NCBI RefSeq assembly: GCF_006352065.1
Contig: NZ_CP040915.1
Coordinates: 2,108,001 to 2,172,000, forward strand
DNA from: Georgenia yuyongxinii
GTDB taxonomy: Bacteria > Actinomycetota > Actinomycetes > Actinomycetales > Actinomycetaceae
DNA length: 64,000 nucleotides
Direction: 5' to 3'
Every line of letters starts with the position of its first letter. Within the stretch, counting starts at the first letter, position 1. Under the pieces are notes generated by a model that saw only the letters and a list, made by a program, of their open reading frames with translations, ran no database searches and had not been told where the DNA came from. Below are positions 1 to 64,000 of this stretch, in pieces. Both the position numbers and the translations under genes were made by a program.

Positions 1-551
1 ACGACGACGTGCTCGGCCCCCGCGGGAGGTCGCCAGGCCGTGGCGTACGTGGCGGAGCGGCAGTCCACGACGACGTTACCCGTGGCCTGCTCGTCGAGGG
101 CGTCCCCGAGTCGCGAGCGCCAGAACGCCGCCAGCTTCCCGGCTCCCGGGAGGTCCACGCCCATGGACAGCCGGTAGGCGGGGACGGCGTCGGCGGGCGT
201 GAGCACGCCCCACAGCCCGGAGAAGATGCGCACGCTCTCGCGGGCGCGGCGGGCGGAACTACCGCGAAGCGCGCGCAGCCCGGCGGCGGCGTAGAGCACC
301 CCGGTGTACACGGCTGCGGCGGGCGCCGCCGGCGCCGTGCGGAGGACAAGGTTGTGGCCCACCTCGTCTGCGACCTTGGCTCCGACGCCCAGGATCGCGG
401 GCGCGTCGGGTCGTGCGGAGACCTGCTCGACGGCGCCGAGCACGAGCTCACGGGCACCGGTCAGCGCCGGCGCGCTCAGGGCGGCCAGGTCGACCGGTGC
501 ACCCGTCGCCGGCGGGGTCTTGCCCTCGGAGGGCGGCAGGAGCAGGAGCAC
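1..551 (-). CDS. yaaA: YaaA family peroxide-stress protein (partial, C-terminus off left edge)
   Basis: The minus strand from 551 to the left edge is open for about 183 codons and begins VLLLLPPSEGK. The PPSEGK motif at residues 6-11 is the signature of the YaaA/DUF328 family, which lowers free iron and protects DNA during peroxide stress in E. coli. A later stretch reading FSGLWGVLTP and YRLSMG matches the family core. The family is usually about 250 residues, so roughly the last quarter lies outside the window. The GTG start was chosen because the family begins at this point and because a -10 box TACCAT (minus strand, 563-558) sits six bases upstream, which suits a leaderless transcript. 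The assignment is firm; the physiological role in this organism is inferred. Confidence 0.88.
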   Translation of the reverse strand, partial: MLLLLPPSEGKTPPATGAPVDLAALSAPALTGARELVLGAVEQVSARPDAPAILGVGAKVADEVGHNLVLRTAPAAPAAAVYTGVLYAAAGLRALRGSSARRARESVRIFSGLWGVLTPADAVPAYRLSMGVDLPGAGKLAAFWRSRLGDALDEQATGNVVVDCRSATYATAWRPPAGAEHVV

Positions 552-731
552 CGGTGGATGGTAACGCCGCGCCGCTCCCGACTTCGGACGGTGCCCGGCC
601 GGTGGACTCAACCCTGGGGAGCGTGGCCCCTGGACGCGTGGCGTGGCCGAGAGGCGTGGCCGCTGTGGCCGCGGGCAGCAGGTCACCCGGCCACCGGGAC
701 CGGTCGGCACCCACCCGCCGACGGTGGCCGG

Positions 732-737
732 TAGACT
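732..737 (+). promoter_or_regulatory. -10 box for RNase P RNA
   Basis: TAGACT at 732-737 lies seven bases before the predicted 5' end of the RNase P RNA at 745. It has the TANNNT form seen in front of many genes here. No convincing -35 hexamer was identified. Confidence 0.5.
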
Positions 738-744
738 GCGGGCG

Positions 745-1133
745 CGGATGAGTCGGCCAGGCGGTCGCGTCGTCCCGGCTCCGGCCGGGGCGCCGAGGAA
801 CGTCCGGGCTCCGTAGGGCAGGGTGGTGGGTAACGCCCACCCGGGGTGACCCGCGGGAAAGTGCCACAGAAAGCAGACCGCCACGGTGCCTCGGCACCGC
901 GGTAAGGGTGAAACGGTGGTGTAAGAGACCACCAGCGCGGCGGGTGACCGTCGCGGCTAGGTAAACCCCACCCGGAGCAAGACCAGACAGCAGGCGTTCG
1001 AGGGCGGCCCGCCCGAGCCTGTGGGTAGGTCGCTGGAGGCGTGCGGCAACGTACGTCGTAGATGGATGGCCGCCACCGCGGCGCCGGTAACGGCTCCGCG
1101 GGACAGAACCCGGCGTACCGGCCGACTCATCCG
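745..1133 (+). ncRNA. rnpB: RNase P RNA, bacterial type A
   Basis: This is the catalytic RNA of ribonuclease P, which trims 5' leaders from pre-tRNAs. Conserved blocks appear in the right order: GAGGAACGTCCGGGCTCC near 790-815, a GGGTAACGCCC hairpin near 828-840, CAGAAAGCAGACCGCC near 866-882, AAGGGTGAAACGGTGG near 904-919 followed by GTAAGAGACCACCAG, GGTAAACCCCACCCGGAGCA near 960-980, and near the 3' end ACAGAACCCGGC. The terminal helix pairs CGGATGAGTCGGCC (745-758) with GGCCGACTCATCCG (1120-1133), which sets the ends. The length of about 390 nt is normal for actinobacteria. Open frames running through this interval are artefacts. Confidence 0.95.
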
Positions 1134-1190
1134 CCCACGTCGGGCAACGGCGTGCGCAGCCATCCGAGGACGGCTGCGCACGAGGCGGGG

Positions 1191-1403
1191 TCAGTACTCG
1201 TTGGGCATGAGCACCCAGAGGATGAAGTAGACGATGAACTGGCTGCCTGGCAGAACCATGAGCAGCAGGACGAAGAGCAGTCGGGTCACCCAGGGCCCCA
1301 GGCCGAACCGGCGCCCCAGGCCGGCGCAGACGCCGGCGATGACCCGCGTGTCGCGGGGGCGCACGAGCCCCTGACGGCGGAAGTTGGTACGGACGTCGGT
1401 CAC
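1191..1403 (-). CDS. PspC domain membrane protein
   Basis: A 70-residue protein that is almost entirely one PspC domain. The N-terminal half carries RDTRVIAGVCAGLGRRFGL (residues 17-35), the typical PspC opening, followed by one hydrophobic segment at about residues 40-65 ending in LWVLMPNEY. PspC proteins are inner-membrane partners in phage-shock-type envelope stress responses. Short single-domain versions like this are common in actinobacteria and their role is unclear. The GTG start is preceded by a weak GAGAAGG ribosome site. It stands alone between rnpB and ppgK. Confidence 0.85.
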   Translation of the reverse strand: MTDVRTNFRRQGLVRPRDTRVIAGVCAGLGRRFGLGPWVTRLLFVLLLMVLPGSQFIVYFILWVLMPNEY

Positions 1404-1594
1404 TGGATCGGCCCTTCTCGTAGCGGTGGTGCGATGACTCCACTACGGTCGCGCACTGCGGTGATCCGCCGCATCAGGGACGTCCCTGGTTCAGCCCCTG
1501 ATCACCGGCCAGGGCGTCCCGGCCTGCGCGGCCGCATGTCCGACGGCGTGCGCAGGGCAGGGCGCGCGGCACGACCCGATGCCGACGTCATCGG

Positions 1595-2350
1595 TCAGGT
1601 GGCACCACCCGCGGCAAGGCGGGCAGCGCCGACGATCCCGGCCGTGTTCCTCAGCACGGCCGGAACGATCGGGGCCTTGGTGCGCAACAGTGGCAGGAAC
1701 TTCGCGTGCTTCTTGCTGACGCCGCCGCCCACGACGAGCAGGTCGGGGGAGAACAGCATCTCCACGACCTCGTAGAACCGCTGGAGGCGTGCGGCCCAGT
1801 CCGACCAGCTCAGCCCCTCGGTCTCCTTGGCGGCCGACGAGGCCCGGTGCTCCGCCTCGTGCCCGTCGATCTCGAGGTGGCCGAGCTCCGTGTTGGGCAC
1901 GAGGTGACCGTCGACGACCAGGGCGGAACCGATCCCGGTCCCGAGGGTCGTCAGCAGCACCACGCCCGGCACCCCCTTCGCGGCGCCGTAGGCGACCTCG
2001 GCGACGCCGGCGGCGTCGGCGTCGTTCACCGCGGTCACCCGGCGTCCGGTCGCCTCATTCATGAGCGCCGGCACGTCGACGCCCTTCCAGGACCGGTGCA
2101 GGTTCGCGATGAACGGCACGAGGCCGTGCTTGATGGGCGCCGGAAACGTCAGGCCCACCGAGGCGCCGGCGGGCAGGTCGAAGGCCGCCACCAGCTCGGC
2201 GACGGTGGCGGCCACCGCCGTCGGGGTGGACGGGCTCGGGGTGGGGATGCGCACCCGTTCCGCCGTCAGCACGCCGGTGGCCAGGTCCACGGGGGCGCCC
2301 TTGATCCCGGAGCCGCCGATGTCGATGCCGAAACCGATCTGCTCGTTCAC
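1595..2350 (-). CDS. ppgK: Polyphosphate glucokinase (ROK family)
   Basis: It phosphorylates glucose using polyphosphate or ATP, feeding cytoplasmic glycolysis. The 251-residue protein opens with [13 protein letters not shown], the ROK phosphate-binding motif, and has the second glycine-rich phosphate motif [12 protein letters not shown]. The stretch [19 protein letters not shown] is characteristic of the polyphosphate-dependent actinobacterial branch. Length matches the family (about 250-270). The GTG at 2350 was chosen because GGAGG lies six bases before it; an in-frame TTG two codons upstream abuts that ribosome site. It lies 40 bases downstream of map on the same strand and may be co-transcribed with it. 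Confidence 0.92.
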
Positions 2351-2390
2351 GCTCAACCTCCGGTGGTGATCCGGGCAGGATCAGTTTCGA

Positions 2391-3278
2391 TCAAGGCAGG
2401 GTGAGGACCTCGGCGCCGTCCTCGGTCACGACGAGGGTGTGCTCCCACTGAGCGGTGCGCGAGCGGTCCTTCGTCAGCACGGTCCACCCGTCGTCCCACT
2501 GGTCCCACTCGATGGTGCCCAGGGTGAGCATGGGTTCGATCGTGAACACCATGCCGGGCTCGATGATGTCGTCGTAGCGCGGCGCGGAGTCGTAGTGCGG
2601 GATGATCAGGCCCGAGTGGAAGGCCTCGCCCACCCCGTGCCCGGTGAAGTCCCGGACCACCCCGTAGTCGAACCGCCTGGCGTAGGCCTCGATGACCCGG
2701 CCGATGACGTTGACCTCGCGGCCCGGCTTGACGGCCTTGATGCCGCGCTCCATCGCGGTCTTGGTGCGCTCGACCAGCAGCCGGGACTCCTCGTCCACGT
2801 CCCCGACCAGGAACATCGCGTTGAGGTCACCGTGCACGCCGTCGACGTAGGCGGTGATGTCGACGTTGAGGATGTCGCCGTCGGCAAGGACCGTGGTGTC
2901 GGGGATGCCGTGGCAGATGACCTCGTTGACCGAGGTGCACAGCGACTTGGTGAACCCCATGTACCCAAGCGTGGACGGGTAGGCGCCGTGGTCCACCAGG
3001 AACTCGTGCCCGACGGCGTCCAGCTCGTCCGTGGTCACCCCGGGCGCCACGTGCTTGCCGACCTCGGCCATGGCCTGTGCGGCAATCTTCGACGCTTGGC
3101 GGATCCGCTCGATCGTCTCCGGCGTCTTCACTTCCGAGGCGGTGATCCGCTCGGGCCCGGTGCGCCCCACGTACTCGGGCCGGGGGATGGAGGCGGGGAC
3201 CGGGCGCATCGGGGAGACGACGCCCTTGGTCAGGGTGCCCCGCGGGGCGCGGTCGGCGAGCATGGTGGTGTCAGGCAT
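2391..3278 (-). CDS. map: Methionine aminopeptidase, type I
   Basis: It removes the initiator methionine from nascent proteins in the cytoplasm. The 295 residues include the five expected metal ligands: D140 and D151 in [15 protein letters not shown]214 in FTGHGVG, E248 in FTIEPM and E279 in WEHTLVV. The substrate-contacting histidine is H123 in ICHGIP. There is an N-terminal extension of about 45 residues ahead of the catalytic domain, as in mycobacterial MapB, but no zinc-finger cysteines. A -10 box TAGACT (minus, 3290-3285) sits six bases before the ATG, so the transcript is probably leaderless. The next gene on this strand is ppgK. Confidence 0.95.
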
Positions 3279-3354
3279 GGGGCGAGTCTACGGACCGCCC
3301 GGAACGTGGGACGATCCGGTCGGGCCGCACAGGCCGCGGAAGGAGGAGCCGGCG

Positions 3355-3546
3355 ATGGCTGGTCGAGAGTTCTACTACAACCTCGCTACCGGGGAGGTCG
3401 AGGAGGGAAAGGTGCACGGCGCCACCAACCGCATGGGCCCCTACCCGACGCCGGAGGCCGCGCGGGCGGCGCTGCGGCAGGCGGAGGAGCGCAACGAGAA
3501 ATGGGACGCCGCAGACGCGGCGTGGGAGGAAGACACCGAGGAGTAG
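3355..3546 (+). CDS. Small SPOR-like domain protein, conserved in actinobacteria
   Basis: A 63-residue acidic protein that starts MAGREFYYNL and continues with a region reading NRMGPYPTPEAARAAL, followed by a charged helix ending in DTEE. The YPTPEAARAAL pattern resembles the second half of SPOR-type repeats, and short proteins of this kind in actinobacteria are often annotated as SPOR domain proteins. Peptidoglycan binding has not been shown for them, there is no signal peptide, and the protein may be cytoplasmic. The start has a strong GGAGGAG site (3342-3348) at suitable spacing. It is divergent from map and convergent with panB. Confidence 0.75.
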   Translation: MAGREFYYNLATGEVEEGKVHGATNRMGPYPTPEAARAALRQAEERNEKWDAADAAWEEDTEE

Positions 3547-3600
3547 GGCCGGCGGGGCGCCGCGGCGCCGTCGACAGGACGCCGGGTTCGGTGCCGGCCC
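3546..3600. terminator. Stem-loop between convergent genes
   Basis: GGGCCGGC at 3546-3553 pairs with GCCGGCCC at 3593-3600, and the loop holds a second palindrome, GGCGCCGCGGCGCC, at 3556-3569. The structure starts within the stop codon of the small SPOR-like gene and lies just past the end of panB on the other strand, where a bidirectional terminator would be expected. There is no U-tract, as is usual in high-GC actinobacteria. Confidence 0.4.
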
Positions 3601-3607
3601 CACGCGC

Positions 3608-4507
3608 CTACTGCTCGAACGTCTCCTCGGGCCCCGGGAACGTGCGCTCCCGCACGGCCGTGCCGTACTCGCGCGCCGCCCGGTAGAGCTCGGCGCCGAC
3701 CTCGCCGAAGCGCCTGGCGAACCGCGGGGACCAGGACGCCATGCCCGCCATGTCGATCCACACCAGCACCTGGCCGTCGCAGCCGGGCCCGGCGCCGATG
3801 CCGATGGTCGGGATGGGGACCACCTCGGTGATGCGATCAGCCACGGGGGCGGGGATCATCTCCAGGACGACAGCGACCGCACCGGCCTCGGCGAGCGCCA
3901 TGGCGTCGGCGACCAGGTGCTCGGCAGCCTCGTTGCCCCGCCCCTGGACGCGTTTGCCGCCGAGGATGTTCTCCGCCTGCGGGGTGAACCCGAGATGCCC
4001 CACCACGGGGATCCCCGAGCGGGTCAGCAGCTGGACGTGCTGGGCCAGGTGCGCCCCGCCCTCGAACTTCACGGCGTGCGCGCCGCCCTCCTTGACCATG
4101 CGCACCGCCGTGGCCAGGCACTGCTGGGGGGAGCCCTCGTAGGAGCCGAAAGGTAGGTCCGCCACCACCAGGGCGCGGCGGGCCGCCAGCGAGACCGCTC
4201 GCACCGCGGGCAGCATCTCCTCGACCGTGACCGGGATGGTGGTCTCGTGGCCGTGCATGGCGTTGCCGATGGAATCTCCGATGAGCAGCATGTCGATGCC
4301 GGCCTCGTCGAAGATCCGGGCGCTCACCCCGTCGTACGCGGTGAGCATGGTCAGCGGTTCGCCGCGCTCCTTGGCCTGGCGCAGGTGGTGGACGCGGACC
4401 CGCTTGGGCACCGGCACGCCACCAGGGGCAGTGCCGCCGGGGCCTCCGGGCGGGGTGGCCGGCCCACCAGGGCGGGTGCTCTCGGCGAAGTTCGGGTTCT
4501 CGGTCAT
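3608..4507 (-). CDS. panB: 3-methyl-2-oxobutanoate hydroxymethyltransferase
   Basis: It catalyses the first committed step of pantothenate and coenzyme A synthesis, transferring a hydroxymethyl group to 2-oxoisovalerate. The TIM-barrel core starts at about residue 30 with RVHHLRQAKERGEP and TMLTAYDG. Metal and substrate residues lie in LLIGDSIGN and MHGHETT, followed by KFEGG, VGHLGFTPQ and the catalytic-glutamate strand VLEMIP. Residues 10-30 form a proline/glycine-rich tail not needed for the fold. The 299-residue length is normal. ATG 4507 has GGAG nine bases upstream. An in-frame GTG at 4513 lies seven bases behind a TAGCCT box (minus, 4526-4521) and could be the true start of a leaderless message. 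Confidence 0.94.
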   Translation of the reverse strand: MTENPNFAESTRPGGPATPPGGPGGTAPGGVPVPKRVRVHHLRQAKERGEPLTMLTAYDGVSARIFDEAGIDMLLIGDSIGNAMHGHETTIPVTVEEMLPAVRAVSLAARRALVVADLPFGSYEGSPQQCLATAVRMVKEGGAHAVKFEGGAHLAQHVQLLTRSGIPVVGHLGFTPQAENILGGKRVQGRGNEAAEHLVADAMALAEAGAVAVVLEMIPAPVADRITEVVPIPTIGIGAGPGCDGQVLVWIDMAGMASWSPRFARRFGEVGAELYRAAREYGTAVRERTFPGPEETFEQ

Positions 4508-4583
4508 CGGCACGTTCTCCAGGCTAGGACGGGTGCGGCGGGACGAATGTGGGCTGCGACCTGAGCGCCGGAGCGCCCCCCGG

Positions 4584-6302
4584 TCACGGGGCACCGGCCG
4601 GGCGAGGCTGTACGCCGTCGGCGGTCGACGGATCCGAGCCGGCTGCGACAGCGGCGGCGTGCTCGCGCCACCGGGTGCTCACGGGCAGGCGCCGATCGCG
4701 GCCGAACGCCATCGCGGTGACCTTCGGGCCGAGCGGGTACTGCCGGCGCTTCCACTCGGCACGGTCGACGAGGGTGAGGACCAGCTCGACGGTGTCGGCG
4801 TCGAAACCCGACGCGAGCAGCTCGCCGCGCCCGAGGCTGCGGTCGACGTAACCCTCCAGGACGTCGTCGAGCAGCTCGTACTCCGGCAGCGAGTCGGAGT
4901 CCTGCTGGCCGGGCCGCAGCTCGGCCGAGGGCGGCTTCTCGATGGAGGACCACGGGATCGGCGGCGTCTCGCCCGCCGCGTCCGCCGCCTCGTTGCGCCA
5001 CCGGGCGAGCGCCCACACGCGGGTCTTGAGCACGTCCTTGATGGGGGCGAACCCGCCGACGGCGTCGCCGTAGATGGTCGAGTACCCCACCGCCAGCTCG
5101 CTCTTGTTGCCGGTGGCCAGCACCAGCGGCCCCTCGGCGTTGGAGACGGCCATGAGGATGACCCCCCGCATGCGGGCCTGGAGGTTCTCGGCGGGCACCC
5201 CCGTCAGGTGCAGGGCGTCCTCGAAGGCGTCGACCATCGGCGCGATCGGCTGCACGCGGTAGTCCAGGCCGATGCGGGCGGCGAGGTCGGCGGCGTCCCC
5301 CCGGGAGTGGTCGGAGGAGTACCGCGACGGCATCGACACCCCGACCACGTTCGCCCCGCCGATGGCGTCGGCGGCGACGGCGGCCACCAGTGCCGAGTCG
5401 ATACCGCCGGACAGGCCGAGGACCACCTTGGTGAAGCCGTTCTTGCGCACGTAGTCGCGCAGCCCGAGCACGACGGCGGCGTACATCTGCTCGATGTCGT
5501 CGCGTTCGCGCGGGAGGGCGTACCCCGCCGGCGTCACGGGCGCGCTGCCGTCGCTGGGGAGCTCGACGAGGAGCTGGTCCTCCTCGAAACCGCGGGCGGC
5601 GGCGACGAGGTCGCCTGCGGCGTCGACGACGAAGGAGTGCCCGTCGAAGACGAGGTCGTCCTGGCCGCCGACGAGGTTGACGTAGGCCACCGGACAGCCG
5701 AGCCGGGTGGCCCGCTCGCGCGCCAGGCGGCGGCGCACCGCGCCCTTGCCGTACTCGTAGGGGGAGCCGTTGAGGACCAGCAGGGCGTCCAGGCCGGCGC
5801 CGGCGAGCTCGGCGACGGGTCCGCCGTCGACCCAGATGTCCTCGCAGATCGCCAGGCCGAGACGGTGGCCGCCCACCTCCAGGACCACCGGGCCGGTGCC
5901 GGGGGCGAAGATCCGGTACTCGTCGAAGACGCCGTAGTTGGGCAGATGGTGCTTGGTGTAGACCGGCCCCACCGCGCCGTCGTGCAGCACGGCGGCCGTG
6001 TTGGTGGGCCGCCCATCCGTCGCCGTGCCCAGGGTGCCGACCACCACGTGCAGGTTGCACAGCCCGTCCGCGGCCAGCTCGGCGGCCAGCTGGGTGAGCC
6101 GCGCGGCGGCGGCGCGCTGGAATGAGCCGCGCAGCGCGAGGTCCTCCACCGGGTAGCCGGTGAGCACCATCTCCGGCAGCAGGACGACGGCGGCCCCCGC
6201 CTCGGCAGCGCGGGCGGCGGCGGTGCGCACGGCCGCGGCGTTGGCCTCCAGGTCGCCCACCGCGGCGTTGACCTGGGCGAGAGCGATGCGCAGGGCAGAC
6301 AT
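4584..6302 (-). CDS. nadE: Glutamine-dependent NAD+ synthetase
   Basis: It makes NAD from deamido-NAD using glutamine as nitrogen source. The 572-residue protein has an N-terminal nitrilase-type glutaminase domain with the Glu-Lys-Cys triad E44 (LLPEM), K117 (YTKHH) and C153 (AICEDIW). The C-terminal synthetase domain carries the ATP pyrophosphatase loop SGGIDS at residues 298-303 and the NKSELAVGY stretch. Length fits the short two-domain class (about 550-590) rather than the 680-residue mycobacterial form. The ATG is seven bases behind a TAGGGT box (minus, 6315-6310), which suggests leaderless expression. It is divergent from glnA2. Confidence 0.94.
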   Translation of the reverse strand: MSALRIALAQVNAAVGDLEANAAAVRTAAARAAEAGAAVVLLPEMVLTGYPVEDLALRGSFQRAAAARLTQLAAELAADGLCNLHVVVGTLGTATDGRPTNTAAVLHDGAVGPVYTKHHLPNYGVFDEYRIFAPGTGPVVLEVGGHRLGLAICEDIWVDGGPVAELAGAGLDALLVLNGSPYEYGKGAVRRRLARERATRLGCPVAYVNLVGGQDDLVFDGHSFVVDAAGDLVAAARGFEEDQLLVELPSDGSAPVTPAGYALPRERDDIEQMYAAVVLGLRDYVRKNGFTKVVLGLSGGIDSALVAAVAADAIGGANVVGVSMPSRYSSDHSRGDAADLAARIGLDYRVQPIAPMVDAFEDALHLTGVPAENLQARMRGVILMAVSNAEGPLVLATGNKSELAVGYSTIYGDAVGGFAPIKDVLKTRVWALARWRNEAADAAGETPPIPWSSIEKPPSAELRPGQQDSDSLPEYELLDDVLEGYVDRSLGRGELLASGFDADTVELVLTLVDRAEWKRRQYPLGPKVTAMAFGRDRRLPVSTRWREHAAAVAAGSDPSTADGVQPRPAGAP

Positions 6303-6523
6303 GGCGCTCACCCTATTGCGGTCCGGCCGCGACTGCCGACGGCCCCGAAGCGCGAACGGGTTCCCGCCGACGGCGCCGGCACCCCGACTTCGAGCCGACA
6401 CCGTGCGGCTGGCGGACCGGGGACGGCCCCGTGCGCCATGATGGGACCCGGGCGGCCCGTGCCGCGCCCACACCGGCCCGGCCTTCGGACCGACCGGCCC
6501 CCGTGCGCACCCAGGAGTGGTTG

Positions 6524-7861
6524 ATGGACAAGCAGCAGGAGTACGTGCTCCGCACGATCGAGGAGCGCGACGTCCGGTTCATCCGGCTGTGGTTCACGGA
6601 CGTGCTGGGCACCCTGAAGTCGGTCGCGATCGCCCCGGCCGAGCTCGAGGCGGCCTTCGCCGAGGGCATCGGGTTCGACGGCTCTGCGATCGAGGGCCTC
6701 ACCCGGGTGTACGAGGCCGACATGCTGGTCCGCCCGGACCCCGCGACCTTCCAGATCCTGCCGTGGCGTGGCGAGGAGAACTCCGTCGCCCGCATGTTCT
6801 GCGACGTGCTCACCCCGATGGGCGAGCCCGCCCGGTCCGACCCCCGCAACGTGCTCAAGCGGACCCTGGCCCGGGCGGCGGACGCCGGCTTCACCTTCTA
6901 CACCCACCCCGAGATCGAGTTCTACCTCTTCCAGCGCACCCAGCACCCGGACGACCCGCTCATCCCCATCGACACGGCCGGGTACTTCGACCACGTGGCC
7001 CGGGGCAGCGCGCACGACTTCCGCCGCGACTCCATCACCACGCTGGAGTCCATGGGCATCTCGGTGGAGTTCTCCCACCACGAGGCCGGGCCCGGCCAGA
7101 ACGAGATCGACCTGCGCTACGCCGACGCGCTGAGCATGGCGGACAACATCCAGACCTTCCGCGCCGTGGTCAAGGAGGTGGCGCTGCAGCAGAACGTCAT
7201 GGCCACGTTCATGCCCAAGCCGCTGGCCGACGAACCCGGCTCCGGGATGCACACCCACCTCTCGCTGTTCGAGGGCGACCGCAACGCCTTCTACGACCCG
7301 GCGGGGGAGTACCAGCTCTCGGACACCGCGCGGAAGTTCATCGCCGGCCTGCTGCGTCACGCCGCCGAGATCACCGCGGTGACCAACCAGTTCGTCAACT
7401 CCTACAAGCGGCTGTGGGGCGGCGACGAGGCACCCAGCTACGTCTGCTGGGGCCACAACAACCGTTCCGCACTCGTGCGGGTACCGCTGTACAAGCCCGA
7501 GAAGGGCGGCTCGGCGCGCATCGAGTACCGCGGGCTGGACTCCGCCGCAAACCCCTACCTCGCGTTCGCCGTCCTGCTGTCCGCGGGCCTGAAGGGCATC
7601 GAGGAGGGCTACGAGCTGCCCGAGGGCGCCTCGGAGGACGTCTTCGCCATGAACCGGTCCGAGCGCAGGGCGCTGGGCATCCAGGAGCTGCCGAACTCCT
7701 TGCACGAGGCGGTGCAGATCATGGAGGGCTCGGACCTCGTCGCGGAGACCCTGGGGGAGGAGACCTTCGGGTACTTCGTGCGCAACAAGCTCACCGAGTG
7801 GCAGGAGTACCGCAGCCAGGTCACCCCGTTCGAGCTGCGGCGGTTCATCCCGGCCCTGTGA
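6524..7861 (+). CDS. glnA2: Glutamine synthetase, GlnA2-type
   Basis: A 445-residue type I glutamine synthetase that condenses glutamate and ammonia. Recognisable parts are the N-terminal beta-grasp FIRLWFTDVLGTLKSV, the FDGSAIEG loop, the ATP and metal stretch HPEIEFYLF, the GPGQNEIDLRY segment, and the NRSALVRVP signature region. At the place where GlnA1 has its adenylylated tyrosine the sequence reads SEDVFAMNRSE, so this enzyme lacks that site. This matches mycobacterial GlnA2, whose gene also precedes glnE. The start has CCAGGAG eight bases upstream. It is followed after 25 bases by glnE and probably shares its transcript. Confidence 0.92.
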   Translation: MDKQQEYVLRTIEERDVRFIRLWFTDVLGTLKSVAIAPAELEAAFAEGIGFDGSAIEGLTRVYEADMLVRPDPATFQILPWRGEENSVARMFCDVLTPMGEPARSDPRNVLKRTLARAADAGFTFYTHPEIEFYLFQRTQHPDDPLIPIDTAGYFDHVARGSAHDFRRDSITTLESMGISVEFSHHEAGPGQNEIDLRYADALSMADNIQTFRAVVKEVALQQNVMATFMPKPLADEPGSGMHTHLSLFEGDRNAFYDPAGEYQLSDTARKFIAGLLRHAAEITAVTNQFVNSYKRLWGGDEAPSYVCWGHNNRSALVRVPLYKPEKGGSARIEYRGLDSAANPYLAFAVLLSAGLKGIEEGYELPEGASEDVFAMNRSERRALGIQELPNSLHEAVQIMEGSDLVAETLGEETFGYFVRNKLTEWQEYRSQVTPFELRRFIPAL

Positions 7862-7886
7862 GCACCGGCCGCGCCGGGGAGGTGTG

Positions 7887-10800
7887 ATGGTACGGGAGGT
7901 CACCCGCACGAGCCGGCTGCGGCGGCTGGGCTTCACCGACGCCCCACGCGCCGAACGGCTGCTCGCCGACCCCGCCGTCGCCGAGGTCGTCGCGGCGGCC
8001 GAGGCCGCCGGGGCGCCGCTGCCGGAGGCGCTGAGCGAGACCGCCGACCCCGACCAGGCCCTGCTCGCCGTGCTGCGCCTGGTCGAGTCGGCCCAGGAGC
8101 ACGCCCTCGCCGGGCCCGTGGAGGCGGTGCTGACCTGCGACGGCCCGCACCGCCGTCGTCTCCTCGCCGTGCTGGGGGCGTCCTCGGCGCTGGGGGACAT
8201 GCTCGTCGCCCACCCCGGCGACGCCGCGCTGCTGCACGACCACGCCGGCGAGGACACGGTCCTGGACCTTACGCCCGACGACGAGCGCGCCCGCGCCCTG
8301 CAGGCGGTCGGGGCGGACCCGGACGCCCCGGTCCCGGTGGCCACCCTCACGGGTGAGGACGGTGTGGCCACCCTGCGCCGCACCTACCGCCGCCGCCTGC
8401 TCGAGATCGCCGCGGCGGACGTCACCAGCGCGGACCCCCTGGCGGACCTGCCGCGCGTGGCCGCCGCGATCGCGGACATCGTCGGCGGTGCCCTGGACGC
8501 CGCGCTCGCCGTCGTGCGCGCGGACCAGCCGGGCGGGGCCCGCGACGTGCGCCTGGCCGTCATCGGCATGGGCAAGGCCGGGGGGCGCGAGCTCAACTAC
8601 ATCTCCGACGTCGATGTCATCTACGTCTGCGAGCCGGCACCGGGGTCGGACCTGCCCGAGGACGAGGCGCTCGCCGTCGGCGCGAGGCTCGCGACCCAGC
8701 TCGCCAGGGCGTGCTCCGCGGTCGGCACCGAGCCGGCGCTGTGGCCGCTGGACGCGAACCTGCGGCCCGAGGGCAAGGACGGCCCGCTGGTGCGCACGGT
8801 CGACTCTCACGTGGCGTACTACGAGCGGTGGGCCAAGGGGTGGGAGTTTCAGGCGCTGGTCAAGGCCCGCCCGGTGGCGGGTGATCGGGACCTGGGCGCG
8901 GCCTACCGGGATGCGTTGGAGGACTTCGTGTGGCGCGCCGTCGAGCGCGAGCACTTCGTCGAGGAGGCCCAGGCGATGCGCCGGCGGGTCGAGGACCACG
9001 TCCCCGCCGCCGACGCCGACCGGCAGCTCAAGCTCGGCAAGGGCGGGCTGCGCGACGTGGAGTTCACGGTCCAGCTGCTCCAGCTGGTCCACGGCCGCAC
9101 CGACTCCTCGATCCGGTCCGGCACCACCCTCGAAGGCCTCGCGCAGCTCGCCGCGGGCGGGTACGTCTCGCGTGACCACGCCGCGGAGCTGTCCCACCAC
9201 TACCGGTTCCTGCGCGTCCTCGAGCACCGCATCCAGCTGTACCGGCTGCGCCGGTCCCACGTGGTCCCGTCCGCGGAGGCGGACCTGCGCCGGCTGGGCC
9301 GCGCCATGCGCACCGATGGCGTGGACGGCGCCGAGAGCCTCGAGGCGCGGTGGCGGCAGGTGCGCCGGGAAGTGCGCCACCTGCACGAGGAGATCTTCTA
9401 CCGACCGCTGCTGCCGCTGACCGCGCGGCTCAGCGCCGAGGATGTCGCCCTGACACCTGACGCCGCCCACGCACGGCTGCGGGCCATCGGCTACCACGAC
9501 CCCGATGGTGCGCTGCGGCACATCGCGGCGCTGACCGAGGGCCTGTCGCGGCGCGCGGCCATCCAGCGCCAGCTGCTGCCGGTCATGCTGGGCTGGTTCG
9601 CGGCCGGGCCGGAGCCCGACTCCGGGCTGCTGTCCTTCCGCAAGCTCTCCGAGACCATGGGCACCACCCACTGGTACCTCAAGCTGTTGCGCGACTCCGG
9701 CGTCGCGGCCCAGCGGCTCGCGCAGGTGCTCTCCACCAGCCGGTACGCGGCCGAGGCCCTCGCCCGGCTGCCCGAGGCGGTCGCCTGGCTCGACGACAGC
9801 GCCGAGCTCGCCCCCCGCGGTGAGGCGGCTCTGGCCGGTGAGCTCATCGCGTTGCAGGGCCGCCGAGACCAGCCTGTTGCCGGGGTGATGGTGGCCCGGT
9901 ACCTGCGTCGTCGTGAGCTGCTGCGCGCCGCCCTCGGCGAGGTGCTCGTCGCAGGCGGCTTCGACCGGTCCGCGGGGATCGTCACCACCGCGGCGGACGT
10001 GGCCCTGCAGGGCGCGCTGCGGGTGGCCGTTGCCGAGGCGACGGCGGAGGCGGGCCTGGGTGCACCGCCGTCGCGCTATCTCGTGGTCGCCATGGGCCGG
10101 CTGGGCGGGGCGGAGATGAGCTATGCCTCCGACGCCGACGTGCTGTTCGTGCACGACCCCCTCCCGGGCGCCGACCTCGAGGTCGCCTCTCGTGCGGCGG
10201 TGTCCGTGGCCTCGAAGGTGCGGTCCCTGCTGGGCGAGACCGGGCCGGAACCGCCGCTGCCGGTCGACGCCGGGCTGCGCCCCGAGGGGCGCAACGGGCC
10301 GATGATCCGCACCCTGGGGTCCTACGCGGAGTACTACGGGCGGTGGGTCGAACCCTGGGAGCGGCAGGCGTTGCTACGGGCACGGCCGGTGGCGGGGGAC
10401 GAGGGCCTCGCGGCGCAGTTCGTCGAGCTGGTCGACCCGCTGCGCTACCCCGAAGGTGGTCTGGGCGGGGCGGCGCTGCGCGAGCTGCGTCGCATCAAGG
10501 CCCGGGTGGAGTCCGAGCGGATGCCGCGCGGGGTGCCACCCACCCGGCACCTCAAGCTCGGCCCCGGCGGGTTGAGCGATGTGGAGTGGACGGTCCAGCT
10601 GCTCCAGCTGCGGCACGCCGGCGCGGTGCCCGAGCTGCGCACGCCCGCGACCTTGCCGGCGTTGCGCGCCCTGGAGGCGGCGGGCCTGGTGCCGGCGGAG
10701 GAGGCCGCCCGCCTGGCGGAGGCCTGGTCGCTGGCGTCGCGGATCCGCAACGCCATCGTGCTGGGCACCGGCCGGACCACGGGGCAGCGGATCGACGTGC

Positions 10801-10940
10801 TGCCGCACGAGTCGGTCGAGCTCGAGGTGGTGGCCCGCATCCTCGGCCACGGTTCGGGCGGGCGGCTGGACCTGGAAGAGGGCTACCTACGCGCCGCCCG
10901 CCGGTCCCGTGCGGTGGTCGAGGACCTCTTCTACGGCTGA
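7887..10940 (+). CDS. glnE: Bifunctional glutamine synthetase adenylyltransferase/deadenylase
   Basis: It adds AMP to, or removes it from, glutamine synthetase in response to nitrogen status. The 1017-residue protein carries two nucleotidyltransferase halves, each with the G-G-D-x-D type site: GMGKAGGRELNYISDVDVI at about residues 225-245 and AMGRLGGAEMSYASDADVLF at about 735-755. Each half is followed by an LDANLRPEGKDG or VDAGLRPEGRNG motif. The length matches the family. ATG 7887 was chosen because GGGGAGG lies just upstream; the adjoining GTG at 7884 is too close to that site. Neighbouring glnA2 lacks the target tyrosine, so the likely substrate is GlnA1 at 15219-16643. Confidence 0.94.
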   Translation: MVREVTRTSRLRRLGFTDAPRAERLLADPAVAEVVAAAEAAGAPLPEALSETADPDQALLAVLRLVESAQEHALAGPVEAVLTCDGPHRRRLLAVLGASSALGDMLVAHPGDAALLHDHAGEDTVLDLTPDDERARALQAVGADPDAPVPVATLTGEDGVATLRRTYRRRLLEIAAADVTSADPLADLPRVAAAIADIVGGALDAALAVVRADQPGGARDVRLAVIGMGKAGGRELNYISDVDVIYVCEPAPGSDLPEDEALAVGARLATQLARACSAVGTEPALWPLDANLRPEGKDGPLVRTVDSHVAYYERWAKGWEFQALVKARPVAGDRDLGAAYRDALEDFVWRAVEREHFVEEAQAMRRRVEDHVPAADADRQLKLGKGGLRDVEFTVQLLQLVHGRTDSSIRSGTTLEGLAQLAAGGYVSRDHAAELSHHYRFLRVLEHRIQLYRLRRSHVVPSAEADLRRLGRAMRTDGVDGAESLEARWRQVRREVRHLHEEIFYRPLLPLTARLSAEDVALTPDAAHARLRAIGYHDPDGALRHIAALTEGLSRRAAIQRQLLPVMLGWFAAGPEPDSGLLSFRKLSETMGTTHWYLKLLRDSGVAAQRLAQVLSTSRYAAEALARLPEAVAWLDDSAELAPRGEAALAGELIALQGRRDQPVAGVMVARYLRRRELLRAALGEVLVAGGFDRSAGIVTTAADVALQGALRVAVAEATAEAGLGAPPSRYLVVAMGRLGGAEMSYASDADVLFVHDPLPGADLEVASRAAVSVASKVRSLLGETGPEPPLPVDAGLRPEGRNGPMIRTLGSYAEYYGRWVEPWERQALLRARPVAGDEGLAAQFVELVDPLRYPEGGLGGAALRELRRIKARVESERMPRGVPPTRHLKLGPGGLSDVEWTVQLLQLRHAGAVPELRTPATLPALRALEAAGLVPAEEAARLAEAWSLASRIRNAIVLGTGRTTGQRIDVLPHESVELEVVARILGHGSGGRLDLEEGYLRAARRSRAVVEDLFYG

Positions 10941-10951
10941 GCCTCACCCCA

Positions 10952-10997
10952 GCGACCAGACTGGCATTCTGGCTGCGACCAGACTGGCATTCTGGCT
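10952..10997. repeat. Two tandem copies of a 23-bp repeat with dyad symmetry
   Basis: The unit GCGACCAGACTGGCATTCTGG followed by CT occurs twice without a gap, at 10952-10974 and 10975-10997. Each unit contains CCAGA and TCTGG arms separated by seven bases. A third, diverged copy of the arms lies at 12012-12028 on the other side of the DUF559 gene. The repeats follow the glnE stop by 11 bases and might also act as a weak terminator. Confidence 0.8.
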
Positions 10998-11027
10998 GCT
11001 GCCTGAAACGACTGCCTCCCTGGGCAA

Positions 11028-11933
11028 CTACCGACGAACACCGCGGGATCGTTCCAAGGCGTCGACGACGGCACGGACGACAAACAACGGACGTTCGGTG
11101 ACGTCGGACCACGTGAACCGCAGGACGGTGTAGCCCAGGTTGCCTAGCGCGAGGTCACGGGCGCGGTCTACCGCCGGGTCGTGGAACCGTTCACCATCCA
11201 GCTCAAGGACCAACTTCTCTTCGTGAAAGAGGACGTCCACACGAGCGATGATGCGTCCGTGCTGGTAGATCTTCTGGTCACCCGACCACCCGGATATCCG
11301 TGCTGTGCGCAAGAGTTCGTGCAAGGCGAGCTCGCCTCCATTGACCGCTCCCACAGCGGCCATCTGCGCCAGCCGTGCCAGCTGTACGCCGTGGGGGCGT
11401 CCGGTGCAGCGTTCCGCAGCCTCCAGCAGCGCGCTGGGCGCGACGAGCTCGCGTGTGACGACCCAGGCGAGCAACCGCTCGGCCTCCTGCAAGTCAAGAC
11501 GCATGAGGCAGTCCAAGACGGTGCGCCGTCGCGAGGTCACGGCGATGCCCTCGAGGTCGGTGACGTCGGAGCGTTCCAGCCGGACGTCATGCACTGACAG
11601 ACCCGAACGGTCTCTCCGGCCGGACCCGAGGTGGATGTGGGTCGTGCCGTCGTCCTCCACCGGGAAACCGTGGAGCATCGCGGCGGTGCGCCTGATCACC
11701 ACGGCGTGTGGGTAGGTCAAGCGGGCCGCGACCACCCGCCGGCGCACGTCGATCTCCAGATTGGCGTCGGCGATGCCGTCACCCACGACCGCCTTCCACC
11801 AGCCCTTCGCCAACCGGTGCCGTACGGCGCCACGGGTGAAACCTGACTGCATAGCCATGCGCGCAGTGAAGATCCCAGCGACCTGACGCCGTCGAAGCTG
11901 GGTCTCCGCGAGCTCGAGCGCGTGGATGTCCAC
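11028..11933 (-). CDS. DUF559 protein with AbiEi-like N-terminus
   Basis: A 301-residue protein common in large actinobacterial families. Residues 1-60 resemble the winged-helix domain found in AbiEi-type antitoxins and related proteins (RRRQVAGIFTARMAMQSGFT). Residues about 200-295 form a DUF559 domain, which has the restriction-endonuclease-like (Vsr) fold: RVDVLFHEEKLVLELDGERFH contains the acidic residues and is followed by RARDLALGNLGYTVLRFTW. A nuclease function is inferred from the fold and has not been shown. The gene lies between glnE and an ABC operon, on the opposite strand to glnE, and short CCAGA-N7-TCTGG repeats occur on both sides. It may be a recent insertion. The GTG start has no strong ribosome site. 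Confidence 0.75.
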   Translation of the reverse strand: MDIHALELAETQLRRRQVAGIFTARMAMQSGFTRGAVRHRLAKGWWKAVVGDGIADANLEIDVRRRVVAARLTYPHAVVIRRTAAMLHGFPVEDDGTTHIHLGSGRRDRSGLSVHDVRLERSDVTDLEGIAVTSRRRTVLDCLMRLDLQEAERLLAWVVTRELVAPSALLEAAERCTGRPHGVQLARLAQMAAVGAVNGGELALHELLRTARISGWSGDQKIYQHGRIIARVDVLFHEEKLVLELDGERFHDPAVDRARDLALGNLGYTVLRFTWSDVTERPLFVVRAVVDALERSRGVRR

Positions 11934-12011
11934 AGAATCAGCGTGCCTGGATCAGCGGCGAGGCCCTGGCGGCCCTGTGGACACCGCCGCCCGCCGGCCC
12001 TCACTCAACAG

Positions 12012-12028
12012 CCAGACTGGCAATCTGG
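12012..12028. repeat. Third copy of CCAGA-N7-TCTGG element
   Basis: CCAGACTGGCAATCTGG matches the core of the two tandem repeats at 10956-10972 and 10979-10995 at 16 of 17 positions. It lies 79 bases upstream of the DUF559 start and 16 bases past the end of the ABC ATPase gene, so DUF559 is bracketed by the element. Confidence 0.75.
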
Positions 12029-12043
12029 TTGTGGGCATCGGGG

Positions 12044-12901
12044 TCACAGCACCTTCGACAGGAACTCCTGGGTGCGCGTCTGGGTGGGATGGTCGAGCAC
12101 ATCGGCCGGGCGCCCCTGCTCGACGATCGTCCCCTCGTCCATGAACACCAGCTGGTCGCCCACTTCGCGGGCAAAGCCGATCTCGTGGGTCACGACCATC
12201 ATCGTCATCCCCGAGGCGGCGAGATCCTGCATGACGGCGAGCACCTCCCCGACCAGCTCGGGGTCCAGCGCCGAGGTCGGCTCGTCGAAGAGCATGAGCT
12301 CGGGGTCCATGGCGAGCGCGCGGGCGATCGCCACCCGCTGCTGCTGCCCGCCCGACAGCTGTGCGGGGTAGTGCCCGGCCCGGTCGGCCAGCCCCACCCG
12401 GTCAAGCAGCTCGGTGGCGCGTGACCGGGCGGCCGTCTTGGTCACGCCCTTGACCTGCACCGGCGCCTCCATGACGTTCTCCAGGGCCGTCATGTGCGGG
12501 AAGAGGTGGAAGCGCTGGAAGACCATCCCGATGCGTGAGCGCTGCCGCGCGATCTGCTTCGGGTGCAGCCGGTACAGCTCCGGTGCGCCGCCGCGGGTCT
12601 GCGTGCCGCCGCGGGTCTGCGTGCGGTAGCCCATGAGCTCGCCGTCCACCCGGATGCGGCCGGCGTCGATCTCCTCGAGCTGGTTGACGCACCGCAGCAG
12701 GGTGGACTTACCTGAGCCGGACGGGCCGACGACGACGCAGACCGAGCCGGCGGGCACCTCCAGGTCGACGCCGCGCAGGACGTGCAGCTCGCCGAAGAAC
12801 TTGTGGACGCCGTCGATCTGGACCATCGGTGTTCCGGCCACAGGGGCGGCGCCCGTGGGGGTGTCTGCCGCGTGGCCGTCGGGGATGGGGGCGTCGGTCA
12901 T
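12044..12901 (-). CDS. Polar amino-acid ABC transporter, ATP-binding protein
   Basis: ATPase of an amino-acid importer of the GlnQ/HisP type. Of 285 residues, the first 25 are a low-complexity tail; Walker [10 protein letters not shown] is at 59-67, the Q-loop lies in [19 protein letters not shown], the signature LSGGQQQ is at 182-188, Walker B LMLFDEP at 202-208, and the switch histidine follows in VVTHEIGFA. An exact 18-bp tandem duplication at about 12591-12626 yields a doubled TQTRGG insert at residues 94-105, in a surface position between Walker A and the Q-loop. The ATG overlaps the permease stop (ATGA), so the two are translationally coupled. Substrate is not determinable. Confidence 0.93.
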
Positions 12902-13872
12902 GGGGTGTACTCCAGGAACGGGTCGTCCTTCGTGGTGCCGGCGGCGAGGATGGCCCGCTGTTTGCGGCCAAGCGCCCGACCACGGCTGCCACGGGGCGCG
13001 CCGGCGCTCTGGAAGCCGCGGCCGTAGTACCGCTCGAGGTAGTGCTGGCCCACCATGAGCACCGAGGTGATGGCGAGGTACCAGATCGCGGCGACCATGA
13101 GCAGCGGGATGGGCAGGAACAGGCGGTTGCCCACCGCGTTCGTGGCGAAGGTCAGCTCGAGAGTGAACGGGATCGCCAGGACGAGCGAGGTGGTCTTGAG
13201 CATGGAGATCGTCTCGTTGCCGGTGGGCGGGACGATCACGCGCATCGCCTGCGGCAGGACGATGCGCCGCAGGATCGTCGACTCCTTCAAGCCCAGCGCC
13301 CGAGCAGCCTGGGCCTGCCCGGCGTCCACGCCGCCGAGCCCGGACCGGAAGATCTCGGCCAGGTAGGCGGCCTCGTTGAGCGCCAGGCCCACGATCGCGG
13401 CGTAAGCGGCGTTGAAGACGTCGTTGGTGTCGAAGACGACGAGCTCGGGCCCGAACGGCACGCCCAGGCTCAGGCGGGGGTACAGCACGCCGAGCAAGCC
13501 CCAGAACGTCAGCTGGGTGAAGATCGGCGTGCCGCGGAAGAACCAGATGTAGAACCAGGACACCCAGCGCATCACCGGGTTGTCCGAGCGGCGCATGATC
13601 GCCAGCGCAAGGGCCAGCACGATGGCGATCGCCATCGACGCCACGGTGAGCAGCAGCGTCCAGCCCACTCCGCGAACGACCGTGACGTCGCGCAGGTACA
13701 GCCACACGACGTCCCACCGGAAGTTCGGGTTGGTGACCAGCGCGTTGATCGCCATCGCCGTGAGCACGGCGACGACGGCGGCGGAGACCACCCGCCCGGG
13801 GCGCGGTACCGGGCGGGCGCGGATGAGCTCGGGTGCTGCTCCCGTCACGCCCCGGGTGTGGTCGGTGGCCAT
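12898..13872 (-). CDS. Polar amino-acid ABC transporter, permease
   Basis: The 324-residue inner-membrane permease belongs to the HisM/GlnP family. After a short cytoplasmic N-terminus it has a hydrophobic segment near residues 30-45, then the typical permease core starting [20 protein letters not shown]. The family EAA-like loop is present in [22 protein letters not shown] followed by [20 protein letters not shown]. No separate second permease gene is seen, so it probably works as a homodimer. It lies between the binding protein and the ATPase and overlaps the ATPase start by four bases. Confidence 0.92.
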
Positions 13873-13873
13873 C

Positions 13874-14791
13874 TCAGACGGTGGGGTTCAGCTCGGCGGT
13901 CTCGAGCGCGCCGGTGACACCCCAGGCGTCGAGGACGTCCGCCCAAATGCCCTCGTCCATGAGGTGCTGCATCGCGGCCTGGAGGGCGGCCGTCATCTCC
14001 GGGTCGTCCTTGGCGACGGCAATGCCCTGCGGGGCCGCGTCCGTGACGTCACCGAGCTGCTCCACCTGGCCCCCGGTCTGCACGGCGGCGTACTGGCCTA
14101 CGGGGGAGTCGGCGTACATGACGTCGACCTTGCCGCCCACCACGTTGGTGGTGACGTCCGCCTGGGAGCCGTACCGCAGGATCTCGATCGGCTCCTTGCC
14201 GGCGGCCACGCAGTCTTCGGAGAGGCCGTCGACCGTCTCGTCCTGGACCGTGCCGGTCTGCACGCCCATGGTGGTGCCGCACAGGTCGGCAGGGTCGAGG
14301 CCTTCGGGGTTACCGGCCTTGACCGAGAACGTGGAGCCCGCGGAGAGGTAGGCGATCATGTCGACCTGCTCAATCCGCTCGGGGTTGATCGAGAACGAGG
14401 CGATGCCGGCGTCGTACTGCGTGCCGATGGCCGGGATGATCGAGGCAAACTCGGCGTGGCTGATCTCGACCTCGGCGCCGAGGACCCGCCCGAGCGCCTT
14501 GGCCAGGTCGACGTCGTAACCGGTGGGGGTCTGGCCGTCCGGGCCGCCGAAGAACTCGGCCGGGGCGTACTGCAGGTTGTCCCCGATCGAGAGCTTGCCG
14601 TCGAAGTCGGCGGGGAGCAGAGCCGCTATCTCGTCGACCTTCTCGATCGCGGAGACGTCGTAGGAGGGCTCCGCGGGGGTGCCGGCGGCGGTGGTGGCGT
14701 CGTCGGTGCCCGCCTCAGCCGCGTTCGTGCACGCGCTCAGGGTCAGTGCCCCGGCGACGGCGAGGAGGGTGAGGGTGGGCAGGCGACGCAT
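13874..14791 (-). CDS. Polar amino-acid ABC transporter, substrate-binding lipoprotein
   Basis: A 305-residue periplasmic-type binding protein (SBP family 3). The N-terminus is a lipoprotein signal peptide with lipobox LSAC at about residue 21, then a linker rich in Ala, Thr and Asp. The mature domain has the family-3 features DNLQYAPAEFF, TGYDVDLAKALG and, later, GVQTGTVQDETV. It should be anchored outside the membrane and deliver an amino acid to the permease, whose gene starts one base downstream of this stop. The start was chosen at the signal peptide; a longer frame upstream lacks coding character. Confidence 0.92.
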   Translation of the reverse strand: MRRLPTLTLLAVAGALTLSACTNAAEAGTDDATTAAGTPAEPSYDVSAIEKVDEIAALLPADFDGKLSIGDNLQYAPAEFFGGPDGQTPTGYDVDLAKALGRVLGAEVEISHAEFASIIPAIGTQYDAGIASFSINPERIEQVDMIAYLSAGSTFSVKAGNPEGLDPADLCGTTMGVQTGTVQDETVDGLSEDCVAAGKEPIEILRYGSQADVTTNVVGGKVDVMYADSPVGQYAAVQTGGQVEQLGDVTDAAPQGIAVAKDDPEMTAALQAAMQHLMDEGIWADVLDAWGVTGALETAELNPTV

Positions 14792-15218
14792 GTCGAAGCC
14801 TTTCGGGAGGGAAGCTCTGTGAACCCACTCATGGTATATCCGGATTAATGCATGACTATTCATCCACGGTGTGGGGTGCCGCACATGGGTCGCGCGTCCC
14901 ATGTGCGGACGCCCAGCAAGAGTTGGCGTGACGCGTGCCCGCCCGTTGCCGCTCCACACCCGAGCGACGTCGAGCGGGGCGACGCAGAGCCACGGTCCTG
15001 TCCGGGGGCTTCCGGAGGGATCGGCGGATGATCAGAACGGCGGTGCCGGAGCATGTCCGGCTGGGATGTCGTCGTCCCACACGGATGGTTGAGGGTGAGC
15101 GCACCGGGCCACCTGAACGGGCAAACAAGAACGGCGGCTGACACGCGGAGACGCAAGATGTCCCACGAGGTCAGCCGCCGATCTCGACGACTTCACACGG
15201 GCCTGGGCCCGCGCAGGA
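14792..15218. other. Intergenic region between glnA1 and amino-acid ABC operon
   Basis: No coding gene is supported here. The part nearest the ABC operon (about 14830-14865) is unusually AT-rich and should hold that operon's promoter; ATGCATGACTATTCAT at 14848-14863 weakly resembles an ArgR box. The part nearest glnA1 contains two inverted repeats likely to end its transcript: CGGGCC-TG-GGCCCG at 15198-15211 and an 11-bp stem at 15132-15142 and 15170-15180. Nothing recognisable was seen between about 14870 and 15130. Confidence 0.6.
15132..15211 (-). terminator. Paired inverted repeats downstream of glnA1
   Basis: On the minus strand, just past the glnA1 stop, a tight CGGGCC/GGCCCG palindrome (15211-15198) is followed by CGGCGGCTGAC at 15180-15170 and its exact complement at 15142-15132, with a 27-base loop. 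Either could terminate glnA1. There is no T-tract, so the call rests on position and pairing only. Confidence 0.4.
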
Positions 15219-16643
15219 TCACAGGTCGTAGTACAGCTCGAACTCGTGCGGGTGCGGCCGCAGGCGCAGCGGGTCGATCTCGTTGGTGCGCTTGTAGTCG
15301 ATCCACGTCGAGATGAGGTCCGGGGTGAACACGTCGCCCTCAGTGAGGTAGTCGTGATCGGCCTCGAGGGCCTCCAGCACGGCGGGCAGCGAGTCGGGGA
15401 CCTGATCGATCTTGGCGTGCTCCTCGGGCGGCAGCTCGTAGAGGTCCTTGTCGATCGGCTCGGGCGGTTCGATGCGGTTCCGGATGCCGTCGAGGCCGGC
15501 CATGAGCATCGCCGCGAACGCCAGGTACGGGTTGGACGACGGGTCCGGCACCCGGAACTCGATGCGCTTGGCCTTCGGGGAGGTGCCGGTGACCGGGATC
15601 CGGATGCACGCGGAGCGGTTGCGGGCCGAGTACACCAGGTTGACCGGGGCCTCGAATCCGGGCACGAGGCGGTGGAAGGAGTTCACGGTCGGGTTGGTGA
15701 ACGCGAGGAGCGACGGCGCGTGCTTGAGCAGGCCGCCGATGTACCAACGGGCCATGTCGGACAGCCCGCCGTAGCCGCGCTCGTCGAAGAACAGCGGCTT
15801 GCCGTCCTTCCACAGGGACTGGTGGGAGTGCATACCGGAGCCGTTGTCACCGTAGAGCGGCTTGGGCATGAAGGTGGCGGACTTGCCCGCCTCCCAGGCC
15901 ACGTTCTTGATGATGTACTTGAACTTCATGACGTCGTCAGCCGCCGCGCGCAGCGTGTCGAAGCGGTAGTTGATCTCCATCTGACCGGCGGTGCCGACCT
16001 CGTGGTGCGCCCGCTCGACGTCCAGGCCGACCTGCTGCAGCACGGTCACCATCTCGTCACGCAGGTCGGCCATCTGGTCCGAGGGGGAGACGGGGAAGTA
16101 GCCGCCCTTGTACCGGGTCTTGTAGCCGAGGTTGCCGCCCTCCTCCTCACGGCCGGTGTTCCAGGCCGCCTCCTTCGAGTCCAGGTAGTAGAAGCTGGAG
16201 TGCTGAGTGGTCTGGAACCGGACGTCGTCGAAGATGTAGAACTCGGCCTCGGCACCGAAGTACACGGTGTCGGCGATGCCGGTGCTCTTGAGGTACGCCT
16301 CGGCCTTGGCGGCGATGTTCCGGGGGTCGCGCGAGTACGACTCGTCGGTGAAGGGGTCGACGATGGAGAAGTTCACGACGAGGGTCTTCTGCTTGCGGAA
16401 CGGGTCCACGAAGGCGCTCGTCACGTCGGGCACAAGCTTCATGTCGGACTCGTGGATCGCCTGGAAGCCACGGATCGAGGAGCCGTCGAACATCAGCCCG
16501 TCCGTGAAGGCGTCTTCGTTGAAGGCCTCGACCGGGATGTTGAAGTGCTGCATGACACCCGGCAGGTCGCAGAACCTGACGTCGACGAACCTGACGTCCT
16601 GCTCCTTCGTGAAGGCGATGGCCTCCTCGGCGGTCGAAAACAT
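15219..16643 (-). CDS. glnA: Glutamine synthetase type I, adenylylated form
   Basis: The main ammonia-assimilating enzyme, a cytoplasmic dodecamer. The 474 residues begin [11 protein letters not shown] and contain the N-terminal [14 protein letters not shown] strand, the latch [12 protein letters not shown], the metal-binding [12 protein letters not shown], the central [15 protein letters not shown] and NRSACIRIP. Tyr402 in [11 protein letters not shown] is the adenylylation target of GlnE, and this site is intact. The ATG is preceded by GAGGGAG at good spacing. Together with glnA2-glnE upstream this reproduces the glutamine synthetase set of mycobacteria, here separated by a DUF559 gene and an ABC operon. 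Confidence 0.96.
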
Positions 16644-16819
16644 TCGTTGCTCCCTCTGGTGGTGAACTCTGAACCGATAGTGAACCTAGCGGGAGGTGGT
16701 TTCCCGGGTGTCACTCGAATGTGTCGGGGATGTTACGCCGCGCCCGGGCCTACGAGTCCTGCGTCACAACAAGAACAGCGCCGCCTGGGGGCCGTCAGAG
16801 CGCTGGGTAGGCTCGGCTG

Positions 16820-17182
16820 GTGCCCGATACGACGACCTCGACCCCCACGGTGGCGAGCCTCAGCCGCCGGATCCTCGCCCTCTGCGTCGACTGGGCCCTC
16901 GCGAGCGCCATCAGCGCCGGCTTCTTCCAGTTCGACGCGATGGCGACGCTGGGCATCTTCGCCCTCATGACCTGGCTCATGCTGTCGACACTGAGCGCGA
17001 CCATCGGCCACGTGCTCGCAGGGCTCGCGGTGCGCACCCTGGCCGGTGGGTTCGCCGGTCCGCTGCGCGCGCTCATCCGCACCGTCGGTGTGTGCCTCGT
17101 CATCCCCGCGGTGGTCTGGGGCCCCGACGGGCGTGGCCTGCACGACATATGGGCGGGCACGGTCATCCGCAAGATCCGCTGA
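16820..17182 (+). CDS. RDD family membrane protein
   Basis: A 120-residue membrane protein of the RDD family. The N-terminal motif SRRILALCVDWALASAIS contains the characteristic Arg and Asp residues in the first predicted helix (residues 16-33), and two further hydrophobic segments follow at about 43-68 and 85-100, ending with GLHDIWAGTVI, also typical. Function of the family is mostly unknown. The position divergent from glnA1 recalls mycobacteria, where an RDD gene lies beside glnA1. The GTG start is six bases behind TAGGCT (16808-16813), pointing to a leaderless message. Confidence 0.85.
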   Translation: MPDTTTSTPTVASLSRRILALCVDWALASAISAGFFQFDAMATLGIFALMTWLMLSTLSATIGHVLAGLAVRTLAGGFAGPLRALIRTVGVCLVIPAVVWGPDGRGLHDIWAGTVIRKIR

Positions 17183-17220
17183 GCCACCGCGAACGCCGGG
17201 TACGCGAGCGCCGCGGTACC

Positions 17221-17270
17221 GCGAACGCTGCGGCCCGGCAGCCATCTGGCTGCCGGGCCGCGGCGTTCAG
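17221..17270. terminator. Strong bidirectional hairpin terminator
   Basis: GCGGCCCGGCAGCC at 17230-17243 pairs perfectly with GGCTGCCGGGCCGC at 17248-17261 around a four-base ATCT loop, and flanking GAACGC/GCGTTC bases can extend the stem. It lies between the convergent ends of the RDD gene and the DUF4191 gene. Confidence 0.8.
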
Positions 17271-17282
17271 GGAGAGCGCGTC

Positions 17283-18008
17283 TCAGCGACCGCGCATGCC
17301 CTTGCGGTCGGGACGGGCGCGCATAGGGTCCACGCCCTTCGGGATCGGCATCCGGGCGGAGCCCAGCGCCTGCAGACGCTTGGCGACGGCGGCCACCTCC
17401 GCCGGGGTGAGCTTGCCCTTGAGCTTCTGCACGTGCCCGACCAGCTTCGGCAGCGAGACCTGCCCGTCCTCGTTGCCACACTGCACCAGGTGCACTGGCA
17501 CGTTCGGGGCCACGCGCGCGACCTTGCGGCGTTCGTCGTCGAGCATGCGCTGAACACGGTGGGTGGGTCCCTCGGAGACGAGCACGATGCCCGGACGACC
17601 CACCATCCGGAAAACCAGGTCCTGCGTGCGGGGGTTCACCGCGACCGGCTGTTCCTGGATGTTCCAGCCCCGGCGGATCTGGCCGAGCGCCGCACCGGCG
17701 GCCCCGGGCTGCCCCTCGATCTGAGCGTATCCGGCCTTCCGTGTCTGCTGGGCGAGCACGATCATCATGAGCATCAGGGCCAGGAGAAGCCCGAAGAAGG
17801 TCATGTACCACGGATGCCCCCAGGCGAACCCGATGACCAGCGCGATGCCCATGACGAGCACGAAGACGCCGATGAGGATCCACGTGATGTTGGGGTTGAC
17901 CTGCTTGGTCATCCGGTACGCGTCGGCGATGTTGTGGTACCACCGCCGCTTCTTCTCCTGGGGGGCGGCGGAGGAACCCTCGACGTCGCTCTTGCTCTTG
18001 CGGGCCAT
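17283..18008 (-). CDS. DUF4191 membrane protein
   Basis: A 241-residue conserved actinobacterial protein. It starts MARKSKSD, has a basic RRWYHNIADAYRMTKQ stretch, two transmembrane segments at about residues 40-60 and 65-85, and a cytoplasmic C-terminal domain containing RRGWNIQEQPVAV and RPGIVLVSEGP, both typical of DUF4191. The function is unknown; the gene is usually found near the lipoate genes in actinobacteria, as here. The chosen ATG lies eight bases behind a TATCCT box on the minus strand (18022-18017). Confidence 0.85.
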   Translation of the reverse strand: MARKSKSDVEGSSAAPQEKKRRWYHNIADAYRMTKQVNPNITWILIGVFVLVMGIALVIGFAWGHPWYMTFFGLLLALMLMMIVLAQQTRKAGYAQIEGQPGAAGAALGQIRRGWNIQEQPVAVNPRTQDLVFRMVGRPGIVLVSEGPTHRVQRMLDDERRKVARVAPNVPVHLVQCGNEDGQVSLPKLVGHVQKLKGKLTPAEVAAVAKRLQALGSARMPIPKGVDPMRARPDRKGMRGR

Positions 18009-18117
18009 GATCACGAAGGATACCGGGCCCACGGGCGCCCTTCCGCGCGCCGTCGGTCACTCCGGCCACGCAGCCGTCACCTGGCGGTGCGCCTCAGCCT
18101 CCGGCTCGGCGGCGCCG

Positions 18118-19401
18118 TCACACATCGCCCGGGGCAAGCCGGCGCTGCGGCACCCGCACCGCCACCGCGGCGACGGCGAGAGCGGCAGCGCTGCCAGCGG
18201 CAACGGCGAAACCGGCCTGGGCGCCGTACAGGTCAGCGAGGTGCCCGGCCAGGGCGGCCGCCGCCGCCACACCTACGACGTTGGCCGAGCCCATCGCCGT
18301 CATGGCGACCGCCGTGCCGCCGGGCGGGGCAATCCGGCCCGCGGCTGTGAAGAGCGTCACCAGGGCAGGACCGACCAGGAGGCCGACGGCCAGGACCAGG
18401 GCCGTGAGCGCCGCGGTCGATGTGGCAGCCGTCATGGCCGCGGAGATCCCGGCGATGCCGGCGCCGCAGACCATCAGCCGGAGCCGGAGGCTGACGACGT
18501 CGGGCAGGGCGACGACGGCGAGCGCCATCACCGCCGAGCCCACCCCCATGACCGCGTAGATCAACCCGGCCCGGCCCGGCGTCCCGGCGGCGGTCGCGAA
18601 CGCCGTGACCGCCGTCTGGCTGGCGCCGAAGAACATGCCCACGCACGCCATGCCCGCGAGCGCGGGCGCCACCGCCTTGAGCACCGCGACGAGCGACGGC
18701 GCCTTGTGGGCTGTGACCACCGATCGCACCGGGGCGGCGACACCGCTTGCCCGGGTCGCGGCCGGTGACAAGGCGCGGACGGGCTCGGGCTCCCTCGCGG
18801 TCCCTGCCGCCGAGCGGTGCAACGCGAACGCGGTGACAAAGAGCAGCACCAGGACGGCGGCGATGAGCACGGGCAGCTCCGGTGTGCCGAGCGAGGCCGC
18901 CACTCCGACGAGGGCGGGACCGAGCACGAACACCATCTCGTCGGCCATCGACTCGTAGCCCAGGGCCGCACCGCTCTGCCGTGGCCCGCCGCCGAGCGCC
19001 AACCATCGCACCCGGGCGAGTGACCCGACCGGCACGGTCGTGGCACCCACGGCGACGCACAGCACGCACAGGACGGACAGCGGCGCGCCGCCGCCCGCCG
19101 CGACAACGAGAGCAGCCAGCGCGGCCGCGTTGACCGGCGCGAGGATCAGAAGCGGTACGCGCTGCCCGCGACGGTCCGTCCACCGCCCGATGATCGGCCC
19201 GGAGACGGCGGTGGACAGGGCGAGCGACGCGGAGGCGAGACCGGCGTCACCGACGGACCCGGTTGCCGAGGCCACCAGGGTGAGCACGCCGAGCACCACC
19301 ATCGAGGTGGGCAGCCGGCCGAGGAAGCCGACGACGAGGAAGGACCAGCCGAGCAGCCGCGGCAGGGCGCCGTACTGGCGGAAGGTTCGCAGCTGCGACA
19401 C
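18118..19401 (-). CDS. MFS transporter
   Basis: A 427-residue protein with 12 predicted transmembrane segments. The motif GRWTDRRGQR in the loop after the second segment is the MFS motif A (G-x-x-x-D-R-x-G-x-R). It is probably an exporter of the Bcr/CflA or SetA-like kind, but the substrate cannot be told. The GTG start lies two bases past the lipA stop, so the gene is likely coupled to lipA translation. An annotation reaching further upstream would overlap lipA and lacks membrane-protein character there. Confidence 0.85.
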   Translation of the reverse strand: MSQLRTFRQYGALPRLLGWSFLVVGFLGRLPTSMVVLGVLTLVASATGSVGDAGLASASLALSTAVSGPIIGRWTDRRGQRVPLLILAPVNAAALAALVVAAGGGAPLSVLCVLCVAVGATTVPVGSLARVRWLALGGGPRQSGAALGYESMADEMVFVLGPALVGVAASLGTPELPVLIAAVLVLLFVTAFALHRSAAGTAREPEPVRALSPAATRASGVAAPVRSVVTAHKAPSLVAVLKAVAPALAGMACVGMFFGASQTAVTAFATAAGTPGRAGLIYAVMGVGSAVMALAVVALPDVVSLRLRLMVCGAGIAGISAAMTAATSTAALTALVLAVGLLVGPALVTLFTAAGRIAPPGGTAVAMTAMGSANVVGVAAAAALAGHLADLYGAQAGFAVAAGSAAALAVAAVAVRVPQRRLAPGDV

Positions 19402-19403
19402 CC

Positions 19404-20399
19404 CTAGACCAGTGCCGCGGCTTCCTGCCGGGAGGTGCGCTTCTCGGCGAGGTGGGCGAGCTCGACCGGGATGGGCAAGCCCTTGCGGGACATCGCCTGC
19501 CCCCACAGCCGGCCGGCGCGGTAGCTGGACCGCACCATGGGGCCGGCCATGACGCCGAGGAAGCCGATCTCCTCGCCGATCTCGGCGAGCTCGACGAACT
19601 CCTCGGGCCTGACCCACCGGTCGACGGGGTGGTGACGGACCGAGGGCCGCAGGTACTGGTTGATGGTGAGCAGGTCGCAGCCGGCGTCGCGCAGCATCTG
19701 CATCGCGTCCACGACCTCGTCGAAGGTCTCACCCATGCCGAGCATGAGGTTGGACTTGGTGACGAACCCGTCCTCGGCGGCGGACGTGATGACGCTCAGG
19801 GACCGCTGGTAGCGGAACCCGGGACGGATGCGGCGGAAGATCCGCGGCACGGTCTCGACGTTGTGCGCGAGCACCTCTGGCCGGGACGAGAAGACCTCGG
19901 CGAGCTGGGCGGGGTCGGCGTCGAAGTCGGGGATGAGCAGCTCGACGCCGGTGCCGGGGTTCAGGTCGTGGATCTGCCGGACGGTCTCGGCGTAGAGCCA
20001 GGCTCCGCCGTCCTCCAGGTCGTCGCGGGCGACGCCGGTGATCGTGGAGTACTTCAGGCCCATCTTCTGGACGGAGAGGGCGACCTTGCGCGGTTCCATC
20101 CGGTCCAGCGCGGACGGCTTGCCGGTGTCGATCTGGCAGAAGTCGCACCGGCGGGTGCACTGCGACCCCCCGATGAGGAAGGTGGCCTCGCGGTCCTCCC
20201 AGCACTCGAAGATGTTCGGGCAGCCCGCCTCCTCGCACACCGTGTGCAGCCCGTTGCCGTGGACGAGCTGCTTGAGCTCGCGATACTCAGGGCCCATGAC
20301 GGCCTTCGTCTTGATCCAGTCGGGCTTGCGCTCGATGGGGGTCTCGGCGTTGCGCGCCTCGATCCGCAGCATCTTCCGGCCCTCTGGTGCGATGGTCAC
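19404..20399 (-). CDS. lipA: Lipoyl synthase
   Basis: A radical SAM enzyme that inserts two sulfur atoms into protein-bound octanoate to make lipoate. The 331 residues hold both iron-sulfur cluster motifs: [12 protein letters not shown] for the auxiliary cluster and CTRRCDFC for the SAM cluster. The C-terminal RSSYRAGR region, whose serine ligates the auxiliary cluster, is present. The GTG start has GAGG upstream. It lies downstream of lipB with a 116-base gap and just before the MFS gene; its product modifies SucB encoded at 23147-24946. Confidence 0.96.
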
Positions 20400-20515
20400 G
20401 TCTGGCTACCTCGTCCCTCTCGACGACCGCCATGTTCCGGCGGCTCCGCCCAGATCCTACGTCGACCCTCCGACATGCACCCGGAAGTCCCGGCCGGCGG
20501 ACACCGGAGGGCTGC

Positions 20516-21205
20516 TCAGACGGTCGCCGTCGCCGGCACCGCGGCTCGGTCAGCGGACGGGCCGGGGCCGGGGGCGACCTGCGCGAGCGCCCGCAGGAGC
20601 AGCTGCTCCGTGGCGTCGGCGATGTCCGTGACGGTCACGGTGCGCCCCGTCTCGGCGGACAGTGAGGTCACGCCCGCGTCGGTGATGCCGCACGGCACGA
20701 TGCGGTCGTAGGCGGCCAGGTCGCAGGAGGCGTTGATCGCGATGCCGTGCATGGTCACCCCTCGCGCCACACGCACGCCGACCGCGCAGAGCTTGCGCTC
20801 GCCCCCGCGGGCGTCCGCCGGTACCCAGACGCCGGAGCGGCCGGGCACCCGCACGGTCTCGACGCCGTAACCCGCGGCGAGGTCGATGACCGCCTGCTCG
20901 AGCACCCGGACGTAAGCGACGACGTCGATCGGCGCACGCAGCCGGACGATGGGGTACGCGATGAGCTGCCCGGGCCCGTGCCAGGTGATGCGCCCGCCGC
21001 GGTCGACGTCGACGACGGGGGTGCCATCGGTGGGCCGGTCCCACGACGCCGTGCGCTTGCCGGCGGTGTAGACGTCCGCGTGCTCGAGCAGGATGAGCGT
21101 GTCCTCGGCTCCGTCGACCACCTCGGCGTGGATACGGCGCTGGAGGTCCCAGCCCTCCTGGTAGTCGATCAGCTCGGTCCCCAGGCTCACCCGCATCGTT
21201 CGCAC
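20516..21205 (-). CDS. lipB: Octanoyltransferase (lipoate biosynthesis)
   Basis: It moves octanoate from acyl carrier protein to lipoyl domains, the step before LipA. The 229 residues include RGGRITWHGPGQLIAYPI, the LipB active-site stretch, with the lysine in GERKLCAVGVRV and the nucleophilic cysteine in VPCGITDAG. The GTG at 21205 was preferred because a TAGCAT box (minus, 21218-21213) lies seven bases upstream, as for other leaderless genes here; an ATG at 21196 is the alternative. It is divergent from the kinase-like gene, which starts 90 bases away. Confidence 0.93.
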   Translation of the reverse strand: MRTMRVSLGTELIDYQEGWDLQRRIHAEVVDGAEDTLILLEHADVYTAGKRTASWDRPTDGTPVVDVDRGGRITWHGPGQLIAYPIVRLRAPIDVVAYVRVLEQAVIDLAAGYGVETVRVPGRSGVWVPADARGGERKLCAVGVRVARGVTMHGIAINASCDLAAYDRIVPCGITDAGVTSLSAETGRTVTVTDIADATEQLLLRALAQVAPGPGPSADRAAVPATATV

Positions 21206-21294
21206 GAGAGCGATGCTAAGCCCGCCGCCCGTGTTGTCCACAGGCGCGGGCCCAGCGGCAGCGCGTGGCGGCCCTCGCCTGCTTGGCTGGCGGC

Positions 21295-22818
21295 ATGTCG
21301 ATCACCAAGCGGCGTCGCGGCCGGTCCGGGGGCTCGGCCGGCACCGGCCGCGGCCCGGTGGTGCCGGGGTACGAGCTGCTCGCGCCGGTGGGGTTCGGTG
21401 CGACGGGTGCGGTGTGGTCGGCGCGGGACGGGTCGGGGCGGCCGGTGGCCGTGTCGATCCTGCCGCTCGCGTCGGGTGCGCGGGGTACCGCGCAGCTGCG
21501 CCGGCTCGGCAACCTTCGAGCGAGCCGGCACCCGCACCTGGCGCGGGTCGACACCGTCGTCGGGCTCGACGGCGGCCGGTGCGCGGTGGTCAGCGAGGTG
21601 GTCACCGGGCCCAGCCTGGCGACCGTGCGTGCGGCCCGTGGCCCGCTGCCGCCCGGCGAGGCGGCGACTCTGCTGGTGGCACTGGGCGCAGCGCTGGGCC
21701 ACCTGCACGAGCGGGGCGTGATCCACGCCGACGTGGCGCCGACCAACGTGCTGCTCGCCCCCGGCGGCGTGCCGGTCCTTGTGGACCTCGCCGGGGAGGG
21801 TGCCCACGAGCGGGGCACGCCCGGCTTCGTGGCGCCCGAACGTCGCCGCGGTGCGGCGCCTGGCGCGGCTGGGGACGTGTGGGCGTTGGCACGGCTGCTG
21901 ATGTGGGCCACCGACGGCGACCCCGAGGTGGCCCAGCTGCTTGCCCCGGCCCTCGCTGACGATCCGGCCGCCCGCCCACGGGCACGGGACCTGGCGGCAC
22001 GGGCGCCGTCATTGGCGGAGGCGACGGCGGTGCACCTGCCGCCGCAGCCGGATCTCGCGCAGGCGCAGCTGCGCGCGGGCGTGAACCAGGTGCCGACCCA
22101 GCTGGCTGTCGCGCGGCGCCCCCGGCGCCGACACGCGCGCCCAGGCGCGTGGTGGGCCGCGTCGATCGTGGTGGTCCTGGCGGCGGCCGGTGGGGGAGCG
22201 GTCGCCTGGGGCGGGCCCGGTGGGCCGGCCGGGCTCCCGGCCGGGGATACCGAGCCGACTCCCGTCCCCGGGACGCCGCCCGCCAGGCTCAAGTCACCGA
22301 TTGTTGTTGACGTCGGTGCCGACTTGCCGCCCGAGGCCACCGGTACCGGTACGAGCACCGACATCGGTGGCCGCACCGGCACCCCACCCGAAGAGGACCT
22401 GACCGTCGTCGTGGCCGATCTGCTCCGGCTCAGGGACGCCGCCCTCGAGGCCGCCGACGCCGATGCCCTTGGGGAGTTGACCGTCCCGGGCTCGAGGGCC
22501 GCCGCCGCGGATGCTGACCTCCTCGCCCGTCTTCAGGGCGCCCGGGTCCGCCTCGAGGGGCTGCGCACCGAGGTCGGCGACGTCCGCGTGGTCCGCGCCC
22601 CGGCCGGCGGCACCCTTGCCGAGGTCGAGGTGATCCTGAGGCAGCGGGTGCACCACCGACTCGCTCGGAACGAGGACGGGACCGACGCCGCGCGCTCCGA
22701 CAGCGTTGTCGCGGTGCCGTCACGGCCTCCAAGGTGCGTCGCTCTGACCCTCGAGGGGCCCACGCCGTGGCGGGTGGCGACTGCGAGGCCGTGCGAGGCG
22801 GGGGAGGAGGTCGGCTGA
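21295..22818 (+). CDS. Protein kinase-like membrane protein (probable pseudokinase)
   Basis: A 507-residue protein with a Ser/Thr kinase-like domain in residues about 25-245, a proline- and arginine-rich linker, one transmembrane helix at about 285-305 (AASIVVVLAAAGGGAVAW) and an extracellular domain of about 190 residues. The glycine-rich loop VGFGATGAVW is present, the catalytic loop reads HADVAPTN in place of HRDLKPEN, keeping the Asp and Asn, and the DFG position reads VDLAGEG. The lysine normally found in the beta-3 strand is replaced by serine (PVAVSILPL), and no other lysine is nearby. It therefore looks like a pseudokinase or weak kinase, possibly a sensor. Substrate and ligand are unknown. 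Confidence 0.75.
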   Translation: MSITKRRRGRSGGSAGTGRGPVVPGYELLAPVGFGATGAVWSARDGSGRPVAVSILPLASGARGTAQLRRLGNLRASRHPHLARVDTVVGLDGGRCAVVSEVVTGPSLATVRAARGPLPPGEAATLLVALGAALGHLHERGVIHADVAPTNVLLAPGGVPVLVDLAGEGAHERGTPGFVAPERRRGAAPGAAGDVWALARLLMWATDGDPEVAQLLAPALADDPAARPRARDLAARAPSLAEATAVHLPPQPDLAQAQLRAGVNQVPTQLAVARRPRRRHARPGAWWAASIVVVLAAAGGGAVAWGGPGGPAGLPAGDTEPTPVPGTPPARLKSPIVVDVGADLPPEATGTGTSTDIGGRTGTPPEEDLTVVVADLLRLRDAALEAADADALGELTVPGSRAAAADADLLARLQGARVRLEGLRTEVGDVRVVRAPAGGTLAEVEVILRQRVHHRLARNEDGTDAARSDSVVAVPSRPPRCVALTLEGPTPWRVATARPCEAGEEVG

Positions 22819-22864
22819 GACGCGCGGACGCCAGAGGGCCTGCGGCATGCTCAGGCGTCGGACC

Positions 22865-23071
22865 TCAGGCGGCGGCGAAACCTAGGCCTCGGGTCTCGAG
22901 CTCCTCGGCAAGGATCCTGATCGCCTTGGGGCCCACGCCGTGGATGCGGAGCAGCTCCTGCGGGGTGACGGTCGTTAGCTGGTGGTACCGGGTGTACCCG
23001 CGCAGGGCGAGCTCCCGCCGCGCGACCTTGCCGATGCGCGGTGTGAGCTCAGACGCGTCTGGGTTCGTCAC
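22865..23071 (-). CDS. Small helix-hairpin-helix DNA-binding protein
   Basis: A 68-residue protein with one helix-hairpin-helix motif, VTPQELLRIHGVGPKAIRILAEEL, at residues 35-58, the type found in RuvA, PolX and similar DNA-binding proteins. The region before it (GKVARRELALRGYTRYHQL) may form a second half of the fold. It probably binds DNA without sequence specificity; no enzyme domain is present. It follows sucB on the same strand, but a strong terminator lies between them. Confidence 0.7.
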   Translation of the reverse strand: MTNPDASELTPRIGKVARRELALRGYTRYHQLTTVTPQELLRIHGVGPKAIRILAEELETRGLGFAAA

Positions 23072-23100
23072 GGGCCTCCTCCATGTGCCGGGGGACGGCA

Positions 23101-23129
23101 GGAGCCCCGCACCGAGGGTGCGGGGCTCC
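23101..23129 (-). terminator. Rho-independent-like hairpin after sucB
   Basis: GGAGCCCCGCACC at 23101-23113 and GGTGCGGGGCTCC at 23117-23129 form a perfect 13-bp stem with a three-base loop, 18 bases past the end of sucB on the minus strand. There is no clear U-tract. Confidence 0.75.
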
Positions 23130-23146
23130 AGCCAGATGCCGAACCG

Positions 23147-24946
23147 TCAGAGACCGACCTCGGCCTCGAACGCGCCCTCCTCGAGCCGTGCCTTGACGGT
23201 CTGGAGGAACCGACCGGCGTCGGCGCCGTCGACCAGGCGGTGGTCGTACGTCAGCGACAGGTAGATGATCGAGCGGATGCCGATGGTCTCGTTGCCCTCG
23301 GCGTCCTTGACAACTGCCGGACGCTTGACGATGGTGCCCACGCCCATGATCGCGACCTCGGGCTGGTTGATGATCGGCGTGTCGATCAGCAGGCCCGCCG
23401 AGCCCGTGTTCGTGATCGTGAAGGTCGACCCGGACAGCTCGTCAGGCGTGACCTTGCTGTCGCGCGTGCGAGCGGCGAGGTCGTTGATCTTCTTGGCAAT
23501 CCCGCCGATGGTCAGGTCGCCGGCGTCCTTGATGACCGGGACCAGGAGCCCGCGGGGGGTGTCCACCGCGATGCCCATGTGCTCGGCGCCGTGGTAGATG
23601 ACGTTGTCGCCGTCGATCGTGGCGTTGAGCTTCGGGTGCGACTTGAGCGCCTCCGTCGCGGCCTTGACGAAGAAGGGCAGGAAGGTGAGCTTCGTGCCCT
23701 CGGCCGTCTGGAAAGCGTTCTTGGCGCGAGCCCGGAGCGTGGCCACGCGGGTGACGTCGACCTCCATCACCGAGGTCAGCTGCGTCGAGGTGTCCAGCGA
23801 CTCCCGCATGCGCTTAGCGATGACCTTGCGCAGGCGGGACATCTTCTCGGTCGTGCCGCGCAGCGGGGAGACCTCGACCTGGGTGGGCTGCTTGGCGGGC
23901 GCGCCGGCCGGCGCGGCAGCAGGTGCGGCCTGAGCTGCGGCCTTCTCGGCTGCGGCCTTCTCCGCCGCTGCCTCGACGTCCTGCTTGCGGATGCGGCCAC
24001 CCACACCGGTGCCGGTGAGGGAGGAGAGGTCGATGCCCTTCTCCACCGCGAGCTTGCGTACGAGCGGCGTGATGTAGGCGGTGCCAGCGGCGGCCGGGGC
24101 GGCCTCCGCGCGGGCCGGCTGGGCGGTCTTGGGTGCTTCAGCCTTCGGTGCTTCAGCCTTCGGTGCCTCGGCCTTGGGCGCCTCAGCCTTCGGTGCCTCG
24201 GCCTTGGGCGCCTCAGCCTTCGGCGCCTCCGGGGCCGGAGCCTCCGCCGGAGCCTCCTTCGGTGCCTCGGCTGCGGGCGCTGCGGCGCCTGCCTGACCGA
24301 CGATGACCAGGTCGGCGCCGACCTCGACCGTCTCGTCCTCCTGGACAAGGATCTTCAGCACGGTGCCGGCCACGGGGGAGGGCACCTCGGTGTCGACCTT
24401 GTCGGTGGAGACCTCGAGCAGCGGCTCGTCGACCTCGACCGTCTCGCCCTCGGCCTTGAGCCACCGGGTGACGGTGCCCTCGGTGACGGACTCACCAAGC
24501 GCGGGCATCTTCACGGCCTCACCGGCCGGTGCGCTGCCCCCGGTGGGCGCGTTCTGCGTCGCCTGGGCCTTCGCCTCCTCGGCGGGCGCGGCCTCGGCAG
24601 AGACGGGCTGGGCTGCCTCGACCTCCTCGGCGGCGGGGGCCTCGGAAGCGGCCGGCGACGTCTCGGCCGGGGCGCTGTCCTCGGCCGGGGCGCTCTCGCC
24701 GCCGCCGGTGCCGTCACCGATGACGACGAGCTCGGCGCCGACCTCGACCGTCTCGTCCTCCTCGACGAGGATCTTCTCCACCACGCCGGCGACCGGCGAC
24801 GGCACCTCGGTGTCCACCTTGTCGGTGGACACCTCCAGCAGCGGCTCGTCGACCTCGACCGACTCGCCCACGGCCTTCAGCCACCGGGTCACGGTGCCCT
24901 CGGTGACCGACTCGCCCAGCGCGGGCATCTTCACGGACTCAGACAT
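23147..24946 (-). CDS. sucB: 2-oxoacid dehydrogenase E2 component (dihydrolipoamide acyltransferase)
   Basis: The core acyltransferase of a pyruvate or 2-oxoglutarate dehydrogenase complex. The 599 residues contain two near-identical lipoyl domains with lipoylated lysines K43 and K182 in [15 protein letters not shown], a PKAEA repeat linker at residues about 240-272, an E3-binding domain at about 288-325 ([22 protein letters not shown]) and the catalytic domain ending with DHRLVDG (active histidine about 569). Actinobacterial proteins of this type are often annotated SucB, though they serve pyruvate dehydrogenase. The lpdA gene lies 24 bases upstream on the same strand. Confidence 0.94.
24129..24232. 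repeat. Near-exact 15-bp tandem repeat coding for the PKAEA linker
   Basis: About seven copies of a 15-bp unit encode successive PKAEA motifs in the E2 linker. Third-base differences are few, so the array could change copy number by slippage. Confidence 0.75.
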
Positions 24947-24970
24947 GTCCTGGCGTCTCCTTCGATCGGG

Positions 24971-26350
24971 TCAGTTGTGAGCGTGCAGGGGCTTACCGGC
25001 GAGCGCAAGTGCGGCTTCGCCCACCGCCTCGTTCTGGGTGGGGTGCGCGTGGACGAGGGACGCGACGTCCTCGGGGTACGCCTCCCAGTTGACCATGAGC
25101 TGGCCCTCGCCGATGAGCTCGCCGACGCGGTCGCCGAGCATGTGCACGCCGACGATGGGGCCGTCCTTCTCACGCACCAGCTTGATGAAGCCGGTGGTCT
25201 GCAGGATCTGGCTCTTGCCGTTGCCGGCGAGGTTGTACTCGACCGTCTCGACGCCGTCGACGCCGTAGGTCTCCTTCGCCTCGGCCTCGGTGAGACCGAC
25301 GGAGCCGACCTGCGGCTCGCAGTAGGTCACGCGCGGGATGCCCGACTCCACGATGGGCGCGGGGTTCAGTCCGGCGATCTGCTCGGCCACGAAGATGCCC
25401 TGGGCGAACCCGCGGTGGGCGAGCTGCAGGCCGGGAACGATGTCGCCGACGGCGTAGACGTTGCCGACGCCGGTCCGGAGGCAGTCGTCGGTGAGGACGA
25501 ATCCGCGCTCCATCGGGATGCCGTTCTCCTCGTAACCGAGGTTCGCGGTCGCGGGGCCACGGCCGACGGCGACCAGCAGCAGCTCTGCCTCGAGGGTCTT
25601 GCCGTCCTGGGTGGTGACCACGACGCCGTCGTCGTTCTGGGTCACGCCGGCGAACATGGTCTTGGTGTGGAAGGCGATCTTGCGCTTGCGGAAGGCGCGC
25701 TCGAGGCCCTTGGAGAGCGACTCGTCCTCGTTGGGGACCAGGTGCGGCAGGCCCTCGATGATCGTCACGTCGGCGCCGAAGGAATTCCAGACGGAGGCGA
25801 ACTCGACTCCGATGACGCCGCCGCCCAGCACGATCGCGCTCTTGGGCACGTAGTCGAGCTGGAGCGCCTGCTCGGAGGTGATGACCCGGCCGCCGATCTC
25901 CAGACCCGGGAGGGACTTCGAGTAGGAGCCGGACGCGAGCACGACGTTCTTGCCGCGGTAACGGGTCCCGTCCACCTCGACCGTGTCCGCGGCAACCAGC
26001 CGGCCCCAGCCGTTGATGAGGTCGACCTTGCGGGAGGAGACGAGCCCCTGCAGGCCCTTGTAGAGGCGGGCGACGATGCCGTCCTTGAACGTGTTCACCC
26101 CGCCCATGTCGATGCCGCCGAAGGTGCTCTGCACGCCGACCGCCGCGCTCTCGCGGATCGTGTCGGCCACCTCTGCGGAATGCAGCAGGGCCTTGGTGGG
26201 GATGCATCCCCGGTGCAGGCAGGTGCCGCCGAGCTTGTCGCCCTCGATCAGGGCCACCTTCATGCCGAGCTGCGCACCGCGCAGCGCGGCGGCGTAACCA
26301 CCACTGCCCGCTCCAAGGATCACGATGTCGTACTCCTGCGTTTCAGCCAC
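24971..26350 (-). CDS. lpdA: Dihydrolipoamide dehydrogenase (E3)
   Basis: A flavoprotein that reoxidises the dihydrolipoyl groups of the E2 protein using NAD. The 459 residues have the FAD-binding motif VILGAGSGGYAAALRGAQLG, the redox-active disulfide GGTCLHRGCIP, the NAD-binding motif VLGGGVIGVEFAS and the C-terminal HAHPTQNEAVGEA, which supplies the catalytic His-Glu pair. The GTG start has a GAGGAGAGG ribosome site. It is the first gene of the pair with sucB and is divergent from a small gene at 26554. Confidence 0.96.
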   Translation of the reverse strand: MAETQEYDIVILGAGSGGYAAALRGAQLGMKVALIEGDKLGGTCLHRGCIPTKALLHSAEVADTIRESAAVGVQSTFGGIDMGGVNTFKDGIVARLYKGLQGLVSSRKVDLINGWGRLVAADTVEVDGTRYRGKNVVLASGSYSKSLPGLEIGGRVITSEQALQLDYVPKSAIVLGGGVIGVEFASVWNSFGADVTIIEGLPHLVPNEDESLSKGLERAFRKRKIAFHTKTMFAGVTQNDDGVVVTTQDGKTLEAELLLVAVGRGPATANLGYEENGIPMERGFVLTDDCLRTGVGNVYAVGDIVPGLQLAHRGFAQGIFVAEQIAGLNPAPIVESGIPRVTYCEPQVGSVGLTEAEAKETYGVDGVETVEYNLAGNGKSQILQTTGFIKLVREKDGPIVGVHMLGDRVGELIGEGQLMVNWEAYPEDVASLVHAHPTQNEAVGEAALALAGKPLHAHN

Positions 26351-26553
26351 GTACCTCTCCTCGAGCGCTCACAAGGCCCTGCAAGGTCCGGTCTGGGCCC
26401 GGGGCCGCCGCCATTGTTCCACCACCGTGGCGCAGGGGACTAAACGTTCCGTGCCGTGCCCGTCACAAAGTCGCGCCAAATCACCGACAACGTCCTGTGC
26501 ACGCTCCCGCAACTGTCAGCGTTCCCTCAGTTGGGGGGCCTAACGTATGGACC

Positions 26554-26871
26554 GTGCGTCTGTTCTCACGCCGCAAGCGCAACGACGGGCTCGGGACCAA
26601 AGAGGCCCGCGCCCGCACGCTCGCGCACTTCCGCGAGTTCACCGCCACGCGGGTGGGCGTCGAGGCGTACATAGAACCGCCCACGGCGCACGACCCGCAC
26701 ACGATGGTGCTCGTGGCCCGCACAGGGGAGTGGACCCGCCGTCGGGTGCCCGACGTCCGCGAGGCCCGTGCCCTCGCCGGCGAGCTGCAGATACCGATCT
26801 ACGACGTCCACCTCACCGGATACCCGGCGAGCATGCGCCGGTGGAGCGCCGCCAACCGCCGTCGGGCCTGA
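26554..26871 (+). CDS. Conserved actinobacterial protein of unknown function
   Basis: A 105-residue basic protein starting VRLFSRRKRND. It has no membrane segment or signal peptide. Recognisable parts are HFREFTATRVGVEAYIEP, TMVLVARTGEWTRRRVP and a C-terminal YDVHLTGYPASMRRW, the last two often conserved in homologous actinobacterial proteins. No function can be assigned. The GTG start is seven bases behind TAACGT (26541-26546), fitting a leaderless transcript; an upstream ATG at 26497 would lie inside the promoter. Confidence 0.7.
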   Translation: MRLFSRRKRNDGLGTKEARARTLAHFREFTATRVGVEAYIEPPTAHDPHTMVLVARTGEWTRRRVPDVREARALAGELQIPIYDVHLTGYPASMRRWSAANRRRA

Positions 26872-26877
26872 CGGCCA

Positions 26878-26909
26878 CGCCCCGCCCACCGAAGCCGGCG
26901 GACGGGGCG
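26878..26909. terminator. Hairpin between convergent genes
   Basis: CGCCCCG at 26878-26884 pairs with CGGGGCG at 26903-26909 in the 54-base gap between the small gene at 26554-26871 and the end of pepA. A bidirectional terminator is likely from its position. Confidence 0.45.
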
Positions 26910-26925
26910 CGTCTCGTCCGAGCGG

Positions 26926-28401
26926 TCAGCGCCGTGCCGCGGCCTCCAGCACACCGAGCAGGGTGCGCAGGCCCATGCCGGTGCCGCCCTTGTGGGTGTA
27001 GCCGTACGGCGCGGACTCGTTGAAGGCCGGCCCGGCGACGTCGAGGTGCGCCCAGGGCGTCTCGTCGACGAACTCGCGCAAAAAGAGGCCGGCGACGAGC
27101 ATGCCGCCGAACCGGTCACCCATGTTGGCGATGTCGGCCACCGGGGTCTTCATCGACTCGCGTAGCTCCTCGGGCAGCGGCATCGGCCAGACCTGCTCGC
27201 CGACCTCTCCGGCCGTGGCCACGACGGCGTCGCGCATGGCCTCGGTGCCCATCACGGCCGCGACCCGGTTGCCCAGGGCGACCACCTGCGCACCGGTCAG
27301 GGTGGCGATGTCCAGGACGGCGTCGGGCTTCTCCTCGCAGGCAGCCACCAGCGCGTCACCGAGCACGAGGCGGCCTTCGGCGTCGGTGTTGAGCACCTCC
27401 ACCGTCGTTCCGTCCCGCATCGTGATGACGTCGGAGGGGCGCTGCGCGCCGCCGCCGGGCATGTTCTCGGCGAGCGCGAGCCATCCGGTGACCTTGACCG
27501 GCAGCTCGAGAGCGGCGGCCGCGAGCACCGTGTGCAGCACGGTCGCCGCGCCGGCCATGTCGCTCTTCATGGCCTCCATACCCTTGGCCGGCTTGAGGGA
27601 CAGACCGCCCGAGTCGAAGGTGATGCCCTTGCCCACGAGCGCGTAGTGCGCCACGGGCCGGGCGGGGGAGTAGACCAGCTTGACCAGTCGCGGCGGGCGG
27701 GCCGAGCCCTGCCCGACGGCGAGGATCCCGCCGTAGCCGCCGGCGGCCAGCTCACGCTCGTCCAGAACGGTGACCTTGACCTTGGTGCCCTTGGCGGCGG
27801 CGCGGGCCTCGTCCGCGAACGTCTCGGGGTACAGGTGCCGCGGGGAGGCGTTGACGAGGTCGCGGGTGGCGCGCACGCCGTCGCCCACGGCGCGGGCTCG
27901 GGCGAGCGCAGCCTTGGCCTCCTTGTCGCGGGCCAGCGGGGTGGCCAGCTCCAGGCGGGCGACGGGCGCGGGGTCGGTGCTCTTGTAGTGGTCGAAACGG
28001 TAGGCGCCGAGCAGCGCGCCCTCGGCGACGGCGCCCACCTGCGCTGCGGTCTCGGCCGGCAGCGCGAGCACGGCGTCGCCGGTACCGGCGAGGCTGCGCG
28101 TGGCGGCGCCCGCGGCTCGGCGTAGCGCCTCGGGCGTGGGCTCGCGCGTGACGCTTCCCACACCGGTGAGGACGACGATGGTGGCTGCGACCTCGTCGCC
28201 GGCGGGCACGCGGACCACCTCGTCGGCCTTGCCGGTCACCCCGAGGGCGGGCAGCACGGCGGCGAGCCTCGTCACGCTCTTCGCGGGCAGCTGCCCGGGC
28301 AGGAACAGGCGCGGGCCGTCGTCGGTCTGGGCGACGGCGAGGACGAGGGCGTCGGCACTGATGCGGGCAGGGTTCTTGGTGCTCAGGTTCAGGTCGGTCA
28401 T
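26926..28401 (-). CDS. pepA: Leucyl aminopeptidase (M17)
   Basis: A cytoplasmic di-metal aminopeptidase, normally hexameric. The 491 residues have the M17 catalytic domain in the C-terminal half: GKGITFDSGGLSLKPAKGME with the lysine and aspartate ligands, KSDMAGAATVL and the signature NTDAEGRL, whose Asp, Glu and Arg are catalytic. The N-terminal half is the usual macro-like domain. The ATG lies seven bases behind TAGCAT (minus, 28414-28409), suggesting leaderless expression. It is divergent from two small membrane-protein genes. Confidence 0.95.
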   Translation of the reverse strand: MTDLNLSTKNPARISADALVLAVAQTDDGPRLFLPGQLPAKSVTRLAAVLPALGVTGKADEVVRVPAGDEVAATIVVLTGVGSVTREPTPEALRRAAGAATRSLAGTGDAVLALPAETAAQVGAVAEGALLGAYRFDHYKSTDPAPVARLELATPLARDKEAKAALARARAVGDGVRATRDLVNASPRHLYPETFADEARAAAKGTKVKVTVLDERELAAGGYGGILAVGQGSARPPRLVKLVYSPARPVAHYALVGKGITFDSGGLSLKPAKGMEAMKSDMAGAATVLHTVLAAAALELPVKVTGWLALAENMPGGGAQRPSDVITMRDGTTVEVLNTDAEGRLVLGDALVAACEEKPDAVLDIATLTGAQVVALGNRVAAVMGTEAMRDAVVATAGEVGEQVWPMPLPEELRESMKTPVADIANMGDRFGGMLVAGLFLREFVDETPWAHLDVAGPAFNESAPYGYTHKGGTGMGLRTLLGVLEAAARR

Positions 28402-28446
28402 CCAGCCGATGCTAGTCCGGGCCGCCGTGGGCGGTAATCTCCCGGG

Positions 28447-28800
28447 GTGCAGCTGACCGTCACCCTCACCGCAATCCTGGTCGCGCTGCTCGGGCTGTGG
28501 GCGCTGTGGTTCGCCGTCATGGGCCGAGCCGTGATCCTGCGTCAGCTCATCGCCGGCGGCGTGGTCGAGGTAGCCATCGTGGCGCAGCTCGTGGTGGCGT
28601 TCATCGGGGTCGCGCGCGGGTACGAGCTGGCGGATCCCTGGACGTTCTGGGGGTACGTGGTCACCGCCCTGTTCCTGCTGCCCGTTGCTGGAGTGTGGGC
28701 ACTGGCGGACCGCACCCGATGGAGCTCCGTGGTGCTGGTGGTGGCCTGCCTGGCGATCCTCGCCATGCAGGCGCGGGTGTGGCAGGTGTGGTCGGCGTGA
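28447..28800 (+). CDS. Small multi-pass membrane protein, unknown function
   Basis: A 117-residue hydrophobic protein with four predicted transmembrane segments (about residues 3-25, 33-55, 66-86 and 93-112). No known domain is recognised. The GTG start is six bases behind TAATCT (28435-28440), so it is probably leaderless. Its stop overlaps the start of the next gene by four bases, so the pair should be co-expressed. Confidence 0.7.
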   Translation: MQLTVTLTAILVALLGLWALWFAVMGRAVILRQLIAGGVVEVAIVAQLVVAFIGVARGYELADPWTFWGYVVTALFLLPVAGVWALADRTRWSSVVLVVACLAILAMQARVWQVWSA

Positions 28801-29300
28801 GCCGGAAGGACGAGGACGAGAACCCCATGGCACAGCGCGAGCAGGCGACCTCCGAGCACGTCGCGACGACGTCGGCCACCGACACCCGCCGCCCGGCCTA
28901 CGGTGTGGGGCGGGTACTCATCCTGGTCTACGGCATCTTCGCTGTTGCCGCCTCCGCCCGGGCGAGCGTGCAGCTGCTGCGCGACGCCGCGGAGGCTCCG
29001 GTCGCCTACAGCCTCTCAGCCCTCGCCGGCGCGATCTACATCGTGGCCACGATCGCGCTGGCCCACAACGGCCGGCGGATGCGCCGGGTGGCGTGGGTCG
29101 CCGTCGTCATCGAGCTGCTCGGCGTGCTGATCGTCGGCACCCTCAGCCTCGTGGAGCCCGCTCTGTTCCCGCAGGACACCGTCTGGTCGCGGTACGGCGG
29201 CGGATACGGGTTCGTGCCTGCGGTGCTGCCCCTGCTGGGGATCGGGTGGCTCTGGTACTCCAGCCCGGCCCGGGTGGTCGCGCGCGCCGAGCGCGGCTGA
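28797..29300 (+). CDS. Multi-pass membrane protein, unknown function
   Basis: A 167-residue protein with a charged N-terminal tail of about 38 residues and four predicted transmembrane segments at about 40-60, 74-92, 99-119 and 135-153. Similar small integral proteins are widespread in actinobacteria next to pepA, and none has a known role. GTG 28797 was chosen because it overlaps the upstream stop as GTGA. Confidence 0.7.
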   Translation: MSRKDEDENPMAQREQATSEHVATTSATDTRRPAYGVGRVLILVYGIFAVAASARASVQLLRDAAEAPVAYSLSALAGAIYIVATIALAHNGRRMRRVAWVAVVIELLGVLIVGTLSLVEPALFPQDTVWSRYGGGYGFVPAVLPLLGIGWLWYSSPARVVARAERG

Positions 29301-29370
29301 ACGCGCGTCCCGTTCGCCGACCGGCGGACCGACTCGGGCTGGCGACAGGCGGCTGCGATAGGTTGACCGG

Positions 29371-30270
29371 GTGCCGCACGCCCGCAGCCTGCTCTCCCTC
29401 CTCGACCTCCCGCGCCCGGAGATCGAGCGACTCTGGCTCGCCTCCGCGGGGTGGAAGGACCAGCGTTCCCGGCGGCGGGCCCGCTTCGCCGACCGGCGCG
29501 TCGCGACCATCTTCGACGGCCCGGCGTTCCGCACGCGGCTGGCGTTCGACACCGCGATCGACGCCGTCGGCGCGCACCGCGTGGACCTGCCGCTGGTGCT
29601 GGGGGAGCGCGAGCCGATCGAGGACACCGCGGCCATCCTGTCCTCCGCCGTTGATGCCGTCGTGGTGAGAGCCCGCGACCACCAGTCCGTCGCCAGCCTC
29701 GCCGCCGCCTGCGACGTCCCGGTCATCAATGCCATGACCGACGCCGGGCACCCGGTGGAGATCTTCTCCGAGGCGTTCAGCGTGCTGGAGCGGCGCGGCC
29801 CCATCGACGACGTCGTCCTCACCTTCGTCGGGGACGCGACCAACGTGCTGCGCTCGTGGTGCGAGCTCACCGTCGGCTTCGAGCTGCAGGTGCGTCACGT
29901 CTGCCCGCCCGGGCACAACCTGGACGAGGACTTCCTGGCGGGCCTGGCCGAGCTGGGGCAGCGCGGGAGCGTCACGACCACTCACGACCTCGCCGAGGGC
30001 GTCGAGGGCGCGGACGTGCTGTACACCGACGCGTGGCCCCTGGCGGCACGCAAGCCGGGCCGGCGCCGCGCCGCCTTCGAGCCCTACCGCATCACCACGG
30101 ACGTGCTCGACGCCGCTGGGCCGAAGTCGATCCTCATGCACGTCATGCCGGTCAAACGAGGCGACGAGGTGACGGCGGAGGCGTTCGCCGATCCGCGCTC
30201 GGTCTCGCTCGCCGCCAAGCGCAACCTTGCCCCGACCCACGCCGCCATCGTCGAGCGCGCCCTCGGCTGA
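29371..30270 (+). CDS. Carbamoyltransferase-fold protein with altered active site
   Basis: A 299-residue protein with the two-domain aspartate/ornithine carbamoyltransferase fold. The carbamoyl-phosphate motif STRTR is changed to AFRTR within FDGPAFRTRLAFD, the HPTQ motif reads HPVE in DAGHPVEIF, and the C-terminal HCLP motif reads HVMP in LMHVMPVKRGDEV. Key binding residues therefore differ at three places, while overall spacing and the YTDAW segment are kept as in ornithine carbamoyltransferase. It may act on another substrate or have lost activity. No arginine genes are nearby. The GTG lies six bases behind TAGGTT (29359-29364), as in other leaderless genes here. Confidence 0.7.
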   Translation: MPHARSLLSLLDLPRPEIERLWLASAGWKDQRSRRRARFADRRVATIFDGPAFRTRLAFDTAIDAVGAHRVDLPLVLGEREPIEDTAAILSSAVDAVVVRARDHQSVASLAAACDVPVINAMTDAGHPVEIFSEAFSVLERRGPIDDVVLTFVGDATNVLRSWCELTVGFELQVRHVCPPGHNLDEDFLAGLAELGQRGSVTTTHDLAEGVEGADVLYTDAWPLAARKPGRRRAAFEPYRITTDVLDAAGPKSILMHVMPVKRGDEVTAEAFADPRSVSLAAKRNLAPTHAAIVERALG

Positions 30271-30385
30271 GCCTCCTGATCCTCCGTGGCACCGGGAACG
30301 GCGGCCCTGGAGCGATGTCAGTGGCGTGCGCCACTCTGGGAACACGCGTTCGAGTGCGGTGCTCGGACAGACCAGGGGAGGGGCG

Positions 30386-30784
30386 ATGTCGGTCGACGAC
30401 GGTGTGCAGGTGCTTGAGGACGAGCTGGCAGGACTTGCCGAGCTGCTCACGGCGCCGCGTCGCGGGGAGTGCCTCATGTGCTTCACCAACCGCATGCTTG
30501 TGGAGTTCGGGTGTGACCGGACGCTGCGGTGGGCCCGGCGGTACGCGCAGCTGCGGTCGCCTCACGCGTACGCGCTGCGCCGCCGGCTCGCGCGGCACGG
30601 CGCGTTCTGCGACTGCGAGATCTTCGCCAACGGCTGGGACGTGACCGTGCCAACCGTGCGTGACCCGGAGCACGGGGCGGAATGTTGGCCGTCGGAGGTC
30701 ACCGGCTGCCGAGGCGTGCGGACGGGCTCGACGCAGCCGTGCAGCTTGTGGGCGCTCCGTCGGCGCGAGACCCCGCTGCGATGA
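30386..30784 (+). CDS. DUF2695 protein
   Basis: A 132-residue soluble protein. The region GECLMCFTNRMLVEFGCDRTLRWAR followed by HGAFCDCEIFANGW carries the four cysteines typical of DUF2695, which might bind a metal. The family has no established function. The ATG is preceded by GGGGAGGGGCG. It is the first gene of an accessory region with a toxin-antitoxin pair and several repeats. Confidence 0.75.
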   Translation: MSVDDGVQVLEDELAGLAELLTAPRRGECLMCFTNRMLVEFGCDRTLRWARRYAQLRSPHAYALRRRLARHGAFCDCEIFANGWDVTVPTVRDPEHGAECWPSEVTGCRGVRTGSTQPCSLWALRRRETPLR

Positions 30785-30836
30785 AGGGCGAGGGGTCGCC
30801 CGCAGCACGGACGATGCGGACCAGTTTCACCGTCGC

Positions 30837-30862
30837 GCATCACGTCGCATCAATTATGATGC
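30837..30862. promoter_or_regulatory. Candidate VapB operator: phased GCATCA half-sites
   Basis: GCATCA occurs at 30837-30842 and 30847-30852, and its complement TGATGC at 30857-30862, all in 10-bp phase. The last two form an inverted repeat around ATTA. A -10-like TATGAT at 30855-30860 lies inside it, seven bases before ATG 30868. Autoregulation by the antitoxin is inferred from family knowledge. Confidence 0.55.
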
Positions 30863-30867
30863 AGAGC

Positions 30868-31098
30868 ATGCGCACGACGGTGGATCTACCTCCCGCCGTG
30901 CACCAGCGTGCTCGTCAGCTCGCTGCCGTGCAGGGCAAGTCCCTATCGGCCGTAATAGCCGACCTCACCATCCGTGGCCTCGCCCAGCTCGATACGCCTC
31001 TGCGGCTGCGTGTCGATGAGCGGACCGGGTTGCCGGTCCTGTCCGTAGGCCGCAGCGTCACCGACGCGGACGTGGCAGAGGCACTGGAAGACGCGTGA
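30868..31098 (+). CDS. vapB: VapB-type antitoxin, ribbon-helix-helix
   Basis: A 76-residue protein beginning MRTTVDLPPAVHQRARQLA, a classic ribbon-helix-helix DNA-binding domain, followed by SLSAVIADLTIRGL and a C-terminal tail (VGRSVTDADVAEALED) that should wrap the toxin. The stop overlaps the toxin start as GTGA. Earlier in-frame ATGs at 30856 and 30859 fall inside the presumed promoter, so 30868 was chosen; the TATGAT box seven bases upstream suits a leaderless start. As in other VapB proteins it likely represses its own operon. Confidence 0.85.
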   Translation: MRTTVDLPPAVHQRARQLAAVQGKSLSAVIADLTIRGLAQLDTPLRLRVDERTGLPVLSVGRSVTDADVAEALEDA

Positions 31099-31514
31099 CC
31101 CGTTTCCTGCTCGACTCCAACGTCCTGATCGCTGCCACCATCGCCGAGCACGAGCATCACGACGCGGCCGCGACGTGGCTGGCTGACGCAGAGGGGTTCG
31201 CGGTCTGCCCCGTCGTCGAAGGGGCGCTGGTGCGTTTCCTTATGCGCATCGGCGAGTCCGGGGACACTGCATCCCGGATTCTCGCGGCCGTCCGAAGCCA
31301 CCCGCGAAGCCAGTTCTGGCCCGATGCCGTCTCTTACGTGGACGTCGCGCTCTCCCGGATCCGAGGACATCGGCAGGTGACGGACGCGTACCTTGCTCGG
31401 CTCGCATCGAGCAAGGGGAGCCTCCTGGCGACGTTTGACACCACCCTGGCGGAGTTATGGCCGGACCAGACAATGCTCATTCCACACGAGAAAACGCATT
31501 CGCCGGACGTGTGA
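31095..31514 (+). CDS. vapC: VapC-type PIN-domain toxin
   Basis: A 139-residue PIN-domain ribonuclease, the toxin half of a VapBC pair. The acidic active-site residues are present: D7 in FLLDSNVL, E42 in CPVVEGAL, D97 in QVTDAYLARLA and D115 in ATFDTTL. VapC toxins cut RNA, often tRNA, when the antitoxin is degraded; the target here is unknown. It overlaps vapB by four bases. All catalytic residues are intact, so the module may be active. Confidence 0.88.
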   Translation: MTRFLLDSNVLIAATIAEHEHHDAAATWLADAEGFAVCPVVEGALVRFLMRIGESGDTASRILAAVRSHPRSQFWPDAVSYVDVALSRIRGHRQVTDAYLARLASSKGSLLATFDTTLAELWPDQTMLIPHEKTHSPDV

Positions 31515-31712
31515 GGCGTGGGCCCACAACGGCGGGACCATGAGTGGACCGCACAGGCGAAACGTGGCGGCCATCCCGCGACGGCTCTCGGCGGCTGGCG
31601 GCCTGCGGCTCACCTGCGTAAAAGCACATGGGTCGGCCAGCACCACCTCGCACAGCACCGCGTAGGGGAGGTCGTCTTATCCGAGCGAGTCCGAGCGGCC
31701 GCGCGTTCTGAC

Positions 31713-31726
31713 ATAATGTGCATTAT
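31713..31726. repeat. AT-rich inverted repeat ATAATG-TG-CATTAT
   Basis: A 14-bp inverted repeat, with arms ATAATG and CATTAT around TG, stands out by base composition in the gap between vapC and the convergent repeat-protein gene. It could be an operator, a recombination site or a transcript end. Confidence 0.5.
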
Positions 31727-31760
31727 CGGATCGCAGTGACGATTTGACTGACACTCGACC

Positions 31761-32030
31761 TCAGAGCTGTCCGGCCTCGCCTTGCTCGTCCAGCATCTCG
31801 GCTGCATCGCGGCTGCCTGCGTCGGCAAGGCGACGCAGCTCGGCCATGTCGCCACGCTCGCCAGCAAGCTCGATCAGCTGATCCACCGCATCGCGGCTGC
31901 CTGCGTCGGCAAGGCGACGTAGCTCGGCCATGTCGCCACGCTCGCCAGCAAGCTCGACCAGCTGGTCGATCGCGTCTCTGTTTCCCTTCGCTGCAAGGGC
32001 TCGCAGTTCGTCTAGTGCCTGGTCGTCCAC
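31761..32030 (-). CDS. Small tandem-repeat protein (28-residue units)
   Basis: An 89-residue acidic protein made of about three 28-residue units; the unit reads AELRRLADAGSRDA then a VDQLIELAGERGDM half. Residues 7-34, 35-62 and 63-89 are successive units, the last truncated. The pattern of paired helices recalls TPR or Sel1-like repeats, so a protein-binding solenoid is plausible, but three units are few. At the DNA level the units are 84 bp long and nearly identical, so copy number may vary. Longer actinobacterial proteins with this kind of repeat are common. There is no signal peptide. Confidence 0.65.
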   Translation of the reverse strand: MDDQALDELRALAAKGNRDAIDQLVELAGERGDMAELRRLADAGSRDAVDQLIELAGERGDMAELRRLADAGSRDAAEMLDEQGEAGQL

Positions 32031-32422
32031 GTCCGACCTCCGATCAAGCTGCGGCGTCCCTGCCTACCTGCGTGGCCACGCGCCCCGGGTCGCACACACT
32101 GCCGGTAGACCGGCCCGCAAAATGCGCGTACTCCGGACGTATTTATGGCACAGAACTCTCCGGAATAGCGTGGCCACGTGGATTCGGCGGAACCCACGGC
32201 AGAACTCTACCCGAAGGTTCACCCAACGTAGCGTTATATAATCCGTCATGAGGTCGTCGTTATCCCAAGGCATTGGCGCAGGGCGCACCTTCACCATTCA
32301 TTGGTGCAAGCGGCAGGAGCCGCTTCCCTGGTCACCTCGGCGGCTGCAGCTACCGAAAGCCCCATCCTCTCCCCCGGCCGCGAATCACAGAACGGCATCC
32401 GCTGAGAGCGGTGCTGTCGGAC

Positions 32423-32458
32423 GCCCACACGGTTTTTAAAGCCCACACGGTTTTTAAA
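32423..32458. repeat. 18-bp tandem duplication
   Basis: GCCCACACGGTTTTTAAA occurs twice in direct succession, at 32423-32440 and 32441-32458. The TTTTTAAA core is unusually AT-rich for this genome. Confidence 0.85.
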
Positions 32459-32538
32459 GGCGCCCCGCCTTACCCGCTGAAAATGCCCGTACAATCGGCG
32501 AAACCAGCAAGACAAACAATTGTTGTGGAAGGCCGATC

Positions 32539-32566
32539 GGTGTCAACAGGCGCGCCTGTTGACACC
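32539..32566. repeat. Perfect 28-bp palindrome
   Basis: GGTGTCAACAGGCG is followed at once by its exact reverse complement, giving 28 bp of uninterrupted dyad symmetry. It is too long to be chance at this scale and has no loop, so a dimeric protein site is more likely than a terminator. Confidence 0.85.
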
Positions 32567-32585
32567 TCACCAACCTCGCATGGCC

Positions 32586-32610
32586 CGGCACGGCACGGCA
32601 CGGCACGGCA
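32586..32610. repeat. CGGCA pentanucleotide microsatellite, five units
   Basis: Five exact CGGCA units in a row, 20 bases downstream of the palindrome. Such runs are prone to slippage. Confidence 0.85.
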
Positions 32611-32828
32611 CGCCTGAAGCCCTCCGCGGTGGCCCCTGACGGCGGTTACCCTCCCGCCGGGCAGTTCCCCAACTTCGCACGGGTGAGGCATGCATGGCTC
32701 GGGCACCGGAGAGGACCGTTTCACAGTCGGTGGCGCCGGAGGCACCGCGTGCTCCCATGGCGTCGACCAGAGCCCGGCGACACATCCGTATCGCCGGGCC
32801 GGGACAGGCGGAGTCACACCAGACCCGA

Positions 32829-32855
32829 TGTCGAGAATCCGCACTCGGTTCCGTC
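32829..32855 (+). promoter_or_regulatory. Candidate ECF42-type promoter
   Basis: TGTCGA at 32829-32834 and CGTC at 32852-32855 are separated by 17 bases, 50 bases upstream of the DGPF gene. As I recall, a TGTCGA -35 element with a CG-rich -10 is described for ECF42 sigma factors, which often control DGPF genes. The adjoining sigma factor belongs to this group, so autoregulation is inferred. Confidence 0.5.
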
Positions 32856-32904
32856 CCCGCAGTGATCACGGCCACAATGGCCGCAACCCATGAAGGAGTC
32901 AACG

Positions 32905-33312
32905 ATGGCCAAGTACCTGCTCCTCAAGCACTACCGTGGCGCGCCCAGCTCGGTCAACGACGTGCCGATGGACCGGTGGACGCCCGAGGAGATCACCGCG
33001 CACGTGCAGTACATGAACGACTTCGCGGCCCGGCTCGAGAGCACCGGCGAGTACGTCGACGGGCAGGCACTCTCCCCCGAAGGCACCTTCGTCCGTTACG
33101 ACGGCGAGGGGCGCCCGCCGGTCACCGACGGACCGTTCGCGGAGACCAAGGACCTCATCGCCGGCTGGATGGTGATCGACGTCGAGAGCTACGACCGTGC
33201 AGTCGAGCTGGCGGGCGAGCTCTCGGCGGCGCCGGGAGCGGGTGGGAAGCCGATCCACGAGTGGCTCGAGCTGCGGCCGTTCCTCGCCGCGCCGCCGACC
33301 GTCACGGAGTGA
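32905..33312 (+). CDS. DGPF/YCII-related protein
   Basis: A 135-residue protein of the YCII-related superfamily with the DGPF motif in VTDGPFAETKDLIAGWMVIDV at about residues 73-93. Such proteins have a dimeric ferredoxin-like fold, and their enzymatic role is mostly unknown. They are typically encoded beside ECF42-type sigma factors, as here: its stop overlaps the sigma start by four bases. The ATG has GAAGGAG upstream. It is likely the first gene of an operon driven by the promoter at 32829-32855. Confidence 0.88.
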   Translation: MAKYLLLKHYRGAPSSVNDVPMDRWTPEEITAHVQYMNDFAARLESTGEYVDGQALSPEGTFVRYDGEGRPPVTDGPFAETKDLIAGWMVIDVESYDRAVELAGELSAAPGAGGKPIHEWLELRPFLAAPPTVTE

Positions 33313-34457
33313 CCGCCGTGGACGAGGCCCTGGTGCGCGACCTGATACCGGGCGTGATCGGGGTCCTCGTCCGGCGCGGCGTCTCCTTCGCCGAGGCCGA
33401 GGACGCCGTACAGGACGCCCTGGTGGAGGCCCTTCGAGCATGGCCGGACGACGCACCGCGGGACCCGAAGGGCTGGCTGGTCACCGTGGCCTGGCGCAAG
33501 TTCCTCGACGGCGCGCGAGCGGACGTTGCCAGGCGAAACCGCGAGGTACGCGCCGAGCACGAGGCCGTGCCCGCCGTGAGCCCATCGGTGGACGACACCC
33601 TCCGGCTCTTCTTCCTGTGCGCCCACCCGTCCCTGACGCCCGCCTCGGCCACAGCGCTGACGTTACGCGCCATGGGCGGGCTGACCACGCGCCAGATCGC
33701 GCGGGCCTACCTGGTGCCGGAGCCGACCATGGCGCAGCGCATCAGCCGGGCCAAGCGCACCGTGTCGGGCGAACGGCTCGATCAGCCGGGCGACGTCGCC
33801 ACGGTGCTGCGGGTGCTCTATCTGGTCTTCAACGAGGGGTACTCGGGCGACGTCGACCTCGCGGCCGAGGCGATCCGGCTGACGCGCCAGCTCGCGGGGA
33901 TGATCGACCATGAAGAGGTATCCGGGCTCCTGGCGCTCATGCTGCTCCACCACGCACGACGCCCGGCCCGCACGCGGGAGGACGGCCGCCTCGTGCCCCT
34001 GGCCGAGCAGGACCGCACACGGTGGGACACCCGACTCATCGCCGAGGGCGTCGACGTGCTCCAGCGGGCGCTCGCGCGCGACCGGCTCGGCGAGTTCCAG
34101 GCCCAGGCCGCGATCGCGGCCCTGCACGCCGATGCGCAGACCGCCGACGAGACAGACTGGGTTCAGATCGTCGAGTGGTACGACGAGCTGGTGCGGCTGA
34201 CCGACAGCCCGGTGGCCCGCCTCAACCGGGCCGTCGCGGTCGGCGAGGCCGACGGCCCACGGGCGGGTCTCGCCGCCCTGGCCGAGCTCGATCCCGCGCT
34301 CCCCCGCCACACCGCCGTCGCTGCCTACCTGCACGAGCGTGACGGCGACATGGTGGCCGCGGCCCGGCTGTACGCCGAGGCGGCCCGGCTGGCATATAAC
34401 ACCGCTGAACGGGACCACCTGACGCTTCAGGCGGCGCGGCTGAACGCGGCCAGGTGA
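33309..34457 (+). CDS. ECF42-group sigma factor with C-terminal helical extension
   Basis: A 382-residue extracytoplasmic-function sigma factor. Region 2 covers about residues 10-80 (EAEDAVQDALVEALRAWP), region 4 about 100-160 (GLTTRQIARAYLVPEPTMAQRISRAKR), and an added C-terminal domain of about 200 residues with TPR-like helices contains VLYLVFNEGYSG and LNRAVAVGEADGP, both hallmarks of this group. No anti-sigma gene is next to it, consistent with ECF42, where the C-terminal domain is thought to regulate activity. It is co-transcribed with the DGPF gene by a four-base overlap. Confidence 0.9.
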   Translation: MTAVDEALVRDLIPGVIGVLVRRGVSFAEAEDAVQDALVEALRAWPDDAPRDPKGWLVTVAWRKFLDGARADVARRNREVRAEHEAVPAVSPSVDDTLRLFFLCAHPSLTPASATALTLRAMGGLTTRQIARAYLVPEPTMAQRISRAKRTVSGERLDQPGDVATVLRVLYLVFNEGYSGDVDLAAEAIRLTRQLAGMIDHEEVSGLLALMLLHHARRPARTREDGRLVPLAEQDRTRWDTRLIAEGVDVLQRALARDRLGEFQAQAAIAALHADAQTADETDWVQIVEWYDELVRLTDSPVARLNRAVAVGEADGPRAGLAALAELDPALPRHTAVAAYLHERDGDMVAAARLYAEAARLAYNTAERDHLTLQAARLNAAR

Positions 34458-34683
34458 CCAGCGGCCCTGCCAGCCAGATCCGGACGGCACCTCCGACCAG
34501 CTCGGGCACGCCGTACTGCTTCCCGCACCGATCTGCCGCCGAGCACGCCGAGCTACGGGCGCAGGCCTGGGGCTACTTCGCGGACCGGTGTACCAGTGCC
34601 CATGCGCGCACCGCCGAGCTGCAGGGTGACACGCTGGAGCGGGTCGACCGTGGCGAGGTACACCTAGGCGTTGACGGCAGGGG

Positions 34684-37071
34684 TCACCGGCCCACGTACG
34701 CCGCCAGGTGCTTGCCGGTGAGGGTGGACCGTTCTGCGACGAGGTCGGCGGGCGTGCCCTCGAAGACGATCCGGCCGCCGTCGTGCCCCGCGCCGGGACC
34801 AAGGTCGATGATCCAGTCGGCGTGCGCCATGACGGCCTGGTGGTGCTCGATGACGATCACCGACTTGCCCGAGTCGACGAGCCGGTCGAGCAGACCGAGC
34901 AGCTGCTCGACATCCGCCAGGTGCAGGCCGGTGGTCGGCTCGTCGAGGATGTAGACCTCCCCCTTCTCCCCCATCTGGCTGGCCAGCTTGAGCCGCTGCC
35001 GCTCACCGCCGGAGAGGGTGGTGAGCGGCTGGCCGAGGGTGAGGTAGCCGAGCCCGACGTCGGCGAGCCGGTCGAGGATCTTGTGTGCGGCGGGGATGCG
35101 TGCGTCGCCGTCGCTGAAGAACTCCTCGGCCTGGGTCACGGGCATCGCGAGCACCTCGGCGATGTTCTTTCCGCCGAGCGTGTACTCCAGGACCGCCGCC
35201 TGGAACCGCTTCCCGCCGCACTCCTCGCAGGTGGACTCGACGGTGGCCATGACGCCAAGCTCGGTGTAGATGACGCCGGCGCCGTTGCAGGTGGGGCACG
35301 CACCCTCGGAGTTGGAGCTGAACAGGGCCGGCTTGACACCGTTGGCCTTGGCGAAGGCCTTGCGGATCGGGTCCAGCAGACCGGTATACGTGGCGGGGTT
35401 GCTGCGCCGGGAGCCGCGGATCGCGCCCTGGTCGATCTCGACGACGCCGGCACGGCCGGCGACCGAGCCGTGGATCAGTGAGCTCTTGCCGGAGCCCGCG
35501 ACTCCGGTGACCACGACCATCCCACCGAGGGGGATGTCGACGTCGACGTCCTTCAGGTTGTGTGTAGCGGCGCCACGCACCTCCAGCGCCCCGGTGGGCT
35601 TGCGCACGCCGGCCTTGAAGGTGGCGCGGTCGTCCAGGTGCCGACCGGTGAGCGTGTCGCTGGCGCGCAGCCCCTCCACGGAGCCCTCGAACACCACTTC
35701 CCCGCCCTCGGTGCCGGCGCGCGGGCCGAGGTCGACGACATGGTCGGCGATTCCGATCATCTCGGGCTTGTGCTCGACGACCAGCACCGTGTTGCCCTTG
35801 TCCCTCAGCTGCCGCAGCAGCTCGTTCATCCGTTCGATGTCGTGCGGGTGCAGGCCGATGCTCGGCTCGTCGAAGACGTAGGTGACGTCGGTCAGGGAGG
35901 AGCCGAGGTGACGGATCATCTTGGTCCGCTGGGCCTCTCCCCCGGACAGCGTGCCCGCCGGCCGGTCGAGTGAGAGGTAGCCCAGGCCGATCTCCGTGAA
36001 GGAGTCCAGCAGGTGCTGCAGCCCGGTGAGCAGGGGTGCCACCGACGGCTCGTCGAGCTCTCGGACCCAGGCGGCCAGGTCGCTGATCTGCATCGCGCAC
36101 AGGTCGGCGATGTTCTTGCCCTTGATCTTCGACGACCGCGCCTCCGGACTGAGCCGGGTGCCGTCGCAGTCCGGGCAGGTCGTGAATGTCACCGCCCGCT
36201 CGACGAAGGCGCGGACGTGGGGCTGCATCGCGTCGACGTCCTTGGACAGCATCGACTTCTGGATCTTCGGGATCAGCCCCTCGTAGGTGAGGTTGATGCC
36301 TTCCACCTTGATCTTGGTCGGCTCGGCGTACAGGAGCGTGTGGAGCTCCTTCTTCGTGAACTTCCCGATCGGCTTGTCCATGGGAAGGCCGGCGCCGGTG
36401 AAGATGCGGCCGTACCAGCCGTCCATGCTGTACCCGGGGACGGTGAGCGCGCCGTCGTTCAGCGACCTCGAGTCGTCGTAGAGCGCCGAGAGGTCGAAGT
36501 CGTTCACCGAGCCCATGCCCTCGCAGCGCGGGCACATGCCGCCGAGCTGGGTGAACGTCGCCTTCTCGGCCTTGGTCTTGTTGCCGCGCTCGACAGTGAT
36601 CGCGCCGCTGGCCCTGACCGTGGGCACGTTGAAGGAGAACGCGTTCGGCGACCCGATCTGCGGCTGTCCGAGTCTGCTGAAGAGGATCCGCAGCAGCGCG
36701 TTCGCGTCGGTGGCCGTGCCGACGGTGGAGCGCGGGTTGGCACCCATCCGCTCTTGGTCGACGATGATCGCCGTGGTGAGGCCGTCGAGCAGGTCGACGT
36801 CCGGGCGCGGTAGGTTCGGCATGAAGCCCTGGACGAACGCGCTGTAGGTCTCGTTGATCATCCGCTGCGACTCCGCCGCGATCGTGTCGAAGACGAGTGA
36901 GCTCTTCCCCGAGCCGGAGACGCCGGTGAACACCGTCAGCCGGCGCTTCGGGATCTCCACGCTGACGTCCTTGAGGTTGTTCTCCCGCGCACCCTGCACC
37001 CTGATGAGGTCGTGGCTGTCGGCGACGTGCGGGGTGCTCGGCTGCGTCTCGGTCCTCGTGGCCATGCTCAT
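34684..37071 (-). CDS. UvrA-like ABC ATPase (short, resistance-type)
   Basis: A 795-residue tandem ABC ATPase of the UvrA superfamily. It has Walker [10 protein letters not shown] at about residues 49-57 and GVAGSGKSS in the second half, the two signature motifs [10 protein letters not shown] and [10 protein letters not shown], and zinc-finger cysteines in CPRCEG, CPDCDG, CPTCNG and CEECGG. It is shorter than repair UvrA (about 950), and the region between the first Walker A and zinc finger is reduced. Proteins of this length resemble UvrA2/DrrC-like proteins linked to DNA-intercalating drug resistance; that role is inferred. No UvrB or drug-synthesis genes are nearby. Confidence 0.85.
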
Positions 37072-37246
37072 GTCTCTCCGTCTCCAGGCCCGGTGCCGGA
37101 CGAATCGCCCGGATCGCCGTCACATGCTCCCAGACCCCGAGGGGTTCGGGGTGCAGCCCTCCCCCGCTCCGCAGGTCTGCGAGTCCTCTTGCAGCGGCCC
37201 ACCGTCGCCAGTACAGGCGGGTGCAGAGGTGGACCGGCCCGCGTCG

Positions 37247-37657
37247 TCAGCCCACCTGGTTGATGCGAATGAGGTTGCCCGTGGGGTCGCGGAAGGCGCA
37301 GTCGCGGACGCCGTACGGCTGGTCGGTCGGCTCCTGGACGACGTCGGCCCCGCGGGCCTGCAACCGCTCGAACAGGCCGTCGAGGTCGTCGGTGGCCAGG
37401 GTGACGCCGGCGTAACTGCCCTTGGCGATGAGCTCGAGGATGGTGCGGCGCTCGTCGTCGGTGATGCCGGGGTCGGCGGCGGGCGGTTGCAGGACGATGG
37501 ACGTGGCCGGCTGGTTGGGCGGGCCCACGGTGATCCATCGCATGTCTTCGTACCCGACGTCGTTGCGAACCTCGAAGCCGAGGGTGTCGCGGTAGAACGC
37601 CAGCGCGGCGTCAGGGTCGGTCTGTGGGAGGAACGCGTAATGAATGGTGATGTCCAT
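37247..37657 (-). CDS. VOC family (glyoxalase-like) protein
   Basis: A 136-residue protein with the two paired beta-alpha-beta modules of the vicinal oxygen chelate fold: [25 protein letters not shown] at the N-terminus and [21 protein letters not shown] followed by [13 protein letters not shown] at the C-terminus. Substrate is unknown; such proteins include dioxygenases and fosfomycin or bleomycin resistance proteins. The ATG is seven bases behind an ACGCTA complement (-10 TAGCGT, minus 37670-37665) that lies in the last codons of the AraC gene, so it can be transcribed from its own promoter. Confidence 0.85.
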
Positions 37658-37662
37658 GCCGA

Positions 37663-38118
37663 TTACGCTAGTTGGGGCTCCCTCGTCCGCGCTTCTCGAT
37701 TCCTGACCGGTCTGGTGACCTGTTTGGCGAGGCACGGCGGGATCCCCTTTCCCACCTGCGACGGCTGACGCCGGTACACGCTGGGCGGCACGCCGACCAG
37801 CTCGGTGAAGCGGGTGCTGAAGGTGCCCAGCGAGGAGCACCCGACCGCGAAGCAGACCTCCGTGACGCTGAGGTCGCCGCGACGCAGCAAGGCCATGGCG
37901 CGCTCGATGCGCCGCGTCATCAGGTAGGAGTACGGCGACTCTCCGTAAGCACGCCTGAACTCCCGGCTGAGGTGGCCGGCCGACATGTGTACGCCGCGGG
38001 CGAGCGCCTCGACGTCCAGGGGCTGCGCGTACTCCCGGTCCATCCGGTCACGCACCCGGCGCAGCAGCGTGAGGTCACGCAGCCGCTGCGCCTCGGCGGG
38101 TGTGCTCGTCACGTTCAC
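37663..38118 (-). CDS. AraC family regulator (short)
   Basis: A 151-residue protein that is nearly all DNA-binding domain. It holds two helix-turn-helix motifs, [25 protein letters not shown] at about residues 35-60 and [26 protein letters not shown] at about 83-110, the second with the classical AraC signature. There is no N-terminal effector domain, so the signal may be absent or supplied otherwise. It lies directly upstream of the VOC gene, a common pairing in actinobacteria, and probably regulates it. The start is GTG without a strong ribosome site. Confidence 0.85.
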
Positions 38119-38239
38119 GATGGTGTCACGTGACGCCCTGCGTCGCCCAGCACCTCGGCTTGTCGTGCAGATGGTAGGTGCAGCCTTGACTTCGGCGTCA
38201 TCTTGGAAGGCGCCGAACCATCGGCTCGACGTGGTGACA

Positions 38240-38272
38240 CGCCGCCCGGCGTCGTCATCGTGCCGGGCGGCG
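38240..38272 (-). terminator. Hairpin terminator after CHRD gene
   Basis: CGCCGCCCGGC at 38240-38250 pairs perfectly with GCCGGGCGGCG at 38262-38272 around an 11-base loop, 22 bases past the CHRD stop on the minus strand. Confidence 0.65.
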
Positions 38273-38294
38273 TGGTGGGCGGCGTGGTTGGCGG

Positions 38295-38771
38295 TCAGCG
38301 CAGCTGGCCGCGGATGGCGCCGTCCGGGTACTTCTTGGTGTGAACGTTCGCGTAGTAGTCGTGCGGATCCTCGAGGATGTCTCGCGCGAGCCGGTACCGA
38401 ACGTCCACGCAGCCCTTCGAGAAACCGTCCTTCGGTGCCTTGAGCGGCACGACGACCGGTCCGTTCTCGCCCCGCTCACCCTTGTGGATGTGCGCCTGGG
38501 TGACGCGGTCGAGGTTGCGCACCGAGATCGCGTAACAGATCTCGCTGTCCCGCCCGTCCAGCTTCACCTTGAACCAGGCACGTCCGGAGCCGTCGCGGTC
38601 GCCTCGGTGGCCGACCTCGTTGCGCCCGTTCAGCCATGCAGAGAGGGTCTTCTCCTCTCGGTCGTTGTCGTGGCCGCCGTACCGCTCGTCTGCCACGGCC
38701 GATGTGCTCAGCAGGACCGAACTGGCAAGAACTGCCGTCGCCGATGCGAGCGCTGCAAACTTGCGCCTCAT
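38295..38771 (-). CDS. Secreted CHRD domain protein
   Basis: A 158-residue exported protein. Residues 1-27 are a Sec signal peptide (MRRKFAALASATAVLASSVLL, cleavage near SAVA). The mature part is one CHRD domain: FKVKLDGRDSEICYAISV, then AHIHKGERGENGPVVVPL and the C-terminal YYANVHTKKYPDGAIRGQL, the usual family ending. The domain is found in chordin and many bacterial secreted proteins; its bacterial role is unknown. The ATG has GGAGGTG seven bases upstream. Confidence 0.88.
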   Translation of the reverse strand: MRRKFAALASATAVLASSVLLSTSAVADERYGGHDNDREEKTLSAWLNGRNEVGHRGDRDGSGRAWFKVKLDGRDSEICYAISVRNLDRVTQAHIHKGERGENGPVVVPLKAPKDGFSKGCVDVRYRLARDILEDPHDYYANVHTKKYPDGAIRGQLR

Positions 38772-38919
38772 CGTGCACCTCCAAGAAGTTGTGCAGTGAA
38801 ATGGCGCCACCACGCTACGTCCGTCGTGGGGCCGGTGACTGCCCCACACGGGCGACCGACACGCCGTAACGGACGCGGCGGCGACCCCTACACCGGTCCC
38901 GTGGCACCTCACGGCGGGG

Positions 38920-39702
38920 TCACGGGCGAGCGGCATCCGGGGCGACACCGAGGGCCACCACGGCTCCGTGCTCGTCGTCGTGCACCAGCCGGGCCCCTAG
39001 GCCGGCGTCACGCACGGCCGCCACGATCGCGGCCGCCTGCTGATCGGCGCACTCGAGCAGCAGACGGCCCCCAGGCGCCAGCCACAATGCGGCTCCGGCC
39101 ACGACCTGACGCAGCACGGCGAGCCCGTCCGGGCCGCCGTCGAGCGCCGTCGCCGGCTCGTGGTCCCGGGCCTCGGGCGGCATCAGTGCGATCGCGTCGG
39201 TGGGGACGTACGGGCCGTTAGCCACCAAGACGTCGACGTGGCCCCGCAGGCCGGCCGGCAGCGCCTCGAAGAGGTCGCCCTGGTGCACCTGGCCGAGTGC
39301 CCCGAGGTTGCGGCGTGCGCACCGCACGGCCACGCCGTCCACGTCGGCGGCGTGCAGGTCGATGCCGGGCACGTGTGTCGCCACCGCCAGAGCCACCGCG
39401 CCGGAGCCGCAGCACAGGTCCACCACGACCGCGCCGGGCTGTGAGGCAGCGATCGCCTCCCGGGCCAGCAGCTCGGTGCGACGGCGTGGCACGAAGACGC
39501 CCGGCTCGACCTGCACGCGAAGCCCGTAGAAGGCGGTCCACCCGAGCACCTGCTCCAGCGGCTCCCCCGCGACCCGCCGGCGGACCAGGGTGGTCAGCGC
39601 CGCGGTGGACGCCGCCGCGGCCGCGAGGAGGTCGGCCTCCTCCTCGGCGAAGACCGAGCCCGCCGCGCGGAGCCGGGCGACGAGCGCCGGGTCAGCCGGC
39701 AT
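38920..39702 (-). CDS. Putative protein N5-glutamine methyltransferase, PrmC-related
   Basis: A 260-residue Rossmann-fold methyltransferase. The SAM-binding motif is VVDLCCGSGAVALAVA at about residues 93-108, followed by the acidic LHAADVD loop. The N-terminal helices (GEPLEQVLGWTAFYGLRV) match the substrate-binding domain of PrmC/HemK. The usual NPPY catalytic motif reads NGPY here (VLVANGPYVP), as occurs with variation in a PrmC-related subfamily of actinobacteria. Whether it methylates release factors is uncertain. Its start overlaps the end of the VOC gene upstream by 11 bases. Confidence 0.85.
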   Translation of the reverse strand: MPADPALVARLRAAGSVFAEEEADLLAAAAASTAALTTLVRRRVAGEPLEQVLGWTAFYGLRVQVEPGVFVPRRRTELLAREAIAASQPGAVVVDLCCGSGAVALAVATHVPGIDLHAADVDGVAVRCARRNLGALGQVHQGDLFEALPAGLRGHVDVLVANGPYVPTDAIALMPPEARDHEPATALDGGPDGLAVLRQVVAGAALWLAPGGRLLLECADQQAAAIVAAVRDAGLGARLVHDDEHGAVVALGVAPDAARP

Positions 39703-40087
39703 CGCCCGCCGGCTCGATGACGTCCCAGCGGTTGCCGTAGAGGTCCTCAAGGATGATGACTCGCCCGTGGGGCTCGTCGCGCGGTTCCTCGGTCGCGACG
39801 GCGCCGTGGGCGAGGGCGCGTTCCACAGTGGCGTCGAAGTCCTCCACGTGCAGGAAGAAGGCCACGCCGTCGCCGCTCTGGGTGCCCACCCGCGCCAGCT
39901 GCGCCTCCTTGGTGGCCAGCGCCAGCCGCAGGCCGGCACCACCGGTGCGCGAGCCGACCACCACCCACCGCTTGGTGCCACCTTGCGGGGTGTCCTCGAG
40001 CAGCTCGAGCCCGAAGGCGCCGGTATAGAACGCGATGGCCTCGTCGTAGTCACGAACGAGGACGTTGACCAGGGCCACGTACGGCAC
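39692..40087 (-). CDS. VOC family protein
   Basis: A 131-residue vicinal oxygen chelate protein with paired modules: ALVNVLVRDYDEAIAFYTGAFG at the N-terminus and FFLHVEDFDATVERALAHGAV followed by ILEDLYGNRWDVIEP at the C-terminus. The last motif places the expected metal-site glutamate. Substrate is unknown. The start is GTG after a GGGGGAGAGGGG stretch. It overlaps the methyltransferase gene, so the two are likely co-translated. Confidence 0.85.
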   Translation of the reverse strand: MPYVALVNVLVRDYDEAIAFYTGAFGLELLEDTPQGGTKRWVVVGSRTGGAGLRLALATKEAQLARVGTQSGDGVAFFLHVEDFDATVERALAHGAVATEEPRDEPHGRVIILEDLYGNRWDVIEPAGDAG

Positions 40088-40153
40088 GGGTGCCCCTCTC
40101 CCCCGGGCCTACCGGGCCCGGACTAGTCCCGGGCGAACCGCCCGGAGAAGCTC

Positions 40154-40945
40154 CTACTGGTTCTTCACATCGTGGGCACGCACCGGCAACCAGGCCAGCA
40201 CGTCGCGGATCTTGGCGTCCCAGTACGCCCAGTCGTGGGCGCCGGCACCGGTGTCGTACGTCAGCGGGACGCCCGCCCGCGCTGCCTCGTCGCGGAACGT
40301 CTCGTTGCCGGCGAAAAGTGCGTCGTCGGTGCCGCAGCAGACGTACAGGTCGGGCAGGTGGACGTCGTGAGCGCCCGCCCGGTGGAGCAGTGCGAGGAGG
40401 TCGAACTCCCCGCCCGCTATCGGCTCGTCTCCGAAGATCCGCGGATACAGGTCGTCCCGGTGGTCCTCGCCCTGTTGGGAGGCGAGGTCGAGCACACCGG
40501 ACAGGCTGGCGGCGGCCGCGAACCGGGTCGGACGGGTCAGCGCCCAGCGCATGGCCCCGTAGCCGCCCATGGACAGACCAGCGACGAAGGTGTCCTCCCG
40601 GCGGGAGGAGACCCGGAAGAAGTGCCCCACGAGCTCGGGGAGCTCCTCGGTGAGGAAGCTGCCGTACCGGTTGCCGTAGCGCTCGTCGACGTAGAAGCTG
40701 CGGTCCACCTGGGGCATGACGACCGCCAGGCCCAGGTCAGCGACGTAACGCTCGATCGAGGTGCGCCGCATCCAGATCGTCGCGTCGTCGGTGAGGCCGT
40801 GCAGGAGGTAGAGCACCGGCGGTGGGCCGGCCGGTGCGGCGCCCGTCATGCCGATCTGCGCGCGTGTCGCCTGCGGCAGGATGACGGTCATCGAGGTGCT
40901 CAGGCCGAGCACCTCGGAGAAGAAGTCACAGCGGATCAGCGCCAT
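40154..40945 (-). CDS. Alpha/beta-hydrolase esterase (EstA/FGH-like)
   Basis: A 263-residue cytoplasmic esterase of the esterase-D-like family. The nucleophile elbow GLSMGG places Ser125, the acid is Asp207 or Asp208 in CCGTDDALF, and the histidine is His237 in GAHDWAYW. The oxyanion-hole region is YLLHGLTDD. Relatives include tributyrin esterase and S-formylglutathione hydrolase, so broad short-chain ester cleavage is likely. No signal peptide is present. It follows bioY by 49 bases on the same strand. Confidence 0.88.
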   Translation of the reverse strand: MALIRCDFFSEVLGLSTSMTVILPQATRAQIGMTGAAPAGPPPVLYLLHGLTDDATIWMRRTSIERYVADLGLAVVMPQVDRSFYVDERYGNRYGSFLTEELPELVGHFFRVSSRREDTFVAGLSMGGYGAMRWALTRPTRFAAAASLSGVLDLASQQGEDHRDDLYPRIFGDEPIAGGEFDLLALLHRAGAHDVHLPDLYVCCGTDDALFAGNETFRDEAARAGVPLTYDTGAGAHDWAYWDAKIRDVLAWLPVRAHDVKNQ

Positions 40946-40994
40946 GATCGTGCTCACCTCAGCTCTGCGGTCATACGGGTGCCGGCAGGTCGCG

Positions 40995-41600
40995 TCAGCG
41001 CCGCTCCCCCAGCAGGCGCCACGTGCCCGGCAGCAGCAGCGCGGCGGCCACGGCCTTGACGACGTCACCGATCAGGAACGGCGTCACGCCGAGCGCGAGC
41101 CCCTCCGCCAGGCCGACACCCAGGTGCGCCATGAGCCAGGGCAGGCCGACGGCGTAGACGAGGGCTGTGGCGGCCACGGCGGCCGCACCGGTGCGCCACG
41201 TCGAGCGGTCCCCGCCCCGGCGAGCGAGCCAGCCGAGGCAGGCGGCTGCCGGGAGGTAGCCGAGCACGTACCCGAAGGAGGCGAAGGCCCAGCCGCTGTT
41301 GCCGTCGGCGAAGACGGGGATCCCCGCCACCCCGCCGAGGACGAGCACAGCGATGCTGAGCGCGCCGCGCGCGGGGCCCAGTGCCGCGCCGACGAGCAGC
41401 ACGGCGAAGGTGCCCAACGTCAGCGGTACCGGGGTGAACGGCAGCGGGATAGCGGCCTGCCCGACGGCGGCCACGAAGGCCGCCCCGCCGAGCACCAGGA
41501 CCAGGTCGCGGGCGCGGACGGTGGCCCCGGCCGCAGCGGCACCGGGCAGGGCGTCGGCGAGCACGCGACGGGGGGAGGTGGGGACGGCGGCGACGGTCAT
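40995..41600 (-). CDS. bioY: Biotin ECF transporter substrate-binding subunit
   Basis: A 201-residue membrane protein that binds biotin as the S component of an energy-coupling-factor transporter. It has about six transmembrane segments and the BioY motif FTPVPLTLGTFAVLLVGAALGP, followed by GIPVFADGNSG. No bioM or bioN genes adjoin it, so it either uses a shared ECF module or works alone, as reported for some BioY proteins. ATG 41600 was chosen because AGGAG lies five bases upstream. It is divergent from rbpA. Confidence 0.92.
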   Translation of the reverse strand: MTVAAVPTSPRRVLADALPGAAAAGATVRARDLVLVLGGAAFVAAVGQAAIPLPFTPVPLTLGTFAVLLVGAALGPARGALSIAVLVLGGVAGIPVFADGNSGWAFASFGYVLGYLPAAACLGWLARRGGDRSTWRTGAAAVAATALVYAVGLPWLMAHLGVGLAEGLALGVTPFLIGDVVKAVAAALLLPGTWRLLGERR

Positions 41601-41721
41601 CGGCACTCCTGAGGTTCTGTCATGATGTACGGCCTAGCATGCCGCACCCGACAGACGTGGGTCGTGCATGCCCACGGCGCGCCAGGTTGACGAGGGTCAC
41701 ACCATCGTTCACCTCTTGTTT

Positions 41722-41747
41722 GGAACACCACGGAGGGGCGCCGCGTT
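41722..41747 (+). promoter_or_regulatory. Candidate SigR/SigH-like promoter for rbpA
   Basis: GGAAC at 41722-41726 and GTT at 41745-41747 are separated by 18 bases, matching the GGAAT/C-N18-GTT pattern of thiol-oxidative-stress sigma factors (SigR in Streptomyces, SigH in mycobacteria). It lies 100 bases upstream of rbpA, which is a known SigR target in Streptomyces. Use here is inferred. Confidence 0.5.
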
Positions 41748-41846
41748 GGACCTGGTGGATGACGCGGGTGGTGGGCCCATTTCTGGCCCCCGCATCCGGC
41801 TGCCGCGGACCAGGCGCCGGAGAACTTTCGAGCGAGGGAGATGCAC

Positions 41847-42197
41847 ATGGCGGAGCGCTCATTGCGAGGCATGAAGATCGGCGCGAACAGCCTCGAGTCG
41901 GACGACGGCGTCGAGTTCGCACCCCGGATCATGGCTCAGTACAACTGCCCGGACGGCCACAGCTTCGAGCTACCCTTCTCGGTCGAGGCGGACGTCCCGC
42001 CGGTGTGGGAGTGCCGCTGCGGCAAGGAGGCCCTTCTCCTCGACGCGACCAAGCCGGAGCCCAAGAAGCCGGTGAAGCCCCCGCGCACCCACTGGGACAT
42101 GCTGCTCGAGCGGCGGACCATCGCCGACCTCGAGGTCCTGCTGGAGGAGCGACTGGCGCTGCTGCGCAGCGGGGAGCTGCGGCGACGCAGCGCCTGA
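41847..42197 (+). CDS. rbpA: RNA polymerase-binding protein RbpA
   Basis: A 116-residue protein that binds the housekeeping sigma factor and core RNA polymerase and stabilises the open promoter complex. Hallmarks are the N-terminal GANSLESDDGVEFAPR, which contacts the polymerase and promoter, the four-stranded core with CPDGHSF and WECRCGKEA, and the C-terminal sigma-interaction helix RTHWDMLLERRTIADLEVLL. ATG 41847 was selected because GAGGGAG is six bases upstream; an earlier ATG at 41841 lies too near it. Transcription may involve the SigR/SigH-like promoter upstream. Confidence 0.95.
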   Translation: MAERSLRGMKIGANSLESDDGVEFAPRIMAQYNCPDGHSFELPFSVEADVPPVWECRCGKEALLLDATKPEPKKPVKPPRTHWDMLLERRTIADLEVLLEERLALLRSGELRRRSA

Positions 42198-42222
42198 GGC
42201 GCAACAGGTCACAGGCACGACC

Positions 42223-42258
42223 AACGGCCCGCCCGGTCAGATGACCGGGCGGGCCGTT
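42223..42258. terminator. Strong bidirectional hairpin terminator
   Basis: AACGGCCCGCCCGGTCA at 42223-42239 pairs with TGACCGGGCGGGCCGTT at 42242-42258, a 17-bp stem. It lies between the convergent ends of rbpA and the mannosyltransferase gene. Confidence 0.8.
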
Positions 42259-42316
42259 CCGGTCGATCCCCTGGGTCCGGGCCTCGTCGATCCCCTGTTC
42301 CCGTCCATCCCGTGGG

Positions 42317-43078
42317 TCAGGGCCGCGTGCGGGTGGCCCGGCGGGTGACCAGGGCGCGCAGCTGGGCGCCTCGGTGCCCCAGCCCCCACACCGTGCAGCG
42401 CCACAACGCCTCCACCACGATGTCCCGGGACATCTTGGACTGCCCCTCCGCCCGCTCCACGAAGCTGATGGGCATCTCCACGATGCGTCCGCCGGCGCGG
42501 TGGACCCGCCAGGTCATGTCCACCTGGAAGCAGTAGCCCTGCGACTGGATCTCGGCGAGCGGCAGATTGCGCAGCGTGTGGGCCCGGTAGACCCGGAAGC
42601 CTGCCGTCGCGTCCCGCACCGGCAGCCCGAGCGCCGCCCGGATGTAGAGGTTCCCGCCGCGGGAGAGCGCCTCGCGGTGCGCGGGCCAGTTCACCACCTC
42701 CCCACCAGTGACCCACCGTGAGCCGACAACCAGGTCGGGCTCGTCGGACAGGGCGGCCCGCTCGAGCAGGAGCGGGAGCTGCTCGGGCTGATGGGACCCG
42801 TCGGCGTCCATCTCCACGACGAGCTCGTAGCCGCGCTCCAGCGCCCAGCCGAAGCCGGCCACGTAAGCACGGCCGAGTCCGTCCTTGGCGGTGCGGTGCA
42901 GCACGTGCACCCGGGGGTCGGCGGCCGCCGCGGCGTCGGCGAGCTCCCCGGTGCCGTCGGGGCTCGCGTCGTCGACCACCAGCACGTCTGCGGCGGGGAC
43001 GGCGGCGCGCGTGCGGGCCAGGGTGCGCGGTAGGGCGTCGCGCTCGTTGTAGGTCGGGACGATCACCAGGGTCCTCAT
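42317..43078 (-). CDS. ppm: Polyprenol monophosphomannose synthase
   Basis: A family 2 glycosyltransferase that makes polyprenyl-phosphomannose for mannosylation of lipoglycans and exported proteins. The 253 residues begin MRTLVIVPTYNERD and contain VDDASPDGTG for nucleotide binding, the DxD-type motif EMDADGSHQP, and the conserved SQGYCFQVDMTWR and FVERAEGQSKMS. Mycobacterial Ppm1 is one protein fused to an Lnt domain; here the two activities are separate genes overlapping by four bases (lnt stop and ppm ATG), so they act in the same process. The active site faces the cytoplasm. Confidence 0.93.
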   Translation of the reverse strand: MRTLVIVPTYNERDALPRTLARTRAAVPAADVLVVDDASPDGTGELADAAAAADPRVHVLHRTAKDGLGRAYVAGFGWALERGYELVVEMDADGSHQPEQLPLLLERAALSDEPDLVVGSRWVTGGEVVNWPAHREALSRGGNLYIRAALGLPVRDATAGFRVYRAHTLRNLPLAEIQSQGYCFQVDMTWRVHRAGGRIVEMPISFVERAEGQSKMSRDIVVEALWRCTVWGLGHRGAQLRALVTRRATRTRP

Positions 43079-44721
43079 CGCCGCGCCCCTCCCCCGCCGC
43101 GCGACCCCGAGGTCGCGGGCTGCCGCACGGTCCACGCCGTCGTCGCTCCGCGCGAGCCGGACCCGCGGCGCTCGCGGTCCGCACGCCGGTCACGCAACGT
43201 GGTGAGCAGACCCGCACCGAGCATCAGCACGGTCAGCACCGCGACGGCGACGGTGGGCCACCGCCCGAGCCGGTCGGCGAGGGTGAGCGACGTGCGCAGC
43301 GGCAGCTCCTGGGCCATCTGCGCGGCGGTGAACAGCTCGCTCTGGTGGAGCACCACCCCGTTGGGGCTGATGATGCCGCTCACCCCGACGGTCGAGACCT
43401 GAACCACAGCGCGGCCGTGCTCGACGGCACGGAACCGGGACATGGCCAGCTGCTGGGTGGACTCCTGGGTGCGTCCGAAGGAGGCATTGTTCGTGGGGAT
43501 GACGATGAGCTCGCCGCCGGCCACGACGGACTCGCGGATGAGGTCGTCGTAAGCCACCTCGAAGCAGATCGCGGTGGTCACCGGGACGGTGCGGGCGAGC
43601 CGGTCGACCGGCACGGGCAGGAGCGCCATGCCGGTGCCGGGCAACATGTCGGTGCCCACGAGGTCCACGGCAGAGGTGAACTGGCGGAAGAAGTCCCGGT
43701 GAGGCATGTACTCGCCGAACGGCACAGGGTGCTGCTTGGTGTAGGCCACGTCGCCGCCCGCGCCGGCCTGCCAGAGGATGTAGTCGTTGTAGCGCACGTC
43801 CCCGGTGAAGCGCTGGGTGCCGAGGAGGATGGGCACCCCTGCGGCAGCCGCGGCCCCGTCGACGACGGCGGCGACGCCGTCGTCCGTGCGGGGGTCGATG
43901 TCCGAGGCGCTCTCAGGCCACAGGACCAGGTCGAGGCGGCCGTCCCCGACCTCGGCCACCAGCGCCTCGGTGCCGGCGGCGTGGTTCGCGGCGACGGCGC
44001 GGGCCTGGGTGTCCCAGGCGGCGCCCTGCTCGGGCACGTTGCCCTGGACCGCGCCGACCCGCAGGGTCCCGGCCTCGGCGCGGGCCCCGGTCGGCACGGC
44101 CCAGGGCGCGAGGAGGACGGCGGCACCCACGACAAAGGCGGCGCTGGCGGCGCCGATGCGCAGCCGACGCAGGTCGGCCAGGGCGTGGGCGAGCAGCGCG
44201 GCGAGCACGACGACGACGGCGCTGACGAAGGTGGTCCCCCCGACTGCGGCGAGCCGCAGCAACGGGGCGTCGGTCTGGGAGTACGCCAGAGCACCCCAGG
44301 GGAACCCGCCGAACGGCCACCGGCCGCGCACCTGCTCCACCGCGACCCAGACGACGGCGACCGCGAGGACCCCGAGCCAGGGCCTTCCGCGCACCCAGGA
44401 ACCTCGACGGACCCACACCCACAGGGCGCCGAAGGAGCCGATCGCGCCGGCCTCGGCCACGGAGAGGGCGATCCAGCCGATCGGCTCGCCGACGGCCTCG
44501 TTCGCCCACCACAGGTGCGGCAGGAAGAAGCCCAGCCCCCACAGGAACCCGACGACGAAGCCCCACCGGGCGGAGTCCCGGCGCAGCGCAAGAAGCAGCA
44601 GCGCGACGCCGAGGTAGGCCATGGGCCACCAGGACTTGTCCGGGAACGCCGTCTCCGTCACCAGACCACCGACGCCGGCGAGCAGCAGGGTCCACCGGCG
44701 GGTGGGCAGGGAGGGAGGCAC
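43075..44721 (-). CDS. lnt: Apolipoprotein N-acyltransferase
   Basis: An integral membrane enzyme that adds the third acyl chain to lipoproteins. The 548 residues have about six N-terminal transmembrane segments, a nitrilase-type domain and a last C-terminal helix. The catalytic triad is Glu in LWPESASD, Lys in YTKQHPVPFGEYMP and Cys in AICFEVAYDD. The C-terminal tail is rich in Arg, Gly and Ser. The GTG start was taken because TAGACT (minus, 44734-44729) is seven bases upstream; upstream reading frame lacks coding bias. It is coupled to ppm. Confidence 0.92.
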   Translation of the reverse strand: MPPSLPTRRWTLLLAGVGGLVTETAFPDKSWWPMAYLGVALLLLALRRDSARWGFVVGFLWGLGFFLPHLWWANEAVGEPIGWIALSVAEAGAIGSFGALWVWVRRGSWVRGRPWLGVLAVAVVWVAVEQVRGRWPFGGFPWGALAYSQTDAPLLRLAAVGGTTFVSAVVVVLAALLAHALADLRRLRIGAASAAFVVGAAVLLAPWAVPTGARAEAGTLRVGAVQGNVPEQGAAWDTQARAVAANHAAGTEALVAEVGDGRLDLVLWPESASDIDPRTDDGVAAVVDGAAAAAGVPILLGTQRFTGDVRYNDYILWQAGAGGDVAYTKQHPVPFGEYMPHRDFFRQFTSAVDLVGTDMLPGTGMALLPVPVDRLARTVPVTTAICFEVAYDDLIRESVVAGGELIVIPTNNASFGRTQESTQQLAMSRFRAVEHGRAVVQVSTVGVSGIISPNGVVLHQSELFTAAQMAQELPLRTSLTLADRLGRWPTVAVAVLTVLMLGAGLLTTLRDRRADRERRGSGSRGATTAWTVRQPATSGSRGGGGARR

Positions 44722-45124
44722 GAAAGTCAGTCTAGGTGCGGCGCCCCACGTGGTGAGGCACCGCACCGGACCAACGCGCAGGACCGGGCCCGCGCACCCT
44801 TCGGACCGGATGCCTCACCGGGGCGAGGAACAGCCGTTTTCTAACGGGTGCGCGGGCCTGGTCACTGCTTTCCCGAGAGTGGTGTCAGCCGCACAGCGCG
44901 GTGCCGCTGCGGTGGCCTGCTCGGCGGGGGTAGGGCACGAACCTAGCGTCCCCCGTGCAGTTCCGACAAGCGGCCGTCGGCGCTGGTGGCGGGGAAGCGC
45001 ACAGGTCAGGCGGGGGTGAGATTCTGCTGTCTGTCGGCCCGGCCCGGCGTGTCGTCGGAGTGTCGTCGGACGCCCCCGCCACCGCCGGTGTCCCCCGCTC
45101 AGGGGCCTCAGGCTGGACCTCACG
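44722..45124. other. Intergenic region between helY and lnt
   Basis: About 400 bases with no supported gene, RNA or clear terminator. The end near lnt holds its -10 box (44734-44729, minus). The rest has ordinary GC content and no obvious repeats beyond a short GTCGTCGGA duplication near 45053-45070. Both flanking genes are on the minus strand. Confidence 0.5.
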
Positions 45125-48022
45125 TCACACGTTGGACCACGCCACCACCCCGCGCCGCACCAGGCCCATGGCCTCGTGCGCGCGGCGGGCGGTCCGGTCG
45201 TTGGGCGCGGCGGTGGCGAGCTGGTCGAGGACGTCCAGGACCTGCTTGCACCAGCGCACGAAGTCGCCGGCGCCGAGCTCGGCCGCGTCGAGCGCGTCCG
45301 CCAGGGGCGCGCCGGACGCCCACAGGTGGACGGCGCCGACGAGCCCCATGTCCACCGGGGCGGTCACGGGCAGGCCGTGGAGCCGCTCGAGCTCGGCGAG
45401 CCGGTCGCCGATCCCGGCCGTCTCGACCAGGGCCTGGCCGAGGCGGCCGTTCCGGCCGCCGGGCACGGGGCCCGGGCCGCGCTGCTCCGGGGTGCGTGCC
45501 TCGTACACGGTGGTCGAGACCACCGCCGCGAGCTCGGCCGGCGTCAGCTGGTCCCACGCGCGGCGCCGCAGGCACTCCGCGAGCACCAGGTCCTTCTCCG
45601 CATAGACGCGGGCCAACCATCGGCCGTCGTCGGTGACCTCCCGCAGCGGCGGCTCCCCCGCCGCGCCCGCCCCCCCGCCTGTGAGGTACCCCAGCTCCCC
45701 GAGCACGGCGCAGACCCGGTCGAAGTCCTCGGCGATGGAGCCGGTGCGCCGGTGGATCTTGTCGAGCAGCTGCTCCTGCTCCTCGACGGCCCGCTCCCAG
45801 CGCTGCGCCCACCGGGCGTGTTCCTCGCGCTCGGAGCAGCCGTGGCACGGGTGCGCGCGCAGCTGGGCCCGCAGCCGGGCGAGCTCGTCGTCCGTGGCCG
45901 CGGCGGATCCGGCACGCGGGCCGTGGTCGCCCGCCTGGTAGGGGCGCACCTCACCCCCGTCGCCGAGGCGCCCCTCGGCGAGCGCGTTGCGCAGGGAGGA
46001 GGCGAGGTCGCGCCGCTGGGCGGGGTTGCGGGGGTTGAAGTTCTTCGGCACCTTCACGGCGCCCACCCGGCTGACCCCGTGCGGCAGCTCGGTGGTGGTC
46101 AGGGTGCGCACCTGCCGCTCGTCGGTGAGGACCCGCAGCTGGGGGCCGTCGAAGCCGCCGTCGATCGTCTCCAGCACGACGGCGTGGGCCGGCCGCCGGC
46201 CGCGGGTGTATCCGATCACCGTCCCCCGTCGCAGGTTTTCCATGGAGCCCCGCGCCTGCTGGCGCTGGACGACGGACCGCTCGCGGGAGAGGTTGCCCTC
46301 GCGGGCCTTGATCCGACGGCGCAGCTCGGCGTACTCGATGAAGTCGCCCAGGTGGCAGCGCATCTGCTCGGCGTACTGCGCCACGGCGTCGGCATGTCGG
46401 CGGGCCTGCCGGGCGAGACCGACGACGCCGCGGTCAGCCTGGAACTGGGCGAAGGAGGTCTCGAGAACCTCCCGGGCCTTGTCCAGCGCCAGGGTGCCGA
46501 GCAGGTTCACGGCCATGTTGTACGTGGGGTGGAACGCCGACCGCAGCGGGTAGGTGCGACGCGAGGCGAGCCCGGCGACCGCGACGGGGTCGATCTCCTC
46601 GGAGTACAGCACCACCGCGTGGCCCTCGACGTCGATGCCGCGCCGCCCGGCGCGACCGGTGAGCTGGGTGTACTCCCCCGGCGTCAGCTGGACGTGGGCG
46701 CTGCCGTCCCACTTCACCAGCGACTCCAGCACCACGGATCGGGCGGGCATGTTGATCCCGAGCGCGAGGGTCTCGGTCGCGTAGACGACCTTGACGTACC
46801 CGGCGGCGAAGAGCTGCTCGACGGTCTCCTTGAACACCGGCAGGAGCCCGGCATGGTGGGCGGCGACGCCACGCTCCAGGGCGTGGGCCCACGCCTCATA
46901 ACCCAGCACGGCCAGGTCCTCGGGAGGCACGGCCGCGCAGGAGGCCTCCACCACCTCGCGGATGGTGGCGGCCTCCGCCGCCGTGGTGAGCCGGATGCCG
47001 GCGGCAACGGTCTGGTGCACGGCCGCCTCACACCCGGCCCGGGAGAAGATAAAGACGATCGCCGGCAGAAGTCCGTCCCGGTCCAGCCGCTCGACGACCA
47101 CCGGGCGCGGCGCCCGGCGCACCCGTCCGGGGAACCGGGCCGCGTCGCGGCCACCGCCGCCGCGGTGGTAGCGGCCCGACCGGCCACCCCGAGGCCCCGT
47201 CCCGCCATGACCCGAGCCTCGGCCGGGCGCGTCGCGGGCGCTCCCGGTGCGCTGGGCGCGCCGGATGGCCTCGAGCAGGTCGGGGTTCAGCGGCGGGTCG
47301 GCCCGCACCTCGGTCGGATCCACATGGGCGGAGTACAGGTCGAGCAGCCGGCTGCCCACCATCATGTGCTGCCACAGCGGCACGGGACGGATCTCCGAGA
47401 CGACCACCTCGGTGTTGCCCCGCACCATCGTCAGCCACTCGCCGAACTCCTCGGCGTTGGACACCGTCGCGGAGAGGGAGACCACCTGGACCGCCGGGTC
47501 GAGGTGGATGATGACCTCCTCCCACACCGGCCCGCGGAACCGGTCGGCGAGGTAGTGCACCTCGTCCATCACCACGAAGCCGAGCCCGTCGAGCGTGGGC
47601 GAGGCGGCGTAGAGCATGTTGCGCAGCACCTCGGTCGTCATCACCACCACCTGGGCGTTGCCGTTGATGGTGGTGTCCCCGGTCAGCAGGCCGACGCTGG
47701 CGTTGCCGTGCACCGCGATGAGGTCGAGGTACTTCTGGTTGCTCAGCGCCTTGATCGGGGTGGTGTAAAAGGTCTTGCGCCCCGTGGCCAGGCCGAGGTG
47801 GACGGCGAACTCTCCCACCACGGTCTTGCCGGCGCCGGTGGGTGCGGCCACGAGCACGCCGTGGCCTTCCTCCAGCGCCTGGCAACCGCGCACCTGGAAG
47901 TCGTCGAGCTCGAACTCGAGCCGCTGGCGGAACCGGGCCAGCTCGCTCCGCTCGTCGCGCTGCCGGCGGCGGGCGGCGGCGTACCGGGCGGCCGGGGAGC
48001 GCTCGTCAGCCGGGGTCGTCAT
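45125..48022 (-). CDS. helY: Ski2-like DEAD/DEAH-box RNA helicase
   Basis: A 965-residue helicase of the Ski2/Mtr4-like family found in actinobacteria (HelY). Walker A APTGAGKT is at residues 60-67, motif II is DEVH at 153-156, motif III SLSATVSN follows, and motif VI reads LTGRAGRRGID. Residues about 280-320 are a Gly/Arg-rich insertion (RGGRSGRYHRGGGG) that could contact RNA. The C-terminal DSHCT-like helical region ends with CKQVLDVLDQLA. Its ATG overlaps the stop of the diacylglycerol kinase gene (ATGA), so it is the last gene of a coupled operon starting at pafB or tatA. Confidence 0.93.
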   Translation of the reverse strand: MTTPADERSPAARYAAARRRQRDERSELARFRQRLEFELDDFQVRGCQALEEGHGVLVAAPTGAGKTVVGEFAVHLGLATGRKTFYTTPIKALSNQKYLDLIAVHGNASVGLLTGDTTINGNAQVVVMTTEVLRNMLYAASPTLDGLGFVVMDEVHYLADRFRGPVWEEVIIHLDPAVQVVSLSATVSNAEEFGEWLTMVRGNTEVVVSEIRPVPLWQHMMVGSRLLDLYSAHVDPTEVRADPPLNPDLLEAIRRAQRTGSARDAPGRGSGHGGTGPRGGRSGRYHRGGGGRDAARFPGRVRRAPRPVVVERLDRDGLLPAIVFIFSRAGCEAAVHQTVAAGIRLTTAAEAATIREVVEASCAAVPPEDLAVLGYEAWAHALERGVAAHHAGLLPVFKETVEQLFAAGYVKVVYATETLALGINMPARSVVLESLVKWDGSAHVQLTPGEYTQLTGRAGRRGIDVEGHAVVLYSEEIDPVAVAGLASRRTYPLRSAFHPTYNMAVNLLGTLALDKAREVLETSFAQFQADRGVVGLARQARRHADAVAQYAEQMRCHLGDFIEYAELRRRIKAREGNLSRERSVVQRQQARGSMENLRRGTVIGYTRGRRPAHAVVLETIDGGFDGPQLRVLTDERQVRTLTTTELPHGVSRVGAVKVPKNFNPRNPAQRRDLASSLRNALAEGRLGDGGEVRPYQAGDHGPRAGSAAATDDELARLRAQLRAHPCHGCSEREEHARWAQRWERAVEEQEQLLDKIHRRTGSIAEDFDRVCAVLGELGYLTGGGAGAAGEPPLREVTDDGRWLARVYAEKDLVLAECLRRRAWDQLTPAELAAVVSTTVYEARTPEQRGPGPVPGGRNGRLGQALVETAGIGDRLAELERLHGLPVTAPVDMGLVGAVHLWASGAPLADALDAAELGAGDFVRWCKQVLDVLDQLATAAPNDRTARRAHEAMGLVRRGVVAWSNV

Positions 48023-49029
48023 TCCTCGAGCGTACGTGCCAGGACCTGGGCGGCGCCCGGATGGAGATCGCACTGCAGCGGCAGGGCGTCGAGCCGCTCG
48101 CCGTCGGCGAACGCGACCGGGGGCGCGGCGCCGTACCGGGCGGCCGGCTCGATGAGGACGCTGCGTGCGCGGTGCACCCGCACCGCGGGGTGATTCAGGT
48201 GGGTGCCCTTGTAGACGCGGGGGAAAAGGCGCATCAGCTCGGTGCGGGTGAGCCCGTCGGCGATCAGCACGTCCAGCAGGCCGTCGTCGGGCACGGCGTC
48301 CGGGGCGATGCGCATGCCGCCGCCGAAGCAGGGGGTGTTGGCGACGGCGACCAGGGTCCCGTCGCCCTGCCAGACCTGCCCGTCCATCGTGACGCGGTAC
48401 CCGAAGGGCTCGAACGCCGCGAGCTCAACCATGAGTGCGCGCACGTACCGGCCCGCACCGGCGGGCCACGTCATCCTGTTGGCGCGGTCGTTGACGGCGG
48501 CGTCGATGCCGCAGGACAGCACCGCCATGTACCAGTGCTCCACGGGACCGCCCGGCCGGGAGACGGCGACGGCGTCCAACGTGCGAACCCCCGGCACGCC
48601 GTCAGCGGCGCCCCCCGCCCTTCCGTCCGCGGCGGTGCGATCCCCGTGCCCCAGTGCGGCGACGATGAGTGCCACCGAGGCGGCGACGTCGTGCACAGGC
48701 AGGGCGAGGTCCCGTGCGACGTCGTTGCCGGAGCCGACCGCGACGATGCCGAGCGGCACGCCGGTGCCGGCCACCACGTTGACGCCCAGGTGCACCATGC
48801 CGTCGCCACCGACGACGACGAGGGCGTCCAGACCCTGCACCAGGCCGGTGCGTGCCCGGGCCTCGGCGGTGTCGGCGTCGGGGCCGGAGAGGTCGAGGGC
48901 CGTCAGGCCGGCGCGGGACAGGCCGGCGCGCACCGCCTCGGCTGCCCGCGCGCCCCGCCCCTTCCCCGCGGTGGGGTTGACGACCACGCCCACCCGGCCG
49001 GTGCGGGGGCGTCCGTCCTCTCCCGTCAC
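48019..49029 (-). CDS. Diacylglycerol kinase family lipid kinase
   Basis: A 336-residue lipid kinase of the DagK/YegS family, likely phosphorylating diacylglycerol or a related lipid at the membrane. The N-terminal phosphate motif is VVNPTAGKGRG, the catalytic GGDGT motif reads GGDGM here, and the lid region is VPLGIVAVGSGNDVARD. The Thr to Met change alters a residue usually conserved in the ATP site. The C-terminal part holds the beta-sandwich with VANTPCFGGGMRIAPDA. The GTG start overlaps the tatC stop and its own stop overlaps helY, so the genes are coupled. Confidence 0.88.
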   Translation of the reverse strand: MTGEDGRPRTGRVGVVVNPTAGKGRGARAAEAVRAGLSRAGLTALDLSGPDADTAEARARTGLVQGLDALVVVGGDGMVHLGVNVVAGTGVPLGIVAVGSGNDVARDLALPVHDVAASVALIVAALGHGDRTAADGRAGGAADGVPGVRTLDAVAVSRPGGPVEHWYMAVLSCGIDAAVNDRANRMTWPAGAGRYVRALMVELAAFEPFGYRVTMDGQVWQGDGTLVAVANTPCFGGGMRIAPDAVPDDGLLDVLIADGLTRTELMRLFPRVYKGTHLNHPAVRVHRARSVLIEPAARYGAAPPVAFADGERLDALPLQCDLHPGAAQVLARTLEE

Positions 49030-49835
49030 AGGCCGGCGGCCGCGTCGGCGGCGTCCTGAGCCGCGCGGCGCTTGGCGACCCGACGGTCGCGCAGGAAGCT
49101 GATGCCGACCGCCCCGAAGTACAGCGCGCAGATCGGCGCGGCCATCGCGATCATCGACCACGCGTCGGGCAGCGGGTTGGCGAACGCGGCAAACACGAAG
49201 GCGCCGATCACCGCCCAGCGCCACGCCTTGAGATAGGTCCGCCCGGAGACCACGCCGAGGAAGTTCAGGCCGACCATGATCACGGGCAGCAGGAAGGCGA
49301 CGCCGAACGCCAGGATCACCCGCATGAAGAAGGTGAAGTAGGTGCGCGCGTCCATGAGGTTCAACGCCATGGTGGGCGTGAACGAGGTGAGGATCTCCAC
49401 CGCGTGCGGCAGCACCCACCACGCCATCGTGCCCCCGGCCACGAAGAGCAGCGCGCCGGAGATGATGAAGGAGAGCGAGTAGAGCCGCTCCCGGCGCGTC
49501 AGTCCCGGGGTCACGAACATCCAGAGCTGGCCGATCCACCACGGGCTGGAGATGAACAGGCCGAGGAAGATCGAGACCTGCACCTTGAGGTCGAAGGCGG
49601 ACCCCACCGTGCCGAAGTTCAGCGCGGCCTCACGGCCCTGCTCGGTGATGACCTCCAGAGGCGCGGTCATCGCGCCGAGCAGTGGGTCGTACAACAGCCA
49701 CCCGACGACGGCGCCGACGATGATGCCCAGCGCCGCCCACATCACCCGTCTGCGCAGCTCGCGCAGGTGGTCGCCCAGGGGCATGCGCCCCTCGGGGTTC
49801 TTCTTGCGGGAGTGTGCGCGGTCCGTCGCGCTCAC
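49026..49835 (-). CDS. tatC: Sec-independent protein translocase subunit TatC
   Basis: Core receptor of the twin-arginine translocase in the membrane. The 269 residues have six predicted transmembrane segments and the conserved N-terminal MPLGDHLRELRRRV, the periplasmic FIISPW-like loop (LFISSPWWIGQLWMFVTPGL) and the ANPLPDAWS motif after the fifth segment. The GTG start lies two bases after the tatA stop. The order pafB-pafC-tatA-tatC-helY is typical of actinobacteria. Confidence 0.95.
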   Translation of the reverse strand: MSATDRAHSRKKNPEGRMPLGDHLRELRRRVMWAALGIIVGAVVGWLLYDPLLGAMTAPLEVITEQGREAALNFGTVGSAFDLKVQVSIFLGLFISSPWWIGQLWMFVTPGLTRRERLYSLSFIISGALLFVAGGTMAWWVLPHAVEILTSFTPTMALNLMDARTYFTFFMRVILAFGVAFLLPVIMVGLNFLGVVSGRTYLKAWRWAVIGAFVFAAFANPLPDAWSMIAMAAPICALYFGAVGISFLRDRRVAKRRAAQDAADAAAGL

Positions 49836-49837
49836 CG

Positions 49838-50296
49838 TCAGGGCTGCGGCGGCGGGTTCTGACCCGGCTGCTGGGGTGCCTGGCCGGTGTGGGGGTCCTG
49901 CACCGGCGGCGGGTAGACACCCGGCTGCGCGGCCTGCGGGTAGGCGGCCGGCTGCCCGGGCTGCGGGTAACCAACCGGCTGCTCGGCCTGCGGGTAGCCA
50001 ACCGGCTGCCCGGCCTGCGGGTAGCCAACCGGCTGCCCGGCCTGCGGTACACCGGCCGGGGGCACCTGCGCGCCCGGGTAAGGCGGGTAAGCGGTCTGCG
50101 GGGGCTGGCCACCGGTGGCGGTGTAGGAGGACGCGCCGTCGTCGTCCTCGCGCAGCTCCTTGACCTCCTTCTTGAAGACCTTGAGCGACTGCCCGATGCT
50201 CTTCGCGATGTCCGGGAGCTTCGACGCACCGAAGATCAGCAGGATCACAAGCAGCAAGATGATGATGTGCGTGGGCTGCAGGCCGTTGCGGAACAT
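49838..50296 (-). CDS. tatA: Sec-independent protein translocase subunit TatA with repeat tail
   Basis: A 152-residue TatA protein. Residues 4-22 form the single transmembrane helix (GLQPTHIIILLLVILLIFG), followed by the amphipathic helix SKLPDIAKSIGQSLKVFKKEV. The remaining 100 residues are a proline/glutamine/glycine-rich tail with four close repeats of QPVGYPQAG. TatA proteins are usually 60-90 residues, so this tail is unusually long; its role is unknown. ATG 50296 was preferred to a GTG three codons upstream. The gene is next to tatC. Confidence 0.93.
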   Translation of the reverse strand: MFRNGLQPTHIIILLLVILLIFGASKLPDIAKSIGQSLKVFKKEVKELREDDDGASSYTATGGQPPQTAYPPYPGAQVPPAGVPQAGQPVGYPQAGQPVGYPQAEQPVGYPQPGQPAAYPQAAQPGVYPPPVQDPHTGQAPQQPGQNPPPQP

Positions 50297-50458
50297 CGGA
50301 CACACTTTCGTTCGTGAGCGGGACTGTGCTCCAGCCTACCCGCCCCCACCTAGGACCTTTCGCCCGATCACGCCCGTGCCCGACCGCGGCGCGCAGGAAG
50401 CGTGGTGCGGGTGCCCGGCGCCGGTGGAGTGCCGGGTGCGGGTGCAGCGACGGCCAGG

Positions 50459-50770
50459 TCAGTCGGTCAGGCCGTGGCCTCGCCACCGGCCGCGGGCACG
50501 GTCCAGGCGGGCCCGGCGCAGCCGGACCCGCTCGTCGGTGATCCGGGCGCGGGTGGCGCGGGCGGCGTCGAGGGTGGCGGGCTCGCCCAGCGCGCCCGGC
50601 GCGTGCACGGCGGCGGGGACCGGGGCGTCGTCGTCCAGGCGGGCCGTCAGCTCCGCGGCCACGGCGAGGTCACGGCCCAGCGCCTTCGCCTGGCGCCAGA
50701 GCCGCAGCGTCAGGAGCGCGCCGGTGCCCAGCGCGGCCAGCACGAGGAGAATCCAGACGAGCCACCACAT
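50459..50770 (-). CDS. Small membrane protein, unknown function
   Basis: A 103-residue protein with one N-terminal transmembrane helix (residues 2-24) and a long charged C-terminal helix rich in Arg, Ala and Asp. It is often found between pafC and tatA in actinobacteria, with no known role. It follows pafC by five bases on the same strand. Confidence 0.65.
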   Translation of the reverse strand: MWWLVWILLVLAALGTGALLTLRLWRQAKALGRDLAVAAELTARLDDDAPVPAAVHAPGALGEPATLDAARATRARITDERVRLRRARLDRARGRWRGHGLTD

Positions 50771-50775
50771 GCCGG

Positions 50776-51735
50776 TCAGGATAGGTGCTCGTAGGCGGCG
50801 AGCGCGGCACGGGCCCGTACCGCGGCGTCGTGGGCGGCCTCCGGCGGCTGGACCGACCGCACGGCCGGGCCCAGGGAGAGCACCAGGTTGCTGAGCCAGG
50901 CGGCGTCACCCACGAGCAGGCGCACCCGCAGGGCGCCGTCGGGTAGGTCCTCGACCTCCTCCACCGGGGTGTGCTCGGCCACCCACCGCGCCTGGGAGGT
51001 GAGCTCGAGGGTGAGCTCGCGGCCCTCCTCCCACGGCTGGGGCTCGATGAGGTCAGGGTGGTCTGCGGCCGGGGTGGTGAGGACGTCGACGTCGAGGATC
51101 CGGTCGAGCCGGAAGGTACGCGGTCCCTGGGCGCGGTGGCACCAGGCCCGCAGGGACCAGGACGCGCCGTCGGAGCGCAGCTCCACGGGGTCGACCTCCC
51201 GGTCGGTGACCACGTCGGCGGCGGAGACGTACCGCAGCCGTAGCCTCCGGCGCTCGGCCAGCGAGCGCCGCACCGCCGTGAGCGTGCCGACCGGTACCTC
51301 GGCGCTGACACGGACCTGCACGGCGGCGGCCTGGGACGCGGCGTCGCCGGTGGCCCCGGCGAGCTTGGCGATGGCGCTCTCCAGGGCGTCCGGCGACGCT
51401 GCGACTCCGCTCGCGACGAGCTCACGCAGCGACCGCAGCGCGACCAGGAGCGAGAGCGCCTCGGCGGGGCTCAGCCGCAGCGGGCGGTCCATCCCGCGGG
51501 CGTCGGTCAGCGTCAGCTCGCCGTGGTCCATCGCCTCGGCGGAGAAGTCGATGAGGTCGTCGGGGAAGTACCCGGGCGTGCCGGCGACCCACAGCAGGTT
51601 CACGTCCGCGAGCACCTGCGCCTCGGTGGTGCCGAAGTGGGCCGCGACGTCGGGCACCGGGGCGCCGGGATGGTCGTGCAGGTAGGTCACCAGGGCGAGC
51701 AGCCGGGTGACGCGGTCGGCGGTGGTCTCAGCCAC
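50776..51735 (-). CDS. pafC: PafC, WYL-domain transcriptional regulator
   Basis: A 319-residue partner of PafB; together they activate a LexA/RecA-independent DNA-damage response in mycobacteria. The N-terminal winged-helix DNA-binding region spans residues about 5-60 (VTRLLALVTYLHDHPGAPVPDVAAHFGTT), and the WYL domain about 145-215 (LRLRYVSAADVVTDREVDP and LRAWCHRAQGPRTFRLDRI). The C-terminal domain carries LLVGDAAWLSNLVLSLGP. It overlaps pafB by eight bases, so the two are co-translated. Confidence 0.92.
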   Translation of the reverse strand: MAETTADRVTRLLALVTYLHDHPGAPVPDVAAHFGTTEAQVLADVNLLWVAGTPGYFPDDLIDFSAEAMDHGELTLTDARGMDRPLRLSPAEALSLLVALRSLRELVASGVAASPDALESAIAKLAGATGDAASQAAAVQVRVSAEVPVGTLTAVRRSLAERRRLRLRYVSAADVVTDREVDPVELRSDGASWSLRAWCHRAQGPRTFRLDRILDVDVLTTPAADHPDLIEPQPWEEGRELTLELTSQARWVAEHTPVEEVEDLPDGALRVRLLVGDAAWLSNLVLSLGPAVRSVQPPEAAHDAAVRARAALAAYEHLS

Positions 51736-52756
51736 GGGCGGTCACCTCGTCCAGCGCCGCTACGGCACGTAGCCGGCCAAGGACCGCGGCACGCAGCTCC
51801 GCCGGGGCCAGGACGAGCACCGCCTCGGCGTAGGTGGCGACCTCCTCCGAGAAGGCCTCCAGGTCCGCGTAGGGCACCTCGATGACGTCGCGGTCGGTGA
51901 GGGCAGCAGCGGGCCGAGGCCCATCGGCAGAGCTCTTCCCCGCCGGGTCCGCACCTGCTGCACCGGGCAGTGCGCGGGTGCGCAGGGCGGCCGCCCGATC
52001 GGGCAGCACGGCCAGGCGGGCGGTGCCGGAGCGGGGCCGTGCGCGCTCGAGGAGGCTCTCGACGTCGGTGTCCGCCGGGACCGTGAAGGCGCCGGGCGCG
52101 CCGGTGGCCCGGACGCGTCCAGTGATGCGTGAGAGGCGGAACGCGCGGGGCGCCGCGCGGTCGACGTCCAGGCCCACGAGGTACCAGCCGCGGTCGCGGC
52201 TGAGGATGCGCCACGGCTGGACGGTGCGTCGGGCCGTCTCCCCCGTGCTCGCCGCCCGGTAGGTGAACGTCACCGCCTGGCGGGCGTCGATCGCCTCGAG
52301 CAGCGGGGCGAAGGCGGCCTCGGGCCCGCGCACGCGTAGCGCGAGGCCCGCGTGGGCGCCCGGGTCGGGCGCGAGGCCGACGGCGCGCAGCTTCGTCACG
52401 CCACGCGAGGCGAACGCGCGCAGCGAGGCGTCCTGCCAGAGCTCGGCCGCCAGGGAGAGCACGCCTGCCTCCTCGGGCGTGAAGGCGACCGGGGGCAGGG
52501 TGTAGCCGGCGGTGTCGACGCGGTAGCCGACGTCGTCCTCGTGCACGACGCCGTGCTCGACGACGATCGGCACCCCCATCTCCCGCAGCAGGTCCTTGTC
52601 GCGCTCGAACATCCGCTCGAAGGCCTCGTCGCTCACGGCGTCGGCGTACCCGTTGACCCGCTCGCGGATCTGGCGCTTGCTCATCCACCTCGGGGTGTGC
52701 GTCAGCGCGATCACCAGGTCGAGCAGCCGTTCGGCCGCCTCCACGCGCTGTGCCAC
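51728..52756 (-). CDS. pafB: PafB, WYL-domain transcriptional regulator
   Basis: A 342-residue regulator with an N-terminal winged helix (VIALTHTPRWMSKRQIRERV) and a WYL domain at about residues 165-235 (TFTYRAASTGETARRTVQPWRIL and YLVGLDVDRAAPRAFRLSRI), followed by a C-terminal domain. In mycobacteria PafBC drives DNA repair genes after DNA damage. The GTG start was chosen because TACCGT (minus, 52768-52763) lies six bases upstream, fitting a leaderless transcript and the start of the pafB-helY run. LysE is the next gene upstream. Confidence 0.92.
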   Translation of the reverse strand: MAQRVEAAERLLDLVIALTHTPRWMSKRQIRERVNGYADAVSDEAFERMFERDKDLLREMGVPIVVEHGVVHEDDVGYRVDTAGYTLPPVAFTPEEAGVLSLAAELWQDASLRAFASRGVTKLRAVGLAPDPGAHAGLALRVRGPEAAFAPLLEAIDARQAVTFTYRAASTGETARRTVQPWRILSRDRGWYLVGLDVDRAAPRAFRLSRITGRVRATGAPGAFTVPADTDVESLLERARPRSGTARLAVLPDRAAALRTRALPGAAGADPAGKSSADGPRPAAALTDRDVIEVPYADLEAFSEEVATYAEAVLVLAPAELRAAVLGRLRAVAALDEVTARG

Positions 52757-52829
52757 GCGCTCACGGTACCGGGCCGCCGGCCGGCGGTGCCGCAGGCCTG
52801 GGCATTCGGCGAGGCCGTGACGAGGGCCG

Positions 52830-53426
52830 TCATCCACGCAGCAGCCGCACGGCGAGCGCGATCATGACGACCCCGATGACGAGATCGAGCACCCGCCAGG
52901 TGGCCGGACGGCTCATGACGCGCGAGGCGGCGCGGGCACCGAACCCCAGGGTGGTGAACCACAAGAAGCTGCCGGCCACGGCGCCGGCGGCGAACCACCA
53001 GCGCGCCTCGCCGTGCTGGTTAGCGATGGAGCCAAGCATGAGCACCGTGTCGAGGTAGACGTGGGGGTTGAGGTAGGTCAGCGCGAGGGTGGTCGCCACG
53101 ACCGTCCGGCGCCCTGCCCCGCCGCCCTCCAGCGGGTTCAGGGCCTGCGGCCGCCGGGCCTTCCACAGCGACCGCACGCCGTATGCGGCGAGGTACGCCC
53201 CACCGACCCAGCGCAGCACCGTCATCGCCGTCGGGTGGTCCTGCACGAGCGCACCGACGCCGCTCACCCCGACCGTGATGAGGAGCGCGTCCGAGACGGC
53301 GCAGATCGCCACGACGAGGCCGACGTGGTGGCGGGTCAGTCCCTGCTTGAGAACGTAGGCGTTCTGGGCGCCGATCGCGACGATGAGCGAGAGGCCGGTC
53401 AGGAGGCCGGGGAGGGCGGCGGGCAC
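52830..53426 (-). CDS. lysE: LysE family amino-acid exporter
   Basis: A 198-residue membrane exporter for basic amino acids (LysE/ArgO). It has about six transmembrane segments, and the family signatures GLSLIVAIGAQNAYVLKQGL at residues 10-29 and LALTYLNPHVYLDTVLMLG at about 113-131 (the NPHVYLDT motif). GTG 53426 lies seven bases behind TAGGTT (minus, 53439-53434). It is divergent from lysG, as in Corynebacterium glutamicum, where LysG activates lysE when lysine or arginine builds up. Confidence 0.93.
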   Translation of the reverse strand: MPAALPGLLTGLSLIVAIGAQNAYVLKQGLTRHHVGLVVAICAVSDALLITVGVSGVGALVQDHPTAMTVLRWVGGAYLAAYGVRSLWKARRPQALNPLEGGGAGRRTVVATTLALTYLNPHVYLDTVLMLGSIANQHGEARWWFAAGAVAGSFLWFTTLGFGARAASRVMSRPATWRVLDLVIGVVMIALAVRLLRG

Positions 53427-53496
53427 GCCGTCGAACCTAACGCCGCCCGCGCGTGAAGGACAGCGAATGTTTCTGACGGGCCATTAGCGTTGCTTT
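53427..53496. promoter_or_regulatory. Shared lysE/lysG divergent promoter region
   Basis: The 70-base gap holds a -10 box for lysE (AACCTA, read as TAGGTT on the minus strand, 53434-53439) and one for lysG (TAGCGT at 53485-53490), each 6-7 bases from its start codon. The -35 and LysG binding sites must overlap in the middle, so the genes can be co-regulated from one short segment. Confidence 0.55.
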
Positions 53497-54390
53497 ATGC
53501 AGGTCCGACCCGAGCAGCTCGCCGCACTGGTGGCCATCGTGGACGAGGGCACGTTCGAGGCGGCAGCGCGGCGGCTGTCCGTGACGCCGTCGGCGATCAG
53601 CCAGCGCATCCGCGCGCTCGAGACCCAGGTGGGCCAGGTGCTCCTGGTGCGGACGACGCCGAGCCGGACTACCGAGGCGGGCGGCGTGCTGCTCCGCCTG
53701 GCGCGTCAGCAGCAGGTCCTCGAGCACGAGGCACTGGCCGCGCTGTCAACCGGGGACGCCGGCGAGGCCGCCACCGCCGGGACCATGGACCTGGCGGTGG
53801 CGGTCAACGCCGACTCGCTCGCGACGTGGTTCGCGGAGGTCCTCAGCACGTGCGCTTCGTGGGGTGACGTGACCGTGCGGCTGCACGTCGAGGACGAGGG
53901 CCACTCCGCGGCGCTCCTGCGCACCGGGGAGGTCCTGGGAGCGGTCACGTCCGACCCCGTCGCGGTGCAGGGCTGCTCGGTGGAACGGCTCGGGACCATG
54001 CGCTACCTCCCGGTCGCGACGCCGGAGCTCGCCCGGCGCTGGACGAAGGGACGAGGCACGGACTGGGCGCGGATGCCGGTCGTGCGGTTCAACGCCAAGG
54101 ACGACCTGCAGCACAAGGTGCTCGCCGCCCACGGGGTCACGGGCACGCCACCGACCCACATCGTCCCCACTTCGCAAGGATTCCTCGCTGCCGTGCGGGC
54201 GGGGCTGGGGTGGGGTGCGGTGCCCGAGGCACAGCTCGGCGACGACCTCGAGACCGGTCGCCTGACACGGCTCAGCAGCCGCGACCGCGTCGACGTCCCG
54301 CTGTACTGGCAGTGCTGGCGCATGCGCTCCCAGAGCGTGGAGCGCATCACGGAGGCCGTGCGGGTCGCGGCGGCGTCCCTGCACCGCTGA
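53497..54390 (+). CDS. lysG: LysG/ArgP-like LysR-family regulator
   Basis: A 297-residue LysR-type regulator. The winged helix is at residues 5-60 (LAALVAIVDEGTFEAAARRLSVTPSAISQRIRALE), and the effector domain follows from about 95 (DLAVAVNADSLATWF), resembling ArgP/LysG. It should activate lysE when basic amino acids are high. The ATG is six bases after a TAGCGT box, giving a probable leaderless message. Pairing with divergent lysE supports the assignment. Confidence 0.92.
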   Translation: MQVRPEQLAALVAIVDEGTFEAAARRLSVTPSAISQRIRALETQVGQVLLVRTTPSRTTEAGGVLLRLARQQQVLEHEALAALSTGDAGEAATAGTMDLAVAVNADSLATWFAEVLSTCASWGDVTVRLHVEDEGHSAALLRTGEVLGAVTSDPVAVQGCSVERLGTMRYLPVATPELARRWTKGRGTDWARMPVVRFNAKDDLQHKVLAAHGVTGTPPTHIVPTSQGFLAAVRAGLGWGAVPEAQLGDDLETGRLTRLSSRDRVDVPLYWQCWRMRSQSVERITEAVRVAAASLHR

Positions 54391-54446
54391 CGTGGCGCGA
54401 CCCCGGGCTAGAGTGCGCGTCACCTGCGAGCGTTGGAGGCAGCTCC

Positions 54447-55064
54447 GTGCGGCACACACCCCACTTCCTGCTGGAGGACGTCGCCGAGGTCAAGCGGCTC
54501 ATCCGGGAGAACCCATGGGCGACGCTGGTGAGCCACACCGCCGCGGGCCTCGTGGCCAGCCACTACCCGGTGGTGCTCGAGGACGGTCCGGCGGGCGAGA
54601 TCAGCATCGTCAGCCATGTCGGCCGGCCCGACGAGGTGGCGCACGAGCTCGGCGCGGGCGAGGTGCTTGTGATCATCCAGGGGCCGCACGGCTACGTCTC
54701 CCCGAGCTGGTACCCCGAGGGTGACCTCGTGCCCACCTGGAACCACGTCACGGCGCACCTGTGGGGCACACCGGAGATTCTCTCGGCCGAGGAGAACTAC
54801 GCGGTCCTCGAGGCCCTGGTCGACCTGTTCGAGCAGCGGATGCCGCGGCCGCGGAGCCTGCGCATGGACGAGGACCAGAGCCGGCGCATCGCCACGGGCA
54901 CGGTCGGGCTGCGGCTCCGGGTGACCCGGTTCGACGCGCGGGCGAAGCTGAGCCAGAACAAACCCGCCGACGTCGTCGCCCGCATCATCGAAGAGCTCGA
55001 GACGGACCGGCCGTACGCGAACGCCGCGCTCGCAGGCGAGATGCGGCGGTTCCACGGCGGCTGA
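54447..55064 (+). CDS. PaiB-like FMN-binding protein
   Basis: A 205-residue protein of the PaiB/FMN-binding split-barrel family. The N-terminus reads RHTPHFLLEDVAEVKRLI, typical of PaiB, and the barrel part includes HYPVVLEDGPAGEISIVSHVGR and YVSPSWYPEGDLVPTWNH. Bacillus PaiB is described as a regulator of protease and sporulation genes, but most homologues may be flavin enzymes. The GTG has TTGGAGG upstream. It lies between lysG and the convergent DNA ligase gene. Confidence 0.85.
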   Translation: MRHTPHFLLEDVAEVKRLIRENPWATLVSHTAAGLVASHYPVVLEDGPAGEISIVSHVGRPDEVAHELGAGEVLVIIQGPHGYVSPSWYPEGDLVPTWNHVTAHLWGTPEILSAEENYAVLEALVDLFEQRMPRPRSLRMDEDQSRRIATGTVGLRLRVTRFDARAKLSQNKPADVVARIIEELETDRPYANAALAGEMRRFHGG

Positions 55065-55077
55065 TCGGGAGCTCACC

Positions 55078-56142
55078 TCAGCGGCGCGGAAGGATGTCGG
55101 AGAGCCTGTAGCTGACCGGCTCCTCGAGCTGGTCGTAGGTGCAGGACCGTGGGTCGCGGTCGGGGCGCCAGCGCCGGTACCGGGGGATGTGCCGGAACCG
55201 GTTGCCCTCCATGTGGTCGTAGGCGACCTCGACCACGAGCTCGGGGCGCAGCGGGACGAAGGAGAGGTCCTTGGTCGCGTTCCACCGGCTCACAGCACCG
55301 GGCAGCCGGTTCTGCGGGTGGGCCTCCTGGTCGGCCCAGGCACCCCACGGGTGGTCGGCGAGGTCCACGTCCCGGTAGGGCGCCAGCTCGTCGAGCAGGC
55401 TCTTGCGCCGGGCCATCGGGAAGGACGCCGTCACGCCCACGTGCTGGAGCTGCCCGTCCTCGGTGTACAGCCCCAGCAGCAGCGAGCCGACCACGCCGCC
55501 GGTCTTGTGCCAGCGGAAGCCGGCGACCACGCAGTCCGCGGTGCGTTCGTGCTTGATCTTGTACATCGCACGCTTGTTCGGCTGGTAGGTGCTGTCCAGC
55601 GGCTTGGCGACGACGCCGTCGAGCCCCGCGCCCTCGAAGGTCTCGAACCACTGCAGGGCCTGGGCGAGGTCCGTGGTGGCCGGCGTGGGGAAGATCGGGT
55701 CGGCGGCGTCGTCGAGGGCCTCGAGGAGGAGCGCGCGGCGCTCACGGAACGGCCTGCGCATGAGGTCGTCGTCGTCGAGCGCGAGGAGGTCGAAGCCGAC
55801 GAAGGAGACCGGGGTTTGCTCGGCGAGCAGCTTGACGCGGCTCGCGGCCGGGTGGATCCGCTGCTGCAGGGCGTCGAAGTCGAGCCGGTCACCGGTGACC
55901 AGGATGATCTCGCCGTCGATGACGCAGCGCGCCGGGGTGTTGGCCTTGATCGACTCGATCAGCTCGGGGAAGTACCGGGTCATGGGCCGTTCGTTGCGGC
56001 TGCCGAGGACCACCTCGTCGCCGTCGCGGAAGACGATGGTGCGGAACCCGTCCCACTTGGGCTCGGTGTGGCCGAGGTCGGGGACCTCGGGGACCGACTT
56101 GGCCAGCATGGGCGCGACCGGTGGCATGACGGGCAGGTCCAT
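55078..56142 (-). CDS. ligC: ATP-dependent DNA ligase, LigC-type
   Basis: A 354-residue DNA ligase. The nucleotidyl-transfer motif I is EPKWDGFR with the adenylated lysine at K29. Motif III is LLALDDDDL-like (FVGFDLLALD), motif IV GLDGVVAKP and motif V AMYKIKHER, followed by an OB-fold domain. Size and domain set match mycobacterial LigC (about 358 residues) rather than LigB or LigD. In mycobacteria it acts with PrimPolC in base-excision-type repair. The primase-polymerase gene is adjoining upstream, and both are on the minus strand. Confidence 0.92.
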   Translation of the reverse strand: MDLPVMPPVAPMLAKSVPEVPDLGHTEPKWDGFRTIVFRDGDEVVLGSRNERPMTRYFPELIESIKANTPARCVIDGEIILVTGDRLDFDALQQRIHPAASRVKLLAEQTPVSFVGFDLLALDDDDLMRRPFRERRALLLEALDDAADPIFPTPATTDLAQALQWFETFEGAGLDGVVAKPLDSTYQPNKRAMYKIKHERTADCVVAGFRWHKTGGVVGSLLLGLYTEDGQLQHVGVTASFPMARRKSLLDELAPYRDVDLADHPWGAWADQEAHPQNRLPGAVSRWNATKDLSFVPLRPELVVEVAYDHMEGNRFRHIPRYRRWRPDRDPRSCTYDQLEEPVSYRLSDILPRR

Positions 56143-56145
56143 GAC

Positions 56146-57198
56146 TCAGTCCTTCTTGGCGCGGCTTGGCTGCACCCGGGCCGGCTCGCCGGGCATCTTC
56201 GGGTACTCCGGCGGGTAGGGCAGGTCGCCGTGGCCGGACGCCTCGTCCCGCGCGTACCACTCCAGCAGCGGCGTGAGGTCGTGGGCGACGTCGTCGATGG
56301 TGGCGTGCAGGTCCCCGCGCTCGGCGAACCGGGCGGGCATCGTGCGCACGGTGAGGTCCCGGGGGTCGACGTCGGGCAGCTCGTCCCACAGCACCGGTGC
56401 CGAGACCGGCGCGTGCGCCAGCGGGCGGATGCTGTAGGCGCTGGCGATGGTGCGGTCGCGGGCGTTCTGGTTGTAGTCGACGAAGATCGTCTCCCCGCGC
56501 TCCTCTTTCCACCAGTGCGTCGTCACCTTGCCCGGCATGCGCCGCTCGAGCTCGCGGCCGAACGCGATGGCCGCGTGCCGCACGTCGGTGAACGTCCACC
56601 GCGGCTGGATGCGCACGTAGATGTGCACGCCCCGGTTCCCGGACGTCTTGGGGAAGGCGACCCAGCCGAGCTCCTCGACCAGCGCACGTGCCTCGCCGGC
56701 GACCGTGACGGCGTCGGTGAAGTCCGTGCCGGGCTGGGGGTCGAGGTCGATGCGCAGCTCGTCGGGATGGTCCACGTCCGCCTGGCGCACCGGCCACGGG
56801 TGAAACGTGATCGTGCCCAGGTTGGCCGCCCACGCGACGGCCGCCAGGTCGGTGGGGCACAGCTCGTCCGCGGTGCGGCCGCTGGGGAAGGTGATCGTGG
56901 TGGTGGGGATCCAGTCGGGCGCGGAGTCCGGCACCCGCTTCTGGTAGAACGCGTCGCCGCGCGGGTCCGCGCGGGTGGCGCGTTTGGCGCCCTCGCGGAC
57001 CCCACCGGGCCACCGCTCCAGGGTCACCGGCCGCTCGCGCAGCGCCCGGAGGATCCCCTCCCCCACGCTGAGGTAGTACTCGACCATCTCGCGCTTGGTG
57101 ATGCCGACTTCGGCGAAGTAGACCTTGTCGGGGTTGCTCACCCGCACGCTGCGGCCGGCCACCTCGATCTCGATCGCCGGTGTCTTCGACGGTGACAT
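56146..57198 (-). CDS. LigD-type primase-polymerase (PrimPol)
   Basis: A 350-residue polymerase-domain protein of the LigD/PrimPol family, which fills gaps during repair. The catalytic acidic motif is in ELRIDLDPQPG, and the nucleotide-binding histidine in WVAFPKTSGNRGVHIYVRI; metal and 5'-phosphate contacts lie in the N-terminal KVYFAEVGITKREMVEYY part. It corresponds to mycobacterial PrimPolC, which pairs with LigC in the same order. The ATG lies seven bases behind TAGCGT (minus, 57211-57206). The ligase begins three bases past this gene's stop. Confidence 0.9.
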   Translation of the reverse strand: MSPSKTPAIEIEVAGRSVRVSNPDKVYFAEVGITKREMVEYYLSVGEGILRALRERPVTLERWPGGVREGAKRATRADPRGDAFYQKRVPDSAPDWIPTTTITFPSGRTADELCPTDLAAVAWAANLGTITFHPWPVRQADVDHPDELRIDLDPQPGTDFTDAVTVAGEARALVEELGWVAFPKTSGNRGVHIYVRIQPRWTFTDVRHAAIAFGRELERRMPGKVTTHWWKEERGETIFVDYNQNARDRTIASAYSIRPLAHAPVSAPVLWDELPDVDPRDLTVRTMPARFAERGDLHATIDDVAHDLTPLLEWYARDEASGHGDLPYPPEYPKMPGEPARVQPSRAKKD

Positions 57199-57312
57199 GG
57201 CCGGAACGCTACCGTGCGGCCTTCGCGCCGGCCCGAGGATCCCCCGCACGCCGATTGGGAGGGACGACGGCGCACCCCGCCGCTCGTCGTCGCGGCCGGT
57301 AGCGTGGCGGCC

Positions 57313-58518
57313 GTGATGATCTGGCGGGACGGCGTCGTGCGTGGCCTGGGGACGTCGTGGACGGGCGCCGTCGAGCTCGACGTCGAGATCACCGTGGCTC
57401 CCGGCCCCGACCGTGCGGAGGGCGCCGGTCCCCTGCCACCCGGGTCCCTGCCACCCGGGACGCTGCCGCCCGGGTCCCACGTCCGGGCCCTGGCCTATCC
57501 GCGCCTCGTCGGGGAGCCGAGGCTCGGCGACCGGGTGCTGCTGTCGGCAGCGCCGCTCGCCCGTGGGCTCGGCACCGGCGGGTACGCGCTGGTAGTCGCG
57601 TTGCCCGACCGGCTGCCCGCGGACCCGCCGCCCGCGCCCGGCCACCTCGTCAAGGCCCGGTACACCCCGCTGCAGGCCATGGTCCTGGGCGCCGACGAGC
57701 AGGAGTCGGCGCACCACCACCTCCTGGAGGACGCCGACGACCTCGCCGGGCTGCCGGTGGTGGTGGCGGACCTGCACTCGGCGCTGCCCGCGGTCGTCGC
57801 CGGCGTGCGCGCGGCCGAGCCCGCCCTGCGGGTGGCCTACGTGATGACCGACGGCGGAGCGCTGCCGGCCTGGTTCTCCCGCACGCTCGCCGGGCTGCGC
57901 GAGGCCGACTGGCTGTGCGGCTCGGTGACGGTGGGGCAGGCGTTCGGCGGCGATGTCGAGGCTGTCTCGCTGCACTCGGGGCTGCTGGCGGCGCGGATGG
58001 TGCTGGGAGCCGATCTCGCCGTCGTCGCGCAGGGCCCAGGCAACCTTGGCACGGGCACGCGGTGGGGGTTCTCTGGCACGGCCGGCGGGGACGCGGTCAA
58101 CGCCGTCGCGGCCCTGCGTGGGCGCCCGGTGGCCGCGCTGCGAGTCTCCGGGGCAGACCCGCGCGAGCGGCACCTGGGCATCTCGCACCACTCGCTCACC
58201 GCCTACGGCCGCGTGGCGCTCGCCCCGGCCGACGTGGTGGTGCCCGCCTTCGACGCGGGCACGGACCTGGAGCAGTCCCTGCCGGAGGGTCTCCCGGCGA
58301 AGGTGCGGGCCCAGGCGGCCGCGCTGGCCGCCCCGGCCGGCATCCACCGGCTGGTGGAGGTCACGACGGCGGGGCTGGCCGAGGCGCTCGCGACCTCGCC
58401 CGTGCGCCTGTCCACCATGGGTCGCTCACTCGAGCAGGACCCCGCGGCGTTCCTCGCGGCCGCGGTGGCCGGGGTGCATGCGGCGCGGCTGGCGGACGTC
58501 GCAGACGCCTGGCGATGA
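57313..58518 (+). CDS. DUF3866 protein
   Basis: A 401-residue protein matching DUF3866, an actinobacterial family of unknown function. It contains LPPGS-type repeats at about residues 38-55, the central HLVKARYTPLQAMVLGADEQES and the conserved SGTAGGDAVNAVAALRGRPV and RERHLGISHHSLTAYGR. No signal peptide or membrane segment is evident. GTG 57313 was preferred to ATG 57316 because TAGCGT (57300-57305) lies seven bases upstream, as with other leaderless genes. Its last codon and stop fall inside a 19-bp tandem repeat. Confidence 0.85.
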   Translation: MMIWRDGVVRGLGTSWTGAVELDVEITVAPGPDRAEGAGPLPPGSLPPGTLPPGSHVRALAYPRLVGEPRLGDRVLLSAAPLARGLGTGGYALVVALPDRLPADPPPAPGHLVKARYTPLQAMVLGADEQESAHHHLLEDADDLAGLPVVVADLHSALPAVVAGVRAAEPALRVAYVMTDGGALPAWFSRTLAGLREADWLCGSVTVGQAFGGDVEAVSLHSGLLAARMVLGADLAVVAQGPGNLGTGTRWGFSGTAGGDAVNAVAALRGRPVAALRVSGADPRERHLGISHHSLTAYGRVALAPADVVVPAFDAGTDLEQSLPEGLPAKVRAQAAALAAPAGIHRLVEVTTAGLAEALATSPVRLSTMGRSLEQDPAAFLAAAVAGVHAARLADVADAWR

Positions 58519-58562
58519 CATCTCACCGACAAGATGACATCTCACGGAGAAGATGACATCTC
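58514..58562. repeat. 19-bp tandem repeats, GATGACATCTC core
   Basis: Two near-identical 19-bp units (GATGACATCTCACCGACAA and GATGACATCTCACGGAGAA) at 58514-58532 and 58533-58551 are followed by a third copy of the GATGACATCTC core at 58552-58562. GATGACATC is a partial dyad. The first unit contains the DUF3866 stop codon. The array might be an iteron-like binding site or the relic of an insertion-sequence end. Confidence 0.8.
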
Positions 58563-58586
58563 GCAGGCCGGGGTGGGTGGGCGCCG

Positions 58587-59036
58587 CTAAAAGCGGGGCT
58601 CGTGCAGGGCCACCAGCGTGGCGAGGCGCCGGGACTCGGCGACGGCGCGCGCGCCGTCGGCTCGCTGGATCGCCATGACCGCGAGCGTGTCGCCGTCGGT
58701 GAGGTCGAGCTGGACCCAGGGGCTGCCTTCCCCGAAGTTGACCGACACGATCTCCGTCCATTCCACGGCGCGGGTGTAGATGAAGTTGCGCACCGTCAGA
58801 CCGGCCTGGTCGGGCAGGGCTCGGACGGCGCCCTGGCGCCACAGCAGCCAGAGGATGCACGCCGCGAGCAGCACCATGCCCGTGTGGTCGGCGAGGGTGA
58901 AGGTCACCCCCGGCATCTGGGGCACCAGGATCATGACCAGCGCCGTGCCCACGACCGTCAGCACACCGAGCACGATGGCGACCCGCCGGGCGGCGCGGGG
59001 CCGGAACGGCAGGTGCAGCTCGGCGGCCGTCGTCAT
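58587..59036 (-). CDS. PH-domain-like membrane protein
   Basis: A 149-residue protein with two transmembrane segments at about residues 19-37 and 50-66 and a C-terminal bacterial PH-like domain (LTVRNFIYTRAVEWTEIVSVNF and WVQLDLTDGDTLAVMAIQ). Such proteins are often encoded next to hisG in actinobacteria; function is unknown. Its start lies one base past the hisG stop, so it is co-translated with hisG. Confidence 0.8.
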   Translation of the reverse strand: MTTAAELHLPFRPRAARRVAIVLGVLTVVGTALVMILVPQMPGVTFTLADHTGMVLLAACILWLLWRQGAVRALPDQAGLTVRNFIYTRAVEWTEIVSVNFGEGSPWVQLDLTDGDTLAVMAIQRADGARAVAESRRLATLVALHEPRF

Positions 59037-59037
59037 G

Positions 59038-59889
59038 TCAGACGCGGCAGGCGTGGATCGAGGTGACCAGGATGGCCCGCGCGCCCACGTCGTACAGCTC
59101 GTCCATCACCTTGTTGGTGACGTCCTTGCGGACCATCGAGCGCACCGCCGACCACTTGCCGTCGTGCAGCGGCGAGACGGTCGGGGACTCGAACCCGGGG
59201 GTGATGGCCACGGCGGCCTCGAGGTGCTCGTTGGGCACGTCGTAGTCCATCAGGACGTACTGGCGGGCCACGAGGACTCCCTGGAGGCGCCGGTCGAGGA
59301 TCGTCAGGCCGTTGGAGGGCTCCGCCTCGCCCGGCTTGCGGATGAGCACCGCCTCTGAGCGCAGGATCGGCTCCCCGAAGGTGGCCAGCCCGGCGGCGCG
59401 GAGGGTGGAGCCGGTCTCCACCACGTCCGCGACGACGTCGGCGATGCCCAGCTGCACCGAGGACTCCACCGCACCGTCCAGGTGCACCACCGCGGCGTCC
59501 ACGCCGTGCTCGGCGAGGTAGTCGCCCACCAGCACGTCGTAGCTCGTGGCCACCCGCTTACCGTTCACCTGCTCGAGGCTCGTGATCTCCCCGGCGGGCG
59601 CGGCGAACCGGAAGGTGGAGGTCGCGAAGCCGAGCGGCCGGTGCTCGACGGCCTCGACGCCGGAGTCCAGCAGCAGGTCGCGCCCGGTGATGCCGACGTC
59701 CACCGTCCCGGAGCCGACGTAGACGGCGATGTCCCGCGGGCGCAGGTAGAAGAACTCGACGTCGTTGGCCGGGTCGGCGAGCACGAGCTCACGGCCGCCC
59801 GGGCCGCGCTGACGGTAGCCCGCCTCGCTGAGCATCTCGGACGCGGGCAGGGACAGCGAGCCCTTGTTGGGGACGGCGATACGCAGCAC
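59038..59889 (-). CDS. hisG: ATP phosphoribosyltransferase, long form
   Basis: First enzyme of histidine synthesis, joining ATP and PRPP. The 283 residues begin [13 protein letters not shown] and contain [10 protein letters not shown], the PRPP loop region [18 protein letters not shown] and a C-terminal ACT-like domain of about 75 residues that binds histidine for feedback inhibition, so it is the long, self-regulated form. The GTG start has GGAG seven bases upstream. hisE precedes it by 44 bases on the same strand. Confidence 0.95.
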
Positions 59890-59933
59890 TTCAGCTCCGG
59901 TTCGGGGCGCGGACGGTCGGGGGGCGGGCCGGC

Positions 59934-60197
59934 TCACAGGTGACGGTAGACGTCGTCGAGCGTGAGCCCCTTGGCGATCATCATCACCTGCAGGTGATAG
60001 ATCAGCTGGCTGATCTCCTCGGCCGCCGCCTCGTCGCTCTCGTGCTCGGCCGCCATCCACACCTCGGCGGCCTCCTCGACCACCTTCTTGCCGATGGCGT
60101 GGATGCCCGCGTCCAGCTCGGTGACGGTCCGGGAGCCCTCCGGCCGGGTCGCGGCCTTGTGCTGCAGCTCGGCGAAGAGCTGGTCGAAGGATTTCAC
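59934..60197 (-). CDS. hisE: Phosphoribosyl-ATP pyrophosphatase
   Basis: Second enzyme of histidine synthesis. The 87-residue MazG-like protein starts [16 protein letters not shown] and carries [19 protein letters not shown], whose acidic residues bind magnesium, and the conserved ending [15 protein letters not shown]. The GTG at 60197 was chosen over GTG 60206 because TAGGGT (minus, 60210-60205) lies seven bases upstream. That -10 box includes the stop codon of the upstream binding-protein gene, so hisEG can be expressed independently of the riboswitch-controlled genes. Confidence 0.94.
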
Positions 60198-60204
60198 GGC
60201 GCCC

Positions 60205-60210
60205 ACCCTA
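60205..60210 (-). promoter_or_regulatory. -10 box for hisE within the ribY stop codon
   Basis: The minus-strand hexamer TAGGGT (60210-60205) begins with the TAG stop codon of the upstream binding-protein gene and is seven bases from the hisE GTG. It separates hisEG transcription from the riboswitch operon. Confidence 0.55.
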
Positions 60211-61266
60211 GTTGGTGGCGGCGGGCAGGAACTTCGCCGTCCAGGCGTCGGCCGCGTCCACGTCCGCCTCGAGGAGTCCGCGCTCGGTCATGAACGCCAC
60301 CATCGCCGCCCAGGTTGCGGGGTCCTGGGCTCCGAACGCGGACGCCTCGCCGTACAGGGGCACGGTGGCCTCGAGCGTGGCGAGCGCGGCCTGCTGCCGG
60401 TCGGGCCGGTCCAGGTCCGGCACGTAGTCGGCGGCCAGCTCGACGGCGGCGGCCGGGTCCGCGGCGACGTCCGCCGCCCCGCGCAGGGTGGCCTCGACGA
60501 CGGCGGCCACGTCGTCGGGGCGGGAAGCGGCGGTCTCGTCGAGGACGCCCAGGCCGATCCCGACGAGGGGGGTGACGCCGTCGGCGTTCGGGGGGATCTC
60601 GATGGTGCGCACGGCCATGCCCGCGCCCGCGAAGTTCACGGCGTCGTTGTTGACGAAGCCCATGACTGCGTCCACGTGGCCCGCCGCGAGGGCGGCCTGC
60701 TGGGTGAAGCCGATGTGCTCGACGTCCACGTCGGCCTCGGTCAGGCCGGCCGCGCCGAGGAGAGCGAGGAGCCCGAAGTAGGTCTCGCCGAACGGGCCGG
60801 GGACTCCCACGCTGTGCCCGGCCAGGTCGGCCGGGGATGTGATGGGCGAGTCCTCCGGGACGATGAGGACCACCGGGTACTCCTGGTACAGCGTCGCCAC
60901 GGAGAGCAGCGGCACGTCCTGGGATCGGGCCTGCAGCATCTCGTCACCGCCGGCGACGACCACGTCCTCCTGGCCGGCCGCGATCGCGGTGAACAGCTGC
61001 TCGCTCTGACCGTGGTGGCGCAGCGTGACGTCCACGCCGGCCTCGTCGTAGTAGCCCTTCGCGTCCGCGACGTAGAACGGGGCGAATTGGATGTCCGGCA
61101 CGTAGGTCAGCCCGACGGTCACGGCTCCCGCGGCGGCGGGTGACGCGCCGCCCGCGCCGGCCGTGGTCTCTTCGCCGGAGGGTTCCCCGGTCGGTGGTGC
61201 GGCGCAGGCTGCGAGGGTGAGTGCGGCGAGGCCGACGGCGGCGGCGAGGCGGGCGCGGAAGGTCAT
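60208..61266 (-). CDS. ribY: THI5/NMT1-type ABC binding lipoprotein (probable riboflavin, RibY-like)
   Basis: A 352-residue lipoprotein with signal peptide and lipobox LAAC at about residue 21, a Thr/Gly/Ala-rich linker and a THI5/NMT1-like (SsuA-type) binding domain starting [29 protein letters not shown]. Because it follows the permease downstream of an FMN riboswitch, it is probably the riboflavin-binding RibY component rather than a thiamine-precursor or sulfonate carrier. The gene name is inferred from this context. It sits 146 bases after the permease, across a GC-rich spacer with a G-quadruplex motif. Confidence 0.82.
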
Positions 61267-61330
61267 GGATCGGCTCCTGGTGGCGCGGGCTGGCGGGCGG
61301 ATGAGGTGAGGCTGGCGGGTGAGGTACTGC

Positions 61331-61345
61331 GGGCGGGCGGGCGGG
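61331..61345 (+). other. G-quadruplex motif in ribX-ribY spacer
   Basis: GGGCGGGCGGGCGGG forms a canonical four-run G-quadruplex pattern on the plus strand, with further G-runs just beyond. It lies in the template strand of the ribX-ribY transcript and might slow transcription. Confidence 0.5.
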
Positions 61346-61412
61346 TGAGGTGGGGCGGGCGGGCGGCAGGTCGGGGCGGGCGATCGGTCCCGGCGGAAGG
61401 ACGTGGTGCGGT

Positions 61413-62267
61413 TCAGCGGTTGACCAGGTGCCGCTCCAGGGCGGTGAGCAGGCCGTAGATCGCCATGGCGAGCGCGCACAGGACAATGAGGGTGGAGAAG
61501 ATGCCGGTGGTGTCGGCGGACCGGCCGTGCGCGGCGAGCATGAGACCGAGGCCCTCGCCACCGATGACCATCTCGCCTACGACCGCGCCGGTCACGGACA
61601 GGGTGAAGCCGTTGCGCAGCCCGGTGAGCAGGCTCGGCAGGGCCAGCGGCAGCTGGATGGAGCGCAGGAGGTCCCACTCCCCCGCACCGTCGAGCCGGGC
61701 GGCGGCGACGACGTCCGGGTCCAGGGACCGCAGCCCGTGCACGGTGGCCAGGAGGATGGGGAAGAACACCAGGAGCGCGCAGAGCACGGCGATCGGGACG
61801 AGGCCGTACCCGAGCCAGATCGTCAGCAACGGCGCGACCGCGACGGCCGGCAGCGCCTGGGACGCCGCGATGTAGGGCTCGAGCGCGGCGGCCGCCCAAC
61901 GGCTGCGGAAGACGGCGTAGCCGAGCGGGAGCGCGACGACGGTGCCGAGCACGCACCCGAGGGCAGCCTCCACCAGCGTGGGTGCGGTGTACGCGAGCAG
62001 GTTGCCGGTCGTCAGGTCCTGCCCCAGGCGTACCGCCACCGCGGTGGGGGCCGGGAGGAAGAACGCCGGCACCACGCCGGCACGAGAGACCAGCTCCCAG
62101 GCGACAAGGACGACGGCACCGGCGACGATCGCCGCACCCCCACGGCGGCGCAGCGGGACTGCTCGCCGGGGCGGACGGGAGAGGCGGTCCACCGTGCGCG
62201 TACGGTCTGCCGACGAGACGGACGGCACGAGCGTCGCCGCTCTGCCGTGGCCTGCCTGAGTAGTCAC
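61413..62267 (-). CDS. ribX: ABC transporter permease (probable riboflavin, RibX-like)
   Basis: A 284-residue BPD-type permease of the SsuC/ThiX family with about six transmembrane segments. The EAA loop is DPDVVAAARLDGAGEWDLLRSIQLPLALPSL. It is the first gene behind the FMN riboswitch, so riboflavin is the likely substrate, as for described RibXY systems. The GTG start at 62267 was chosen because the frame upstream runs into the riboswitch region and lacks coding bias. No ATPase gene adjoins; one must be supplied from elsewhere or lie beyond the right edge. Confidence 0.82.
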   Translation of the reverse strand: MTTQAGHGRAATLVPSVSSADRTRTVDRLSRPPRRAVPLRRRGGAAIVAGAVVLVAWELVSRAGVVPAFFLPAPTAVAVRLGQDLTTGNLLAYTAPTLVEAALGCVLGTVVALPLGYAVFRSRWAAAALEPYIAASQALPAVAVAPLLTIWLGYGLVPIAVLCALLVFFPILLATVHGLRSLDPDVVAAARLDGAGEWDLLRSIQLPLALPSLLTGLRNGFTLSVTGAVVGEMVIGGEGLGLMLAAHGRSADTTGIFSTLIVLCALAMAIYGLLTALERHLVNR

Positions 62268-62341
62268 CTGCGTCCTCCCCGTCCGGGCACATGGACCGGG
62301 GACGACGGACCGGCGGCGGCACGAAGCCGTCACCGAGCCTC

Positions 62342-62364
62342 GGCGCGCACGAGTTGCGCGCGCC
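62342..62364 (-). terminator. Hairpin downstream of FMN riboswitch
   Basis: GGCGCGC at 62342-62348 pairs with GCGCGCC at 62358-62364, directly after the 3' end of the riboswitch on the minus strand. It could be the expression-platform terminator or a sequester hairpin; no clear U-tract follows. Confidence 0.45.
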
Positions 62365-62365
62365 G

Positions 62366-62491
62366 CGTGCTTCCTCCCATCCGGACTTTTACCGTCGGTC
62401 CTGGAGTTTCACCAGGTCAACCGAGCACCCGAGGGTGCGCGGCTCGCGGACTGTCACCGCCGGTTCGGACTCTCACCGACCCCGGAGCACG
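62366..62491 (-). ncRNA. FMN riboswitch (RFN element)
   Basis: Read on the minus strand, the region has the conserved RFN blocks in order: CCGGGGTCGGTGAGAGTCC, GAACCGGCGGTGACAGTCCG, CGAGCC, a variable hairpin CGCACCCTCGGGTGC, then ACCTGGTGAAACTCCAG, GACCGACGGT and AAAGTCCGGATGGGAGGAAG. The outer helix pairs CGTGC (62491-62487) with GCACG (62370-62366). Binding of FMN should switch off the downstream genes. It lies 98 bases before the ribX start. Confidence 0.93.
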
Positions 62492-63124
62492 TGCTTGTTA
62501 CCGGGCCAGCATACGGGAGACGCGTGTCCCGGCGCAGCCGTCCTCGCGAAAGCCGGCGTGGCCGCTCTCGGGGGGCGCCGCTCCAGAGCGACCGCAAGCA
62601 TCTCGATCAGGTCACGATCTGGCGGCTCTGCGGTGCAAGCGACCGGGCTGTGGGCCTCGGCAGCCGGCAGGTCCACAGAGCGAACACCGGCTGGAGCGCA
62701 GCGCTCACTGCTGCCCCGACTGCCCTACCCACCCGCAGACTCCGGCCGCGCACAGCCGTTTGTTCCCCATGCGCACACCTGGTTCCGGCGCCGTCGCCAC
62801 TCTCGCCCGACCGATGCACACGAGCATCGGGGCCGCGCACGACGCTTCCGCCCGTCACTCGGGACACGTCCAGAGGTCCTTGACGTGTGACCTTCGTCCC
62901 ACCTAGGTTCTCCATGCGAACCACAGTTGCACCTGAGAACCACACGACCTTCCGGTCCGGCCCCGCATTGCTGCGGACGGGCCGGCGGGCCGCTACCCCC
63001 GAGAGCGCCCGCCACGACGACGAGACGACACGCGAAGCCGTACCACCCTCCACCGCCTCACGGCGGCCAGCCCAGTCGTCAGCCGACGACTTCGCCTGAA
63101 ACCTTCGAGGAAGGACTCATCCCC
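62492..63124. other. Long intergenic region between divergent transporter operons
   Basis: About 630 bases without a supported gene. The left end should contain the promoter of the riboswitch transcript. Open frames in the rest lack codon bias. GGTTCTC at 62906-62912 and GAGAACC at 62936-62942 form a spaced inverted repeat that could be a regulator site for the downstream binding-protein gene. Confidence 0.5.
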
Positions 63125-64000
63125 ATGAGAGCACGACGCCTGCCCCTGGCTGTTGCCGCAGCCTCCGCCCTCCTGTTCACCGCAGCCTGCGGCGGCGGTG
63201 GCACCACCGAGGAGACCTCGGCCGCCCCTGGCACCGAGGAGACCACCGGCGCCGAGGCCGGCGGCGACCTCACCCCGATCACGGTCGGTGTCATCCCGAT
63301 CGTCGACACCGCCGCCATCTGGCTGGGCGTGGACCAGGGGATCTTCGAGGAGCACGGCCTCGACGTCACGCTCGACGTGGCCCAGGGCGGTGCCGCGATC
63401 GCCCCCGCAGTCGTCTCCGGGGACTATCAGTTCGGGTTCTCCAACGTCGTCTCGTTGCTCATCGCCTCGTCCAAGGGCCTACCGCTGCAGATCGTGGCGC
63501 CGGGCAACTTCTCCACCGGCGACACGACGGCGGACATCGGCGCCGTCGTGACCAAGCCCGACTCCGGCATCACCTCGCCGGCCGACCTCGCCGGCAAGAC
63601 CGTCGCCGTGAACACCCTGAACAACATCGGCGATGTCACGGTCAAGGAGGTCGTCGCCAAGGCGGGCGGCGACCCCGAGTCGATCCAGTTCGTGGAGATG
63701 GGCTTCCCGGACATGCCGGCCGCCGTCGAGAGCGGGCAGGTGGACGCCGCGTGGATCCTCGAGCCGTTCCTGACGATCACGAAGGAGCAGGGCGCCGAGG
63801 TGGTGACCCACAACTTCGCCGAGGTCGACCCCGACATGATGATCGCCGCCTACTTCACCACTCGGCAGTACGCCCAGGCCGAGCCGGAGATCGTCGAGAA
63901 CTTCACCGCGGCGATGAACGAGTCGCTGGACTACGCCGAGGCGAACCCGGACGAGGCCCGCGCGATCATCAGCACCTACACCGAGATCGACCCGGCGGTG
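63125..64000 (+). CDS. ABC transporter substrate-binding lipoprotein (partial, runs off right edge)
   Basis: At least 292 residues; no stop appears before the edge. It starts MRARRLPLAVAAASALLFTAAC, a lipoprotein signal with lipobox TAAC, followed by a Thr/Glu/Gly-rich linker and an SsuA/THI5-like binding domain (ITVGVIPIVDTAAIWLGVDQGIFEEHGLDVTLD). The family covers sulfonates, nitrate, taurine and pyrimidine-like ligands, so substrate is uncertain. The ATG has GAGGAAGGA upstream. It is divergent from the riboswitch operon and is probably followed by permease and ATPase genes beyond the window. Confidence 0.88.
   Translation, partial: MRARRLPLAVAAASALLFTAACGGGGTTEETSAAPGTEETTGAEAGGDLTPITVGVIPIVDTAAIWLGVDQGIFEEHGLDVTLDVAQGGAAIAPAVVSGDYQFGFSNVVSLLIASSKGLPLQIVAPGNFSTGDTTADIGAVVTKPDSGITSPADLAGKTVAVNTLNNIGDVTVKEVVAKAGGDPESIQFVEMGFPDMPAAVESGQVDAAWILEPFLTITKEQGAEVVTHNFAEVDPDMMIAAYFTTRQYAQAEPEIVENFTAAMNESLDYAEANPDEARAIISTYTEIDPAV

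Follow-up and report, generated by a model that had tools for sequence, protein, structure and literature searches.

A probable RibXY-type riboflavin importer behind an FMN riboswitch in Georgenia yuyongxinii

The window analyzed here is a 64,000-nucleotide stretch (positions 2,108,001 to 2,172,000 of contig NZ_CP040915.1) of the genome of Georgenia yuyongxinii, which is a single contig of 4,171,640 bases with an estimated completeness of about 98%. Near the end of the window, an FMN riboswitch is followed on the minus strand by genes for an ABC transporter permease and a putative flavin-binding lipoprotein, here called ribX and ribY, and then by hisE and hisG. The features discussed below are the following:

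62364..62493, minus strand: complete FMN riboswitch aptamer (RF00050; cmscan)
62268..62363, minus strand: leader between the aptamer and ribX, with three hairpins predicted by RNA folding
61413..62267, minus strand: ribX, ABC permease of 284 amino acids with a GTG start (Pfam BPD_transp_1, E 1.5e-32)
60208..61266, minus strand: ribY, putative flavin-binding lipoprotein of 352 amino acids with a THI5/NMT1 fold (Pfam NMT1, E 3.4e-42)
59934..60197, minus strand: hisE, which starts 10 bases after ribY; a conserved neighbor, not part of the transporter
ending at 59038: hisG, following hisE; a conserved neighbor, not part of the transporter
52757..55080, unstranded interval: pafB to DNA ligase, containing lysE, a LysR gene and a PaiB-like gene and no rib operon (synteny and Pfam)

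The riboswitch, its leader and the two transporter genes

A sequence-only reading of this DNA had placed a complete FMN riboswitch at 62491-62366 on the minus strand and proposed a comparison with the Rfam model, which now gives the same element to within 2 bases. The match scores 94.4 bits against a gathering threshold of 66.2 (E 1.8e-20 over the window), covers model positions 1-138 of 138, contains every helix with no non-standard pairs marked, and is the sole FMN match across the 4.17 Mb genome. The permease gene lies directly downstream, with 96 bases between the aptamer and the ribX start. The same scan gave no match to a TPP riboswitch in the 64-kb window. It also located a bacterial RNase P class A RNA at 749-1133 on the plus strand (289.6 bits).

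Downstream of the aptamer, no terminator-like site was found, and the third hairpin of the leader can pair with the Shine-Dalgarno region GGGGAGG that precedes the GTG start of ribX. The Shine-Dalgarno region is at least partly paired in all 13 leaders that were folded, yet the mean of 0.73 compares with 0.68 in controls with shuffled upstream sequence, and for single leaders between 3 and 88 of 100 shuffles reach the observed masking, the sequence being GC-rich. The RNAalifold consensus of the 13 leaders is weak, with two-sided change in one of seven pairs. An action of the switch on translation through masking of the ribosome-binding site is thus likely but unproven, as the predicted masking does not rise above chance. 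If the switch acts on transcription instead, hisE and hisG would also be under flavin control; hisE lies on the same strand and within 1.2 kb of the start of the ribY match in 39 of 58 loci.

The assignment of the two genes as a permease (62267-61413) and a THI5/NMT1-type lipoprotein (61266-60208) agrees with the Pfam matches. The lipobox cysteine of RibY is residue 21 and recurs in all 23 aligned relatives, partly by construction since the starts of the relatives were picked by a lipobox rule. An AlphaFold2 model of RibY built with 72 sequences has a pLDDT of 90.9.

Conservation of the unit and loss of riboflavin biosynthesis

The arrangement of switch, ribX and ribY is conserved across the family. 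In 53 of the 54 family genomes that encode RibY, an FMN riboswitch precedes ribY by 819-1374 bases on the same strand; the exception is the genome of G. thermotolerans (G002), where the contig ends at ribX. A ribX match adjoins ribY in 58 of 58 loci. A wider scan for named RibY loci, of which the best 80 of 386 confirmed loci were taken, including ten of a Chloroflexota group, found ribX inverted in two and missing from short contigs. Among these best 80, the RibY proteins of the ten Chloroflexota-group loci are 45-53% identical to that of the window, and eight of the ten have a full FMN riboswitch ahead of ribX in the same orientation. The switch of a ninth (L250) is cut by the contig end and scores 55.2 bits, below the cut-off; none was found in the available stretch of the tenth (L213).

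In a tree, the 72 RibY sequences, including those of the Chloroflexota group, group together to the exclusion of five paralogues from the own genome (98/95), the paralogue branches being long and the RibY of Chloroflexus aurantiacus standing outside the loci included. The RibY of the window pairs with that of G. thermotolerans (98/82) within a group of four Georgenia sequences (100/97) that includes three of the eight congeners searched.

Among four Streptomyces loci, the switch is upstream of ribY in L189, on the other strand in L201, and absent from L194 and L202. Six of 12 further loci have a switch, which is upstream on the ribY strand in L183, L188, L204 and L215 and far off on the opposite strand in L196 and L210; the sequence is cut off near ribY in L190, L208 and L223, and L197, L198 and L209 have no switch. 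The five Streptomyces loci with no switch in the available stretch (L194, L197, L198, L202 and L209) cluster together in the tree, and the regulation or the substrate of their RibXY pairs may differ. A genome outside the family (G092) encodes RibXY at C1:749903-750847 (L119), where a search of the 16 kb around the pair gave no FMN riboswitch up to E 0.1, and retains both ribE and ribH.

The genome of G. yuyongxinii itself has no match to lumazine synthase (PF00885, ribH) or riboflavin synthase (PF00677, ribE), models that found a match in 14 and in 11, respectively, of 14 control genomes. Both were found in eight of eight congeners, among them G. thermotolerans (G002), G. subflava (G005), Georgenia sp. 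EYE_87 (G001) and SYP-B2076 (G008), so that ribE and ribH are missing from G. yuyongxinii alone among the nine Georgenia genomes searched. Flavokinase (PF01687) is present, and the RibM-type transporter family PF04973 is absent. A gene for a GTP cyclohydrolase II/RibD_C fusion is kept at about C1:405400-407030 (L273 2402-4033, by Pfam), away from the former place of the rib operon, and the genome has 15 RibD_C-like matches; because these remain, the case for loss of the pathway rests on ribE and ribH, the last two steps only. The genes adjoining the fusion appear by eye to be glycosyltransferase-like and amidotransferase-like.

The former place of the operon can be seen by synteny. In six congeners (G001-G005 and G008), a rib operon with a second FMN riboswitch lies between pafB and either a ligase or a DUF3866 gene, and in the other two (G006 and G007) the operon lies between tatA and pafC. 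In the window, no rib operon is present from pafB to the DNA ligase gene, and no remnant of a second riboswitch was detected in 49800-59100 up to E 1. The PaiB-like gene inside this interval (54447-55061, plus strand) encodes a putative FMN-binding protein (PF04299). A deletion between ribY and hisE was considered and rejected, since the relatives also have hisE directly after ribY and carry the rib operon further on. The loss appears to be recent, as judged from the gene tree, because G. thermotolerans, the nearest relative in the RibY tree, keeps the operon. In the accessible portions of the literature on Georgenia and riboflavin and on riboflavin auxotrophy in Actinomyces, nothing on this loss was found. 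Georgenia offers a clean comparison, with eight congeners that have the synthesis operon and one that does not.

Across 61 genomes of the family, RibY occurs without ribE/ribH in 40, together with them in 14, and is absent from six with biosynthesis only; one genome has neither. The complementarity of RibY and biosynthesis gives a Fisher p of 0.004, a value for related genomes that is uncorrected for kinship. By genus (36 in total), 25 have RibXY only, four have both, four have biosynthesis only, two are mixed, and one is represented by the genome with neither (G043). This genome, 79% complete, carries rpe, an FMN riboswitch and ribX before its contig breaks off. With G043 counted for this terminal ribX, all 41 family genomes that lack ribE/ribH thus show ribXY or ribX. 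In a set of 99 genomes, five further members of the order (G062, G078, G088, G091 and G094) have neither a close RibY nor ribE, G088 being 88% complete.

Substrate and proposed mechanism

The RibXY family has been described before, and the following statements are drawn from the accessible parts of the sources cited. RibXY was named from FMN regulons of Chloroflexi, is homologous to ThiXYZ, and lacks an ATPase (PMC3766115). The RibXY of C. aurantiacus rescues a riboflavin auxotroph of E. coli, and its RibY binds flavins; in Actinobacteria, RibXY with an FMN riboswitch occurs both with and without biosynthesis; RibX and RibY are assigned to COG0600 and COG0715; and an ATP-binding gene, ribZ, is associated with ribXY in a few Chloroflexi (PMC4418817). 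RibXY has also been placed in auxotrophs and prototrophs (PMC6593275) and in auxotrophs (PMC12702654). The locus in the window has the same order of FMN riboswitch, permease and NMT1-type lipoprotein, with no ATPase in the operon, as the systems of C. aurantiacus and the Actinobacteria in these texts (PMC3766115, PMC4418817). No architectural difference from published RibXY was found; here hisE and hisG directly follow, and ribE and ribH are missing from the genome. The unit is a member of an already published family and is nothing new as a kind; the dependence on it and the question of its ATPase are the useful parts.

The premise of the sequence-only reading, that FMN riboswitches control only riboflavin synthesis or uptake genes, proved too strong, as the accessible text of PMC4418817 also lists yaaDE and a carbohydrate kinase. 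Because that text includes two FMN-riboswitch genes with no obvious role in riboflavin metabolism, the switch alone is not proof of the substrate. The nearest relatives of RibY by both fold and sequence are thiamine-precursor or thiamine binding proteins, which counts against the riboflavin reading: the PDB folds closest to the model are 3ix1 (formylaminopyrimidine-binding) and 4nmy (thiamin-bound), followed by Thi5, with SsuA and TauA appearing later. The pair could accordingly be a thiamine-precursor importer resembling ThiXY, with an FMN riboswitch that is misplaced or regulates for another reason. Although the fold of the binding protein is like that of ThiY, the window has an FMN and not a TPP riboswitch and the operon no ATPase gene, and the motif W-x-P-x-x-x-H of 3ix1, 4nmy and Thi5 is Y-x-P-x-x-x-F in RibY according to profile alignments. 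The phenylalanine that replaces the histidine, Phe61, and the adjacent Gln60 do not vary among the 23 relatives in alignment A1, which comes from a whole-protein search and is cited here because a second alignment (A2) is partly circular, its search pattern having contained Phe61. Both residues may contact the ligand. With the switch kept in 53 of 54 genomes and ribXY or ribX retained in every family genome without ribE/ribH, a thiamine-precursor importer is highly improbable.

An identity as an importer of sulfonates, taurine or aromatic compounds within the SsuABC/TauABC group, the same broad group of ABC importers, has in its favor a generic likeness, with RibY scoring 81 bits against the NCBIfam model SsuA_fam and RibX scoring 103.5 bits against SaoP, 82.6 against TauC and 77.7 against SsuC. 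These scores fall well short of the curated cut-offs of 163.5, 295, 342 and 347, respectively, and all the NCBIfam models listed for RibX and RibY (sulfonate, taurine, nitrate and related) are under cut-off. Moreover, members of that group, unlike the unit here, have an ATPase gene, and the neighboring paralogue, perhaps an aromatic-compound importer, branches apart from RibY and has its own permeases and ATPase. We regard such a substrate as scarcely credible for RibXY. This neighbor belongs to a divergent operon at 63125-64000 on the plus strand of the window (continuing at L002 7125-12681) in which Pfam identifies an SsuA-like binding protein, two permeases, an ATPase, an FAD-binding monooxygenase and an IclR regulator; the operon may serve aromatic acid uptake and catabolism. 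In Georgenia sp. EYE_87, the FMN riboswitch and the homologous binding-protein gene are separated by two genes that appear pca-like on visual inspection.

The remaining alternative lies within the flavins, and the main substrate could be FMN or a degradation product in place of riboflavin. The switch senses FMN and not the substrate, and the RibY of C. aurantiacus is reported to bind flavins; the growth rescue by C. aurantiacus RibXY in the accessible text of PMC4418817 was by riboflavin, and we consider another main substrate unlikely.

The reading of the pair as RibXY, put forward earlier, holds up well on the full aptamer, the conserved switch, the retention of RibY where ribE and ribH are missing, and the grouping with RibY of the Chloroflexota. 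We thus infer, with a probability of about 0.9, that the locus encodes a RibXY-type ABC importer for riboflavin with an ATPase acting in trans and an FMN-repressed leader, the substrate, direction, switch mechanism and ATPase all being inferred. In this mechanism, RibY, a lipoprotein at the outer surface of the membrane, would bind the flavin and deliver it to a dimer of RibX, while an ATPase from another locus would provide ATP hydrolysis in trans. Flavokinase would convert the riboflavin taken up to FMN, and FMN binding to the leader would lower expression, most likely through the hairpin covering the ribosome-binding site of ribX. RibXY is probably the sole riboflavin supply of G. yuyongxinii because the biosynthetic operon seems to have been lost in this lineage. 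A pair that generic annotation would label as transporting sulfonate or thiamine would then import riboflavin, and the organism probably depends on it.

The ATP-binding partner

The ribXY operon contains no ATPase gene, as had been noticed from the sequence alone. With one ATPase query, none of 58 ribXY loci gave an ABC ATPase within the operon, five matches lying 3.8-5.5 kb away on the other strand. The best 80 of the 386 named loci gave 0 of 80, with four matches 3.8-6.0 kb away, the one in L226 being on the same strand; the two sets share loci, and the contigs include short ones. The ABC system encoded divergently in the window has its own ATPase (63125 to beyond the window, L002 7125-10715). 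Sharing of this ATPase was considered and is unlikely as a general answer, since most other ribXY genera have no ATPase match at that place.

Small family genomes that rely on RibXY are informative in this respect. The best SsuB/TauB-type scores in three such genomes are 133 (G037), 120 (G039) and 120 bits (G055), and the six ATPases of the own genome that lie beside permease or binding-protein genes, taken as a reference, score 173-305 bits; by score, the three genomes appear to be without an SsuB/TauB-type ATPase. Two others that also rely on RibXY (G056 and G059) have matches of 164 and 161 bits and may encode one. The dependence on RibXY in genomes with no SsuB/TauB-like ATPase by score makes the question of the missing ATPase directly testable.

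In the 1.5 Mb genome of G037, the seven best of 13 ATPase matches all have their own permease adjacent or are of exporter type, with the exception of a solitary ATPase of importer type that scores above the NCBIfam cut-off for UgpC. The models name it UgpC/MalK, and we take it to be of the MsiK type. MsiK is a sugar-importer ATPase. The orthologue of the G037 ATPase in G. yuyongxinii lies at C1:504706-505824, beside a DUF4032 gene. An MsiK-like gene is present in 59 of the 61 genomes searched, including genomes without RibXY, and this ATPase is therefore a candidate partner of RibXY by elimination only and not by association. It is a tentative and somewhat doubtful proposal that the RibXY of the family is energized by this shared MsiK/UgpC-type ATPase, which would then serve both sugar uptake and the only vitamin B2 supply of the cell; if true, it would be the missing ATPase of RibXY. 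In each of the four genomes examined for this (L153, L158, L164 and L270), a DUF4032-type gene adjoins the solitary MsiK/UgpC-like ATPase; this neighbor is named by Pfam in L270 and recognized by sequence likeness in the other three. Near the ATPase in L153, L158 and L164, a gene that appears by eye to be protein-kinase-like is also present.
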